Shown here piece after piece: positions 1 to 64,000 of a stretch of DNA of 64,000 nt. The position numbers were made by a program, and so were the translations under genes. The notes under the pieces were generated by a model, which worked only from the letters and a program-made list of their open reading frames with translations, made no database searches and had not been told where the DNA came from. The stretch is taken from positions 1,922,001 through 1,986,000 of the forward strand of contig NC_067305.1 in the NCBI RefSeq assembly GCF_020740795.1. The letters are read 5' to 3'. This DNA comes from Apus apus. Lineage: Eukaryota > Chordata > Aves > Apodiformes > Apodidae. Each line of letters opens with the position of its first letter. Within the stretch, counting starts at the first letter, position 1.

Positions 1-741
1 AGCTCTCTTAAAGTAATCCCCAATTCACCTAAAGGAGGCTGAATAGGAGGATTTTAGGCAAGAAAATAAGCTGATTTGCTTGCTGCCTGTCTCCCCTCCT
101 TGCTGTAGGAAGGTTAAAACCCCCCCTTGTTTGTGCCACCCACAGATTTCCCTCCCCAGTGGAAGCAGTGGCTCCCAGCCCTGTACTGGCTCAGCCTTAG
201 GCACCCATAGCCCACAGAACATTCCTCACCCTGCTGCAGAGAAAGGTGCTGATCCTCTTGGTCACAGCTGCTGATGTGCTGATACTCTGTGTGAACACAC
301 CTCCTGGCTCTGACTTTGTGCTGTTTGGCTCAGCTGTTCAAAAAAAAAAAAAAACCAAGCATGAAAATTGACCATTCTTCTCCCAGGAATCAAATGGGAT
401 GCAAAATGGTGTGTCAGGCCTGGAGAACCACAGGGAATTCTTTGGGAAGGTTAAAAATCTTTTTGCCTGGCTTATCTTTTTTCATTTCTTCCCCCCCCCA
501 AATGCCTGTCATCCTCTTTACCCTTCTCACTGAAGGCAAGCCAGAGATGCATTTGGTGCCATGCCTTTTATTCCAGATGCAGAGGATGTGTGGATGAGGG
601 AGATTTGTGTGCATAAATAATGGCACAATCTATCACTCCATTGTCCTTTCATTATTTAGAGATGCTGAAATGAGCTCTGTCATTTTCTTGCCTGAAAAAA
701 CTGCTTGTCCCTTCAGACTCACTGGTTAAATGTTGCATGTT
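1..741. other. SCAMP4 intron, no gene seen
   Basis: This stretch lies upstream of the first SCAMP4 exon in the window and is therefore intronic by inference. It holds a short poly-A run near 340 and a C-run near 492, but no splice-bounded frame resembling the missing SCAMP4 N-terminus (which should end in an LWMF-like sequence) and no other gene. Confidence 0.6.
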
Positions 742-1411
742 GTAAAGCTGCCTTTGTCTGCAGCTCTTCCCCAGACAACGTGCCCCTCATTCCCAGCTGG
801 AAAAGTGCCAGGCATGTGGGCAACTAGTCCAGGCATCCCCAGGAGGTTGAAATGTCCATCTGAAACACACTTTTTTAGGGTCTTCCCAACTTTTTGGGGG
901 GGATGGGGTGAAGAGGGTGTAAAGCTGCCTTTGTCTGCAGCTCTCCCTAAACAACATTCCCCTCATTCCCAGCTGGAAAAGTGCTAGTTGTTTGGCCAAC
1001 TAGTCCAGGCATCCCCAAGAGGTTGAAATGTCCATCTGAAACACACTTTTTGAGGTGTCCCCAACTTTTTTGGGGGGATGGGGTGGAGGGTAAAAGCTGC
1101 CTTTGTCTGCAGCTCTTCCCAGACAACGTGCCCCTCATTCCCAGCTGGAAAAGTGCCAGGCATGTGGGGTTGTTTTTAACCAGGAGGTTGAAATGTCCAT
1201 CTGAGACATGCTTTTTGGGGTGTCCCCAACTTTTCTGGGGATGGGGTGAAGAGGGAGTAAAGCTGCCTTTGTCTGCAGCTCTCCCTAAACAACATTCCCC
1301 CTCATTCCCAGCTAGGAAAAGTGCTAGTTGTTTGGCCAGCTAGTCCAGGAGGTTGAAATGTCACTTTTTAGGGTCTTCCCAACTTTTTTGGGGGGGATGG
1401 GGTGAAGAGAG
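742..1411. repeat. Four-copy tandem repeat, unit about 150-177 bp
   Basis: Four head-to-tail copies begin near 742, 919, 1090 and 1257, each starting with a GTAAAGCTGCCTTTGTCTGC-like sequence and ending in a GGGGGGATGGGGTGAAGAG-like sequence. Each copy contains CATTCCCAGCTGGAAAAGTG and GGTTGAAATGTCCATCTGA blocks. The last copy is internally shortened. The spacing falls from 177 to 171 to 167 bp, and base changes are scattered. The unit does not look like CR1, and I do not recognise it. It lies in a SCAMP4 intron. The frames open across it in both directions are a by-product of the repetition. Confidence 0.9.
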
Positions 1412-2017
1412 ACACGGAGAGGGAAGGTGGTGAGGAGGAAAAGGCTGGTGTTAAAAATACCAACAGCAAAGTCGTTGCCAGGAGGTTGGATGCTCGTTAC
1501 TTTAATTGGATGTGAGCATTTAATGAAGGTGGATGGTGATTTGGGGAAACCTGTACCAGAGCTCCCACTGCTGGAGAACCAGAAACTCCTGCCTGACATG
1601 CAGGGAGAACCTTCAAACTCCTTCAAACTTTCTAGATGTTAATTAAAACAAAACGTGTTGTTGTTGGTTTGTTGCTTTTTTTAACTTAAGCAGCTTTTGG
1701 AAAACAAGTGACTTCTGAAAAGATTGGAAGAAGTACAGCTAATTACTATATACATGTGAATTAAATAATTAAAACTCCTCCTTCCCACCAATATTAAGAT
1801 ACCTCCAAACCCTGGTGTATAGAACCTCATTGTCAGCTACTCAGGAGACATTTTCTTTGGAGGAAAACAATGTTTTCTTTTCATGCTCATGTAATTTGTG
1901 TGTCAGAAGCAGCACCTGGGGTTGGATCCTTCCCACACTCCATCCTCCTGGCTGTGTTGTCAATCCTATTTTAGCAACCACACAACTTTGTAGCTGTTTA
2001 GGTGCCTGCACAAGGGC
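1412..2017. other. SCAMP4 intron, no gene seen
   Basis: Ordinary, partly AT-rich intronic DNA. I see no exon, RNA gene or recognisable repeat here. Confidence 0.55.
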
Positions 2018-2226
2018 AGGAAGGCTCTGGGGCAGGCTGCCCAGGGAAGCTGTGGCTGCCCCATCCCTGGCAGTGTTGAAGGGCAGGTTGGATGGGGCTT
2101 GGAGCAACCTGGGCTGGTGGGAGGTGTCCCTGCCCATGCAGGGGGGTTGGATCCAGATGATCTTGAAGGTCTTTTCACACCCCAACCATTCCATGGACCA
2201 AACCACAGGATTCTGTGATTCTGTGA
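2018..2226 (+). mobile_element. CR1 LINE 3' fragment
   Basis: The sequence runs from GGCTGCCCAGGGAAGCTGTG through CAGTGTTGAAGGGCAGGTTG to GATGATCTTGAAGGTC and ends in ATTCTGTGATTCTGTGA, the 8-bp-type terminal repeat of avian CR1. It is only about 210 bp long, so it is a severely 5'-truncated dead copy. Confidence 0.9.
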
Positions 2227-2570
2227 AGGCAGGAGGGGCTGTGCCCAGAGGGGAGTGGGAAGGAGAGGCCAGAGGATCAAGCCAGGGATGTGCTGCAGAG
2301 CCCCTGGAGCAAGGACTGGGCAGAGCATGTCCCTTCCTCACAGGTAAAGAGGAAGTCAAGGATGTAATTTGGACTGAAAAAATTAGACCAGGGCCCAAAG
2401 TGTCACTGGGAGCTCCTCAGCTCTGAATGGTTTGTGGTGTTTGGGCTCCCCTGCTTTCTCATTTCTCTGTAGCTGTGCTAAGTGACTCAGGTCGCTGCAG
2501 AGGGGTTTTTAAGAGTTACCAGGTGTTTTCCAAAATAGGAGCTTGTCACTGGGATGAGCCCCTTTGGCAC
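2227..2570. other. SCAMP4 intron between CR1 and minisatellite
   Basis: Unique-looking intronic DNA. I see nothing functional in it. Confidence 0.5.
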
Positions 2571-3926
2571 GGGCAGAGCTTGGGGGGATGCAGGCAGAGC
2601 TTGGGGGGGATGCAGGCAGAGCTTGGGGGGATGCAGCAGAGCTGGGGGGGGTGCAGGCAGAACTTTGGGGGATGCAGGCAGAGCTGGGGGGATGCAGGCA
2701 GAGATTGGGGGGATGCAGGCAGAGCTGGGGGGGATGCAGGCAGAGCTTGGGGGATGCAGGCAGAACTTTGGGGGATGCAGGCAGAGCTTGGGAGGATGCA
2801 GGCAGAGCTGGGGGGATGCAGGCAGAGCTTGGGGGGATGCAGGCAGAGCTTCTGAGGGATGCAGGCAGAGCTGGGGGGATGCAGGCAGAACTTTGGGGAA
2901 TGCAGGCAGAGCTGGGGGGATGCAGGCAGAGCTTGGGGGGATGCAGGCAGAACTTTGGGGGGTGCAGGCAGAGCTGGGGGGATGCAGGCAGAACTTTGGG
3001 GGATGCAGGCAGAGCTTGGGGGGTGCAGGCAGAGCTTGGGGGGGATGCAGGCAGAGCTTGGGGGGATGCAGGCAGAGCTTGGGGGATGCTGGCAAAGCTT
3101 GGGGGGATGCAGGCAGAGCTGGGGGGATGCAGGCAGAGCTTGGGGGATGCAGGCAGAGCTTCTGAGGGATGCAGGCAGAGCTGGGAGGGGATGCAGGCAG
3201 ACCTTGGGGGGGATGCAGGCAGAGCTGGGGGATGCAGGCAGAGCTTGGGGGGATGCAGGCAGAGCTTGGGGGGATGTAGGCAGAGCTTCTGAGGGATGCA
3301 GGCAGAGCTGGGGGGATGCAGGCAGAGCTTGGGGGGATGCAGGCAGAGCTGGGGGGATGCAGGCAGAGCTTGGGGGGAATGCAGGCAGAGCTTGGGGGGA
3401 TGCAGGCAGAGCTGGGGGGATGCAGGCAGAGCTGGGGGGATGCAGGCAGAGCTTTGGGGGGGATGCAGGTAGAGCTTGGGGGGATGCAGGCAGAGCTGGG
3501 GGGATGCAGGCAGAGCTTGGGGGGGATGCAGGTAGAGCTTGGGGGGGATGCAGGCAGACCTGGGGGGATGCAGGCAGACCTTGGGGGGGATGCAGGCAGA
3601 GCTTGGGGGGATGCAGGCAGAGCTGGGGGGGGATGCAGGCAGAGCTGGGGGGATGCAGGCAGAGCTTGGGGGGGATGCAGGTAGAGCTTGGGGGGGATGC
3701 AGGCAGAGCTGGGGGGATGCAGGCAGAGCTGGGGGGGATGCAGGCAGACCTTGGGGGGGATGCAGGCAGAGCTTGGGGGGATGCAGGCAGAGCTGGGGGG
3801 GATGCAAGTAGAGCTTGGGGGGGATGCAGGCAGAGCTTGGGGGGATGCAGGCAGAGCTGGGGGGGATGCAGGCAGAGCTGGGGGGGTGCAGGCAGAGCTT
3901 TGGGGGATGCACATAGAGCTGTGGGG
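2571..3926. repeat. G-rich minisatellite, unit about 21 bp
   Basis: About 1.36 kb of direct tandem copies of a ~21 bp unit, GATGCAGGCAGAGCTTGGGG, varying from about 19 to 23 bp mainly through the length of the G-run (4 to 8 G). I estimate 60 to 65 units. Variant units recur: AACTTTGGGG, CTTCTGAGGG (near 2850, 3151 and 3287), GACCTTGGGG and GTAGAGCTTG. Translation in all three forward frames gives long repetitive peptides (MQAELGG, CRQSLGG, DAGRAWG), and the reverse gives ASPPSSACIPP-like strings. These are artefacts of a stop-free unit, not genes. The array ends about 770 bp before a SCAMP4 coding exon. Confidence 0.97.
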
Positions 3927-4694
3927 AGTCTCTGGGTTACTGAGGGCAGCAGGGAGCCCCCAGCACAGGGCTGAACTCAAAATGCCAGAGCTAGGGAATG
4001 TGCAACCCCACTTTGTGGGGGGTTTCAGCTGAAGGGACACAGAGGCAACATCACTTTGTGCTTGTCTACTTAGGGGGCTCTGGGGGCTGTTGTCAACTGT
4101 TCCTTTGTATCCAAGTGGCAGGACCAGGGATGTGACAGGGCCTTTAGGCCATCCCCGTGGTCCTGTGTCCTCAGCCTGATAGGAGTTTGCTGATCCCCTT
4201 GCTCAGGGCAGCTCTCCAAAGCCCTGAAGCCAACTTCAAGGCTTGCTCAGAGGCCCAGGGGAGCAGAAGGAGAGTCCTCCAGGCACTGTGCTGGCTCTGC
4301 AACAGCTCCTGAGGCAGCCTCAGCAAGCAGGGACCCCAGTCACACTGGGGATGGGTGCAGGGCAGTGTTTTACCTCCCTCACATAAAGGTTTTTTGCTAC
4401 AAATGGAAATGGAACCTTGCTTGTAATTCATAATAATACTGGCCTGAGTCTTGTATTGGTCACACCAATTCCTACCCTGCTCTCCATCCTTTGGCAGGTC
4501 CCAAAAGTGTTCCCTCCTGCCTCTGCTGTCCCTTTGGAGATGGATGCATCTGTGCTGCCAGCCCCTGGGGCCCTGCAGGAACCTGCTGCTCTCCTGGAGC
4601 AGCCTGGACCCCTCCCGTGGCTGTGCTGGGTGTTGGTTTCCTTGCTGTGTGATGAGATGAAACTGCACAACCTCCTATTCTTCCCTCTTTCCAG
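3927..4694. other. SCAMP4 intron up to the acceptor
   Basis: Intronic DNA ending in the acceptor TTCCCTCTTTCCAG at 4681-4694. I see no other gene or repeat. Confidence 0.7.
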
Positions 4695-4851
4695 TTTACT
4701 GCCTGACGCTCGTGGTGAACATCATTGCATGCATGGCCTTGTGGATTGGAGGAGGTTATGGGGCCAATTTTGGTCTGGCCATCCTCTGGCTCCTCATCTT
4801 CAGTCCCTGTAGCTACATCTGCTGGTTCCGACCTGTCTACAAAGCCTTTAG
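4695..4851 (+). CDS. SCAMP4: SCAMP4 coding exon (membrane segments 1-2 and E-peptide)
   Basis: The exon is bounded by TTTCCAG and GTAAGG. It begins with the last two bases of a split Phe codon, then [20 protein letters not shown] and a second hydrophobic stretch, and ends in [10 protein letters not shown] plus two bases (AG) of an Arg codon. At 157 bp it matches the expected first transmembrane hairpin of a SCAMP. Confidence 0.96.
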
Positions 4852-7800
4852 GTAAGGAGGAGCCCACGAGGTGGGTTTGTTCCCATCTCCCTTGGGAGTG
4901 TGATGTGTTGTGACTGGGGAATGCCCCTCTGGAGCTCTGGCTGTCTGGGATAAAGATTAGGGAATTGGTGTCTGAATGTCTTGTTTGCTTTGGAAAGGAA
5001 GAAGAATGTGGAGCTTCTGGAATGAGTCCAGAGGAGGCCACGGGGATGATGGGAGGGCTGGAGCAGCTCTGCTCTGGAGCCAGGCTGGGAGAGTTGGGGT
5101 GTTCAGCCTGGAGAAGAGAAGGCTCCAGGGAGAGCTTAGAGCAGCTTCCAGTGCCTGAAGGGGCTCCAGGAAAGCTGGGGAGGGGCTTGGGACAAGGGCA
5201 GGGAGGGAGAGGACAAGGGGGGATGGATGAAAACTGGCAGAGGGAGATTGAGGTGAGACATGAGGAGGAAATTCTGGAGTGTGAGGGTGGTGAGAGCCTG
5301 GCCCAGGTTGCCCAGGGAAGCTGTGGCTGCCCCATCCCTGGCAGTGTTGAAGGGCAGGTTGGATGGGGCTTGGAGCAACCTGGGCTGGTGGGAGGTGTCC
5401 CTGCCCATGCAGGGACTCAAACATCTGTCATATGAGGAAAGGCTGAGAGACCTGGGGCTGTTTTAGTCTTGAGAAGCCTAAGAGGGGACCTGGTTAATGT
5501 CTGTAAATCTCTGCAGGGTGGGTGTCAGGAATGGGTCAGTCTCTGTTCAGTGGTGCCTGGGACAGGACGAGGGGAAACGGCACCAAGTGACAACACAGGA
5601 AGTTCCACCTCAAGATGAGGAGAAACATCTTTCCTGTGAGGGTGACAGAGCCCTGGGACAGGCTGCCCAGAGAGGCTGTGGAATCTCCTTCTCTGGAGAC
5701 TTTCCAGACCCATCTGGACACGTTCCTGTGTGACCTGCCCTGGGAGTTCCTGCTGCACCAGGGGGATTGGACTCAATGATCTTCAGAGGTCCCTTCCAAC
5801 CCTTGTGATGTTATGATTCTCTTTAACACCTCCTAAATTAGTTGTTCAAATGCCCTCTGAATTCACTCTTTGTGCCCTGCACCTCCAATCCTGGGGTCAG
5901 TTCTGGGCCCCTCAGCACAGGAAGGACATGGAGGGGCTGGAGCGTGTCCAGGGAAGGGCAGTGGAGCTGGGGAAGGGGCTGGAGCACAAGTGTGAGCAGG
6001 AGCAGCTGAGGGAGCTGGGGGTTCAGCCTGGAGACAAGGAGGTGAGGGGAGACCTGCTGGCTCTGCAGCTGCTTGAGAGGAGGTTGGAGCCAGGGGGGTC
6101 GGGCTCTGCTCCCCAGGAACAAGTGATGGGACAAGAGGAAATGGCCTCAGGTTGTGCCAGGGGAGATTTAGACTGGATATTAGGAGAAACTTCTTCACTG
6201 AAAAGCTCATCAGGCCCTGGAACTGCCCAGAGATGTGGTGGAGTCACCATCCCTGGAGGGATTTAAGAGACATGTAGATGTGGCTTTAGGGGCAGGGTTT
6301 AGTGTGGACATGGTGGACTTGGCAGTGTTAGGCTTATGGTTGGACTTGATGATCTTAAAGGTCTTTTCCACCAAAATGATTCCATGGTTCTGTTATTATA
6401 ACACTGGACATGTGTCCACTGGTGGAACTGGAAGGCCAATGGGTTGGGTTCATCTGAAAGTTTTAGAAGACAAGGAAGTACCAGCTCTGAACTCTTGTCC
6501 TCTGGGTCTGGGGGTTTAATCCCCATCACTAGTTCAGAAGCCTGGGGGCCTCTGAGCACCAACTAAGGCCCAAAGAGCAGCTTCCATTCTGAAGTCTGGG
6601 AGAAATTGCTCCTCCTCGTTGACCTCCTCTGGGCTTCACAAGGACTGTTTTTAATTACTGCTTTAATGTTGTTTGTATGTGTTGATGCAACTGAACACAG
6701 AACTGGAAGGTCCCTGAGGTCACTCTGTGTAAAGACTTGACCAGTTAAAAAAAGAACAAGCCCTGGGGATGGACTTGCAGGCCTGGAGCTTGGTGGCTTG
6801 GACATCAGTTGTAGAGGAGGCTTGAAAAATGTTACAGTGGGGTCTCGTGAGGTCTTGTGGGGTCTCACGTGGCAGCTGGTCGTGGTTCCAGAAGGAAAGA
6901 TCAGCCCCACTTGCTGCTCTTGCTCTGGGAAGAGGCAGCCCCCTCAGACCAGCAGTGCCCTGTGAGGAAGCTTCCCTGAAACCTTCCTCGTGCATCTGCA
7001 TCCAAAATTAAATGAGCTGCAGAGCTTTGGCACTAGGGCAAAGCTGTTGCAAATCTGCACCAGAAAAGCTGGATCAGAAATCACCTTTTCCATGGATCCT
7101 CCCTAATTCCCACAGATCCTTTCAAACAAAGACTCCTCTGGGCCCTTTCAGGTTGTAGTTGCAAGAGTCTGTTTGAAGGCCCAGCCTGGAGCCTAATCCT
7201 GGTTAACTGGATTATGATGGGCACTGCTGGGAGCAGGCTGGGTTCCAGGTCTTTCCCATTCCTACTCTGAGATGATACTTGGATTCTGGGATCATGAGGA
7301 TATTTCTGAAAGGTGAGGGACAACCCCACCAACACCCACAGCTCAGGTCTTCCTGGAGTCTTTCCCACGTGTCTCCAACTAACCAGGATCCACCACGTTG
7401 GTCTCTCCAGAGCTTGAGGTCCTGCCTCCCTCATTTCCTCTTTAGGCTAGAATTACTAATAAACATTGAAAGAATACTAATTAAAATAAACATTTCAATA
7501 CTCTCAGGGTTTGAGCAGGAGCTGGGAATGGCTGGAGCTGTTCTGGAAGCTCTCCCTTGCACCAAACTGCCTCGATAAACAACTGAAGTGGTTTTTGTAA
7601 ATCTGTTCTGTAAAACCACAGACCCTTTGAGTTTCTGAGAGAACAGGGATCGTTTGGAGCATTGAAAATGGTAGTTTGGGGAGTTGTGGAGGTGCCTGGG
7701 CCTGCAGTGAGAGGTTGGCTCATGGGTGTGGCTGGTTGAGTGGGATGAAGATGTTCTGCTGCAGTTCTGTGGCAGAGCCAAAGCTCAGGGCTGTGCCCCA

Positions 7801-9984
7801 GGGCACCCCTGATGGAGGGGATGGAGGGACCATCCCCACCTGCAGCACCTCAGGACCCTCACAACCTCCACAGCCTGAGGGAGGTAGAGCCCACAAAGAT
7901 GCCAAATCATGCCCCCAAACAGGGCACCACCTGCTTCCCTTGGGGCTGTTTTTAATTCCTATAAGTGTCCCAGTGCTGGACTATTAAGGTGGGCATGTCA
8001 GCCACGGAGACATTCCCAGCTGGAATTCTCACGCTCAGTGATCACACATGGGCAACCTACCTGCCAGGCTCCCTTGGGTCTCCTTGCCTGGGGCTGAGCT
8101 GCAGCAGGGCCAGGCTGTGCTGCCCAGATGTTTGGCCAGAGGAATGGTTCAGACTCTCTGTGCCCTCTCCTCGTGTGTCACCCCATGTGCAGTTGCCTCT
8201 GCAGAGCAGCTGCAGGAGCCAGGCTCCTTGGAAGAGATGATTCATGGATCTGCCTGCTTCCCCTGCCAGGGAAAGGAGGAGTTGCCATCAGAGAACAAAG
8301 CTGCAGAGGGCTCTCTGCTGAGACACCAGGGCTGAGGGGGTCAAACCCCAGGGTGCCAGGTGCCAGTCTCCCCTGACTCCCTCTCTTCCCCACAGGTCCG
8401 ACAGCTCCTTCAACTTCATGGCGTTTTTCTTCATCTTCAGCGCTCAGTTTCTCCTCACCATCCTGCAGGCCGTGGGGTTCTCTGGATGGGGAGCTTGGTA
8501 AGCAGGGTGCTCCTGCCATCTCTCACCCTCAGATCAACGTCTATAAGTCAATGTCTAGAAATATCTACAGGGGGAGCCAGGAGGATGGGACCAGACTCAG
8601 CCCAGTAGTTCCCAGTGACAGGACGAGGGGCAACGGGCACAAGCTGGAACATGGGAAGTTCTGTTGAAATAGGAGAAAAAACTTCTTTGCTGTGAGGGTG
8701 ACAGAGCCCTGGGACAGGCTGCCCAGGGAGGCTGTGGAGTCTCCATCCCTGGAGACATTCCAAACCCACCTGGATGTGTTCCTGTGGGATCTGCTCTAGG
8801 GGATCCTGCTCTGGCAGGGGGTTGGACTAGATGATCTCCAGAGGTCCCTTCCAACCCTGGAGATGCTGTGATTCCCCAAGTGATGCTGGCAAACAGGGTT
8901 TGAGATCTTGAGGGAAACACCTTCCTGAGGTGCATTTAATTTCCAGCCATTTTCTTCAGTGTTCTTTTCATTTTCAAGAAGCTGCCTTGCAATGTCTGGG
9001 TGTGAATAAACAGGTTTTCTGATGAGAAGGACACTTGAAAAAAGGCAGCTCTAATGATACTGTTTTTCTTTCTGTCCCTTCCAGTGGATGGGTGGCAGCC
9101 ATTGCTTTCTTCAGCACCAACGTTGCAGCTGCTGTGTTCATGCTCTTCCCTGCCATCATGTTTACCATGTCAGCAGTGGCAATGCTCATCTGCATTATAA
9201 GGGTGGGTGTTCAAGGGTCTCTGTGACTTGGGGTGTCCACATGTCATGGCACGATAAGGTGCACAGGCAGCTGTGAGGCATTGCTGCTTCTGGAGGTGTC
9301 ATTATTGTTGGGGGTGTTCAGCCTGGAGAAGAGAAGGCTCCAGGGAGACCTTAGAGCAGCTTCCAGTGCCTGAAGGGGCTCCAGGAAAGCTGGGGAGGGA
9401 CTTGGGACAAGGGCAGGGAGGGAGAGGACAAGGGGGGATGGATGAAAACTGGAAGAGGGAGATTGAGGTGAGACATGAGGAGGGAATTCTGGAGTGTGAG
9501 GGTGGTGAGAGCCTGGCCCAGGTTGCCCAGGGAAGCTGTGGCTGCCCCATCCCTGGCAGTGTTGAAGGGCAGGTTGGATGGGGCTTGGAGCAACCTGGGC
9601 TGGTGGGAGGTGTCCCTGCCCATGCAGGGGGTTGGAACTGGATGATCTTGAAGTTCCCTTCCAACCCAAGTGCTTTTGTTGCTTGGAGATAGAGCCCTTT
9701 AGAGAGAGGGCAACAAATCCCTGATACAGCACCAGAAGGACTCAGCACTGCTGGGGAAGGGGGTGGGACCTGCTGCTGACTTTCCTCTTCTCTCTTTCAT
9801 CCTTCAGGTACATAAAATCTACCGAGGGGCTGGTGGAAGCTTTCAGAAAGCTCAGGATGAGTGGAACAGTGGTGCCTGGAGGAACCCTCCCAGCAGGGAG
9901 GCCCAGTACAACAATTTTTCTGGGAACAGCCTGCCAGAGTATCCCACAGTGCCCAACTACCCCTCGGGAAACCAATGGCCTTAA
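4695..9984 (+). CDS. SCAMP4: SCAMP4, secretory carrier membrane protein 4 (partial, last four coding exons)
   Basis: SCAMPs are four-pass membrane proteins of trans-Golgi, recycling and secretory vesicles, thought to act in vesicle traffic and late exocytosis. The exons 4695-4851, 8396-8497, 9085-9202 and 9808-9984 join in one frame with GT-AG introns and give about 184 residues. They cover the four hydrophobic segments, the [11 protein letters not shown] loop between membrane segments 2 and 3 (the conserved SCAMP E-peptide) and the C-terminal [13 protein letters not shown] and [15 protein letters not shown] motifs. The chain ends soon after these, so the protein has the short SCAMP4-type tail. 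Mammalian SCAMP4 is about 229 residues; the ~45 missing N-terminal residues must be upstream of the window, because no matching exon exists in 1-4694. The first visible codon is split (phase 1). Identity rests on recalled human SCAMP4 and on the CSNK1G2 neighbour. Confidence 0.96.
5020..5414 (+). mobile_element. CR1 LINE fragment lacking its 3' end
   Basis: It contains the CR1 blocks GTTCAGCCTGGAGAAGAGAA, GAGCCTGGCCCAGGTTGCCC and GTTGAAGGGCAGGTTGGATG. It stops abruptly after CTGCCCATGCAGGG, where a different CR1 sequence begins, so the usual terminal repeats are missing. The part 5096-5414 is almost identical to 9311-9629. Confidence 0.9.
5415..5820 (+). mobile_element. CR1 LINE 3' fragment of a second subfamily
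   Basis: It starts at ACTCAAACATCTGTCATATG directly against the preceding CR1 and includes GTGAGGGTGACAGAGCCCTG and CAGGCTGCCCAGAGAGGCTG. It ends in CAGAGGTCCCTTCCAACCCT and TTATGATTCT. It differs in its middle section from the fragment just upstream, so it belongs to another CR1 lineage. Confidence 0.88.
5880..6397 (+). mobile_element. CR1 LINE 3' fragment
   Basis: The CR1 blocks GTCAGTTCTGGGCCCCTCAG, GGGCTGGAGCGTGTCCAGGG, GGGAGATTTAGACTGGATAT and GGACTTGATGATCTTAAAGG are followed by TTCCATGGTTCTG. It is about 520 bp long, the longest CR1 copy here, and still 5'-truncated. Confidence 0.9.
6398..8395. other. SCAMP4 intron, no gene seen
   Basis: About 2 kb of intron ending in the acceptor CTCTCTTCCCCACAG at 8381-8395. 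I looked for the ADAT3 deaminase frame, which in mammals lies inside the SCAMP4 locus, and did not find it. The stretch contains an AT-rich patch (7440-7500) but no recognisable element. Confidence 0.6.
8396..8497 (+). CDS. SCAMP4: SCAMP4 coding exon (third membrane segment)
   Basis: A 102 bp exon flanked by CCCACAG and GTAAGC. It completes the split Arg codon, encodes [14 protein letters not shown], a hydrophobic run, then FSGWGA, and ends with the first two bases of a Cys codon. [14 protein letters not shown] is strongly conserved in SCAMPs. Confidence 0.97.
8531..8875 (+). mobile_element. CR1 LINE 3' fragment
   Basis: It includes GTGACAGAGCCCTGGGACAG, CTGCCCAGGGAGGCTGTGGA, GGGGGTTGGACTAGATGATC and AGAGGTCCCTTCCAACCCTG, then a decayed GCTGTGATTCC end. 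It belongs to the same general lineage as 5415-5820 and begins only 34 bp after a SCAMP4 splice donor. Confidence 0.9.
9085..9202 (+). CDS. SCAMP4: SCAMP4 coding exon (fourth membrane segment)
   Basis: A 118 bp exon with acceptor CCCTTCCAG and donor GTGGGT. It completes Cys, then [12 protein letters not shown] and a hydrophobic stretch ending ICIIR, finishing on a whole codon. The sequence is less conserved against mammalian SCAMP4 than the neighbouring exons, as expected for lipid-facing residues. Confidence 0.96.
9306..9682 (+). mobile_element. CR1 LINE 3' fragment, near twin of 5020-5414
   Basis: It carries the same blocks as 5020-5414 without gaps, and additionally has the 3' segment GGATGATCTTGAAGTTCCCT and TCCAACCCAAG. 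It ends within the intron between the last two SCAMP4 coding exons. Confidence 0.92.
9808..9984 (+). CDS. SCAMP4: SCAMP4 last coding exon and stop
   Basis: The exon begins after CATCCTTCAG and encodes 58 residues: [19 protein letters not shown], a [16 protein letters not shown] motif and the terminal NYPSGNQWP, then TAA at 9982-9984. The cytosolic tail is nearly identical in length and sequence to mammalian SCAMP4. Confidence 0.97.
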   Translation, partial: VHKIYRGAGGSFQKAQDEWNSGAWRNPPSREAQYNNFSGNSLPEYPTVPNYPSGNQWP

Positions 9985-12065
9985 GCAGCAACAGCTGCAA
10001 ACTGCCTGGATTCTCTTCTTTTTGGTCTTTTTATTATTGTTATTTGAAAAAAAAAATATATATATATACATCTATATCTCCTTTGCATCCCCCCCAGCCC
10101 ACCCTGAGCACCCTGCTCACCTGTGGGACTTCTTTGGCTTTTGTCTCCTCATCACTGCAGAAGATCTGTGCTGCCAGCCCTTGCCACCTCTGCACGGCCT
10201 CTCCAGGAAGATGGTTTTTTGATGTACCAGTATTTGCCTTGTCACAGCCTGAGGAACCAACCATTCCCTGCCCTTCCTTGCAAGAATCCTCTCCTGACCA
10301 TGGGTGGCCAAGCCTGACTTCCCCACCACGGTCAGCGCAGCCGGCACTGCTCCTCCTCCTGCCTCCCTGCAGAGCTCCCTGCCAAGTCCTCTCTCGCTGG
10401 AACAAACGTCAAGCAGAGCTTTCCTAGCAACTGGTGTTTACTCTCCTGGATGAATAACCTGGAATTTCTCACTCTAAGGGAAAATGCAGCCCCTAAATTA
10501 CCTGGTGCTCGTTGATAAACGGTGTCTGTGAAATCTACAGCCTGAGGAATCTTTGAGCTCACAGGGCTTGGCTGAGGGGGAGTGGAGCTCAGGTGTGAAG
10601 TGCCCAAGAGTCCTCACCTGCCTGGTTAGGACTGTTGTTAGGACTACAAGTCTTGCTTCCCCTGCTGCCAAAAGGTGGGAGGTTTTTTCGCCAGGTCTGT
10701 GTGCTTCAAAGGTGCAGATTCATCTCGTTTGGTTAATGATTGTTCACTCCAAGCCTGGCCCAGAGCCCTCTGGCAGCTCCTGAGGAGCTTTGCTGCCTTG
10801 GGCTTTGGGCCTGGCCAGTTGGGTGACGTTCACCCTGTTCCAGGTGGGCAGCACCAGATCCCTGTGTCCTCAGACTTCCATGGATGTGGCTTCCAGGTTT
10901 TGTGCTGACCCAAGGAATGTCCCACAGGACACACCTTGCCCTGGTGGGACAACTTTTTGTCAGGGCTCCCGGATGGAAGAGAGCTGCTGATCTTGGTGTG
11001 GGGGCCCCAGTGGTGTTTGGGAATGATTCTGTTACAGTGAATAGATTTAATTCTGCTTTCTGCTGATGTGCTTGAAATCCAGACATTTTCCAGGGGGGTC
11101 TGGAGGACCAAGACAAGTTGGTTACTCCTCATAACTGATGTTAGCTCTGCAGACCTGCTCTGTGTCCCTGTGTCCAGCAGCACTTCCCTTCCACACACAC
11201 CAGGGAGAGTGATTCTTGCCTTTCCCCACGGACCAGCTACAGGGAGGATGAAGCTGTTGGAGGGATTGTTGTGCCTGAGCTCACATCCAGCTTCTTCATC
11301 TCCATTCTGTGTGTGTACATCCCAAATCCTGGCACCTGAGCCATCCAACTCCCCTGTGATCCAAGCAGCAAAGGCTGCAGGTTTTTTCTCTCTTTCAGCA
11401 GTGAATTTTTTGTCAAAACTGGGAGGTCAGTTCCCAGTATTTTTTATAGTGAGTGAGTGTTCAAAAGTCTTTGGTTCTGAAGGTTTTGGCCAATGATCCT
11501 GGGAAGGACCAAGTGCTCCACTGTGGGGACCTGGGAGGTGTGGGGCACCCCATGGGGCAGACCCAGAGCTTGGCAGGTGGGTGGGTGGGATCCTGGGGGT
11601 GTTACAGTGTAAATGGAGTCACTCCAAATTCACACTGAGCAACTGGAAAACCGAATTGGCTCCTGGAAAGGGACAGGGAGGTTGTCCTGGCTGGGAGGAA
11701 TTGATTTGCAAGGGATGTTTAGAAAACTGTCTCTCCATGTGCCTTATCTAGTAACAGCTCAGAAGAACTCATCCTCCCCACCAGAACTTCCCAGTTGCTC
11801 TCTTGAGCTTTTCCTGTCTCATACTGTGAATATGAAGTGAAGCACAGCTTGGGGTCTGTGTGACACCTTTGTCACTGGGGCCAAAGTGAAAGCAAACATG
11901 ACTCAGAGGGCAGAGCCTCCCTCAGTGCCCCTTTGCAGGCACCTGCTGCAGAACCAGCCTGTCCCTGCCTCTGGGTATTTCACCTGCTCTGAACATGAGG
12001 GGTTGTTTGCTTGTATTTTTCCTGCAAGTGTGCAATGTGCTTGTGAGTAGGAATGCTTGAAGCCT

Positions 12066-12093
12066 TCTGAACACCCCCCCCCCCCCCCCCCCC
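12066..12093. repeat. Poly-C homopolymer in SCAMP4 3' UTR
   Basis: A run of about 28 C within the SCAMP4 3' UTR. It is a simple repeat whose length is probably both polymorphic and prone to sequencing error. C-rich 3' UTR tracts can bind poly-C-binding proteins; any such role here is inference. Confidence 0.9.
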
Positions 12094-12890
12094 ATCGTCC
12101 AGCTTTTAGGTGCCTTTGTCTTGTGTCAAGTGTCATTTGAAGTGTCCTTTGTCAAGAGAGTGATAAAGAACTGCCTGTTGATTAACTCCCTGGAAATGGG
12201 ATTGCACTGGGGGGGAGTGGGGGGAGGTTAAGGAGGCTGAACCCGAGGTTGGCCATCCTTGGAGGCCAGAACATGGTGCCCCCCCGTGTCCTGCCCCCTC
12301 CAGCCCTGCCCCTCACCAGCCTCAGCCTTTTGCCAATTTGTTTTCCCAAGTCCATTTGGTGTCTGTCCTTTGATAGCCTGTCAGGTTGGAGATGTCAAAG
12401 GAATGGAGAGGAGAAGCATTGCTGGGGACACTGTGCCCTGATGCTTTTCACTCTGGATAATCCAAGGGGCTGTTTGCAAGCACCCCCGTGCAGTCATTGA
12501 GGATGCTGGGTGCAGGAGAAGGGCTCCTCAGGAGCCTGCCCACCAAGATGGTCAGAGCCAGACACCAAAATTGCCCCCCCTGAGTCTCATCACTGCCTGA
12601 GATCTCTCCAGAGCTCACATGAACCTCTCTGGATGGGATCCCTCATCCCCCCTCCATCCCCTTCCATGCCAGAAACTAACTCCAGAAAGTTGACTCAACG
12701 TGCTGCTCATTTTTTTGGATTCTGTATGTTGGTTTTTGTTTACATGATATTCCTAAGACTTCTTAACACCATTTCACCTGGACCTTGGCTCCTGGGCTTG
12801 TTGGGCCTCACGTGGCGTGTTCGTGTGTGATGTTTCATGTCACTCGTGGGGCTCTGGGTTTTGTTTCTGTTTTGTTCCTGATCACAAGAC

Positions 12891-12896
12891 AATAAA
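12891..12896 (+). terminator. SCAMP4 polyadenylation signal
   Basis: AATAAA in the context ACAATAAATGC, followed about 40 bases later by a GT-rich stretch (GAAGTGTGTCTGTTC near 12934). Together these make a standard cleavage and polyadenylation site, with cleavage expected at about 12910-12920. Confidence 0.8.
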
Positions 12897-13149
12897 TGCT
12901 CATCCTGCGCTTGATGACAAGAAGTGGCCGAGCTGAAGTGTGTCTGTTCCTAGGTAACCAGAGTTAGCTGGCACAGGGAGATGGCGAGATCCCTTTTCCT
13001 CCCAAGTCTCCCACCACGTGTTGTTGTTTTCCCTGAGCAGAGCAGCAGGTTGGGGGGTGAAGCTCATGCCCTGTGCTGGGACTGGCGGCAGTGGCACCTT
13101 GTGCTTCGTGCTCTGACAGGTGCCTGGAAAGGGATTCACACGGGGGGGG

Positions 13150-13512
13150 GGGTTGGCAGGGACCTCTGGAGATCACCCAGCCCAACCCCTGCCAGAGCAG
13201 GATCCCCTAGAGCAGATCCCACAGGAACACATCCAGGTGGGGTTGGAATGTCTCCAGGGATGGAGACTCCACAGCCTCCCTGGGCAGCCTGGCCCAGGGC
13301 TCTGTCACCCTCAGAGTCAAGAAGTGTTTCCTCATGTTCAGCTTGACCCTCCTGTGCTCCAGTTTGTGCCCATTGCCCCTTGTCCTGGCCCTGGGCACCC
13401 CTGAGCAGAGTCTGGCCCCATCCTCCTGCCACCCCCTGGAGATCTTCACCAGCACTGACCAGATCCCCCCTCAGCCTCCTTTCCAGCCCCAGCTCTCCCA
13501 GCCTTTCCTCAC
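13150..13512 (-). mobile_element. CR1 LINE 3' fragment, antisense
   Basis: Read on the minus strand it has the CR1 order, ending near GGTTGGGCTGGGTGATCTCC. On the plus strand GGGATGGAGACTCCACAGCC and TGGGCAGCCTGGCCCAGGGC are visible. It fills most of the gap between the SCAMP4 polyadenylation site and the CSNK1G2 CpG island, and ends right at the island's edge. Confidence 0.9.
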
Positions 13513-13756
13513 CCCAGCCCCCTCAGCACCTCCGTGCCGGTGCCCGCGGCTTCCGCGCCCCACAGGCTACCCAGCCCCGGGGTACCTCCGGGGGGCTGTA
13601 GGGGGGTGTCCCCGCAGGCCGCCGGGCAGCAGGGGGTTAAGGGCAGGCCCCCCCCGGTCGCCGCCGGGGCCGCACGAACCGCCCCCCCCTCCCTCCTCCC
13701 TCCTCCCTCCCTCCCGCCGCTCCCGCCTCCGCCGCCCCGCCCCGCCTCCCCCGTCT

Positions 13757-13766
13757 GCGCATGCGC
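13757..13766. promoter_or_regulatory. NRF-1-type site GCGCATGCGC
   Basis: A perfect 10-base palindrome, GCGCATGCGC, in the core of the CpG island and just upstream of the presumed start region. This is the known core of the NRF-1 recognition sequence and is common in housekeeping promoters. Function is inferred from the motif alone. Confidence 0.6.
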
Positions 13767-13799
13767 CGAGCTCCGCCGGGGGCCTCTCGGCGGCGCCGG

Positions 13800-14016
13800 G
13801 CTCGGTATTCGCGGAGCGCGGTTGCGCCGCTGGCGTGGCGGGGCGCGCGCGGCCGCCGGGGGGACCCTGCGCCGGCGGCGTAACGCTGGGGCTGGCTCGG
13901 CCGCTGCCCGCCGAGCGGCGACGGGAGGCGTGAGGAGAGCCGGGCCGGGGGGCGCCGCCATGGGCAGGCGGCCGCGGGGCAGCGGCAGCGCGGCCCGCCG
14001 CTGAGCGCCCGCCCAG
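13800..14016 (+). other. CSNK1G2: CSNK1G2 non-coding first exon (5' end approximate)
   Basis: A GC-rich segment ending in the donor CCCAG|GTAACC at 14016/14017. The first CSNK1G2 coding exon lies 30 kb downstream and has an acceptor but no promoter-like sequence before it, so an upstream non-coding exon is required; this CpG-island donor is the clear candidate. The left boundary is a guess. Confidence 0.55.
13960..14004 (+). CDS. Upstream ORF of 14 codons in the CSNK1G2 leader
   Basis: An ATG in an optimal initiation context (GCCGCCATGG) opens a short frame, MGRRPRGSGSAARR, that stops at TGA 14002-14004, twelve bases before the splice donor. If exon 1 is joined to the acceptor at 43922, this frame is the same as that of the kinase, separated by the TGA and 23 open codons. 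Such a strong upstream start would be expected to limit kinase translation unless transcription starts downstream of it. Translation itself is not shown. Confidence 0.5.
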   Translation: MGRRPRGSGSAARR

Positions 14017-15769
14017 GTAACCGGGCCTTTGGGGGGATGGGGGGGGGGGTGGGTGACGGCTGTCGCTGCGGTTCTGCTTCCCCCCGGGCTGGGACCGGGC
14101 GGTGCCTCAGGCCGGGCTCGGGGCGCGGGGGAGGCCGCGGGAGGGCCCGGAGGGCGGGAGGGGCCGTGGGGGGGGGGGGCTACAGGGTAAGGTAGGTGCC
14201 CCCCGCCCCTCCGGGGGGAGGCCCAGGTTTGGCTTGGGAGGGCTGAGGGAGTGGGGGGATGGTGGAGCTGAGGGGGATTCGGGGGGCTCAGAGGGGCCCT
14301 GGGGGGCTGGAGGGCCTGAAGTGCTCGGGTTGGGCCGAGGGGCTGAGGGCTCCCTCCCTCCCTTCCCCCCCAGTTTAGTGGCTCTGGGGAAGGGGTCTGG
14401 GGGTCCACCCGAGATGGCGACCCCCCCCCCCCCCCCAGGGCCCCTCTGAGGCAGGGTCGGGGCCGGGGATGGGGTCGGGCCTCCCCCGGCTGTGTTCCTG
14501 GGGCCTGCACCCTCCTCTGGCCTGCCTGCTGGAGCCCGAGCCTCGCAGGATGTTGGCTCCTTTGTATGTGGCTTTCCTCTCTCCAGAGGAGTTGGGAGGT
14601 GTTTATTTGGGGAAAGAGACTGTGTTGAATCTGGTATTTAAATAGCTTTTCTTTTTCTTTTTTCTTTACCGAAGTGGGTGAGGATGAATGTGAGAAACAG
14701 GAAAAATACCCTCCCCCTTCTCCCACCCCCCCCCACCAGACAGGAGCTGACTTTTAACTGTTCCTGAGGCAGCCAAGAGGAGAGCTTTGCAGAGGAGAAG
14801 CAGCTCCTGTGGAGCTGGGCCACCAGCCTGTGGCTCTTCTTTGGTGCCTGGCAGAGGAGAACTGAGGGAGGCCCTGGGATGTAGGGAGGGGAGGCAAATA
14901 ATGTGAAGTTGTGGGGATGTTCAGGAAGGTGCCTTTTCTTTTGAGGAACTGCTTGTGGTCTGGGCATCGTGGGGACCTGCTGTCTTAGGTGCATTTCTGA
15001 AGTTAAAAATGTGAAGTTGGTTGGATCTCTTTCACACTGCCATGAAATGAGTCTGTTCTGAACAACCTGTGCTGGACCCGAGTCAACCTGCCTGTAAAAC
15101 ACCTGGCTTGTGCACCCTGTCTTGGGAAGCTGCCTCCTTAACTAACCTATTTGTTTTCCTTTCGTACAACAAGTGGTTGGATGTCTGGAAAGGAATTCTG
15201 AGGGGTGTGTTAAGCTCATCTGCCAGCTGGACTGTCCTGTCATCCTGCCGTGCCCCATCTCCCCACTGCCAGCACAGAGGTTTAAACATTGGGCCTTATA
15301 TAACAGACTGGAGAAAAACGTTTGGTGTTTGCCAGTGTGTCTGAAAAAGAATTGCTGTAAATTAGGGCAGGAGGCCTCCATGGGGATGATGTGGAGAGAG
15401 AGGCCTTCTCCATGGCAGGGTAGGCTTGGCTGCTGGGAGGAACTTGCCAAGGAGGTGTTGGTTTTGTTTTAATTTGGTGCGTTGCTGATGGGAATGTTGT
15501 TGGGTGGTGGTTTTGTCTCTGCTTGGCTCCTTTTTGGGCCTCTGGTGGGTTTGTGGTGCAGATGAGGATGGTCTAACCCTGATCTGCTGCCTGGCTGGTG
15601 GCACCTTCACTCAGGTCTGTGGTGGTGGACACACCTGAGGAGCCCCCAGGTCCTCCTGGGGGGGAATTGGCTCATTTGCTTGTAGAGATGAGATGGCTGT
15701 CCCCCCATGCCAGTCTGCCTCAGGATCTGATCTCTTCCTTGTTAGCTGGCAAATCTGTAAGGCCTTAGA

Positions 15770-15819
15770 AAATCATAGAATCATGGAATGGTTTGGGTTG
15801 GAAGGGACCTTAAAGATCA
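15770..15819 (-). mobile_element. CR1 LINE 3' tip, separated from its body by a nested insertion
   Basis: On the plus strand, AATCATAGAATCATGGAATG and GGTTTGGGTTGGAAGGGACC, then TTAAAGATCA: the reverse complement of a CR1 3' end. It is interrupted at 15819 by another CR1 copy. The expected continuation (CATCCAGTTCCAACC) appears at 15985, so this is the outer element of a nest. Confidence 0.88.
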
Positions 15820-15977
15820 CAGAATCGCAGAGTGGGGGTGGTTGGAAGGCACCTCTGGAGATCATCTGGTCCAATCCCCTGCCACAGCAAGATCCCCCAG
15901 AGCAGATCCCACAGGAACGTGTCCAGGTGGGTTTGGAATGTCTCCAGGGATGGAAACTCCACAACCTCCCTGGACAG
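15820..15977 (-). mobile_element. CR1 LINE fragment nested inside an older CR1
   Basis: On the plus strand it begins CAGAATCGCAGAGTGGGGGT, contains TCTGGAGATCATCTGGTCCA and GGGATGGAAACTCCACAACC, and stops at CTGGACAGCTT. It belongs to the lineage with the GATCTGCTCT block. The outer element is split around it, with similar 8-base ends (AAAGATCA at 15812-15819 and TAAGACCA at 15979-15987), consistent with a target-site duplication. Confidence 0.85.
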
Positions 15978-16270
15978 CTTGTAAGACCATCCAGTTCCAA
16001 CCCCCCCTGCATGGGCAGGGACACCTCCCACCAGCCCAGGTTGCTCCAAGCCCCATCCAACCTGCCCTTCAACACTGCCAGGGATGGGGCAGCCACAGCT
16101 TCCCTGGGCAACCTGGGCCAGGCTCTCACCACCCTCACAGCAAAGAATTTCCTCGCCTCCTAATGTCCAACCTAAATATCCCCTTTTCCAGTTTTAATCC
16201 ATCACCCCTTGTTCTCTCAGTATAAGCTCTTATCCAAAGTCCCTCCCCAGCTTTCCTGGAGCCCCTTAAG
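15978..16270 (-). mobile_element. Body of the outer CR1 LINE fragment
   Basis: On the plus strand, CATCCAGTTCCAACCCCCCC, TGCATGGGCAGGGACACCTC, CCAGCCCAGGTTGCTCCAAG and onward to CAGCTTTCCTGGAGCCCCTT. It is the same subfamily as 5020-5414 and 9306-9682 and forms one element with 15770-15819. Confidence 0.9.
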
Positions 16271-18242
16271 ATAATGGTTCAAATCACTCACTGCTGTAGC
16301 TCCTCTACAAAACCAGCTGCTGCCCTGGCTTGTTCTCACATCCAGATGACTTGGGGGGCAGTCAGTGCTGCTTGCAGGGGAGACTCTTTTTTTTTTTCTG
16401 GGCAGTTTCTCTGGGCACACTGAATGGGGCTCTGTGTTCCTGCCCTTGCAGCGTGGTTTCTGTTTGGTTTTCTTGTTGCAGTGCTCTTCAGAAGAGCCAC
16501 TGGAGAGGAGGAAGTTGGCACTTGCAGTTCAGCAGGTTCCTGGATTCTGCCCTGCCAGTGCTTCTCTCCGCTGGGGTCTGTCCGTGGAGAGGCTTCGTGT
16601 TGCCTCTTGCTTTGTATTCCCTCTCCGAGCTCCTGTACAGCCCGGGTGTTGTCAAAACTGTGAATACAGGAGTGACTCAGCGGATCAATGGGAATGACAT
16701 GAGGGTTGTGCTCACGGACAATCAGTATTTTTCCCCCCACCCCCTCTCAGCCCCACTGGGCTGGAAGAGAGATGGCCGAGAGCAACTGCCAATAAACATG
16801 TTTACTGGCCTAGGGCCTGACAGTGCTCTGTAGGCTTCTCCCCCCAACCCCTGTGGTTTTCCTGGCTAGGAGGAGCTCTGAGGAGCTGTGCTGGAGCAGC
16901 AGTCCTTTGCTTTGACTGGTCCATCCAGGTGTGTGCCTGGTCTGGGGGCATACAGGCTGCTGAATGACCAGTCCTGGTGTGAGCCTGTCTGGGTGGGAAG
17001 GTGTTCAGCTCTGCTTTTCAGAGAGGGAAACTGCAGCACTAAAGGCTCATCTGAGATGGTAAGGAAGCCTCAGGTGGGCAGCAACCTCTGCTGTGCTTTG
17101 GCTCCTTCCTGGGGTGTGCAGGAGAGGTGCAGGTGGGCTGTGGCAGAGACACCCAGCAGGGCTGGTTAACCTGGCATTGGGTTCCACTGCCCAGGATCCA
17201 GGTTTACCTGGGGCAGCTTTAAACTGCCTTGGGAGTGAAATCCCCTTCCCTCATCGTGCTGCTGAGAGGGGAGACTCTCGGGTGCCATCAGGGCAGCTTC
17301 CTTTGTGTGCTCACACCAGCTTTTTGCTCAGTGCTGTGGGAACAGCTCTGCCCACAGCCCTGGCATTGTGCTTCGACTCAGCCAGCTTGGCTTGTCCTGG
17401 GCACAGTGAGGAGCTATGGGCCCAGATGTGGGGTGGCTTGGACACTGTTTAAAGCCACAGTGAAACCCTGTCAGCCAGGAGGGGAAGGAGGTCTCAGCAA
17501 CTCTGGGATTCTGCTGGAGAACAAGTTATCAAAGCTGTGCTCTTATAAATAGTTTTAGGTTTTTATTGGAATGGATGTTTATACATCCTCCTGGCTGGCT
17601 GTGTCTTTGGTTGGTCCATGGCTGTAGAGAAGTAGAGTTCAGTTGTGAGGAAAGAGTAAAGGTGACTTTCTACCAGGGCAGCTGAGTATTCAGAGTATTC
17701 AGGCTCTCAGTTCAGCCCCCAGATTTGTGCTACTGCCTTCCACCTCCTGGGGAGTGCTCCTGAATCCCTTCACAGGGATTCCTTCCTGTTGCACAGCCAT
17801 CCCCTTGCATGTTACCTTGATTCTTTATTCCTAGTAACTGGCTTAAAAAAATAAAATCTTGCTGCAGAGAACATGTCCAGCTGAGATGTCCCAGGGCAGC
17901 TCCTGCCTTGTCTTTAGTGCCCCATCAGCTGCTGGATGGCTGGAACACAGGGCTGCTCCTCAAGGCTTGTCAGTGTCCCACGGTGCTCAGAGCTGTGATC
18001 TCCACTGCTCTGAGCCCTCCCAGCCCTGCTGTTCTTGGGAGGGAGAGATGATACTGGGGGTGCTGGGTGCAAGTGCAGTGTCTGTAAAACCACAGTGTGT
18101 CTGTCTGTCTGTCTTCCGCTTGCTGCGATGTGACGTTGCAGCAGATTGTGCCCTCGATAAGCACTGAGGTGATCCCACCTTCTGCCTTTAGGGAAGGATC
18201 CTTCAGGTATGTTGAAACTTGTAGGTAAGACTCTGTAGGGTG

Positions 18243-18357
18243 TCTTAAAACTTTGAGCAACCTGGTCAAGTGGAAGCTTCCCCTGCCCAGGCAGTGGGTG
18301 GGTACTAAATGATCTTTAAGGTTCCTCCAACCCAAACCATTTTATGATATGATTTTA
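18243..18357 (+). mobile_element. Short CR1 LINE 3' end
   Basis: TTTGAGCAACCTGGTCAAGT, CCCCTGCCCAGGCAGTGGGT and AAATGATCTTTAAGGTTCCT, then CAACCCAAACCATTTTATGA. Only the last ~115 bp of the element is present. Confidence 0.85.
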
Positions 18358-21300
18358 CAAAAATGCTGTAGAGAGCAAGTCATTCATGATTTTTTCACAG
18401 CTCATAGTAAGGAGAGTTTGCTCCTGGAATAGAGGAGTGCAGTTAGTTCTGGCAAGACTTTAAATTTGCTTCCTTGGTTCTATAAAGATGATGGACAGAA
18501 GTTTACCATGTGTCCAGGAGGATTTCCCAGTGCCCACAAAGTCTGTATTCTTTTGCTGGAAGGTTGGTGACAGTTCAAGCAGTTCCCTGTTGACACCTGC
18601 TTTCTCCACTGCAGTCAGACCCACGTCGCTTGAAAACTTGCAGATAAACATTCTCACTTGTAGGAAATGAAGGTCTCTTATGGTCACCTGTGACAGTAAA
18701 ACCAAGAGCTCTCATGAGCTCATCTGCTAAAAAGATTTGCACTAAGATGATGACGTGAGGAGTCCTGGAGTCCTCTCCTGTGAGGTCTGAATGAGCTGAG
18801 CCTCAGGCCTGGGAAGGCTGAGATTTCTGTGTCTTCTTCAGCACCAGAAGAATGCAGAGTGAAGCCCCAGCCCTCTGGTGGGATTTCTGAAATCCAGCTG
18901 GGAAACACTGTTTTGTTTAGTGTCTGTGGGACAGAGGTGGCTCTGGCGTGAGCCGAGACACTGCTGCAGTCAGGGCTTAGAAATAAGGTGCTCCTTGGGC
19001 TGCCAGAGTGTCTGAGACACCAAGAGTCTGGAGGAAAGAAGTGTTATGTTTTCAGTCATTCAGTTTTACTCACCCACCAGCCGAGGAGTGTCCTGTAGCC
19101 CTTTGTTATTTAATGTTATGTAAGGGTTTTAATGAGGGAGGCCTGGCTTTTGCTTTGTAAATGGAGAGTCAGACAGTTGGCAGGTGATGCGCAGGCTTTG
19201 TCAGCCTGAGAGGGAAACAACAGGGATTAAGCTTGGTCTTGAACTTAAGTTTGTGGAGCTTTCCTTTGGAATAGCTTTGCAGCCCCACTGGTCTGCAGCC
19301 CAGCAGACCTGGGCAGGAGGAGCAGCACTGGGAGGGGTCTGTGGGCACCCCAGGAGCACAGCCATTTCCCTGGGGATTCATTCCTCTTCCCAAGCCGGAG
19401 AATGGGTAGTCTTGCTACGAGTGGCTGTTCCTGGGTGTGGGGGGCTGGATGGTGGGCACTGAAATGTCAGTAGTAATTCAATTTAAACCAGAATGGAGGG
19501 GAGATGGTTCTGTGCCCCTCAGAAGCTCCATTCTTACGGACTAGTTAGTTGTCAAGTAGAAAATCTTGCTGCTTTTTGCTTTTGAGCTAGCAACTGGGGA
19601 ATAAACAACAAAGCAAGAAACCCTTTTTCCTTTTTTTAGCACGGGCTGTTGGCAGTGATGAAGTTTATACTCCTGCCTGGTTTCCCCAGTTTGATGCAGG
19701 GGGAGGATGGTGCTTTCCAGCACCTTCTGTGCCATGTGTGTGGGCGAGGAACAGGCAAAGGTGCTCCTGGAATCCCCCTGCCCCCAGCTATCCTGGTTCC
19801 TCTTATCTCAAACTTAGGTTTGAGTTGTCAAGTTTTTGTGTTCCCAAGTACAGAGAATATCAAGGGCAAGACTTAAGTGCTGGAAGCAGAGATGTGGTCT
19901 GTGTGTTGGAAGGGGCTGTGGAGCAGCAGTAGCCTGTGGTGGGACTGGGGTCAGCGTGCCATGGGATGAGGCACCAGGGATATTGGTGCTGACAGGTACA
20001 GACTAGTCTCTGCATTGAGCCTTGGGAATTCCTGCACGAACTTGCTGGAGCTCGTTGCTCATTGGGCTTCAGCTGCTGGGGAAGGAAAAGGAAGTGCTTG
20101 GAGGGATGGAGCTGCAACAGTTCCTGCAGGGTAACTTGCAGCTGATTTTAAACCCCTGCTGTTTTCATAAAGGTGTCTGCCTGATCAGAGATCCTGAGAC
20201 GAGATTGTCAGAGTCCCCAGCAGGTCCTGCAGCAGAAGGTGTTTTCAGTGCAGGGAAGTGAGTAGAATGAGGAATCCCAGCAGGGCAGACAGACCTCACG
20301 GCTCTCCATCTCACACGATAGCTGGGGATGTTGCCAGGGAGCAGTTCTCTGCTGCTCAGGTCCCTCTCCTCCCTCCCTGGCCTGCTGCTTGGAGCTCGGG
20401 GAGCCCAGGTGCTCCTTGGGCTCACCAGGTCTGCAGGCGCCAAACCTGGGGGGTAGCAGGGAAGCTCATTTGACACCCACCACGCTGAATGTGTGGCTAA
20501 AGCTCTTGGGGTAAATCTGTTGTGGCATTTTGCTGTGGAGAAATGCCGGGCAGAGCCCTTGCCTTGGAGCAGACTCTGCTTTCAGGTGGGTTTTGGCAGG
20601 GGCTCCTTTGCCTGGGCCATGAGGGGCAGACATGGGCCTGCCTTCAGCTGGGGGGTGGGAGCAGCGTGGTGGGGGCTCAGCAGCCCCAGGGCAGGGCTGC
20701 TCTGTGGGGAGGCCAGGCTGGCCCTGCAGGGTTGCAAAGCCATGGCAGGAGCCCTGAGTGGGAAATGCCCACAGCCTCCCGGAGCCCAGGTGCAGCCCTT
20801 CAGGTGTACTCACCTCATTGCATTCTTCTTTTTTCTCCTTGCCTTTCTCTCTCCTGTTTATTGTGCTGACATCTCTCTGACTTCTTGGGCTCCTACCTTG
20901 CTGAGCTATTTTCTTGCAAGAGCCAGCACGTCCGTCAGGGAGCTGGGCTGCCTGCACAGCAGGAACAGCCTAGAGCAGCTTTAGCACCAGAGAGATCAGT
21001 TTGCCAGGCACGGCTGGGTGGAAAGGTGGGAGCCTTTGAGAAGGGGGCTGGTGCAACCAACGGGGGGAGGACAACATGTGCAGATGCCCTCACTGCAGTC
21101 TGGATAGCACCCTCTGTTCCCGGCAGATCTACTCCAATCCTCTGAGTACATGTAAGCACAGACCTGGAAATGAGACTCAAAATAATCCTGTGCAGAGGGT
21201 GCACTGCAGGGGGCTGGGCTCGGTGACAGCAGAGACCCGTGGTGTGATGATGCCACAAGCAGGGGACAGTTCCCACTGCTGCCTGTGGGCCTGGCAGGGA

Positions 21301-22414
21301 ATGTACAGCTCCTGAAATCTGACTTCTCCTGGGAGCAGAGTGTAATGCTCAGTGCTGTGCTCCTATTTTTGTTCGGAGCCAGAAATCAAAGTCCAGAGCC
21401 GTCCTTTTCCAGCCAGAATCATTTAAAGGCACTTGCTGTTGTTTTAGGGCCAATATTTAACTCGTCCCTGCGATGAGGAGTGAGTGCCTGTCAGCCTGAG
21501 TATTTGCCTTGAGGAAGAAGTTTGAGGGAAGAACGTCCACTGCTTGGGGAGGAAAGCAGGGGGGGATTTCAGGAAATGAGTTTAAGTCCCTGTATGGACA
21601 GGTCTGTGCAAACCAGCCCGTGTTCCCTCCTGGCTCTGGCAGGTCCAGTGGCTGCTCCAGCTGAGCCGCAGCGCGGGAGCGGCCGGGAGGAAATGTTTGT
21701 GTGCTCCACGGCTGGAGCAGGAGACGGCACAGGGTGTGTCTGCTCACGCAGCTCCAGTCCTGCTCCCCCTGCCAAGGGGGATTTAAAGGCACCAGTTTAG
21801 AGCTGTTTTCCAGCTGGGGCTGGTGTGGGCAGCCGGGCTGAAACGTGTGTAAACTTCCTGATAAAAGCAGCTTATCGGGAAAGGAGTGCTCTGCTGCTTT
21901 TGCTTTCTCTGTGTTCTTTGGTGGCCAGAGTTCACGAGCTGTGAAATCCTCTGCAGTGGATCCTGCTAATGGCAGGATTTCCCATTCCCTGGACATGCTT
22001 GATGAGGTGCTTATGGCTTCTCCTCTCTCAGGCAGCCCCACTCTTTGAGCAGGTTAGTAACTCTGGGTCTGGGTGTGAAGTCTGGCCATGGTGACCCTCT
22101 GCCCTGAGTTCTCGTGCTGTGTCTTCTTGATTGGAGGCTTTTGGCCATCCTTGACTGTTTTAGCTGACTTTTGCTTAGATGCAGAAAGAACATGTTTTCT
22201 CTTGAAGCAAAATCAAAGGCACATGCCTGTCTGTGAGCCAGCCCAAGGGGAAGGCCTTGCCTGGGCTCCTGTGCACAGAGTTCAGTCCAGCTCTGGTTGA
22301 GAAGTTCCTCCTTCCAGCATAGCAAGGGGCTTGCAGGCAGCCCTCAATCCCAGCCTGAAGCTGTGCTATGGAGAGCCTAGTCCAGCTGGAGCTGTGATGT
22401 GTTTGGTGCTGGGG

Positions 22415-22808
22415 AATCATCAAATCATTGTGGTTGAAGAAGACCCTTAAGATCACCAAGTCCAACTGTTAACCCAGCCCTGCCAAGGCCACCACTAACC
22501 CACGTGTCCCTCAGCACCACATCTACAGGGCTTGGAAATCCCTCCAGGGATGGGGATGCCAACTCTACCCTGGGCAGCCTGGGCCAGGGCCTGACAACCC
22601 TTTTGGGGAAGCAGTTGTTCCCAAGATCCAATCTAAACCTCCCCTGGCACAACTTGAGGTTGTTTCCTCTTGTCCTGTCACTTGTTCCTTGGGAGCAGAG
22701 ACCGACCCCCCTGGCTCCAACCTCCTCTCAGGCAGTTGCAGGGCCAGCAGGTCTCCCCTCAGCCTCCTTTTCTCCAGGCTGAACCCCCAGCTCCCTCAGC
22801 TGGTCCTC
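22415..22808 (-). mobile_element. CR1 LINE 3' fragment, antisense
   Basis: On the plus strand, AATCATCAAATCATTGTGGT, AGATCACCAAGTCCAACTGT, CCCTGCCAAGGCCACCACTA, then a body with CTTGTTCCTTGGGAGCAGAG and TTTTCTCCAGGCTGAACCCC. About 394 bp, 5'-truncated. Confidence 0.92.
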
Positions 22809-25800
22809 CTAAGCTGATTTCTCCTCCCCCCTTTGCAGACTCTGCAGGCATCTGGTGCCACCTGTGATGGTGGTGATAGCTTGGTGGTGATAACTGAGCT
22901 GCGTCCGTTCAACCCAAGGGCTCTGCCAGTGTCCATGGTTGCATTCCCAGTGCAAAAGGCTGTGGAGGGGCTCATGTTCCCCAGGGTGGCTGTCAGCCTC
23001 TCTGAGCACACGCCCATGGGGGTGACTGGGTGAGCACCCAGCAGCACTGTGCAGCTGAGGGGAGTCTGGGCCCTTTCCATAAGAAGTGTTGATGGATTTA
23101 GGCCCATAGATCAGCTCTGGTGAATGAGGGAGCCAGGGGAGCTGTGTCCTTCCTGCAGGAACTGGAGGAGGTGATGGGAACTAGAAATAATGAGTAATTA
23201 AGTGAAAAAAATAAAAGGTTTGGGTTTTGGATGGAAGTGTGTAGTAGAAAAGGGTGAACGTGTGTTGGCTGGGGTTTCTGGGACAAGTCAGAGAAGTGAG
23301 AGCCCAGAAATGAGAGAGAAGGGACAGTTTGTTCGTGTAAATAATGTTCCAGGTATTAATAGCAGCCAGATGAAGTGGGTCCTCTTGGGAGAGTGTATCC
23401 TTCATGTTCCTTCATGTGGGTGATCCCTCTGACTTTATCAATTAAACCCTTTGTGCAGGGGCCAGAGAAGCAGATCTTGAGCAGGTGAGGTAAAGGCAGG
23501 AAGCAGTGAGGTCACACCAGATCTGCCTGTTGAAGAGAGAGCAGTGTTTTGGATGAACCCCTTAAAAAGTTTCCTTTCCCTGTCCTCAGCACCCCTGTAG
23601 GCACCTTTTTGGCTGTAGCCACTCTTCTGATCCTGTGCAGAATGCACACAGGTGGAGAATGAAGGAAGGGGACATGTGGATGTTGGTGGCAAACCAGAGC
23701 AAGTCCTTAATTCCTAAAGCTGTCATGGTTCTTAATAGAGTGTGAGTCTGATCCTCTGCATGAATGACAGAGGAGTAGAAAGATCCCAAATAATTTGTGG
23801 CATGACCAGGAAAGGGATATAGGTCTCTGGTCCCTTTGTTCTGAAGCTTATCCCTCCCTGTGAGCCAGCAAACACAGGTCCAGGTCTTAAGAATTTGTCC
23901 CAGTTAGTCTCCAGTTAGTTGGGAATCACCCATCTCTGCTCCCCTTTTCTTCCCTGAGATCATGGACGTGTTTCACTTCCCATCTGTAAAATAAGCAGGT
24001 TGCTCCTGTACCTTTGAGAGGCTGCAAGGAAAAATGTTTAACGGATTGAGCTGCTTGGTCTGGTAATGGAGGGGGTGGGAAGATGGATGCTTCAAGGATG
24101 CTGCTCTGGAGATGCTGCTGGTGCTTGCGTGTGAGCTTGTGGATATTGTTGTGCCACAGAGCGTCCCTCTGCCCCAGTTCCTTTGCAGGGAAGATTCTTT
24201 GAGTGGTGCTGCTCTTTCTTCCCCACAGCCTGGGATCTGGGGTCCTGCTTATGGTCCTGGAAGGCTGTCCCCTTGGGTGACTGTCCCTGTTGGGCTGGAG
24301 AGCTGGGAGTGGCTTAGGTAAGGCAGGGCAGCAGTGAACCAGCTCCTGTGTGACTTTGTAGCAGGGAATTGATTCTGGCATCTTGGCACAAGGAGTTTGA
24401 CAACTCTTTGGGAAGAGGTTTCCACATCAACCCCCCTGGAAGCTTTCCTTTCCCTCACTCCTTCTTTCCCCCCCCCAGTTCTTAAGGCTTGACAGTCACC
24501 TGAGGGGCAATGTGTGGGGCTTTGAGCAGCCTGGGGAAGAAAGCAGAGAGGGAATAGATGTTTGCTTGAGTGTGGGACAGCTCGGCTTGGCAGAGCTGCA
24601 GCTCTGCAACCCAGAAATGGAAGCAGCCCTTGTCACTGTGGGAGTGACAGCCCCTCCACCCACCCTGCTCTGGGCTCTCCAGCATGAAGGGCCCACTCTG
24701 GAGCAAAGTCTCTGGGGACATGGCAGAGCTGGTGTTGCTCCCCTCTTCTGTGTGACCTAGGGAAGATGGGGAAGTTGCAATTAGCTGCAGTTTGGTGATT
24801 GAAGAGCCGACTGGATCCCTGCCTTGTCTTGCAGCAGGATACCCCAGATCTGCCAGTGCAGCTGCTTCCTAACCTGGTTCTGTCAAGAGGATATGGGTTA
24901 AGGGGAAAAAAAATAAAAATCCTACTATTAAAAGTTCTTATGCCAACCCAGATCCTGCTGACAGAAAAGGGTCTGGTAGAGAAACGCATGACAGGAGGCC
25001 AAGCAGATCTGTGCAGAGTGACAGTCCCCAGATGGGCTGAGGAGCAGGGAGCCCTCCTGTCACATGCATCCCAGTGTCCTGGCAGCCAGGCAGGATGAGC
25101 TGCTGTCCTGGTGGGTCCGTGTCCCTGCTGTAAACTGTGGCTGGTGTGTGAGTGGCTTGTTGGAAACCCTGTCCAGCTGAAGGCCCCAGAGTGCTTAACT
25201 CCTCCCATACCCTCTGGGGTGAGTAACTATCCCAGATCCTGGAGGTGGGAGATGAGACAGGCTGTGGTTTTTGTTCCTCCAGTGCTGTGTGGCTTTCATC
25301 TCTGCTGCTTCCTCCCTGCCCTGGCCCTGGAACAGGGCTGGGAAGAAGCCCTGTTGTTTGAGGTGCCAGGCAAATCTGTGTTACAGCAATTGCCCACGAG
25401 AAGTGTTGATGAAGGTGACTGGGAAAAACTTCCCGGGATTTCAAAGCCACCTAGATGGGCTTTGTGCTCTCCTGGCAAGAGCTGGTTGCTTTGCAGCACA
25501 GAGCCCCTGGCCCTGCCCGCATCTCCTCCCGGCTGAGGCTGCACTGCTGGGTTTTCAGGTCCCCAGTGGGTGCTCCTGTTGTCTCCCTGGCTCTGTGCTC
25601 AGTTTTCTGGGTGCTGCAGCACAGCTCCCCCTCCTCCCCCAGTTGTCAGGGCTGGGAGCCCCTCCTTTCCCCACCGCTGCCTGGTGAGAGCCCTGCAGGG
25701 GCAGAGCCAGGCAGGAAGCAGGAGATAAATGCGCTGGTGTATCCCCTGACAGGAGGTGGTGCCTGTTCAGGGTGGCACGGAGAAGGAGAGTTCTGGCTGA

Positions 25801-26928
25801 GCTCTACCTTTGTGCCTCTGGAAATGTGAACCAGGGAACAAATCTGAAACCAGTCTGGCTGTTGCTGCAGCCGGGCCCCAGACCTGCTCCTAGCTTTGAG
25901 CAGGTTGTGCTGCACGAGGCTGGGCTGCTGTTCTGGCCTGGAGAAGGCATCTGTGGTCAGGGCCACCTTCTGCACAGGCGACCCCAGAGGGCAAGCAGCT
26001 TCAGGCACCATGGGGCCATTCTCCCTCCTCTGCTGCTGCTTTTGGGATAATGTTGGGCAGTTACTGCCTCAGCTCCCTCTCCTGCAGTGACACCTCCTTG
26101 GTGAAGTACCTTGAGTCAGCTGCTACAGGGAGTAGTGTGAGAGCTGAGGGGCACTGACCAGGTGCCCAGAAAAAAAAAGCCCTGAGAGCTTGTGACTAGA
26201 AACACTGGGACAATAAGGTGGCTAATGCTGCTGCTTGGATTCTTGCCCAGCTTTGCTGGCAAAGCAGGACGTGTGTGCCCAGCCCCTAGAGCTGTATGGC
26301 AAGGGTGCCAGCACAGTGTCATGATGTACTCTCTTCTGGGCTGTCCCACCTGGCAGGACAGTTGTCAGGGGTGTCATGTACAAACTTTGAAACAGCAGCA
26401 TCCATGTCTGATACCATCTGGAGCTTCCTGGTGGCCTGGACTCCTGTGGGACAGAGCAGGTAACCAGAGAGGGGCTTTCTCATCTGCAGCTGCTTGGAAA
26501 GCTGTGGTCCAGGGAAGAGAGGAAAGTCTGAGGACTTGCAAGTGTGACTGCAGTTTGGGCAGCAGGGATGTCCTGCCCTCCAGAGGTGGGGGCTTTTAAA
26601 ATAGTGAGCATCACCTGCTGTCAGAGCAGGTTTGTGTCCTGTGACATAAATTGTGCAGTGTGCTGACAACAGTCCTCAGCCTCCCTGGCTGTCTGCTCTG
26701 GGGGAGCCTTTTCCCTGCCAGCTCCAAGGGCACAGCTTCTGGCATGTGCTGGGAACCCCCTGCTCCCTGTGCCTCATATCTGTGGTGCAAGGTGGTGAGA
26801 GCAGGGAATGCTTTTCTCATGCTGTGGCTGCTTAGGGTCTGCTAAAATATAATTTCCTGCCCTCTGGAAGTTGGGAGTTGTTCAGTGATGCTGAGCCAGA
26901 TCCAGCCAGTTTCAAGCCATTTGTGTTG

Positions 26929-27032
26929 TAGAATAGAACCACAGAGTCATTCTGGTTGGAAAAGACCTTTAAGATCCTCAAGTCCAACTGTTAACCCAGC
27001 TCTGCAGAGTCCAGTGCTAAGTCATGTCCCTA
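26929..27032 (-). mobile_element. Short CR1 LINE 3' end, antisense
   Basis: On the plus strand, TAGAATAGAACCACAGAGTC, TGGTTGGAAAAGACCTTTAA and CCTCAAGTCCAACTGTTAAC. Same subfamily as 22415-22808 but only about 100 bp long. Confidence 0.88.
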
Positions 27033-27819
27033 CGATGAGACCTGTGGTGTGAGGGTCTGAGAGCAGCAGTGTGTTCCCAGTCTTCTGCTCCTCAGGTTAT
27101 TTGGGAGCCTCTCTGAAGGCTGTGGGGAGGAAAAAGTGCTGTGTGTGTGGTGTCCTGCTCCTTGGGGAGCATAGTGCCTGGCTCGTCCCTGCTGGTGTCC
27201 AGTCGAGTTCCTCTGCAGGGAGGAAATCTCCAGGTGGATGAAAGGTTTTGAGACTGTCACCCAGCTTGGGCTTCAGGAAGGAAAGGAAGACATGCATCCA
27301 GGAATTTGCTTTTGTTATAGGAAAGGGGTTGGGAAACGTTCCTTATCCTTTGGAGAACAGATGTTGAGCCCCTCATCTGAGCTGCAGCTGATCCCTCACA
27401 GTGCAGGAAGGCAGCACATGTGTGGCTCAAGGCTGTGGGATCTCTGAGGACATCCTTGGAAGGGAGATGCTCTTGAATGTCTCCACCACTCCTCTGAGAC
27501 AATGCTTGGATGGCTCCATCTTCTCGTGTACTCTGCTCCCCTTCTGCTGCTTCCTGGCCTGTGGGATGCAGATGTGGTTTGTGCTCTGTAAGCAGGACCT
27601 TGAGGAGCTCTCCCATGGCTTGTTGAGGGAGGTCTTGCCCCACCATCTGGTCAGACCCTCTGACTGATGCACACCAGAACATCCCTGCCTGGGCTTTCCC
27701 TGGGGCCGCATCCTGCCGTGAGGAGGCATGGGCTGTCCTGTGGGCAGTGTCCCCCTCCAGCAATGCCTGTGACACCATTACAGTGGCTCCTGTAGAAGAG
27801 GAGGGTGGAGGAGAAGCAG

Positions 27820-27873
27820 GGTTATCTCCAGAGGTCCCTTCCAACCCCCACCATGCTCTGGCTGATCCTGTGA
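27820..27873 (+). mobile_element. Probable CR1 LINE terminal scrap
   Basis: ATCTCCAGAGGTCCCTTCCA followed by ACCCCCACCATG and GATCCTGTGAT resembles the last ~50 bp of a CR1 copy. It is short and diverged, so the call is tentative. Confidence 0.6.
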
Positions 27874-30800
27874 TCCCTGGGAACTGATACAGGAGCTGTG
27901 TCACCAGCAAGCAGGGAGCTGTTGTGTCTGCACTGATGGGTGTGGGGCCAGGGCTGCCTGCCAGGGGCTGGGGCTTGCTCTGCCTCGTTGGGTGAAGGTG
28001 GCACAGCAACCCCTTGGTCGTGTGGAGTTTTCACATGGTGTGAGGGTTGTTGCTGTCCTGGCTTGTTTTTCGTCCTCAGTGCCCTGTGGTTGCATAGACA
28101 GGAGGAGGTTTTTGCTGTAGGTGTTTCTCAGTGGGCTGTAGGACCCTGCTCTGCCTTCAGTGGAGTGATGGCACTGTGCTCAGTGTCACCCGTGTGAGGA
28201 GGCTTCCTAGATGGACTGGCCTGGTGGTGACAGTGGGGCTGTCCCAGTGCTGGGAGAGCAGGATGACTGCCTTCCTATCTCCCTGCTTTGGTGGGAAGAA
28301 CTGATTTTTAAAAAATGGGATTTGGACATCTCTGGGAGTTTGCTGTTTCAACTGTCTGACCTCATGCTGATGTTTAAATACACGTGTGCCCACTGCAGGT
28401 TTGGGGGAGGGAGGGAAAACCCCAAAGTTCATGAGCAGCAAGCAGTGCAAAGCAACCCTGATGCCAGGCTGGGAAGCAAGCCCATCACAGTAGGGTGGGA
28501 GATGGATGGTCTCATGCTAGAACATCTGCTGTCCTGCTCTGGTGCAGTGTGCCCTTCTCTGTGGGTTGCTGTGGCCTCTGATTCCAGAACATGACAAGCA
28601 GGTGGGCTCAGAACCAGCTCTTGGGTGGGCACATTGTGCCCTCACAGCTTCTGCAGCATTTCCCCTTTCTGCTTTGCTGGGCCACTGGCATGTGTCTGAT
28701 GTTCCTTCTGCTGCTGCTCACTTTTGTACCTCCTGTTCCTCTGCCAGGGTCCTCTTGCAGCAGGTTGTCCCTAACCCAGTTCCTTGTGCTGGGCAGGTCC
28801 TGCAGCCTGTGCCCACTGGCCTGGCAGGAGCAAGGCAGCTCCTGCGGCTGCTGCTGCAAAGCAAAGGTGCTGCAGTGGAGGCAGGGAGAGAGCTTTCCTC
28901 TGCTTTCTCTCTGAAACTGGTGGCACCTCTTTCACATCCATCCCTGTGCACGCTGCTGGATGTGCACTAAGATCCCTTATCAAGAGAAAGGCAAACAGCA
29001 CTTCATGGTTATTTTATGAAAAGTGTTAGTTTTGAGGGCATGGGAGTATTCAGGGACAGGGCTGGAGAAGAGGTGTGCTGGTAGGGGTGGTCTTAACCTT
29101 ATTTCAGGCAGCAGCAGCAGCACAGGAGGAGGTGTTCAAGCCTCAGATGTGAGATGTGAAATGAAAGTGTTTGTTCCAAGCTGCTGAGTGAAAAATTATC
29201 CATTTGTCTGGAAGCCTTTTCTTTCACCACTCCTGGTGACTGGCAGGGAGGCTGCGAGCTCTGGGGGTGAGAGGGAAGGAGCTGAAAGGGCAACTTGTCT
29301 TACTTGGCTATGGAGCCTGGCCAGCACAGGTAGTGTCACAACCAGGCTAATGATCTGGGTTGTGAATTTGGGGTTTTGTGACAAATGTGGGATTGTCCCT
29401 TTAACAGAAAGGCTTTGCAGGTGCTTGGGTCCCACCGCTGCCTCTTGCTACCAAACCAGCCTTGTCAGCAGAAAGTAAATCTGCTCTCAAAACTGCTGGG
29501 GGAAGGATGGAGAGGGCTCAGCCATGCTGCTCCAGACATGCTTGTGCAGCTCCTGTTCTGCCCCTGCAGGTGCTGCTCAGCTTTCAGGAGTCAGTTCCCT
29601 TCTGCTGCATCCCCAGGGTCGCTCGCAGCACGTCTGGATCTGTCCTTGTTCAGCCTCTTTCCGTATCGCGTGCCAGAGCAGTTCAAGCGTGGCTGACTTG
29701 TCAACGTGTTTTTTCCCCCACACACTTGACAAAAAAGTGGCTCAAAGGGATCTGTGTCCAGTAGCAGAGGTTGAAATACAGAATATAGGGCAGTCCAGCC
29801 TGAAGATGCTTTGTGCTCTGGATCTGTAGTCTGTGCTCAGAAGCTGTTTGGGGTGGAGCTCTCCTTGGGCTTCTGTTTCCCAGAGCACCAACTTGACTCA
29901 GTGGTTTGGGGTACAGACAATCCTTTGGATAGATACCTGCTTGCAGAGAGAGCCTGTTGTGTGAGGGGTTACCAGGCATGAAAGCAAATCTCAGGTTCTG
30001 CGGTAGGTCAGTGTTAGGAACTTGACCTTTCCCGGGGTGTCACTTGGCTCTGGCTGGATTGTTCTTCTCCAAAGAGAAGATGGTTCTTCTTTGGGTAGAT
30101 GTGGTCTGTTCAGCTGAGTCTCAGGCTTTGTGCCCTGGGTGTGAGTGGAGTAAATGGCAACATCAGGTCTTGACTGTAGAAATGAAACCCTTGCAGGCTC
30201 TCCCAGGATGAGTGTGCTTGTGACAATGAAATCGGTGCGAGAACTGGGCAGGATGGGCCTGGTTAGAAAACAGGTTTCTGGTCTTAACATCAACCTTGGT
30301 AAACATGTGGAGGGGAGCGCCTGAGAAAGGGAAGGCATGGGACTGGTGAATGGGTTTTTGCTGGCCAACTGCTGTGGACTTTTGGAAGGCAGCTGGTTCC
30401 TCTGCAACTCTACCTTGTAGCAGCAGCGTGGATTTGATTAGTGTCCGGTGTCTCACTGGCGTTTGCTGCTTGTGGATGAACTGTCTGTTTTAAATAGAAA
30501 CCTCACTGGCAGGGCTGAGGGGCTCGAGGGCTGAGGCCACTGGTTCAAGTGACTGTACAAAATGTCTTGGTGGATCCAGCTCTGTGTCTTGACTGGGGTG
30601 CCTGCGTGTCCTGTGGAAACTGCTGGAGCACATGGACTGTGGGAAGGGATGGAGAACCAGGAGTTGGACTCTGACTACTGTCCTTTTAAGGACAGAGACT
30701 CAGCTTTGTCTACAGTGAACTTCCTTTCCTCCAGTGCTAGTAGCTCTATATGAGTAAAACTGAAACCACTTCAACATCCTAATTGGTTTTTTTTGTGCTG

Positions 30801-30971
30801 AACTGTTAAGATGTGATAGATTCTGTGGAGTTACAGCCTTGGGTGATTTACTTCTGTGTCTGCTCTGTTGTTCAGAACCAGGTTTACTGTTCTGGTTACC
30901 CATCCATTACCTGCAGTGTCCTTCTTGCCATAACATGAGAATGGCTTTCACTGGTCTTGGAGAAGGGGTAT

Positions 30972-31418
30972 GAAGGAGAACCATGGAGATGATCCAAGGG
31001 CTGGAGTACCTCTCTTGTGAAGATGTGCTGAGAGAGTTGGAGGTGTTCAGCCTGGAGAAGAGAAGGCTCCAGGGAGACCTTAGAGCACCTTCCAGTGCCT
31101 GAAGGGACTCCAGAAAAGCTGGGGAGGGGCTTTGGGAAAGGGCAGTGAGGGAGAGAACGTGTGGGGACAGATTAAAACTGGAAGAGGGAGACTGAGGTGA
31201 GACATGAGGAGGGAATTCTGGAGTGTGAGGGTGGTGAGAGCCTGGCCCAGGTTGCCCAGGGAAGCTGTGGCTGCCCCATCCCTGGCAGTGTTGAAGGGCA
31301 GGTTGGATGGGGCTTGGAGCAGCCTGGGCTGGTGGGAGGTGTCCCTGCCCATGCAGGGGTTGGGACTGGATGATCTTTAAGGTCCCTTCCAACCCAAACC
31401 ATTTAATGATTCTATGAT
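30972..31418 (+). mobile_element. CR1 LINE 3' fragment with intact tail
   Basis: CATGGAGATGATCCAAGGGC, GTTCAGCCTGGAGAAGAGAA, CCCAGGGAAGCTGTGGCTGC and GACTGGATGATCTTTAAGGT, then TTCCAACCCAAACCATTTAA and TGATTCTATGAT. It is the same subfamily as the two SCAMP4-intron copies and keeps the terminal repeat. Confidence 0.93.
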
Positions 31419-34400
31419 GCTGGAATAGAGACCAGGCAGAAGATGCCAGTAACATCCCAGAGGTGAGAAGGCAGGGCTGGATGAGAAGGCGGGTGGGTAT
31501 CTCTTGCTACCTGGCTCCCTCCTGCAGCCAGGGGTTTTGCATTCCCAACACCCCACAGTGGTTTGGCATTGCTGCTATTTCCACACTGGGTGGATCTGAC
31601 ATGTGGACCATGGGAAGGGCTCCGAAGATGCACAGGAGGTGTCTGCCCTGGGGCTTAATTGGGCACAATCTTGTGTCACACCAGCGGTAAATCAAGGTGT
31701 GGAAGTTCCTCTTGTGGGGTCTGTAATCTCTACCAAAAAGCTGCTTCCCTTCCAGTCTGTGTAATAAGGCTTCAGTGTGTTTCCTGGTGGATGTAATGAA
31801 TTCTGTAGTTGGAACTCTACATTTGTGGCCCATAAGCCCAAAAAGGTAAATTGACTTTCTTAGACATTTGGTTCTTGGATGGATTTGTCTGACTTGTGCT
31901 GTGTTTTCAGATCTGCTCTTATTTTAGCATGTGTATATTTACTGTTATTATTCTTTTTCCTAGAGGAGTATTTTTAGCTTTCTGCTTGGTTCCTGTGCTG
32001 CTGCTGAAATTTCCACCATGGTATTTCCAGCTCCTTGGCAAAGCAGAGTTAATATTTTCTGTCCAGGTGTAACTGCTTTGGATGGGGATCCAAGGAAGAG
32101 AGTGAAATTCTGAATTTGGCTGGGATCAAATCCCACAGCAGCTCACAGCAGTGGAGAAGACCCTTCATGGGGTCTTTGTGACTGTTTTTTCTGAGAGATT
32201 TAGGAGCTGCCCTAGAAGAGCTAGTGACTCTGCAAGCTTGTTTGTCTCCAAAACCATTGAGGATCTGGGTTGGTCTGAATTTGGGCTGTCCCCAGCACAT
32301 TGATTTCCATTTTTGCTTATGCAAGCAGGGAGCCAACACCCATCAGAAAGGTCTCACCCCTGTTGGTTAGAGGGGCCTGGTCCCTTGTTATGTATTTTTG
32401 GGGGCAAAATAATTAAATGCTGAGCTGCTGCCAGAAAGCTGACTGTAAAGCTGAGGCTCTGCACACACATGCATTCCTTCCTGACCCCTCACTGCCCAGC
32501 GGGGAGTTTTTTCTCATTCACTGGAGTGCAAGGGGTTGAGACTTCAGGTGAAGTCACCTGGTGTCCTCCAGCATGTGGCTGTTTGGCTCTTTGAGGCTCC
32601 TCATGAGGAGGAGACGATTGTTTTAAACTCACAGCACTGCAGGGAATTCACACCTTCACTGAGTCCCTTCTGGGCTCCATTGGGAGCTGGAAACGCTACT
32701 GCTGGTTGGTGGTTTCCCCCCTTTTTCCCTACTTATTTTCATTATGGCTAGAGAACAGATTTCAGTTTTGCTCCCACCCTCTTCTGGGGCTGCTGTGATG
32801 CTGGAGCTTGGTGAGAGGACACTGCACTCTACAGGTTCATGAACACATACAGCTCCTTGGGCAGCAAGAGTCTGCAGGATGGTTGGGCTGTCCCAGTAGT
32901 AACTGCACTGTTAGTGGTGTTGGAGTTTGAGGAACAGCTGAGATTTAAAGCAGGCTGATGGTTTGGACTATGTCATGGTATCTTCTAAAGATCTCCATGA
33001 AATCACACCTGAGTCGTGGCTGGGTTTGTGTTGTGAGAATTTGGTGTCACCAAGTGTTGGTGAGGCCTCCAAGCTGTGAAGCAGGACTTGTGTTCAGTCA
33101 AAGCATTTCTCTGCTGGAGTGCTGGGACTCTGCTCTTCTGGTTGCTATGGAGGGAATGATCTGACACAAACCTTTTTTTAAAAAAAAAAAAAAAATAATG
33201 GAAAATTCATAGTAATCCATGAAAAAGTTGTATTTGTGTTTGGAAGCTGGGAGAAAATAACTTCAAAGGTTAAGAGTTGACCAGAGTGCACAGTGTCTAA
33301 AAATCTCCTGGGGAAGGGAACAGCCAGGAACAAGAGAACACTTTGAATTTAGATAAAAGGTTAATAGACATGATGGCTGGAAGAGGAAGCCAGAAAAATC
33401 CATCATCTTCACAGCACAGCTCAACTCTGGAGGAAAAAAAAACCAAATGTTTTGTGATGAAGTTGTTTTTTCTTTTAATCCTGGTGGTTTTGTGGCTTGG
33501 ATGGGGTGGGGTTTTTTTTTGCCACTGGGGGAGAGGGCCATGGGGGGATAGAGCCAGGGAGAGACCAGGGTGAGAGGCTGGTGGGTGCAGCTACACCTGG
33601 GAAGTGCTTTAATCCCCAGCAGGGGCTCAACACCTTCCTGCTTCGTTTGCTGCAAGGCAGCTTTTGGTTTATTCTTCTTAACTTTTGGTGTTAACTGTGT
33701 AGCTGGAGGTTATCTGATCTGATAGTGTGGGGGGGTTTTAATTATGGTGCTGAGAACAGTGTCTGACCCCTCCACTGCTGGGGGGGCTGAGCCCAGCGTG
33801 GGGCACAGGGACAGAGGGGAGCACGGGTGGAGCCCTCGCTCCTTGCTGGACACACCGTGTTCCCAGTAAAGAGCTGGGAAGCCAGGAAGGGAGGGGAGGT
33901 TTGGAACAAGGATGCTCGGATCATACTGGATTAAAAGCATTGCTGCCACAGTTTAGGTCTTTTTTGTGTTGGTTTTTGGTTTGTTGTTTGGTGGGGTTTT
34001 TTTTCCACTTGAACTGCACAAGAAATTCTGGTAGAAACATTAACCTCGGGTTTATTCTGGTTTTTTTTCTTTTCAAGAAGCAACTTGGATGGGGGAAAAA
34101 ACCCCACGTTTTGGACAAACTGCCCTTGTGAATTTCCTAACTGTAAACATTGTGGGGCCAAAATTGAAACCACACCGTGGTGTGTGTGTGTTTGCTGGAG
34201 GGGGAGACCAGCCCCAACCCTTCCCGTGTTGGAAGGGAAGCTGCTTCAAACCCTCCTGTGCGGTGGCCAAGGTGACAGGACAGTGCCTGGTGTGTCAGTG
34301 GTGACTCAGGCTGACAGCACCGTATGGGTGGGAACCAGTGTCCATGTTTGTGCCATGAGGGATGCAGCAGCTTCTAAGGAAGCAGTTGGGAAGCTGGGTT

Positions 34401-36639
34401 GTAAGACTCCAGGCCAGGGCTGCCCTGTGGGATGAGCAGCCTGGTGGGGTTGACATAATGATCCTAAAAGTAGATTTGTGACCATTGGATATTCCCCCCA
34501 GTGGGCTGATGACCTCAGGTGTGGGTAGCAGGAGCACAGGTACAGTGGGTAGGTTTCACAGGGTAGGAAGGGACATCTCTGCTCTGGGACACCAGTACAG
34601 CCCTGTGCCATCTGCTGACCTGCAGAGAGATGTCCTGGTGCAGAGATGTCCCAGTGAAAAGCTGGTGGTGGAGAGTTGTCCTAGAGCCTTCAAAGGATGG
34701 TGTTGCTGTTTGGTGGGGGAGTTTTGTCAGTTACTGGTTCTTTTCCCTGAAGGATGCCTTGGAGGAGGCAGGGAGAAGGTCACTGAGCTCTGAGCACTGT
34801 TCAAAAGCTGAGAAAGAGCCAAGCATCTCCCCAGGGACCTCAAATGGCCGAGGCAGATGCAAGGGAGTTGTTATCCCAGTGTATCGGCCGGGATGTGAAG
34901 GGCCAGGAAGTCAGTACATGCACAGATCACTAGGGAGGTGGTGGCAGAGCTGAGTGTTCCCAAATCCCAACCCTGAACTTGAGCTCTGAGGCTCCCTCAG
35001 CTCTCCAAACACCCGGCACGTTCTGCCTGGGTTCCCCGGTGGCTCTGCACCAGCAGTTAAGTAACTAACTGTTTAACAAGAGCTTCCTGTTGTGCTGACA
35101 CCAACGTGAGCTCACAAAGGAGGAAACTGAGTAAACAGAGCTGGGCTGGCTCTGGCCTCACTGGGAAAGCTGGGAAAAGCGTTGGAGGTTGTGAGAGGCC
35201 TGGAGACCATCTGGGCTTCACCCAGCCCTGCTGGGGCTGGGGGTGGTGGGTTCGTGGCTGGGATCAGCAGGAACTGCGTGGGTGTCCTGCCTTGCTGGGA
35301 AAGTGGCTGTTTCAGGACTTCCTGTTTTTTTGAGGGATTCCCCAGGATGAATAAATGCCCCTTCACCCCCATCCCACTGTGGGGCTGTCCCTTGTGGGAT
35401 GCAGCTGGTCCTCTGTCCTGGTGGGGTTGGCACAACTCTCCTGTGCTGTGGCAGGTGAGATGCTCACATCCTGAACTCCCTCCTCTGCTGGGTGCCTCAA
35501 GATCCTTGATCAAAGCCCTCAGTCTCCTCTTTTCTTGAGGGATTGGGAGGAGATTGGGCCAGAAGGAGTTTTGTGCTCCTGCAGCAGGTTTGCTTTGGTC
35601 TCCCATAACTGGAGCTGGAGCTGGTGGAGATGCAAGGTGAAGTGAGCTCCAAGCATAGCACAGCCCGTGGAGGAAACCTCCCTGGGGGGAGGTCAGGGTG
35701 GGAAGGGAGACATCTCCCTTCTGGGACACCGGCACAACCCTGTGTCATCTGCCTATCCGTGGGAAGGATGTCCTGGAGCAGAGGTGATAGCAGAGAGTTG
35801 TCCTAGACCTGGCTCAGGGTGGTTTTTCTCCAAACAGCAAGGCTTCCTTCTTCCTCCTGGGGAAGCAGCAGCCCAGCCCACAGACCTGTGTCTGAACCTC
35901 TTTGGCATCTCCCTGGGAAGGAGCTGAAGGCAAGCTGCTGTGTCCAGCTCAGAGGACAAGTGTGTCTGGGAGTGGAGGAAGCTCAAGAGATCCTTCTGGA
36001 GCTCGTTGCATCACCTGAGCCCAGCAGCACAAAGCAGAGAAAGGAGCTAATGCTTCCTGCAATTTGCCTCTTGTCCAAACTGAAGTCCCAGTTTTGGAAA
36101 GACTCTTCATTTAAAAAAAAAAAATCAACCCCAAAAAGACCAAACAAAAAAACCCCACAAAAAACCCCAACCAACCAAAACTCCCTCCTACCAGTTGTCT
36201 TGTTTCTGCAAAAATCCACCCAGTGTGCATTTTTCTCATGAAGGTTAGGCCTTGAGTCACAGGGAGCTCAGCAGCACACTCTGGAGCATGATGCCACCAG
36301 GAGGAGCTTATTATGATGTCTGTCATGGCCATCTCAGACTGGGCCTTCTCTTGTGGTGCTGGTGTGGGTGTGCAGAGAGAAATGGGAAGGGAAGTGGTGT
36401 GGGAAGCACATTCCTAAGAGTTCTGTGTGCTGGGACTGAACCACCCCCCAGCTTTACAGCTCTTTGTCAGTTTGAAGAGGGGGTTTGAACCCCTGAAGTT
36501 CAACTGGTGCTGAAGGTGTGTGAAGGCTCCCACCCCAGTGTGCAGGTGGCCCAGTCCCAGTTGGCTTGTAATTGTTCTTAAACATCAGTTAAATAACAGC
36601 AGGTCAGGCTGGTTCTTTACACATAGATATATGCTTGTA

Positions 36640-36868
36640 GAGTCATAGAATTGTTTGGGTTGGAAAAGACCTTGAAGTTCATCAGGTCCAACCATTCCCC
36701 CAGCCCTGCCAAGGCCACCACTGCCCTGTGTCCCTCAGCACCACATCTACATGGCCACCACTGCCCTGAGCAAACTGTGTCAGGGCCTGACAGCCCTTTT
36801 GGGGAAGGAATTGTTCCTTCTACCCAGTCTAAACCTCCCCTGGTGCAACTTGAGGCCATTTCCACTTG
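36640..36868 (-). mobile_element. CR1 LINE 3' fragment, antisense
   Basis: On the plus strand, AGAGTCATAGAATTGTTTGG, GTTGGAAAAGACCTTGAAGT, CAGCCCTGCCAAGGCCACCA and CAACTTGAGGCCATTTCCAC. A block is missing in the middle, near 36770, compared with 22415-22808, so the copy has an internal deletion. Confidence 0.9.
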
Positions 36869-39800
36869 ATGTTTCTCCAGTGCAGGCTTTTCCACAAGAG
36901 ATGTTGGCATTGGGGCTTGGAGAAATATGGTTTGAATGTGAAGCTTCCAGAATTTGAGAAGTAATCGTATTATTTTTACATCCTGGAAAACCCACTGGAT
37001 TTCCCTTTGGTGGTGGCTGTGTGGACAGACTTCTCCTCAAAGCTTTCAGCTGTTGAAAGCAGAAGTGAGGAGCCTCAGCCCAGAGTGGGGACCTCAGCCA
37101 GCTCTGTGGACCCAGCAGGATGGGTTCCTGCTGCGTTGGGACACTCCAGAAGGTTTTTCCTTTCTTCTTGGTCCAGTGCAAAGTTGGTGGGAGAAGGTGA
37201 CTTTGTGGCCAGTTCCTGTCCTTTGGAGCAGCTGGAACAGCCTTTGTCTACAAGCTGTGGTCTTGTTCTTCCAGCCTGTGTTGGCCTCTGCTCCCCATTG
37301 CCACAAGCACTGATGGGAATAGTGGTTCCATGGAGGATGCAGGCGTGGGCCCAAACCTTCATCCAGACCTTTAGTACCACCACAGTTCACAGTGTTGTGT
37401 TGGATTGAAGGGGGGTTTGTGCCCCCTTTTATCATCTGTTTCTTGTTCTATAGCTGCTCACGCTCCAGATGAGGTGTTCCCCTCAACCTGGAGTGTACCT
37501 AGTCATTGCCATGCTTGAACACCAAGAGTTGTCCTGCTTGTCTTGGGGACTCTGGAGGCCTTGTGTCTGGTGTGAGGGGCATGGAGAGGGCCTCAGTGGT
37601 GCCTGGAGGCAGGTCTCCACATGCTCGTGCAGTGCTCACACATCTGCAGGCTGCTCAGAAGCCAGAGATTCTGGCAGCCTGTTGCCTTTTCACTGGCTGA
37701 GCTCTTGGAAGATGCCTGTGTGGGCATGTCCTGGTTCTCCTGCCCTCCCACAGGAGGAGGGACGTGCCCCACGTCCCTCCAGCACCTCCTGTCCCACCTC
37801 TGGCTTGACCCTACCCATTACAGAGGTCTTCTCTGGAAGTCTGGTGTGGCTTTCCATGACTGGTGAGGCTTTCCATGACCAGTCATTTTGGGAAACCTCC
37901 ATGTTGTGTCACAGCTTTTCCCTGTTTCACCATAAGCAGGGTTGGACTGCAGGACTTTTAACTACAAATCTTTGTAGACATCACCTGGGAGCTTCTGCAT
38001 CTTGCTCTAGAGCTGCTGGATCTTGGTTGAAGACTTTTGATCTCCTTGCAAGCTAAGGCTTCACCTGCCTCTTCAACTTTTAAAATGTGTTGGGCTTTGG
38101 TTTCAGCTGTGTGAGGCCACCAAGTGCTTTTTGGTCTGGAGTTTGGTGTTGGGAGCCAGCTGAGGGGTCGTCCTTTGGGACATCAGGGTATTTGTGATTA
38201 TTTTTAGCTCTTAATTGGCAGGGATCTGGACTTGGAGCTGCGCAGTTTCAAGGGCTTTTTTTGGGCTCTCAAGAAGCTTGCCATTCTCTTTCATCTGGAT
38301 GCAGCTGTTTTTCTCTTTTCCTTGCAAAGCACAGAGTATGTGGGGAAACCAGCTTCAATGAACCATTCCAAAGGCTTTGGTGTGTCCAACCTCCATGGCT
38401 GGTGGCATCATCTCACCCACCTGGGGGTGCCAGCTGGTCAGGACACCTGGACTCTGTTCCAAGCAGCTCCACGGACCTGCTCCCTGACCTTCACCCATCA
38501 CTTCCCTGCTGTGGGCTGCTATTTTTTCCCTCTTCTTCCCCTCTTTTGTCTTGCCCCGTGTAGTTGTGACCTCTTTTGGGCAGGAACACCGTGTGTGTGT
38601 GTGAAGGGCCTGGAACAACGTGCCCCAGATGCAGTTGTACAAGGGCTTTCTCAGCAGCCACAGGGGTTTCACTACACAGGAAAGAAATGTTTCAAAACAC
38701 AACTTTTCAGCATTTTCTACTTGCAGATGTGGCCAGGAACTTCCCAAGCCTTGATATTTCAGTCCGAGTCCCAGAGAGGCTAGAACTAGAATCACAGGTT
38801 TTTGTTGTGTTGTGTTTTTTTTTAAGAAGAAAACCCAAACAATAAACAAACCCCCAACCCCCAATCCCTTTTTCTCACCTCACAACTGCAGGGAAAAGCT
38901 TGTAAATATGGCTGGAGCAGACCTGGCCTGCTCAGAAGCAGATGGCAAATAAAAAGAACCCACTATTTCAACAAAACCAACAGGAACCCCTTCTTTTCTT
39001 TCACATGATCACTTGAGGGTGTTTTTATCCCCTCTGTGGTACCTCCAGTGCTTTTTGGGGAGCTGCCCCAGTCACTTGCACTTGTCTGCAGTGTATTTCA
39101 CTCTCAGGTCCCCTGGCTTGTTTGCCTTGCAAACACTGCAGGGCAGTGCTTATTTGTTTGAAGACCACAGCTTGCTTTGGAATTTCTTCTACCCAACTTC
39201 AGGCCAATGTTATTTTTTTCTCTTCCCCCTCCCTCCCCTTCCCCCCAAAGAAAGAAAGTTTTCTTAGTCTCATCTTGCATCAGATTTGATACCAGGCCAG
39301 CAGCTCCTGCCTGGAAGGTGCTTTTCTGAGGCTGCTTTCCTCTATGCGACCTCCTGGGTGAGGATTCCTGTTTAAAAGGCAACAATATTTTGTCAGGGGC
39401 TTCTTCTCCAGGTGCTGGGGTGGCAGGATGAGGCAGGTCTGGGCTCCCTTGTGCCCTTCCAGAGCCTGCTGTGTTTTAACAAGTACGGGTTTTGCTGGGC
39501 TGTTTGCTCCAGAGCAGTGGGAGTCCTGGGATTTTTACCAAAAGTTTCTGTTTCTAATTAGGTTGTTCTCAATTTGAAAGGCCAAGGATCTCTTTATGGC
39601 ACAGAGTGGAAAACCTGACCAGTCACTGCACAGAGAGGTGGGTCCTGCTTTTGTACCAAGGTCCAGAGAGTTGTTGCCTCTCCTCTACATGCCAAAATAG
39701 ATCCCTCCCAGCCCGTGGCTCATCCAGGGGAGAGGCTGGTGGGCAGAGTTTGGAGCAGCATCACTTGCTGTGGCCTGACACGCATACGGTTCAGCAACTT

Positions 39801-40026
39801 CCAGCTGCTCCAAGTGCCCAGCTTTGGGGAAGGAGGAATTGCAGCATGGCAACTAGCTGGCACGCAGCCCCAGCGCAGGGTCCGGGCTGTGGCCTCACTG
39901 CTTGTTGCCCTGAAATTGGGATTTGGAGCTTGGGTTATGCCAGGAGGGCTGATCCTGAGGCTTAATGCACAGGCAAGGCTGGAGTTGTGCTGCGCTGGGA
40001 AACACCAGTCTCCTGGTGCTCTCCAC

Positions 40027-40373
40027 AGCTGCCTGAAAGGAGGTTGTAGGGAGGTGGGAGTTGGGCACTTCTCTCAAGTTGAATGACAGGACCAGAGGAA
40101 ATGGCCTGAAGCTGCACCAGGGGTGGTTTAGACTGGATATTAGAAAGAATTTCTTTACCAAAAGAGGGGTTGGGCAGTGGGACAGGCTGCCCAGGGAGGT
40201 GGTGGAGTCACCATCCCTGGAAGTGTTGAAAAGAAATAGAGATGTGGTGCTGAGGGACATGATTGAAGCACTGAATGGGTAGGTGAGGTTATGGTTGGTG
40301 GATTTAGGTTATGGTTGGACTTGATGATCTTCAAGGTCTTTTCCAACCGGGATGATGATGGGATTCTGTGAAA
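40027..40373 (+). mobile_element. CR1 LINE 3' fragment
   Basis: AGGACCAGAGGAAATGGCCT, GGTGGTTTAGACTGGATATT and GGGACAGGCTGCCCAGGGAG, then TTGGACTTGATGATCTTCAA and GGTCTTTTCCAACC. It shares lineage with 5880-6397 and 50396-50688. Confidence 0.92.
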
Positions 40374-40589
40374 AGGAATTTATTTTTCCCTTCTGTTAGG
40401 GCTCCAGTGTCTGAAATTCCCTCACAGACGCTGACCCATAACTCTTTAAAAGAAAATAATCCCAAGTGTGGGGCTGGAGCTCCCTCAGCTCTGGCTTTTG
40501 GCCACCTGACTGTGCAGTCTGGGCCTGGAAACCACCAGGAATGAACATAAAAGGTCTGATTCAAAACATAGATGGGATACGAGGCAGCA

Positions 40590-40930
40590 TGACCCACAGA
40601 TCGTGGGGCTGCTTTCCCTTCCTGGTGCGGGGGGGCAGGAGCCCAGGGCCAGGGAAGGTGGTTCCTGAAATGCTGTGGGGGAAATGGCTCCTGGAGAGGC
40701 TGGAGACGGGCGGGAGGGCATCGCCGTGTGCCGACCTGGGGCGGAAATTATCAGGGGAGCAAAGAATGAGCAGGATATCACGTGCTGCCCGAGTGTGCTC
40801 GGGGCTGGGGGAGAACAAAGCGCAGGGAAGCCCTGCTCCGCTGCCGCTCCCACCCCGCATCCGTTGGCTGCTGGGGACAGGGAGCACTGGGGCAGGAGCT
40901 GGGCTGCGGCTGCCCCTCTGGCCTCTGGGG
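40590..40930. promoter_or_regulatory. CpG-enriched patch inside the CSNK1G2 first intron
   Basis: This ~340 bp patch has many more CpG dinucleotides than the surrounding intron (clusters near 40700-40760, 40784-40805 and 40836-40862) and contains no CR1. Such a local rise can mark an enhancer or alternative promoter, or can be ancient GC drift. There is no core promoter motif to decide between these. Confidence 0.3.
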
Positions 40931-42097
40931 AAGCTGGAAGGCTCTGCGTGCCTCAGTTTCCCTCAGCTGAGATGTGCTGGGTGCAGCAGGATGGTCTCCC
41001 AAGTGTTGGTCTGCCAGGGGTGGACTTGGAGGGCTGGGCTCCTGTGCTTGGTGGATGTTTGAGAGGGGCTGGCCAAGAAGATGGAGCCTGTGGGGGAAGG
41101 AGGGGACTCCCACCCTGTGTGAAAGCTTTGTTCCCCCAAGCGTGGATAGCCAGGTCCCACAGGTGGGTGTTGTGCACCCATGACAGCCCCAAGGGACTGG
41201 GTCAGCACCCTGCACCTTCTCCAGCTCCAGTTCCTCCTGGAGAGCAGCAGCGTTTTGCCAGGATGCTCTGGACACAGGGTGGTGGGCCTGGGTGGGATTC
41301 AGTGTCGGGCAGGGACTGGGAGCTGGGCATCCCCAAGGAGCAGCTCCCCTGCCCGTGGACCGGTCCTTCCTCTGTGCTGAGCTTGAGCATCTTTTCCCCT
41401 CTTAGACCCTCCCCCATCTCCCCTGTGCACCTTCGAGCACAAGAAGCCCTTTTTGTTGTTATTAACAGCTATTGAGAGCCATTAAAAAGTTTTACAGGGC
41501 TTGGCCAAGCATCAGGGCTCACTGTGTGCTCATTTCCTGAGCCCAGGCACTTGCAGGGGGGTGGGTTTGCCTGTGTAACCCACAGGTAATGAGGCTGTGG
41601 CAGTGAGGGGCTCCTGGTGGGTGTCAGGGCAGCCTGGAGAGGGGCAGAGGAAGGTGGTGAGAGAGGAGGCAGGGCCAGGGGGGGCAGGGAGGGGTGGGGG
41701 CTGCCTCACTGCTCAGCTCACTCAAAACGCAGGAAGGGCTGAACTGAGAGCAAAAGCAGAGTTGATGAATGCTGGGGGAGATGGTGTGTGTGTGTTTGTG
41801 TGCCTCAGGAGGCCTCCCAGTGTGCTCCCAGCTCCTGCTGGACCCTCTGTGTGTTCCAGCGCCTGTTCAGCTTCCTGACATGCTCCAGCCAGTTCCCACA
41901 CAGGCACCCCTGCAAAGAGGATCCCTGCCTGACCTCCCCTCAGGCAGCTCCAGTGGGAGTCTGGGATGGAGGCAGGGCACAGCTTCCTCTTGGAACCTGG
42001 TTTTTGGAGCTGCTGGATGGTACCCACCCAGCCTGGATGTTGGACTGGACCCATGTGAAGAGAGTCCCATGGGGGCAGGCTTGTGTGGAGCCAATGT

Positions 42098-42158
42098 CAC
42101 AGAATCCTAGAATGAGTTGGGAGGGACCTTTAAATGTCATCTAGTCCAGCCCTCCCAA
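42098..42158 (-). mobile_element. Short CR1 LINE 3' end, antisense
   Basis: On the plus strand, TCACAGAATCCTAGAATGAG, GGAGGGACCTTTAAATGTCA and TCTAGTCCAGCCCTCCCA. Only the terminal 60 bp remain. Confidence 0.85.
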
Positions 42159-43176
42159 TGAGCAGAGGGAAGGAGCTCCCTGGTTTGAGGGGCTGAGCTG
42201 AGCCCTGCCTCTTTGTGGGGGGCCAAGGGGAACCCCAGGATACCCCACTGCCAGCACGGGCTTCCTGCTGTGCTGGGAGCTGCATGTGAGGTGCTGCACA
42301 ACCCCTGAACAAACAAGCATCCGTGGCCGTCGGTGAGTGTGCCCAGGCTGTGGCTGGCAGCCCTGTTGGCCACTGTGCCTCACTCTGAGCTTTGCAGTGA
42401 AAATCCAGGGTTGTTTTTGAGAATGGAGGAAGCAGCAGCAGTCGGGAGCTCGCCGAGGAGGCGGGTGAGGTGTGAGGGAGCCCTGGGTTCCTGTTTGCTG
42501 GTGTCTGTTCTGCCCCAGCCCGGCAGGCGTGGGCGGGCTGTGGTGGGAGCTCTGAGAGTGGCTGTTCCTGCACAGCTCCTTAAAAACTGTCCTTTCCCAT
42601 GCGTCCTGGCACAGGATCCCTGGCACAAAGCTTCCAGCCCAGCCCCAGCAGAGGGGAAGCTCTGTGACTCAGCTGGTCACAGCCCCTGGACCCGCAGGGA
42701 CCCTCCTGGCAAGCAGCTGCCTGAGGACAATGTCCTCTTTTCACTTCCTAGGAAATGGCAGGCCTGGCCTGGTTTGCTCTGACGTTTACATGTGTTCTCT
42801 GCTCCTGAGGACTCTGGAGTGGGGCAGTGGCAGCCTGGCCCTGAGCCCTGTGGCTGGTGCCCCTGAAGGTCTCCCTTCTGCCAGTAGCCCTGTGGGGACG
42901 TTCTCCTCAAGTGACTTGTCACTGGCTCCAACCTGGAGACACTCATCAAGCATTTCACGTGTTGCTGTGGCCTGACATTTATTTATTTATGGCAGCACTG
43001 CAGATGGGGGGCACCCTGCCATGGTCCTGACCCCCAGCATCCCCCCCCTTGGTTGGCAGCACCCTTCATCATAGTGGGAGTTACCTGTAATGCAGGGAAG
43101 GTGTTGGAGGGGCTCTGCAGAGCTGAGGGCAGGAACCCGTAGCCCTCAACCCCCTGTTGTCCTCTACATCCCCATC

Positions 43177-43620
43177 TAGAATCTTAGAATCATAGAATGT
43201 GTTGGGTTGGAAGGGACCTCAAAAGGTCATCTAGTCCAACCCCTACAATCAGCAGGGACATCTCACACTAGACCAGGTTGCTCAGAGCCCCATCAAGCCT
43301 GACCTTGAATGTCTCCAGGGATGGGGCCTCCACCACCTTCCTGGGCAACCCATTCCAGTGATCCACCACCCTCATATTCAAGAACTTTTTCCTAATGTCC
43401 ACCCTAACCCTACCCTTTTCTGGCTTGACACCATCCCCCCCTTGTCCTGTTGTTACACACCCTGTGGACAGCTCTTCCCCAGCCTTCTCACAGGCCCCTT
43501 CAGGCACTGGGAGGTGCTCTAAGGTCCCCCCGGAGTTTTCTTCAGACTGAACAACCCCAACTCCCTCAGCCTGTCTTCATAAGAGGGGTGTTCCAGCCCT
43601 GGGATCGTTTTTGTGGCCCT
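43177..43620 (-). mobile_element. CR1 LINE 3' fragment next to the kinase leader exon, antisense
   Basis: On the plus strand, TAGAATCATAGAATGTGTTG, GGTTGGAAGGGACCTCAAAA, CTGGGCAACCCATTCCAGTG and CAAGAACTTTTTCCTAATGT, ending near GGGATCGTTTTTGTGGCCCT. It ends about 50 bp before a good splice acceptor (43661-43669) and 300 bp before the kinase coding exon. Confidence 0.93.
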
Positions 43621-43922
43621 GATGCTGATCATGATCCTCATGCTGATTTTCTCCCTCTCCTTTCCACAGCTGGGAGACCGAGGAGCCGTGCTGGGAGGAC
43701 CCTCTCCACAGGATGTTCTCTCCACCAAAGAGCTCCCTGTAACAGGCGACGATGACAATCCCGGCAGGACCTTGGAAAGCACTAACATTTCAGTAGCCCA
43801 GCACCTGTGGGTGGCCACTTCTCCCTCCTTCTCTGCACCCTGCCCTCCCACCACTCACCGTGATGGTGTATTAACCAAGAAGAACCCTGCTTCTTTTCTC
43901 CTCACCCCTCAACTTTCGGCAG

Positions 43923-43979
43923 CTCTGGGATTTGTATGGCAGCAGCGTAACCGTGGAGAGGCCGGGGTATCACAAACTT
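43923..43979 (+). other. CSNK1G2: CSNK1G2 5' UTR part of the first coding exon
   Basis: The 57 bases between the acceptor TTTCGGCAG (ending 43922) and the kinase ATG are the leader in this exon. They are open in the kinase frame ([19 protein letters not shown]). An out-of-frame ATG at 43936 opens a four-codon ORF (MAAA, stop at 43948-43950). An upstream acceptor at 43669 could lengthen this leader. Confidence 0.65.
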
Positions 43980-44166
43980 ATGGATTTTGATAAGAGAGGA
44001 GGGAAAGGGGAGCTGGAGGAAGGTAAAAGGATGTCCAAGACAGGTGGAGGAAGGAGCAGTCATGGAAGCCGGAGTGCTGGAACCAACTCGGGAGTCTTAA
44101 TGGTGGGTCCCAACTTCCGGGTCGGCAAGAAGATTGGATGCGGCAATTTTGGGGAGCTCCGTCTAG
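43980..44166 (+). CDS. CSNK1G2: CSNK1G2 coding exon 1 (N-terminus and glycine loop)
   Basis: It encodes [15 protein letters not shown], a Ser/Gly-rich stretch, and [19 protein letters not shown] (42-60), ending with the first base of Gly63. The donor is GTGAGA. Met18 (44031-44033) has a purine at -3 and could serve as a second start. Confidence 0.96.
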
Positions 44167-47100
44167 GTGAGAAGGGTTAACTTCTGTCCTCGCTGTCACT
44201 GCTCGTGCTGGGACTGCCCTGGCACCTGCCTCCTGCAGCAGGGGGAGCTGACACACTCCTGGGACCACCAGCTGAGGGTGTTTACTGGCCTTACGGTGTT
44301 GAAGCATCTCGTGTTGCACGTGGCCTTTCCTTCCTTCGCAGGGTTTCCCTCTCCTCAGCCCCTACATGCTGTGCTTGACCTTCCAAAGGCCACCACAGCC
44401 TGCAGGACAGTTCAGTCCTGTCAGCAGTGGTGGTGGCCCCCACACAAGTCTGGCTGTGCCCCCCAGCCCTGGAACATTTGGGAATGTCTCTTGAGCTCTG
44501 TGCTCCCCAGATCTCTTCCCACTTGTGCCCTCCCAGCGTGCCACGAGCCTCACCAGAGCATTTGCAAAGCAAGGGGGGCCCTGGGGGTGTTGGCTCTGGT
44601 GGGGCCAACATTTGGAGAAGAGAGTATTTTATCCTGGGTAAACTTTCTGGATGTTGATACTGATTGTTTCAGAGACTTTCCTAAAATTTTATGCAGAGAA
44701 GAGAGAAAGGGCTGAATGAAACCCAAGCACCTTCTGTGGTCACTTTCCACTCTGAACCAAGTTTCTCGGGGAAGAGTTCAAGCAAACTCTTGTTTAGAGG
44801 TTGGGTCAGTTGTTCCTCTCCCAAGGTCCTGGCTTGCCCCAGGAGGCTTTCATCAAGCTGTTAACTCTCTGGCTGGTGTTGGGCAGCTGGGAGAGGCCTG
44901 GCAGTGCCAGGCCCTGCTGTGCCAGCACTGCAGTCTGGGTGTCTCCAGGAATGTGTGTTGGACGTGTTGATGGAGCCTGTGCCAGGCAGAGAGTTGGCCT
45001 TGGCTGTGAGTGCTTTGGGAAAGGGCTTGGTGCCCTAGGAAGAGGGAAGAGAGTGGGTGCCTGGGGAAGGCTGGGATCCTGTGACAGCCGTGGGCCTTGT
45101 TGCTCTGTGATATTTTAAGCAGCCCCTGTTCAAACCAAGCTCTTGAGTTCAAACCTGCAGACAGTGTGGCTGCTGGGCAGGCTGTTTGTGTGCCCCTGTC
45201 CTGCCTTTTTGAGCAGGAGGTGGGAGGCAGTTGGGATGTGCTGCCCGCAGCCCCGGCACCCTTGCACAGGGTGGGGTGAGTGTCCCTGTGTCCCCACCTC
45301 GCTGTGCCACCCCTGTCTGTGGGCAGTTAATATCAGCTCTTCCCAGCAGGACAGACAGGCTGGTGCCAGGCTGAGCCCTCCTGTCCCTGAGCTCCCTGAT
45401 CAGTTGGCTGCTTAATTGCAGAGCCTGGGAGAAGGATCTGTTTAAAATCCAGCCAAGTGGTTCCCACATTCAGCAGCAGAGGGTCTGTCACTCCCAGTGT
45501 CATGGAGCTCTGATCCTTCCTCCCATCCCAGGTTTTGTGGAAGGGGAAATAGGGATTTTTCCACTCTCTCTTCACTGCCCAGGTGGGTCTGGACAGCCTC
45601 TGGGAATGCTGGTGCCTCCCTGCAGGGCTGACTGGGAGGGGTGGATGGAGGGCTCTGAGCTGTGCAGAGCCTACCTGTGTCCTTCTACTTCCTCTTCCCT
45701 GCTAAGAGTGAACATCCCACAGCAGGTACATGTTTCTGGGTAAGCTGTTTTCCAAGATCCTGCTCTGGGTAGAACTCTGAAACAACTGGGGCTGTGCCTG
45801 TTGATTTGTCTGGTGTCTTCAGCTCTTAGGGTCAGCATGACCCTTGAGGGGGAGCCTTAACCTCCCCCCTTACTTTTCAGGGACAGCAGTGAGGTGGACA
45901 TGAGTCTCACAGATCTGAGGAGCATCTGTGAAACTAGCAGTCTGGGTCACTCAGAGCAGAGCTGCTGCAGGGGCCTGGGAGCCCTTGGGCTCAGTTTGCT
46001 GGTGGCTGAAGAGACAAGCAGTGAGCACTTGCTCTGGAGCTGTGCAGCAGTTGATTCTCACTGTGAGAGTTTGTCCTTGCCACCAGTGAGAGAAGCTTCT
46101 AGTCCTTTCACGTGCTTTTCCAGCCCTGTCACACCCTCTCCTGCCCAGCCATAACATGGTAAAGGCCTGAGCAGCACTGGAAGCCACAGCTATGTGGCTT
46201 TTCTCCTAGAATTGCATCCGTCTTCCTTAGGTGTGCCTCTGAGCTGCCTCAGGGCTCAGGAATGCTTTCAGGACTTCACAGAAAATAGAGATTCCTCCAG
46301 CTGCAGATGAATGGCAAGGGACCAGAGGGATTCCTCTGTGAAGTGGTGGCAGGAGCAGGGACTCTATCCAGCTGTTGCTGAACACTCAGTTCTCCCCTGG
46401 GAATGGTGTGTTCAGTCCTCCAGACAGGCTGTTTGTGGAGGCCAAAGTGTAGCTCAGTGTTTTAAGAGCACCCAAATCTGTTTTGGACTTTCTCCTTTCA
46501 GAAAAAAAAAGGCAGGAGATCTTGCAAAAACATGCTAGGAGGTGAGTGCTCCAGCTCCCAGTGGTGGGGGATGGAGGAAGATGAAGTTGTCTTCCTGAAA
46601 CAGGTGACACTGCCCAGGTTCACCACCATGCTGAGAGGCAGGTGCCCTTCTGTCCTTCTGGGTGCCTCAGGGTGGGGACAAGTGTCCTCCCAGGTACAGA
46701 GGTAAAATAAAGAAAAGGGCATAAAGCATTTGTGGGAAGCCAGAAAGGGAATGACTTGGGCAGGAGTTCCTGGCTGCTGGAGCCATGCTTGGATCCCACC
46801 TTCCATGGTCGTGCTGGGCTTGGCATCCTGGGCAATGCACAAACATGGTGCCAGTCCCAGTTCCTGGCACTGCTGACTGGTTCCTCGCTGTGTGGGCAGG
46901 ACTGGAGAGCTGGGGTGGGTGCTGGTGGGGCTGCCCCAGCCCTCTGGTGCTTGAGTGGAGCTGCAGGGGGGTTAGTGAGGGGCAGGTTTAGGTCGTGGGT
47001 CCTGTTACCTCCTGGTCACCCCATCCTGGTGCTTCACCCCGGGCTGGGCAGGTGCCTTGGGCAGCACATCCAAAGAGCCCACAGCCATGGGCACATGCTG

Positions 47101-50100
47101 GGCCACCTCCTCCTGGAGCTTTGCAAAGGCAGCCCTGGACAGCCTCCTTAGCTCCCCCCTGCCCTGCCTGGGCAGCATCCGTGCCCATCTGCTGCCTGCA
47201 GCCAGCCCACCCCTGTGCTAGGGCTGGATGCTGCCCACTGAAACAGCAGGGAGGAGGAAGCTGGTGGCAGAGGGGGTGGCCAGAGTGTGGCTGGTGGCTC
47301 GTGTGCCCTGCCACCAGGAGCCTGCAGCCCAGGTGGCCAGGGTTGGTCAGAGCAGGTCCCTTTTAGCAGCTCCTTGGTGGTGCTTTGGGAGGGTGGGCTG
47401 GGAGAGGGGACAGGAGGAAAACCCAGAAACCTGGATATTCACCAAAAAGGTCAAAAATGAGCATGAAGCACCTGGGGGGTGTGCAAACACCAACCTGAGG
47501 AGTGGCTGAGGGAGCTGGGGGTTCAGCCTGGAGACAAGGAGGCTGAGGGGAGACGTTCTGGCTCTGCAGCTGCCTGAGAGGAGGTTGGAGCCAGGGGGTT
47601 GGTCTCTTCTTCCAAGGAACAAGTGACAGGACAAGAGGAAACAACCTCAAGTTGTGCCAAGGGAGGTTTAGATTGGATATTGGAAACAATTTCTTCCCCT
47701 AAAGGGTTGCTGGACCCTGACCCAGGCTGCCCAGGGCAGGGGTGGAGTCCCCATCCCTGGGGGGGTTTCAAAGCCCTGTAGATGTGGTGCTGAGGGACAC
47801 GGGGCAGTGGTGGCCTTGGCAGGGCTGGGTTAACAGTTGGACTTGACAATCTTAAGGGCCTGTTCCAACCAAAATGATTCTTTTCTATTCTAAGCCTTCC
47901 CCCGAAGCTCTGCCCGGTGCTGGGCTGCCTGGGAGCCACGTTTTGGAGCCAGGAGCTGCATTTGTCCTGTCGGGCACAGACAGACAGACTGGGCAGGGCC
48001 TGGCCTGGAGCTCCCCTGGGGCTGCTTGGACTGGTTCCCTGCCAGGAGGGGCTGGCAGAGGTGGTGGCACAGGAGAGGAGGCCATCAGAGGGAGGCCATC
48101 CCAGCTGCCCCACGGGGCAGGCTCAGCCCAGGAGTGTGGGCAGGGATGGGGACCCAGCAGAGCCTGTTCTTCCTGCCATAAGCTTCTGTCCATTAGATGT
48201 TCTGCTGCTTTCCTGTGCTCGCCCCTCTCCCTCAGCCTGGTGCCATCACTTCTGACTGGAACACAACTGCTGGTTTCCTTCTAAGTTAAAAGCTGGAAAT
48301 TAACTTATTTTATAAAGTGAAACTAGGGTTTTGGAGGGAGGAAAACGCTGTGGGGGGGTGGGTGTTTGTGTCGTGTATGAGCCAGCAGCAGGTCACTGCC
48401 ACAGCTGGGCTGGGGCTGTGTCCCAGCTGAATGGTCACATGTGAGTGCTGGGGACATTGTCCAGCTGTGGCTGTCACCTCTGGCCTCCTGGGGAGTTGCT
48501 TCTTGGAGTCCACAAAAGGTGCCTGCAGGAAATTCAGGTGGGATCAGCAGACTGCAGGGGTCACCCTCTCTCCTCTGCTCCCTGGAGACCTCTGTACACG
48601 TGCAGCTGTGGTGAAGGGCTTGGCCACCTCTGGCAGCTGCTGGTGGCTGTGGTGGGGCTGGAGGTGGCTCATGGTGTCTTCAGAGGAGGCCATGGGAGAG
48701 CCCACACAGTCCCTCTTCCTTTGCTGAGAGCTCTTGCTGGTTTTTCCTCTTGGTCTTTCAGAACCTCCTCTAGAGGAAGGTCAGACTCTACAATAATTTA
48801 GGTTTTTTGGTGGTATGAAAGCCCAGTGCTCCAAGGAGCTGTCCTTGCTGGGGCTGATGCAGGTGGGAGACCAGGGCTGCGTGGCCTGGGCCTGGAGAAG
48901 CCAGATGCCCAGTGCAGGTGCCTGGGTGTGACTCAGGGCTGTGGTGCTTGGAGGTTCCCAGCATGGCCAGGACTGTGTCCCATGCTGGGCCACGACTGAG
49001 AGGCTGGTGCAGGGACCCACTTGGATGGGGACCTGGCTGGGGGCCAGCACGGGGCCCAGCTCCTCCTCAGGCCACCATGATGTGCGGGAGCAGGTGCTGC
49101 CCCCCCAGCCAAATCCTCCTCTGGGAGAGGGACGGGTGGGCTGTTAGTGCAGGGCTAAGAGGAAGCCATGTCTGGCTTCTAAATGCCAAGCAGAGCCTGG
49201 GGCTGGCTGCCACCTCTGCTGGTGGCTTTGGCTCTGCTCTGCTGGGACACACCGTGTCCTGCAGGTGCTGGCAGCTGGATCCGGAGGTGCCGCCAAGCGC
49301 AGAGCTGGGCAAAGGCCTCTCTGCAAATGCAAATATTTGCTTTCTGCTGCCTGTCTTGCTGCTTTTCTCTCTTTTACATTTCTGTCTGTGGCTCCTGCAG
49401 TGCTGCCCCCCTGAGTCCTCCCCCAGGGCAGTCCGTGGACTCCCAACACATTTTAGGTGCTAAAGTCACCACCATGAGGGCGGCTGCAGGATCCAGGAGC
49501 AGGAGCTGGGAGTTCCCTGGTGTAGGCCAGGTCCTCCCAAGGGGAAGACTCCTCATCCCTGCCACTTTGCTCTTTTGCTTGTTCCTTCCTTTTCCCTTGT
49601 TTTTTTATTCCTGGTTCTGCTCTTCACACTTATTTTTTGAACAGGGAAGAGGAAGAGGGTGGTGGTGGTTCAGCAGCAGCAGTGGTTGTGCTCTCTCTGC
49701 TCCCCCATCTTTTCCACCAGCTTTGTCAAAGCTCTCTGAGCATCACAGGAGGGGATGAACCATGGGAGTGTCAAACAATTTGGACTCATTTCTTGGGCTG
49801 GGAGAGGGCTGAGCATTTTTGTGGGTAGCTTTCTGTGCCAGCGAGACACAGGGGGCCAGCCTGGTGGGAACAGGACAGATGCCACGTAACAGGGACAGGG
49901 GTGGACCTCTCCAAGCACAGCCCTGCTGGGAATGCTCCTGCTTCCTTCCCTTCTGTCTCCCTGCTGTGCTGTGTTGTTTTTGCAGTGCCCCTCTGGCAGG
50001 GTGGCAGGTATCCTGCCCTGCTTGGTTTTTCTTCCCCCCACCCCCAGCCTAACATCAGGGAAAATGGGAATTTTCTGGCTCTTGGAACTGCCCTGAAGGC

Positions 50101-53100
50101 AACAGTGATTTTTTTTTGGCCTGAACTGTGTGGCCCCAAGACTGGAGCCCACCTTAGCTGGGGAGCACGTGGGGACCCTGTCTGGGCTCTCCCTGTTCCT
50201 GCGTCCCAGCACATGGGGCTGTTTTGCTCGCCCTTGAGATTACTTGCAAAACACAGAGGTCCTGGAGCATGGAAGACAAGCTGCCTGCACAGGCTTCTCC
50301 TCCCTTAAGTCTTTGGTAGGAGGTTCACAGCAGGGCTGAGGGAGCTGCACGGGGCTCCATCGGGATTTTGATTCTTCCCTGTCCCAATCAAGGTTGATAG
50401 AACCAGAGGAAATGGCCTCAAGTTGCACCAGGGGAGGTTTAGATTGGATATTAGGAACTGTTTCTTCCCCAAAAGGGTTGTCAGGCCCTGGCCCAGGCTG
50501 CCCAGGGCAGGGGTGGAGTCCCCATCCCTGGAGGGGTTTCCAAGCCCTGTAGATGTGGTGCTGAGGGACACGGGGCAGTGGTGGCCTTGGCAGGGCTGGG
50601 GGAACAGTTGAACTTGATGATCTCCAAGGTCCTTTCCAACCAAAATCATTCCATGATTCTATTTTATGATTCTATTCCATTCTGTTCCAAGTTCCCAGTT
50701 CACTGAGGGTTCCCTTGAGCCCTGACATGGCTCTGGAGGATGTCCCACCTCCTCCCCAGGAAATATCGGTCCATGATGGTCCCGAAACCCTGGGTCTGGC
50801 ATCTGTTCATTAGCCAGACATTTCTCCCTCCCTAATCACCTACTTCCTAATTGCTGTGAAGGGAGTTGGTTTTGCAGAGACAAAGTGGCTTGTTGGGGGT
50901 CCCCTGGGACAGGAGAGGCAGGAGGACTGAGCCCCTCCTGGGCTGCAGAGCCTGTCCCTGGGAGGAGCAGCTCCATTAATATCTCCCATTCATCCCTCTG
51001 CTCGTAATCCTGCCACCAGCTCTGGCGCTCAGCAGCTGGCTCTGATGTCACCCAGTGAGGATTTATTGCTGCTTCAGGTGGAGAGCAGCCGTTGGAGCAG
51101 ATGAAATCTTATGCCAGGAGGAGCTCATTCCCTGAGCAAATTGCTTGGAGAAAATCTGAGGAGACAGATGCAGCCCCATCAGATCCGCGCGTGCCGGGCG
51201 GTGGGATCGTGTGTCTGCTGGCTCTGGGAGGGGACCTGCTGGCTCTGGGAAGGGACCTGCTGCCTTAACTCCCATCTCCCCACTGTCCTGCCTGGCTCTG
51301 GCAGAAGGGACACTGGGATATTTCTGCAAACCTCTTTAATCTTTGCCTTTATGGACCCAGGGCGGAGGGTGTACTGACACTTCCCAGGTGTAACACCTTC
51401 CTTACGCCCTCCTGGCTCGCTGGGGTGAGCAGGGTGATGTGCAGACACTCTTAGTTCAACCTTTTAGTGTAGTTATGGGGGTGTGAACTCCTGTGGGGGT
51501 GCTGAGCTGTCTAGGAAGTCATTTGGGGTGGCACAGCTGCCCTCTCAGCTCTCCTGGGTGCGTCTGGCCCTCCCCGCAGCACATCTCTGTCCTCAGCTCC
51601 TCCTCCTCCAGCCTGGGCCGTGCTGGGGGTCTGCTCCTGCCTCCCCCTGCACCAGGTGGCTGGGAGCATCCCCAGGGAGGAGGGTGAGCCACACACGTGT
51701 GCACACACACACACATGGGTGGTATCCCCAGGCGTGAGCCCAGCCCTGGGGAAGGGATTTCCCCTGCCCATGGTGTCCTTGCAGCTGCGATGCCTCAAGC
51801 TGCCCCAGTGCTCCTGGGGGTCCTTCCTCTGTGCCACCCTCTGCGTGGTCCTGTGGTCCCATCCCCCAGCTCTGAGCAGCTCCCCCTGAGCAGGGTGGCC
51901 CCACTGCATGCAGGGATGTGGCTGAGAGAAGCAGCAAGTCCCAGCCTTGGCTGGTCACATCCCAGCAGGCCTGGACTGGGACACTGTTCCCTCCCAGCAG
52001 CCTTGGCTCCAGCCCCCCAACAGCCTGCAGGTCCCAGGGGAACCCACGTAATTCACCTGGGGATAATTAACAGGCATGTTGGGACTCCCCACTGTGGGTT
52101 CCTGCTCATGCCTCCAGGCCTGGTTATATGTTGTAGGAGCCACCAAACCCGTTTGGGATGTTCTGCAGCCCAGGAGCCATTGGGGGTGTAATGTGGGGGT
52201 TAATGCAAAGGCTCAGTTGCTTTCAATTGCCTTTTTCATCTCTCTCCCTGCAGGAAAGAACCTCTACACAAACGAATACGTAGCTATCAAATTGGTGAGT
52301 CCCTCCGTGGTCAGGGCAGGGATGTTGGAGCCACATGGGAAGGAGATTGTTCGTCCTCCCCAGGCTGTTGGGGAGGGTAGAGCTGAGCAGGTTGCAGTGG
52401 GTGACAAGTGGGTTGCAGTGGGTGACAGCTGGGTGGCTGCACAAGAGCTGAGCTCACAGCACAGTCCCTGCAGCTGGAGTGAGCTGGGCCCAGGGACAGG
52501 GGAGCTGGGTCTTCACTTCTTTAGGACCTCAGTGCCAGCAGCAGAGGGACCTCCAGGAGAGGATTGTCCCCACTGACACCTGCTCCTGCTAATGTCTGCC
52601 CCAGCACCCAGCTCTCTCTGGGTGGATCTGGCTCCCATAAGGGCTGCTTTTCTCTTGTTGTTCCTTGAGGCTTCATCTCCAATTGATACCAGTTTTTCTC
52701 AGCCTCAAATGCTTTTAGTCCAGCTGCTGCCAGCATGTGAAGGATGTGTCTGATGCCCAGACCCCTTGAACATCCTGCTCCCTGCAGCAGCCTTAACTGT
52801 TCTCCTTCTCTCCTCCAAGGAACCCATCAAATCCCGGGCCCCTCAGCTGCACCTGGAGTATCGGTTCTACAAGCAGCTCGGCAATGCAGGTACAGGGAAC
52901 TGGCCTCCCAGGAGGCCTGGCTGGGAAAGGGGGAAGGGGAAAAGGGAGAGGGAGGCTTCCTGAAAGTGTGACACTGCAAATTCACTCCCTGGCATGGGTG
53001 ACTCCTGCCCATCTGCTCAGCTGGGAGAGGCCAACTTTACACAGAGCCACGACTTAATCTTTGATCCCTTTTTATTTGGATCTTTCCCCCACCTCCCCCG

Positions 53101-56100
53101 CAGCAGTCAGGGATGCAGATGGAGCTGCCTTTTCCACCCTCCTGCCAAGAGCAGAGCCAGGCTGTCTGCAGCATGGAGGGAGGGCAGTGCAGAGACATCC
53201 CCCCATCTGCAGCCCCCCATCCCAGCTCAGCAGTGACATGGCTGTGACAGCATGGCCATGTGTGTCCCCTCAGGGACATGGTGTGAACTTTGGGGTTGTC
53301 GTCCTGGTCTGGGGTGGGAGTTGGACTTGGTGATCCAGGCTGTCTAAGGAGGTGGTTGAGCCACCATCCCTGGAGACATCAAAAAAGATGTGGTGCCAGG
53401 GGACAGGGTTTAGTGGTGAACATGGCAGAGTTAGGGTAGTGGTTGTACTCGATGATCTTGAAGGTTTTTTCCAACCAGAGTGATTCTGTGATGTGCTGCT
53501 CAGCCCTGTCCCCACCCTTGACAGCCCCTGCTCCATCTCTTGCAGAAGGAATTCCTCAGGTTTACTACTTTGGCCCCTGTGGGAAGTACAATGCCATGGT
53601 GTTGGAGCTGCTGGGACCCAGCCTGGAAGATCTTTTTGATCTGTGTGATCGGACCTTCACGCTCAAGACCGTCCTGATGATCGCGATCCAGCTGGTGGGT
53701 GTGGAACCTCTGCCCATGGCTCTGCTGGGTTCATCCAGGCCTGCCTGGCACAGATTGCCCCAGGGGAGCAGGGTGGGCACAGGGTGGGCTACGTGGGGAC
53801 CCCAGAGGGAAGGGGAAGGGAAGGAGGGGGGAGCCAGTGCCCAGCAGGAGATCCTGCCTGCTGGCACATCCCAGGCCACCTCCCCACACACCTCACCCTC
53901 TCCCTGCTGTAGCAGGGCCCTCCCTTACCCCCACGCAGCCCCTTTCTGAGTGTCTCTCACCTTGTATCCAAGATGTGGCCAGACTGAGGTTGTCTCCTGG
54001 GACTGGACAACCTGTTGTGCCCGTCCTTTTGACCCCAGGGTGACACACAACCTGAGGGGGGCAGGATTGCTGGGGGGGGGCAGGGGGGTGAGGCAATCTG
54101 AGCAGAGGAGGAGGGTGCAGGGGGTCTGGTGTGTCTCCCTCACAGTGCTGATGTCCTCTCCTGCCCCCAGATCACACGGATGGAGTATGTCCACACCAAA
54201 AGCCTCATCTACAGAGACGTCAAGCCAGAGAACTTCCTGGTGGGGCGGCCGGGCAGCAAGCGGCAGCACACCATCCACATCATCGATTTTGGCCTGGCCA
54301 AAGAGTATATTGACCCAGAGACCAAAAAACACATCCCCTACCGAGAGCACAAGAGCCTGACAGGGACAGCACGTTACATGAGCATCAACACCCACCTCGG
54401 GAAAGGTGTGTGCAGCCAGCCCTGCCTCCCAGCCCAAGGGGAGAGGGAAGGGAACTGCCAGAGGTGGGGCTGGGGACAAACTGCCTCTTCTGCTCTTCAG
54501 CCTGGGATGTGGGCAAGGAGCTGGGGATGCTGCAGGGTCTGGCAGGGACTGGGAAGGGGGATGCTGCAGGGTCTGGCAGGGACTGGGAAGGTGGCTGCAG
54601 GGTCTGGCAGGGACTGGGAAGGTGGCTGCAGGGGAAATGAGCCCATGTCTCTTTTTTTCCTTCATGCAGAACAAAGCCGCAGGGATGACCTGGAAGCATT
54701 AGGGCACATGTTTATGTACTTCCTCCGTGGGAGCCTTCCGTGGCAAGGCCTGAAGGTATCTGCCAGCTCCTGCTGTCCCTGGGCATGGCTGTCCTGGGGG
54801 GCTGGGTCTGCTCTGCCACTGGCAGCAGCCGGGTGTGTGGGGGAAGCTTTTTCTTCCTGGGTCAGTGCCCCACCAGATGGAGGGGCCGTTGCTCTGAGGT
54901 CTGTGCCAGGCCCGTGCTGTGCAGGGCGGCTGGAGATGTCCCTGTGTGTCCCTCCTGCTTTGCAGCTATCCCAGCTGCTCTCACAGTGGCTGTCCTGGAA
55001 CTGCACTCCTCAGTGCTTGTCCTATGGACCTGCTCTGGGTGAGGGGACTCCCTGGGAATGAGATCTCCTCCCTGGAGAAGGGAGACCAAGGAACCCTTTG
55101 TGGTCTGACAGCACCCAGTGCCTTCCCCCCTTCCCACCTGGCCATCCTGCTGACCTGCCCCTTGTCTCTGCCAGGCCGACACGCTAAAGGAGAGGTACCA
55201 GAAGATTGGTGACACCAAAAGAGCCACTCCAGTGGAGGTGCTCTGTGAGAACTTCCCAGGTGAGGGCCTGTCCCTGTCCCCAGAGCCCCCTGGCCTGGCA
55301 GCCTGCCCCCTGCCCCAGCTGAGCCCGCTCTGTCCCCGCAGAGGAGATGGCCACGTACCTGCGCTACGTGCGGCGGCTGGATTTCTTTGAGAAGCCCGAC
55401 TATGACTACCTGAGGAAGCTCTTCACAGACTTGTTCGAGAGGAACGGTTACGTGTTCGACTACGAATACGACTGGGCAGGGAAGCCACTGGTGAGGAGCA
55501 AGGGGGCAGGGGCTGGCAGAGGGTGCTGGGCCCCAGGGCGCCCAGGGGGCAGCGTGGTTGGGGGGTCAGGATGGTCTGTGGCTGCAGCCCAGGAGATCAT
55601 AGCCATCCCCAAGAGATCAGCTCCACCAGTCCTCAGCAGGCACAGCTCCAAGCCTGAGGTAGAGCTGGGACACAGGAATTTGGGGCTCCTGGGAACCCAG
55701 CAGTCAAGTTGTCACCTCCCTTTCTGCCCTGAGCACCCTCCAGGACTCAGTGCAGCCACACAGCAGGCGTGGCTGTTGGGGCAGGGGTAGGGGCTGGGAT
55801 CAAGCCCCTGTTCTGGGGTGGTTTGTATGTTTGTCCCAGGGTTGGCTCTGGGGGCACGGGGTGGCAGGAGGGTGACTGTGCTGCTGCTGATGTTGTCCTT
55901 GTGTCCCCAGCCCACCCCCATCGGCACGATGCACAGCGAGGTGCAGGTGCAGCCCCCGAGCAGAGACAAAGCACAGCCACACACCAAACACCAGGTGAGC
56001 AGCAGCCCTGCCAGGCACAGCTCCAGCAGCTGTGCCACAGCCCCGCAGGGCCTGGGCCTTCCTTTCATCCCCAGTGGGTGGGAGGGCTTCCTCTCCGAGT

Positions 56101-59100
56101 CTGTGGCTAGTGGGGGCACCAGGGCAGTGTCCCTGGGGCTGGGTGGCTTGGCAGAAGGAGGACAAAGCAGCCATGGGAGGCTCTGCCACGGCAGGGAAGT
56201 GCCAGGCCTGGCTGGCTGATGAGCTGCAGGGTTCAGCACCAGGCATGGTCCAGGCTGAGCCACCCCGTGCTGCGTGGCCCCTGGGAGTTATTTCCTGCTG
56301 TTTGTGGTGCCTCTTTCATCGATGGGATGGGGACACTGGAGAAGGGAGGGGGCTGCCTGGGCCTCCATGGGTATCCGTGGGCAGTGTGTGGCTCCGTGCT
56401 GGAAAGAGGGGCTGGCTCTGCCCTGGGAACCAGCAGGACATGTGGGGCTGAACTGGAACCAGCCCAGGGCAGGGATAGGCAGGGCTGTGCAGGCAGCTCC
56501 TGCCTGGCTCACCCTGGGGGAAAGGGCTGGGCTGCCCAGCCCTTCTCCAGTGCTGGGGCCTGGTGCAGGAAGGACAGCTCTGGGACTGCTGCCGTCAGGA
56601 GCACAAGGTCGGGCGTTTCCCCAGCAGTCCTGGACAGACCCTCAACCTCTTGCCTTCAGCCTGCACGGGGAGCAGAGCAAATGGGCTAGAGCTGGGGGTG
56701 CAGCACCCTGTCCTCCCTCACCCATGGAGGTGCCCCTCGCTGCTCCAGGACGAGCCTGGGGAGCTGGGACAGCCCTGGCTCTCACTGGCAGCTCTTCCTT
56801 AGGGAGGGGGCGACATCTTCACAGCCCCCCCTGGCTGATGCCCGGGAACTTGCTCACAGTAAGGGCTGCTTTCTGCCTCCAGCGTGGGAGAAGCGCCGTG
56901 GATCAACATCCCTTCTTGAGAGCCGTGGGCAAGGCAAAGCGTTCAACTCCCACAGCCTGGGAGCAGTTTCCAGCCTGGGGCTCTGCAGGGACCCCCAGCG
57001 CCACGGGGCTGTGCCGTGCTCACCGTGAGGAGGGTTTGGCAGGGAGGAGCCCGTGTCCCCGGGGAGCAGCGCAGCTCACTTCGCCGCCGTCTCAGCCGGC
57101 TGGGAAGCGCTGCCCTCGGCCGGCAGCCTCTGCCCCCGCAGCGAGCGGCTCCGCCCGCCCCGCACGCAGCCCTGGGCGGGACCGGGGACCCTCCGCGCCT
57201 GGGGAGACGTGCCCAGAGCCCCGCTCCGCGCCGGGCTGTGTGTGTGTCCGTGGCACGGAGGGTGCAGCCCCGCGGTGCCGCCGCAGGGACCGGGACAGTG
57301 CCCTTCACAGTCACAAACTCGAGCTGCTCCGGTCATGTTTTTTGCTTTTGCATGTCTTATTTTCTCGACTCCCTTTGCCACTTCTTCTCCCTGCCCCTGC
57401 CCCTTCCACCTCTCCCTTCTCTTCCCCATTCCTCCTCTTTTTTTCTTTTGTTTCTTTTCATCCTGTTCCTCCTGCCTGTCGCGAGCAGCCGCCCGAGGGG
57501 ACGGAGTTGTGGGATCCTCAGGCCGGGGGGCAGCCTGCCGAGGAGCCTGTGGGAGCTCACCTGGCAGCCGGCAGGCTCGGGGGGTCCGTCCAGGTACATG
57601 CAACCACGCGCCGAGGGCAGGGGCGGGCACGGGGGGTGACAGAGCCAACCTGCCCCACACCACCTGCCTGTGCCAGGCCCAGCCCTGCTCCCCTTGCACA
57701 GGCGCAGGGTCTGGCCCCGGCTGCCACACCCGGAGCTGGGGGCTGTGCTGCCCTGCCCGTGGTGGGGGGTGCTCACAGCTCACAGACCAGGCTGCTGCTG
57801 CTTCCCGGGGGCTGCCAGGCTCCCTTGGTGCTGCTGGTGGGACTCAGCAGGCAGAGGTGGGCAAAGCACTGACTGCCAGGCAGGGGGTGGGCATCAGGAT
57901 CTGCCCCCAGTGCTGCCAGTCCCAGCAGTGCCGGACAACGTGGCCTCATCCCACCCGGGGACTTCCCTGTGCCTCCTTTGGCCGGAGTGACGGCTTCCAG
58001 CCCTGCCCTCCTCTCTCTCCCTGGGGCTCCTCAGCCCTGGCTCCCTGTGCTCACTGCCCTGCGCCCCTCGGGCCGGGGGGCTCAGCCCAGGGGGGTGGCC
58101 GGGCACCACAAACCCCCCCGGGCTGGGCCTGCGCCGCTTCCTCCGTCTCTGCTTCCGTCCCCGCCGCTGCCGCTTCTTCCTGCTGCTCCGCCGGGAATCT
58201 CTGCTGGTGCTGGGCCCTGGGCCAGGCCGTGGGGCTCACGCTCTGCCCTGCTCCTCCTGCACCACCTCCCCTCCCTGCTGCTGCTCCCTGCTCTCGCTCT
58301 GCCAACCTCCCCCGTCCTGTGCCCGGCGCTGCGGGGGTCTCGGTGGCGCTCGGGGGGTCTCTGGGCCTGTTTCTGGGACTGCAGCTGGAGGCTGCCCGGC
58401 GGGCTGGGCACTGCCTGCCGGATGGCAGCTCCTCCACGAGCCTGGGGAAGGCCAAGCCTCCTCAGAGGGATGAGCAGCTTGGCCATCCTTGGGCCTGTGC
58501 ATCCCCGGGGAGCTCCTGGCTTTGCCTGGGGGCAGCAGGCACAAGAAGGGGTCCAGGCAAGCCCCAGTTGCCTGTGCCAGCCCCATCGTTGCTTTGGTGG
58601 CTTGGATCTCCTCGCGGCCCTGGCACCCTGCGCAGCCCTGCAGGGTGGGCACTGGGCTGGGTCCTGCAGGGTCTGGCCGTGCTGGGGAGCAGGAGCTGTG
58701 GCCACTCGCTGGGCCATGGTTGAGGTCTCCTCGGAGCTGACAGCTTCATGGGGCTGTCTCCCAGACCCATTGCGGCTGGCTGCCAGTAATCCCCTCATCC
58801 CGGGGGGTCTGCAGGGGTTCCCAGGAGCCAAGATCCTCCTGGAGACACCGAGGGAACCAGACCACCCTGTATGATGGGGCTGTCTGGGAGCGCTCAGCAC
58901 CGAGGCTGAGCACTGGCTGTCGGGGCAAGGGCACCATCCTGCATGGGGACCTCGGTGCTCCCAGCTCGTGCAGGGCCAGGGGAGCTGTGTCACCTCCTGG
59001 GGCTGTTCTGAGATGCAGCTGCCGTGGGGTGGGGGACAAGGCCAAGGACCTGCCCATGCCCCACGGGCCGCCCCACGCTGACCCTCTTCTCTCCCCAGGT

Positions 59101-59935
59101 GATGAGCTCTACCAACGGAGAGCTGAACACAGACGACCCGACGGCAGGACATTCAAACGCCCCCATCACAGCCCCCACCGAGGTGGAGGTGACAGACGAT
59201 ACAAAGTAAGGACCAGGCCCCTCTGCCTCCCTCTCCCCAGGGCCAAAGGGGACTCTGGTTCCAGCAGCTGCCCTGCCCCACCTTGCCCAGTCCCCTCCTG
59301 GGAGGAGCAGCCCAGCTTCAGAGCGAGGAACTCCCGCTCTCCCTTGGGACCCCACCAAGGGGGGTCCCTCCAGGGCCACCACCCCCCTGTCCCCTTCCCG
59401 CCTCACCCTGCCCGGCCCCAGGGCTCACACCTTCTCCCAGAAGCCAGCGCAGAGGGTTGTCCGTGGATCCAGGGCCGTTCCTTCTCCAGGAGCCCCTGCC
59501 TGGCTGCGACTCCAGCCGCTGGTGTTGGCTGCGGCTGCCGCTGCATCCCGTGCCCCGTGTCACTTGCTCTGGTTGGGGTCACTGTGGCCATCACTTTGCT
59601 CCCACCTCAGCCTCTGCCAGCTGCCAGGAACCCTTCCCAGAGCTGAGGGGCTTCTAGTCCCCCTGCACCCCCTCTGCCCTGGCTGCGGGGCTGCTGAGCC
59701 CATCCCTGGAATGGCCTTCCCAGGTGGAGTCACCTCCCCTGGAGGCGTTCAGGGACAGGCTGGACGTGACACTTAGTGCGGCGTCAGCTCAGAGGCTGAA
59801 CTTGCTGCTCAGATCTTTCCCACCCTGGGTGATCCTGTGTGTCCCACCCCCTGATGCCGACGCCTCCTTTCCCTCCCCAGGTGCTGCTGTTTCTTCAAGA
59901 GAAGGAAGAGGAAAACCACCAAGCGTCGCAAGTGA
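43980..59935 (+). CDS. CSNK1G2: CSNK1G2, casein kinase 1 gamma 2
   Basis: CK1 gamma kinases are membrane-anchored Ser/Thr kinases; family members phosphorylate the Wnt co-receptor LRP6 and other membrane-proximal substrates. Eleven exons joined with GT-AG introns (43980-44166, 52254-52294, 52820-52889, 53546-53694, 54171-54405, 54670-54755, 55175-55259, 55342-55490, 55911-55994, 59099-59205, 59881-59935) give 415 codons plus TGA, the length I recall for human CSNK1G2. Visible motifs: glycine loop IGCGNFG (52-58), catalytic Lys75 in [12 protein letters not shown] (163-170) with Asp165, DFG at 188-190, the CK1-type TARYMSIN (215-222) and the tail [12 protein letters not shown] (398-409), whose cysteines are the known lipid-anchor site. 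The N-terminus, [11 protein letters not shown], distinguishes G2 from G1 and G3. The SCAMP4 neighbour agrees. The start codon has a weak context (CTTATGG). Confidence 0.97.
47496..47894 (+). mobile_element. CR1 LINE 3' fragment with intact tail
   Basis: GTTCAGCCTGGAGACAAGGA, GGAGGTTTAGATTGGATATT, GTAGATGTGGTGCTGAGGGA and TTGGACTTGACAATCTTAAG, then CCAACCAAAATGATTCTTTT. Lineage of 5880-6397. Confidence 0.92.
50396..50688 (+). mobile_element. CR1 LINE 3' fragment with terminal repeats
   Basis: AACCAGAGGAAATGGCCTCA, GGTTTAGATTGGATATTAGG, AACTTGATGATCTCCAAGGT and CCAAAATCATTCCATGATTC, followed by further TATGATTCTATTCC repeats. It closely resembles 47496-47894. Confidence 0.93.
52254..52294 (+). 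CDS. CSNK1G2: CSNK1G2 coding exon 2 (catalytic lysine)
   Basis: A 41 bp exon encoding [13 protein letters not shown], including the ATP-anchoring Lys75. Acceptor CTCCCTGCAG, donor GTGAGT. The small size and phase fit CK1 gamma gene structure. Confidence 0.97.
52820..52889 (+). CDS. CSNK1G2: CSNK1G2 coding exon 3 (helix C)
   Basis: A 70 bp exon encoding [19 protein letters not shown] and LGNA, with the helix-C glutamate (Glu89), ending in the first base of Glu100. Acceptor CTCCTCCAAG, donor GTACAG. Confidence 0.97.
53318..53495 (+). mobile_element. CR1 LINE 3' end, 50 bp before a kinase exon
   Basis: GAGCCACCATCCCTGGAGAC, GATGTGGTGCCAGGGGACAG and GATGATCTTGAAGGTTTTTT, then CCAACCAGAGTGATTCTGTG. 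It ends 50 bp upstream of the exon starting at 53546. Confidence 0.88.
53546..53694 (+). CDS. CSNK1G2: CSNK1G2 coding exon 4
   Basis: It encodes [36 protein letters not shown] and [14 protein letters not shown] (residues 100-149), the hinge and helix D/E region of the kinase. Acceptor TCTCTTGCAG, donor GTGGGT. Confidence 0.97.
54171..54405 (+). CDS. CSNK1G2: CSNK1G2 coding exon 5 (catalytic and activation loops)
   Basis: The largest exon, 235 bp. It encodes [49 protein letters not shown] and [17 protein letters not shown]. The catalytic Asp165, the DFG motif and the CK1 signature TARYMSIN are all intact. Donor GTGTGT. Confidence 0.98.
54525..54631. repeat. Short tandem repeat in a kinase intron
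   Basis: Three to four copies of a ~30-38 bp unit containing GCTGCAGGGTCTGGCAGGGA and CTGGGAAGG. It ends about 40 bp before the acceptor of the exon at 54670. A small minisatellite, otherwise unremarkable. Confidence 0.9.
54670..54755 (+). CDS. CSNK1G2: CSNK1G2 coding exon 6
   Basis: It encodes [19 protein letters not shown] and [10 protein letters not shown]. Acceptor TTCATGCAG, donor GTATCT. This is the highly conserved helix F region of CK1 kinases. Confidence 0.98.
55175..55259 (+). CDS. CSNK1G2: CSNK1G2 coding exon 7
   Basis: It encodes [19 protein letters not shown] and VEVLCENFP, ending with the first base of the next Glu. Acceptor TCTCTGCCAG, donor GTGAGG. Confidence 0.97.
55342..55490 (+). 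CDS. CSNK1G2: CSNK1G2 coding exon 8 (end of kinase domain)
   Basis: It encodes [38 protein letters not shown] and [12 protein letters not shown], closing the kinase domain. Acceptor TCCCCGCAG, donor GTGAGG. Confidence 0.98.
55911..55994 (+). CDS. CSNK1G2: CSNK1G2 coding exon 9 (variable linker)
   Basis: An 84 bp phase-0 exon encoding [19 protein letters not shown] and KAQPHTKHQ (residues 335-362). PTPIGT is conserved in CK1 gamma; the rest is the variable linker before the tail. Both flanking introns are phase 0, so an in-frame cassette can be added after it. Confidence 0.95.
55995..57488 (+). other. CSNK1G2: CSNK1G2 intron before the optional exon
   Basis: It contains a CpG-rich segment at about 57040-57300 and a long pyrimidine-rich stretch at about 57355-57480. 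No constitutive exon is needed here, since exons 9 and 10 join in phase 0. The long open frames across it reflect its GC content. Confidence 0.7.
57349..57354 (+). promoter_or_regulatory. TGCATG splicing element upstream of the optional exon
   Basis: TGCATG, the RBFOX-family binding hexamer, lies 135 bases upstream of the optional exon and just before its pyrimidine tract. In known cases an upstream site tends to repress the following exon. Its role here is inference from one six-base match. Confidence 0.35.
57489..57593 (+). CDS. CSNK1G2: CSNK1G2 optional cassette exon (35 codons)
   Basis: A 105 bp phase-0 frame encodes [30 protein letters not shown] and GGSVQ between acceptor GCGAGCAG and donor GTACAT. 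It would insert between residues 362 and 363 and give a 450-residue kinase. The pattern W-D-x-Q, then AHLAA-R-GGSVQ, matches the alternative C-terminal exon I remember from long CSNK1G3 isoforms and sits at the same position. The second AG three bases upstream of the used one (57485) would add one Gln in frame. Unlike the 11 constitutive exons it is proline/glycine-rich. Expression is not shown by sequence alone. Confidence 0.75.
57594..59098 (+). other. CSNK1G2: CSNK1G2 intron after the optional exon
   Basis: About 1.5 kb of GC-rich intron ending in TTCTCTCCCCAG. Long open frames on both strands (for example minus strand 58082-59152) have no recognisable domain and are attributed to base composition. 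Confidence 0.7.
59099..59205 (+). CDS. CSNK1G2: CSNK1G2 coding exon 10
   Basis: It encodes [19 protein letters not shown] and [17 protein letters not shown], ending two bases into the final Lys codon. The [12 protein letters not shown] motif is shared by all vertebrate CK1 gamma paralogues. Donor GTAAGG. Confidence 0.97.
59690..59850 (+). mobile_element. Old diverged CR1 LINE 3' fragment
   Basis: CCTGGAGGCGTTCAGGGACA, GGCTGGACGTGACACTTAGT and a decayed GATCTTTCCCACCCTGGGTG end resemble an old CR1 copy. It ends about 30 bp before the last kinase exon. The call is less certain because of divergence. Confidence 0.6.
59881..59935 (+). CDS. CSNK1G2: CSNK1G2 last coding exon (membrane-anchor tail)
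   Basis: It completes Lys398, then [17 protein letters not shown] and TGA at 59933-59935. The three cysteines plus the basic cluster are the known CK1 gamma plasma-membrane anchor. The last six residues, TTKRRK, differ from the SLQRHK I recall for human G2. Confidence 0.97.
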
Positions 59936-60260
59936 GCAGCTGCGGGGCGGGCTGGAGCCTCTTTGCCTCCCACCGCGGCTCCTTTCCCTCCCACCGCGGC
60001 TGGATCCTGTGCCCTGCGGAGCTGCCGGCGCCGGCCCCTCGCTTCAAGGTGGGCCCGGGGGGGGGCTGGGGGGGGGGCTGAGCCGGCCGGGCCCCCCCCA
60101 GGCGCAGGCGGGGAGCGGGGCCTCCCCAAACTGCTTGTCCCTCCCTCCGCCGCTCGCCCGGCGCGGGGGCCGGTTCCTCGAACCTGAGCTCCCCCCACAC
60201 ACCCCCACACACACACACACACACCCCGCGACTTCGCTGAAGTTCCCGCGTCCGTCGGCA

Positions 60261-60403
60261 AAGGAAAACAAACAAACAAAAACAAACAAAGCGGAAAAAA
60301 AAAAAAAAACCACAACAAAAGGCAAGGGAAAAAAAAAAAGAAAAGAAAGAAAAGGAGAAAAAAAACCAACCCAACCCCACAACAACAAAGCAGGAAGAAA
60401 AGA
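60261..60403 (+). repeat. A-rich tract in the kinase 3' UTR
   Basis: Runs such as AAACAAACAAAAACAAACAA and stretches of 12 to 15 A broken by single C or G. Together with the U-rich tract 140-380 bases downstream it can pair extensively. Confidence 0.9.
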
Positions 60404-60540
60404 ATCGAAGGGAAACGAATCCACAGCCTCACTTGCTTTTGAGTCTATAACTAGTTTGGAAATGGGGATCAACTCTACAGACTGAACCCTCGCTGGCAGA
60501 AGAAGACAATGTCGGGAGCAGTGGCTGAGGAGGAGGAGGA

Positions 60541-60638
60541 TTTCATTTGGGTTTTTCTTTTTTGTTTTTCTTTTTTTTTTTTCTTTTTCCTTTTTTTTTT
60601 TTTTTTCCTGTTGCTTCTTTGTCTCTTTAAGTTAATTT
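60541..60638 (+). repeat. U-rich tract in the kinase 3' UTR
   Basis: Long T-runs (up to 18) broken by single C or G, from TTTCATTTGGGTTTTTC to TGTCTCTTTAAG. A plausible binding site for U-rich-element proteins, and complementary to the A-rich tract upstream. Confidence 0.9.
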
Positions 60639-62177
60639 AAAGTGAGTCTCGGTGCCGAGTGCTGAGTCGTCCGTCTGTGACCGTCACCCTCAGTGTTACT
60701 GAATTCTGCTCTTCCTTTAGGGTCCCCACCCCCTCCCCCCCCCCATCCCCACCGGGTCCCCTCCTCATCCTTCAGGCTCCAGAGCGGGGCCAGGGAGGGA
60801 GGGAACAAGTTTACAGTTCATTTTCGATGCACTTTTGCCAGCAATACAGGGCAATACCATGGGTGGTTGTGCCAGGAGCAGGTCTGGGAGTCCCAGGAGC
60901 TGGGGGGGTAGGGGGGGGGAGGGTGACAGGGACAACCTGTCCCTGGAGCTGCCACTGCCAGGGCCACCTGGCTCAAGGGACCAGTGCAGGGAGGAACAGC
61001 AGAGCAGCCTGGTGGCCTGAGCTGGGGGAGCTCCAGGGGTTCACTGCACCGTCGCCGTGGGGCAGTGGTTTGTGTTTTGGTTTCTTTTGTCGGCCTCTTT
61101 GGGGTTTTTTCAGCCCATTTTCTGCCTGTTGAGACCCGCCCCCCCCCCCATCCAAACACCCCGGGGCTGTTCCCGGGGCAGGTGGCACCACGGGCCAGAT
61201 GGGCAAGGGGCATCAGGGTGGTCTGGAGCTGCTGGTCTGGTGTGTGTCCCCCCCCGTCCTGGAGTCTGGGACAGGGGGACACGGGAGGGTTTTTTTTTGT
61301 AACTTACACACAAACCGCAGAGACACACAGACCCCCCCACACACACCCACCCCTCACACCCCCCGGGCACTGCAGCTTCCCCTGTCACCGACCCCCTGCG
61401 CTGTTGTGTGTATCGATCATCACACTTTGGGGGGGGGAGGGGACACACTTACCTTCATCAAAACCCTGTTGTTCTGCCCCCAGAGAGGGGCTGAGGCTTT
61501 TTTTGAGGGTGGGGGGGGGAGGTTGGGAGGGGTGGGTGGGACCATCTGTGGCTGCTTCAAAACGTTTGTCCAAACTGACCATCTCTGGAGGTGGGGGGAG
61601 GTGGGGGCTGGAGGCCCCGAATCACGGGGTGGGGGCTGCACCAGCCTGGGAGGGGGGGGGGACAGGGTCACCCTGTCCTTAATTCGGGATTGACCCCGAC
61701 TTTGGCTGCAAGGATTGGCAGGGCAGGCCCCCCCCACCTCGCCAAGTGGCCGATGTGCAACCTTTGGCCTCGCTTGTCTCCTCTCCGAGCCAAACCCAGT
61801 TTTAGGGTGGTTGTTTTAAAAAAATATTTAAAAAAAAAAAAAAAAAAAAAGGCCTTAAATTTTCCCTGGAAGCTGAACCCTCCTCGAGAGCATCATCGGC
61901 TCAGCCCAAACCCAAGCAGAGCCCGAAGAGGAGCCGCGGAGGGGACGGGATGTGGCCGCGGGGTCCTTGCCCAGCTCCTCCCAGCCCCGAGGGGTCAGCC
62001 CAGGACGGGGCCGCAGCCCCCGGGACCCTCTTGCCCTTCCAGCCGGGAACCCAAGTGCTGAGATTGTTCCCATGGGCGTTTGTTCCGTTGCGAGTTGAGT
62101 TACTGCTTTCAAACCCAGTGTACAGAAATGGCATTTCAGTTTCTCTGATGCTTCCTGGAAGCCATAGGATTTAGGGG

Positions 62178-62300
62178 CTTTTTTGTTTGTTCGTTTTTGG
62201 GGTTTTTTTTTTGTTCGTTTTGGGTTTTTTTTTTCGTTTTTTTTTTAATAATAAAAACAATTGAAAAAAAGAAAATTAAAAAAAAAATCTTTAAAACCCT
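62178..62300 (+). terminator. CSNK1G2 polyadenylation region
   Basis: AATAAA at 62250-62255, preceded by T-rich DNA (62178-62246), followed by A-rich DNA (62253-62300) and then a GT-rich element, GTGTTGTTCTGTGTTTG (62303-62319). Cleavage is expected around 62270-62300. The T-rich and A-rich arms are complementary around the signal. Confidence 0.75.
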
Positions 62301-62358
62301 AACGTGTTGTTCTGTGTTTGATTGCACAGCCCTGAGGGTCGGGGTGTTGGGACTGGTT

Positions 62359-62408
<50 letters not shown>

Positions 62409-63460
62409 CCGAGGCAGGTCCCTGGGTGGGAGCTGCCCCAGCCCCTCCGTGGTCACCCCTCGCCCATGGCCCTGTCCCCTCGTTGCTTTTCCATGTGAAG
62501 CAGCAGGAAGGGCTGGGGAAGGTCAGGGGAGCAGCAGTGAGGCTGATGGCTCCGGGCAGCTCCCTGCCCAGCCTGGACCTTCTCAACGTCCTGGTGGATG
62601 TTCCCAAAAAAGCCAAAGAATGGGTGAGAAGAGCAGCTCCCAGCAGAGCAACCCAGGGCCCAGAGGAGCTCCGGGCTGAAGCTCCAGGGCTGGGAAGGAA
62701 GGAGCAGGAGGAGCCTTCGGCCTCAGGGCTGAGGAGGATCAGGACGGAGGTGAGATCCAGCCATGGGACCTTGTGCAGCCCTGAGAGCAGCGTTGATGCC
62801 CATGAGGGTGAGAGCAGAGGAGCAGGGCTGAGGGTCCTGTTGCCTCCGGTTCCTCCAGCACCAGAACCTGCAGCCCAGCCAAGGGCATCACCTGCAGGAG
62901 GCTCCGGTGCTGCTCCTCACCCCGGTGCTTTGTTGCTGATGGTGGGGCAGGCAGACCCCGACCCTCCTTCCCACTCCAGCCTCACTGGGAGCTGCCTTCC
63001 CATCCTGCCAGCAGGCAGGGCACAGGAGCAGCCCTTTCCATTGCCCTCACAGCAGTCCCTGCTTCCAAAGACCAGGACCCATCCCTGCAAAGGCCAGGGC
63101 AGCTTTTGGTGCATGTTTGTCAAAAACCTTCAATCATGATTAAAGAAATTCAGTCATGAGAGGCTAAATCCACCACACACAGGGACAGGGTAACACCCAC
63201 TTGGCCTCCCCTTCCTGCTCTCCTGCCCCACAGAAACACAGGTTCCACCATAACTTCATTTTCCCAAAGGTTTTGGGCTTTCCACACAGGGATCTGTCAT
63301 TTCCTCAGGATTCCTGGGGATCCCAGCTCATCCACAGCACCCAGGGGAAGGCCCAGGACCTGGTGCCCTCGGCTGAGTGGGAAGGCCCAGGAACCCATCT
63401 CCACCTTCCCTCTGCCACGCCAGCAGCCCCTCAGCTCTCCTCAAATCATAGAGAAACTTG
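62301..63460. other. Intergenic gap between convergent genes
   Basis: About 1.1 kb between the CSNK1G2 polyadenylation region and the presumed minus-strand 3' end. It holds the poly-C tract at 62360 and otherwise GC-rich unique DNA. A 237-codon frame (62426-63139) has no recognisable domain and no typical gene context. Confidence 0.6.
62360..62399. repeat. Poly-C tract of 40 bases
   Basis: An uninterrupted run of 40 C, about 60 bases past the CSNK1G2 polyadenylation region. The true length is likely variable and hard to sequence. Confidence 0.95.
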
Positions 63461-63464
63461 GGTA

Positions 63465-64000
63465 AAGACAACCCGAATGTCTTTATTGATTTCCTATTTA
63501 CAAATCACAAAGCTGGCCAAAAAAGCAGAGTGTGAACACTGAACGAGAGCATCGGATACATTCATCAATACAGCACTGGAAGTGGAGACAGTCCCAGCTC
63601 TGCCTGGAAGGTGACGTGGTACAAACAGAACGTCTCGTACTTTTGGGAACAGGCAGGTCCAACAATGAGTTTACATTCATCTATCTACAAAAGCCAGAAT
63701 TGCATCCAACTGCAGGGAAGCTGTAAGAACAGGAGTTGCTCGGGTGTAGTTCAGTTTGACTCCCTCCCCAACAGGACAAGCCCCCAGGACCTACCTGGGA
63801 GGAAGTGGCGGAAGAAGGGTGAGTTCGGGGAGAGAATCTGCGAAAGAGGTGAAAACAGACCCTGGCAGAGGCAGCAGGGAGGTCCAGGCCCTGCTCCTGC
63901 CTCAGGCAAGTTTGCAGCTTCACTCCTTTCCAGTTCCAGTGAGTCCCACTATTGTCACCTCTGTGCAGAAAGGCCCTGAGGTGCCGTGTCCCCAGAACAG
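63465..64000 (-). other. Presumed 3' UTR of a convergent minus-strand gene (partial)
   Basis: Read on the minus strand, this region ends at an AATAAA (63487-63482) followed by a T/G-rich stretch, as expected for a gene entering from the right edge. No coding exon is recognisable in the 540 bp available. In mammals BTBD2 lies here in this convergent orientation, so BTBD2 is the likely owner, by synteny only. The sequence itself does not identify it. Confidence 0.45.
63482..63487 (-). terminator. Minus-strand polyadenylation signal
   Basis: TTTATT on the plus strand, reading ATCAATAAAGAC on the minus strand. This is a canonical signal; its use is inferred from the converging gene order. Confidence 0.5.

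Follow-up and report, generated by a model that had tools for sequence, protein, structure and literature searches.

A probable ancestral CK1-gamma cassette exon behind a long pyrimidine tract in CSNK1G2 of Apus apus

The 64-kb stretch of Apus apus DNA analysed here (the window) carries CSNK1G2 on its + strand. The host gene was identified from the 213 residues encoded by the joined exons within 54171-55994, for which the best PDB chains were CK1-gamma-2 (2c47, 30ix), with 444.4 bits for gamma-2 versus 409.3 for gamma-3 and 407.6 for gamma-1. A linker exon at 55911-55994 (+ strand), which ends in the donor CAG/gtgagc, is followed by an exon at 59099-59205 (+ strand) and by the last coding exon at 59881-59935 (+ strand), which encodes the tail with its cysteine cluster. 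The first two of these are exons 9 and 10 in the numbering of the original prediction. Between them, a 105-nt phase-0 frame had been proposed as an optional exon. Indeed, the frame at 57489-57593 (+ strand) is stop-free over 105 nt and translates in phase 0 into 35 residues. AG and GT border it, and its phase fits both neighbours, the one that ends at 55994 and the one that starts at 59099, so that length, flanks and phase were all confirmed. The proposed placement in the linker ahead of the membrane tail also holds; inclusion would insert the 35 residues after the kinase domain and ahead of the cysteine-rich tail with its CCCFF.

The frame and its borders have to be read with caution. The open frame around the exon runs for 537 codons, and the absence of stops is thus no evidence. 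Furthermore, the CSNK1G2 intron contains five AG..GT pairs (the exon included) that enclose 60-180 nt without a stop in phase 0 and score at least as high as the exon at both sites, and because the four other pairs score as well, an open frame with splice sites proves nothing by itself.

Counterparts of the exon are present in both Apus apus paralogs, which were identified as CSNK1G3 and CSNK1G1 by their best PDB matches to chains named gamma-3 and gamma-1. The CSNK1G3 counterpart is 96 nt long (C36:62735411-62735506) and that of CSNK1G1 108 nt (C11:827095-827202). Both are in phase 0, and in all three genes the exon occupies the same intron, after the linker exon and before the exon starting V(V/M)SSTNGELN. 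A multiple-of-three length, AG and GT flanks and phase 0 are common to the 105-nt (CSNK1G2), 96-nt (CSNK1G3) and 108-nt (CSNK1G1) copies. The original prediction was therefore right about a related CSNK1G3 exon at the matching position, and CSNK1G1 has a counterpart too. A 26-residue query from the human CSNK1G3 insertion matched the genome on C36 (100%) and on C11 (70% over 23 residues); its genome matches were in CSNK1G3 and CSNK1G1 only, and the CSNK1G2 locus was not among them. The CSNK1G2 copy was linked to its paralogs by tblastn of the CSNK1G2 tail and by a Pfam genome search. In the tblastn comparison with the paralog loci, the counterpart exons ranked fourth (E 0.001 in CSNK1G3 and 0.007 in CSNK1G1), and the three higher ranks at each locus were the true neighbouring exons.

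When the 35 residues were aligned to the CSNK1G1 and CSNK1G3 exons of Apus apus, as had been suggested, 12 of the 36 columns were invariant in the three peptides, comprising a W, one Q and the terminal HLAA-R-GGSVQ. The last 12 residues are identical in CSNK1G3 and CSNK1G1, and CSNK1G2 departs from them at two (D to G and H to L). Relative to the conserved W and the ending HLAADRHGGSVQ, the CSNK1G2 exon thus keeps the W and 10 of the 12 core residues, and the CSNK1G2 and CSNK1G3 exons have 11 of their terminal 13 residues in common. Outside the core the CSNK1G2 copy resembles the other two least, and it is the most diverged overall. Searched alone against the PDB at E up to 10, the exon retrieved eight distinct sequences (best E 0.0042), which were designed repeat proteins and a quinoprotein, with no stretch passing on its own; these matches were judged to be chance.

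A whole-genome search with the Pfam profile CK1gamma_C (PF12605; 89 positions, curated cut-off 21.2 bits) gave nine matches at E up to 10, with 10 candidates scored. Eight of them were marked over the cut-off, one only with its neighbours, and all eight are exons of the three CK1-gamma genes. They include both counterparts and the CSNK1G2 exon, which scored 21.3 bits against the cut-off of 21.2; the ninth match, on C4, contains internal stops. Removal of the exon lowered the score of the CSNK1G2 tail on this profile from 104.5 to 62.3 bits, and controls in which the exon was reversed or replaced by a hand-typed scramble scored 66.1 and 67.6 bits. Among 24736 Pfam models searched with the exon alone at E up to 1, CK1gamma_C was the only match (E 0.0045). 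The match spans positions 36-66 of the 89 in the profile, and the exon passes the cut-off with its neighbours or in the genome frame, whereas alone it stays below it at 18.4 bits. Counterparts with the same intron, phase and ending, together with the Pfam matches, argue for an ancestral cassette and against a chance frame. On this comparison of sequences, the CSNK1G2 exon is probably an ancestral CK1-gamma cassette that is older than the separation of CSNK1G1, CSNK1G2 and CSNK1G3. The proposal that the exon is ancient is in line with its homologous counterparts, which have sequence, intron position and phase in common with it.

The paralogs also allowed selection to be assessed, although over the whole time since duplication and not over bird divergence. 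In the 13-codon core, which was picked after the alignment was seen, the three paralog pairs differed by 0.79-0.94 per synonymous site (saturated) and by 0.04-0.11 per non-synonymous site. Fisher tests on rounded counts gave p values of 1.8e-7 for CSNK1G3-CSNK1G1, 1.3e-5 for CSNK1G3-CSNK1G2 and 4.7e-5 for CSNK1G1-CSNK1G2. Over the full exon, p was 2.4e-12 for CSNK1G3-CSNK1G1 and weaker for the pairs with CSNK1G2 (0.0003 and 0.0083). When the last 12 codons were evolved neutrally in a simulation that started from the CSNK1G1 sequence, at most two changed residues and no stop were seen with P of 0.19, 0.046 and 0.012 at 0.2, 0.3 and 0.4 substitutions per site, respectively. The neutral rate of birds is roughly 2e-9 per site per year. 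Because the core would still be in its present state with P of 0.19-0.05 after 0.2-0.3 neutral substitutions per site along the CSNK1G2 branch, a loss of function of the CSNK1G2 exon within the last ~100 million years is possible.

The splice sites had been described as good, which is wrong for the acceptor. Scored with vertebrate frequency tables and compared with acceptors of the 3' part of each gene, the acceptor of the CSNK1G2 exon reached 2.4 bits versus 7.5-13.0 for seven other acceptors of the gene. The corresponding values were 0.2 versus 5.2-7.8 in CSNK1G3 and -1.0 versus 8.6-11.0 in CSNK1G1 (four others each), so that the exon's acceptor is the weakest scored in each of the three genes. 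The three acceptors (CSNK1G2, CSNK1G3, CSNK1G1) only reach the top 26%, 43% and 51% of the AGs in the window. The donors CAG/gtacat (CSNK1G2), CAG/gtattt (CSNK1G3) and CAG/gtacct (CSNK1G1) all lack a G at +5; their scores of 5.9, 6.1 and 5.5 are low, yet not the lowest in any of the genes. The CSNK1G2 donor belongs to the top 5.7% of window GTs and is the second lowest of the seven donors scored. The CSNK1G2 (57483-57488) and CSNK1G1 acceptors both end in GAGCAG, a tandem NAGNAG arrangement that could add one Q. An acceptor inside the CSNK1G2 exon, at 57522, has a local score of 4.7 versus 2.4 for the proposed one, and its use would give a shorter in-frame exon of 72 nt that retains the conserved core; because this internal acceptor scores better, the 5' edge of the exon is uncertain.

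Upstream of the exon lies an AG-free zone of 163 nt (57324-57486, + strand), defined by a rule that passes over the GAG at 57483-57485. In each gene the longest AG-free zone is the one that belongs to this exon, with 163 versus at most 66 nt in CSNK1G2, 110 versus at most 40 nt in CSNK1G1 and 63 versus at most 57 nt in CSNK1G3, where it is only slightly above its neighbours. The 163-nt zone is the largest among the eight CSNK1G2 acceptors scored and is longer than the 100-150 nt used as a criterion for distant-branch-point cassette exons. Zones of at least 150 nt were found for 5 of 5092 window AGs, counting AGs within the same 163-nt zone. For comparison, the available text of PMC1431707 gives, among 67,334 human exons, 838 with an AG-free zone of at least 100 nt and 165 with at least 150 nt; cassettes made up 68 of 235 exons with a zone over 100 nt versus 47 expected, and the experimentally studied distant-branch-point exons, few in number, were all PTB-regulated. 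The CSNK1G2 exon resembles the type represented by PTB exon 11 and alpha-tropomyosin exon 3 in its pyrimidine tract and in its zone of more than 150 nt, which has a CTTAT in its 5' part (at -130). It differs in having a second candidate branch point, TTCAT at -29, and both candidates are known here as consensus words only. As the candidate at -29 lies at a normal distance, CSNK1G2 could do without a distant branch point.

The pyrimidine tract itself spans 57369-57473 (+ strand; 46% C and 46% T). The claim of a nearly pure pyrimidine stretch at 57355-57480 was upheld, with 112 pyrimidines in 126 bases (88.9%). With a score of 60, the tract ranks first among the pyrimidine segments of the window's + strand (the second scores 57), and its score is beyond the maximum of 27 found in 500 dinucleotide shuffles of the intron. 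In CSNK1G1, the tract ends ~15 nt before the exon and is the best + strand segment of the 20 kb analysed for this gene; the CSNK1G3 tract is unremarkable. The idea that the exon is a regulated cassette with a long pyrimidine tract ahead of it is supported by its anatomy only. The word UCUU occurs six times in the 150 nt upstream of the CSNK1G2 exon, and C makes up 56% of the tract in its 5' half. The RBFOX-type word TGCATG does lie at 57349-57354 (+ strand), where it had been reported, at a frequency near chance (two in the CSNK1G2 intron versus 1.13 expected). Its place is not common to the paralogs, as CSNK1G3 has one at +67 and CSNK1G1 none within 500 nt of the exon. Its reading as an RBFOX element was dropped, because it is not clearly above chance. 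Two ACTAAC words are located at -93 and -85 of the CSNK1G1 copy, as QKI-type words or distant branch points; ACTAAC/T is absent within 500 nt of the CSNK1G2 exon.

A different alternative exon of the family has been linked to PTB. The PTBP1-responsive CSNK1G3 event in the available part of PMC4358235 is a 24-nt exon; it resembles the CSNK1G2 exon in being an in-frame exon of the same gene family and differs in length, which rules it out as the counterpart of the 105-nt exon. Candidate 24-nt microexons were observed in CSNK1G3 (C36:62742856-62742879; peptide NCQKVLNMW) and CSNK1G1 (C11:831925-831948; peptide NCLKMLNLW). Both have high-scoring splice sites and precede the cysteine-tail exon, one intron below the insertion exon. 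They are candidates for a second ancient cassette, and the one in CSNK1G3 may, by its length, be the event of PMC4358235 as described in that part of the paper. In the CSNK1G2 intron 59206-59880, no comparable microexon was found among the best 4 of 27 candidates, and CRRLLSL at 59855, the peptide that matched best, did not outscore background matches from introns of the paralogs. Of the two exons, CSNK1G2 may retain only the 105-nt one, the microexon having been lost.

At the protein level, the CSNK1G3 exon presumably corresponds, by its size, its place and the human sequence, to the 33-residue insertion described for CK1-gamma-3. That insertion, near the C terminus, is termed unique to CK1-gamma-3 in the available text of PMC9157009 (2022), which singles it out as the only major structural departure of gamma-3 from its relatives and calls deletion studies necessary. 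The same text reports that gamma-3 alone of the family activated a WNT reporter when overexpressed by itself in human cells, whereas all three CK1-gamma kinases did so with LRP6 co-expressed; it would have the insertion tested as a possible cause of the activity of gamma-3 on its own. The CSNK1G2 exon resembles the insertion, as encoded by Apus apus CSNK1G3, in its intron, phase 0, similar length, W and HLAA-R-GGSVQ. It differs in the two replacements in the gamma-2 core, and the sequence termed gamma-3-only in that text is here encoded by gamma-2 and gamma-1 too. The CK1-gamma-3 chains 2izr, 4g16 and 2chl in the PDB end at the last residue before the exon (query 1-81 of 81), and the insertion is thus absent from these constructs.

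Taken together, the best explanation is that CSNK1G2 carries its own copy of the ancestral CK1-gamma cassette, probably regulated and optional and controlled through the tract, which would alter the linker; we give this reading a probability of about 0.72. The combination of a weak acceptor with a long AG-free pyrimidine tract suggests that inclusion probably depends on pyrimidine-tract proteins. PTB would be the first choice as a factor that represses the exon in most cells, for which the six UCUU words upstream are suggestive only, and low PTBP1 or binders of C-rich tracts (PCBP/alphaCP) would favour inclusion. Inclusion would add 35 residues with the conserved W and the HLAA-R-GGSVQ core to the linker between kinase and tail. 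By analogy with CK1-gamma-3, this core would probably be a short docking motif, with an effect on the choice of membrane substrates or WNT-receptor partners by the kinase.

Within an optional exon, the tract might instead act mainly through PCBP/alphaCP or another factor than PTB or RBFOX. This is a serious alternative, though less likely than not, given the C content of the 5' half of the tract and the promotion of cassette exons behind C-rich tracts by alphaCPs (in the available text of PMC4797308). Control may also differ between paralogs, as the two ACTAAC words of the CSNK1G1 copy suggest, but the six UCUU words suit PTB, and the CSNK1G2 exon has no such ACTAAC/T within 500 nt. It is unlikely, though not negligibly so, that the exon is a relic, an ancestral exon that is no longer spliced into CSNK1G2 and is decaying while G+C-rich sequence holds its frame open. 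Such a relic would be consistent with the weakest acceptor scored in the gene, with two replacements at core residues that are unchanged between CSNK1G1 and CSNK1G3, with a frame so long that missing stops prove nothing, and with a simulation that allows recent neutrality of the core. However, the acceptors of the paralog exons score even lower, so that weakness looks like an ancestral style and not like decay. The core differences are mostly synonymous, the AG and GT sites and the phase are maintained, and so is the tract that scores best on the window's + strand.

Another alternative, a constitutive, non-optional exon in Apus apus CSNK1G2, would fit the phase, the intact frame and the long tract. 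It is nevertheless very improbable in view of the purines by the acceptor (gcgagcag), the donor without G at +5 and the 163-nt AG-free zone, and CK1-gamma-2 is listed in one size only, 415 aa, in the available text of a review (PMC4201705). Practically negligible is the probability of a chance open frame that is no exon. Four other AG..GT pairs of the intron score as well, and the 26-residue CSNK1G3 query had no match at the CSNK1G2 locus, but the frame has the intron position and 11 of 13 terminal residues in common with the CSNK1G3 exon, and its Pfam matches come with a reversal control; a chance frame was rejected on homology (tblastn, PF12605).

Genome annotations may already predict the CSNK1G2 exon, and a longer CSNK1G1 isoform is annotated. 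Literature searches, which covered the best matches for some queries, turned up no paper on a copy of the exon in CSNK1G2 or CSNK1G1, and a text search with peptide pieces returned 0 papers. CSNK1G1 is absent from the main text of PMC12626420 in its available part, and the available parts of PMC7733671, PMC6892881, PMC9132324, PMC4032983, PMC9254030, PMC8187152 and PMC3158048 contained nothing decisive.

Should the exon be in use, it would show that an optional exon can persist for a very long time in three duplicate genes despite weak splice signals. A further-reaching and rather doubtful idea regards the insertion as an ancestral WNT module, switched by splicing and common to all CK1-gamma kinases, whose inclusion would turn each paralog from passive to WNT-activating. 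If so, the apparent uniqueness of gamma-3 would reflect the comparison with gamma-1 and gamma-2 forms without the exon, which was possibly lost in mammalian gamma-2. The diverged natural insertions of gamma-1 and gamma-2 would offer ready-made swaps for the question whether the insertion makes a CK1-gamma kinase WNT-activating.
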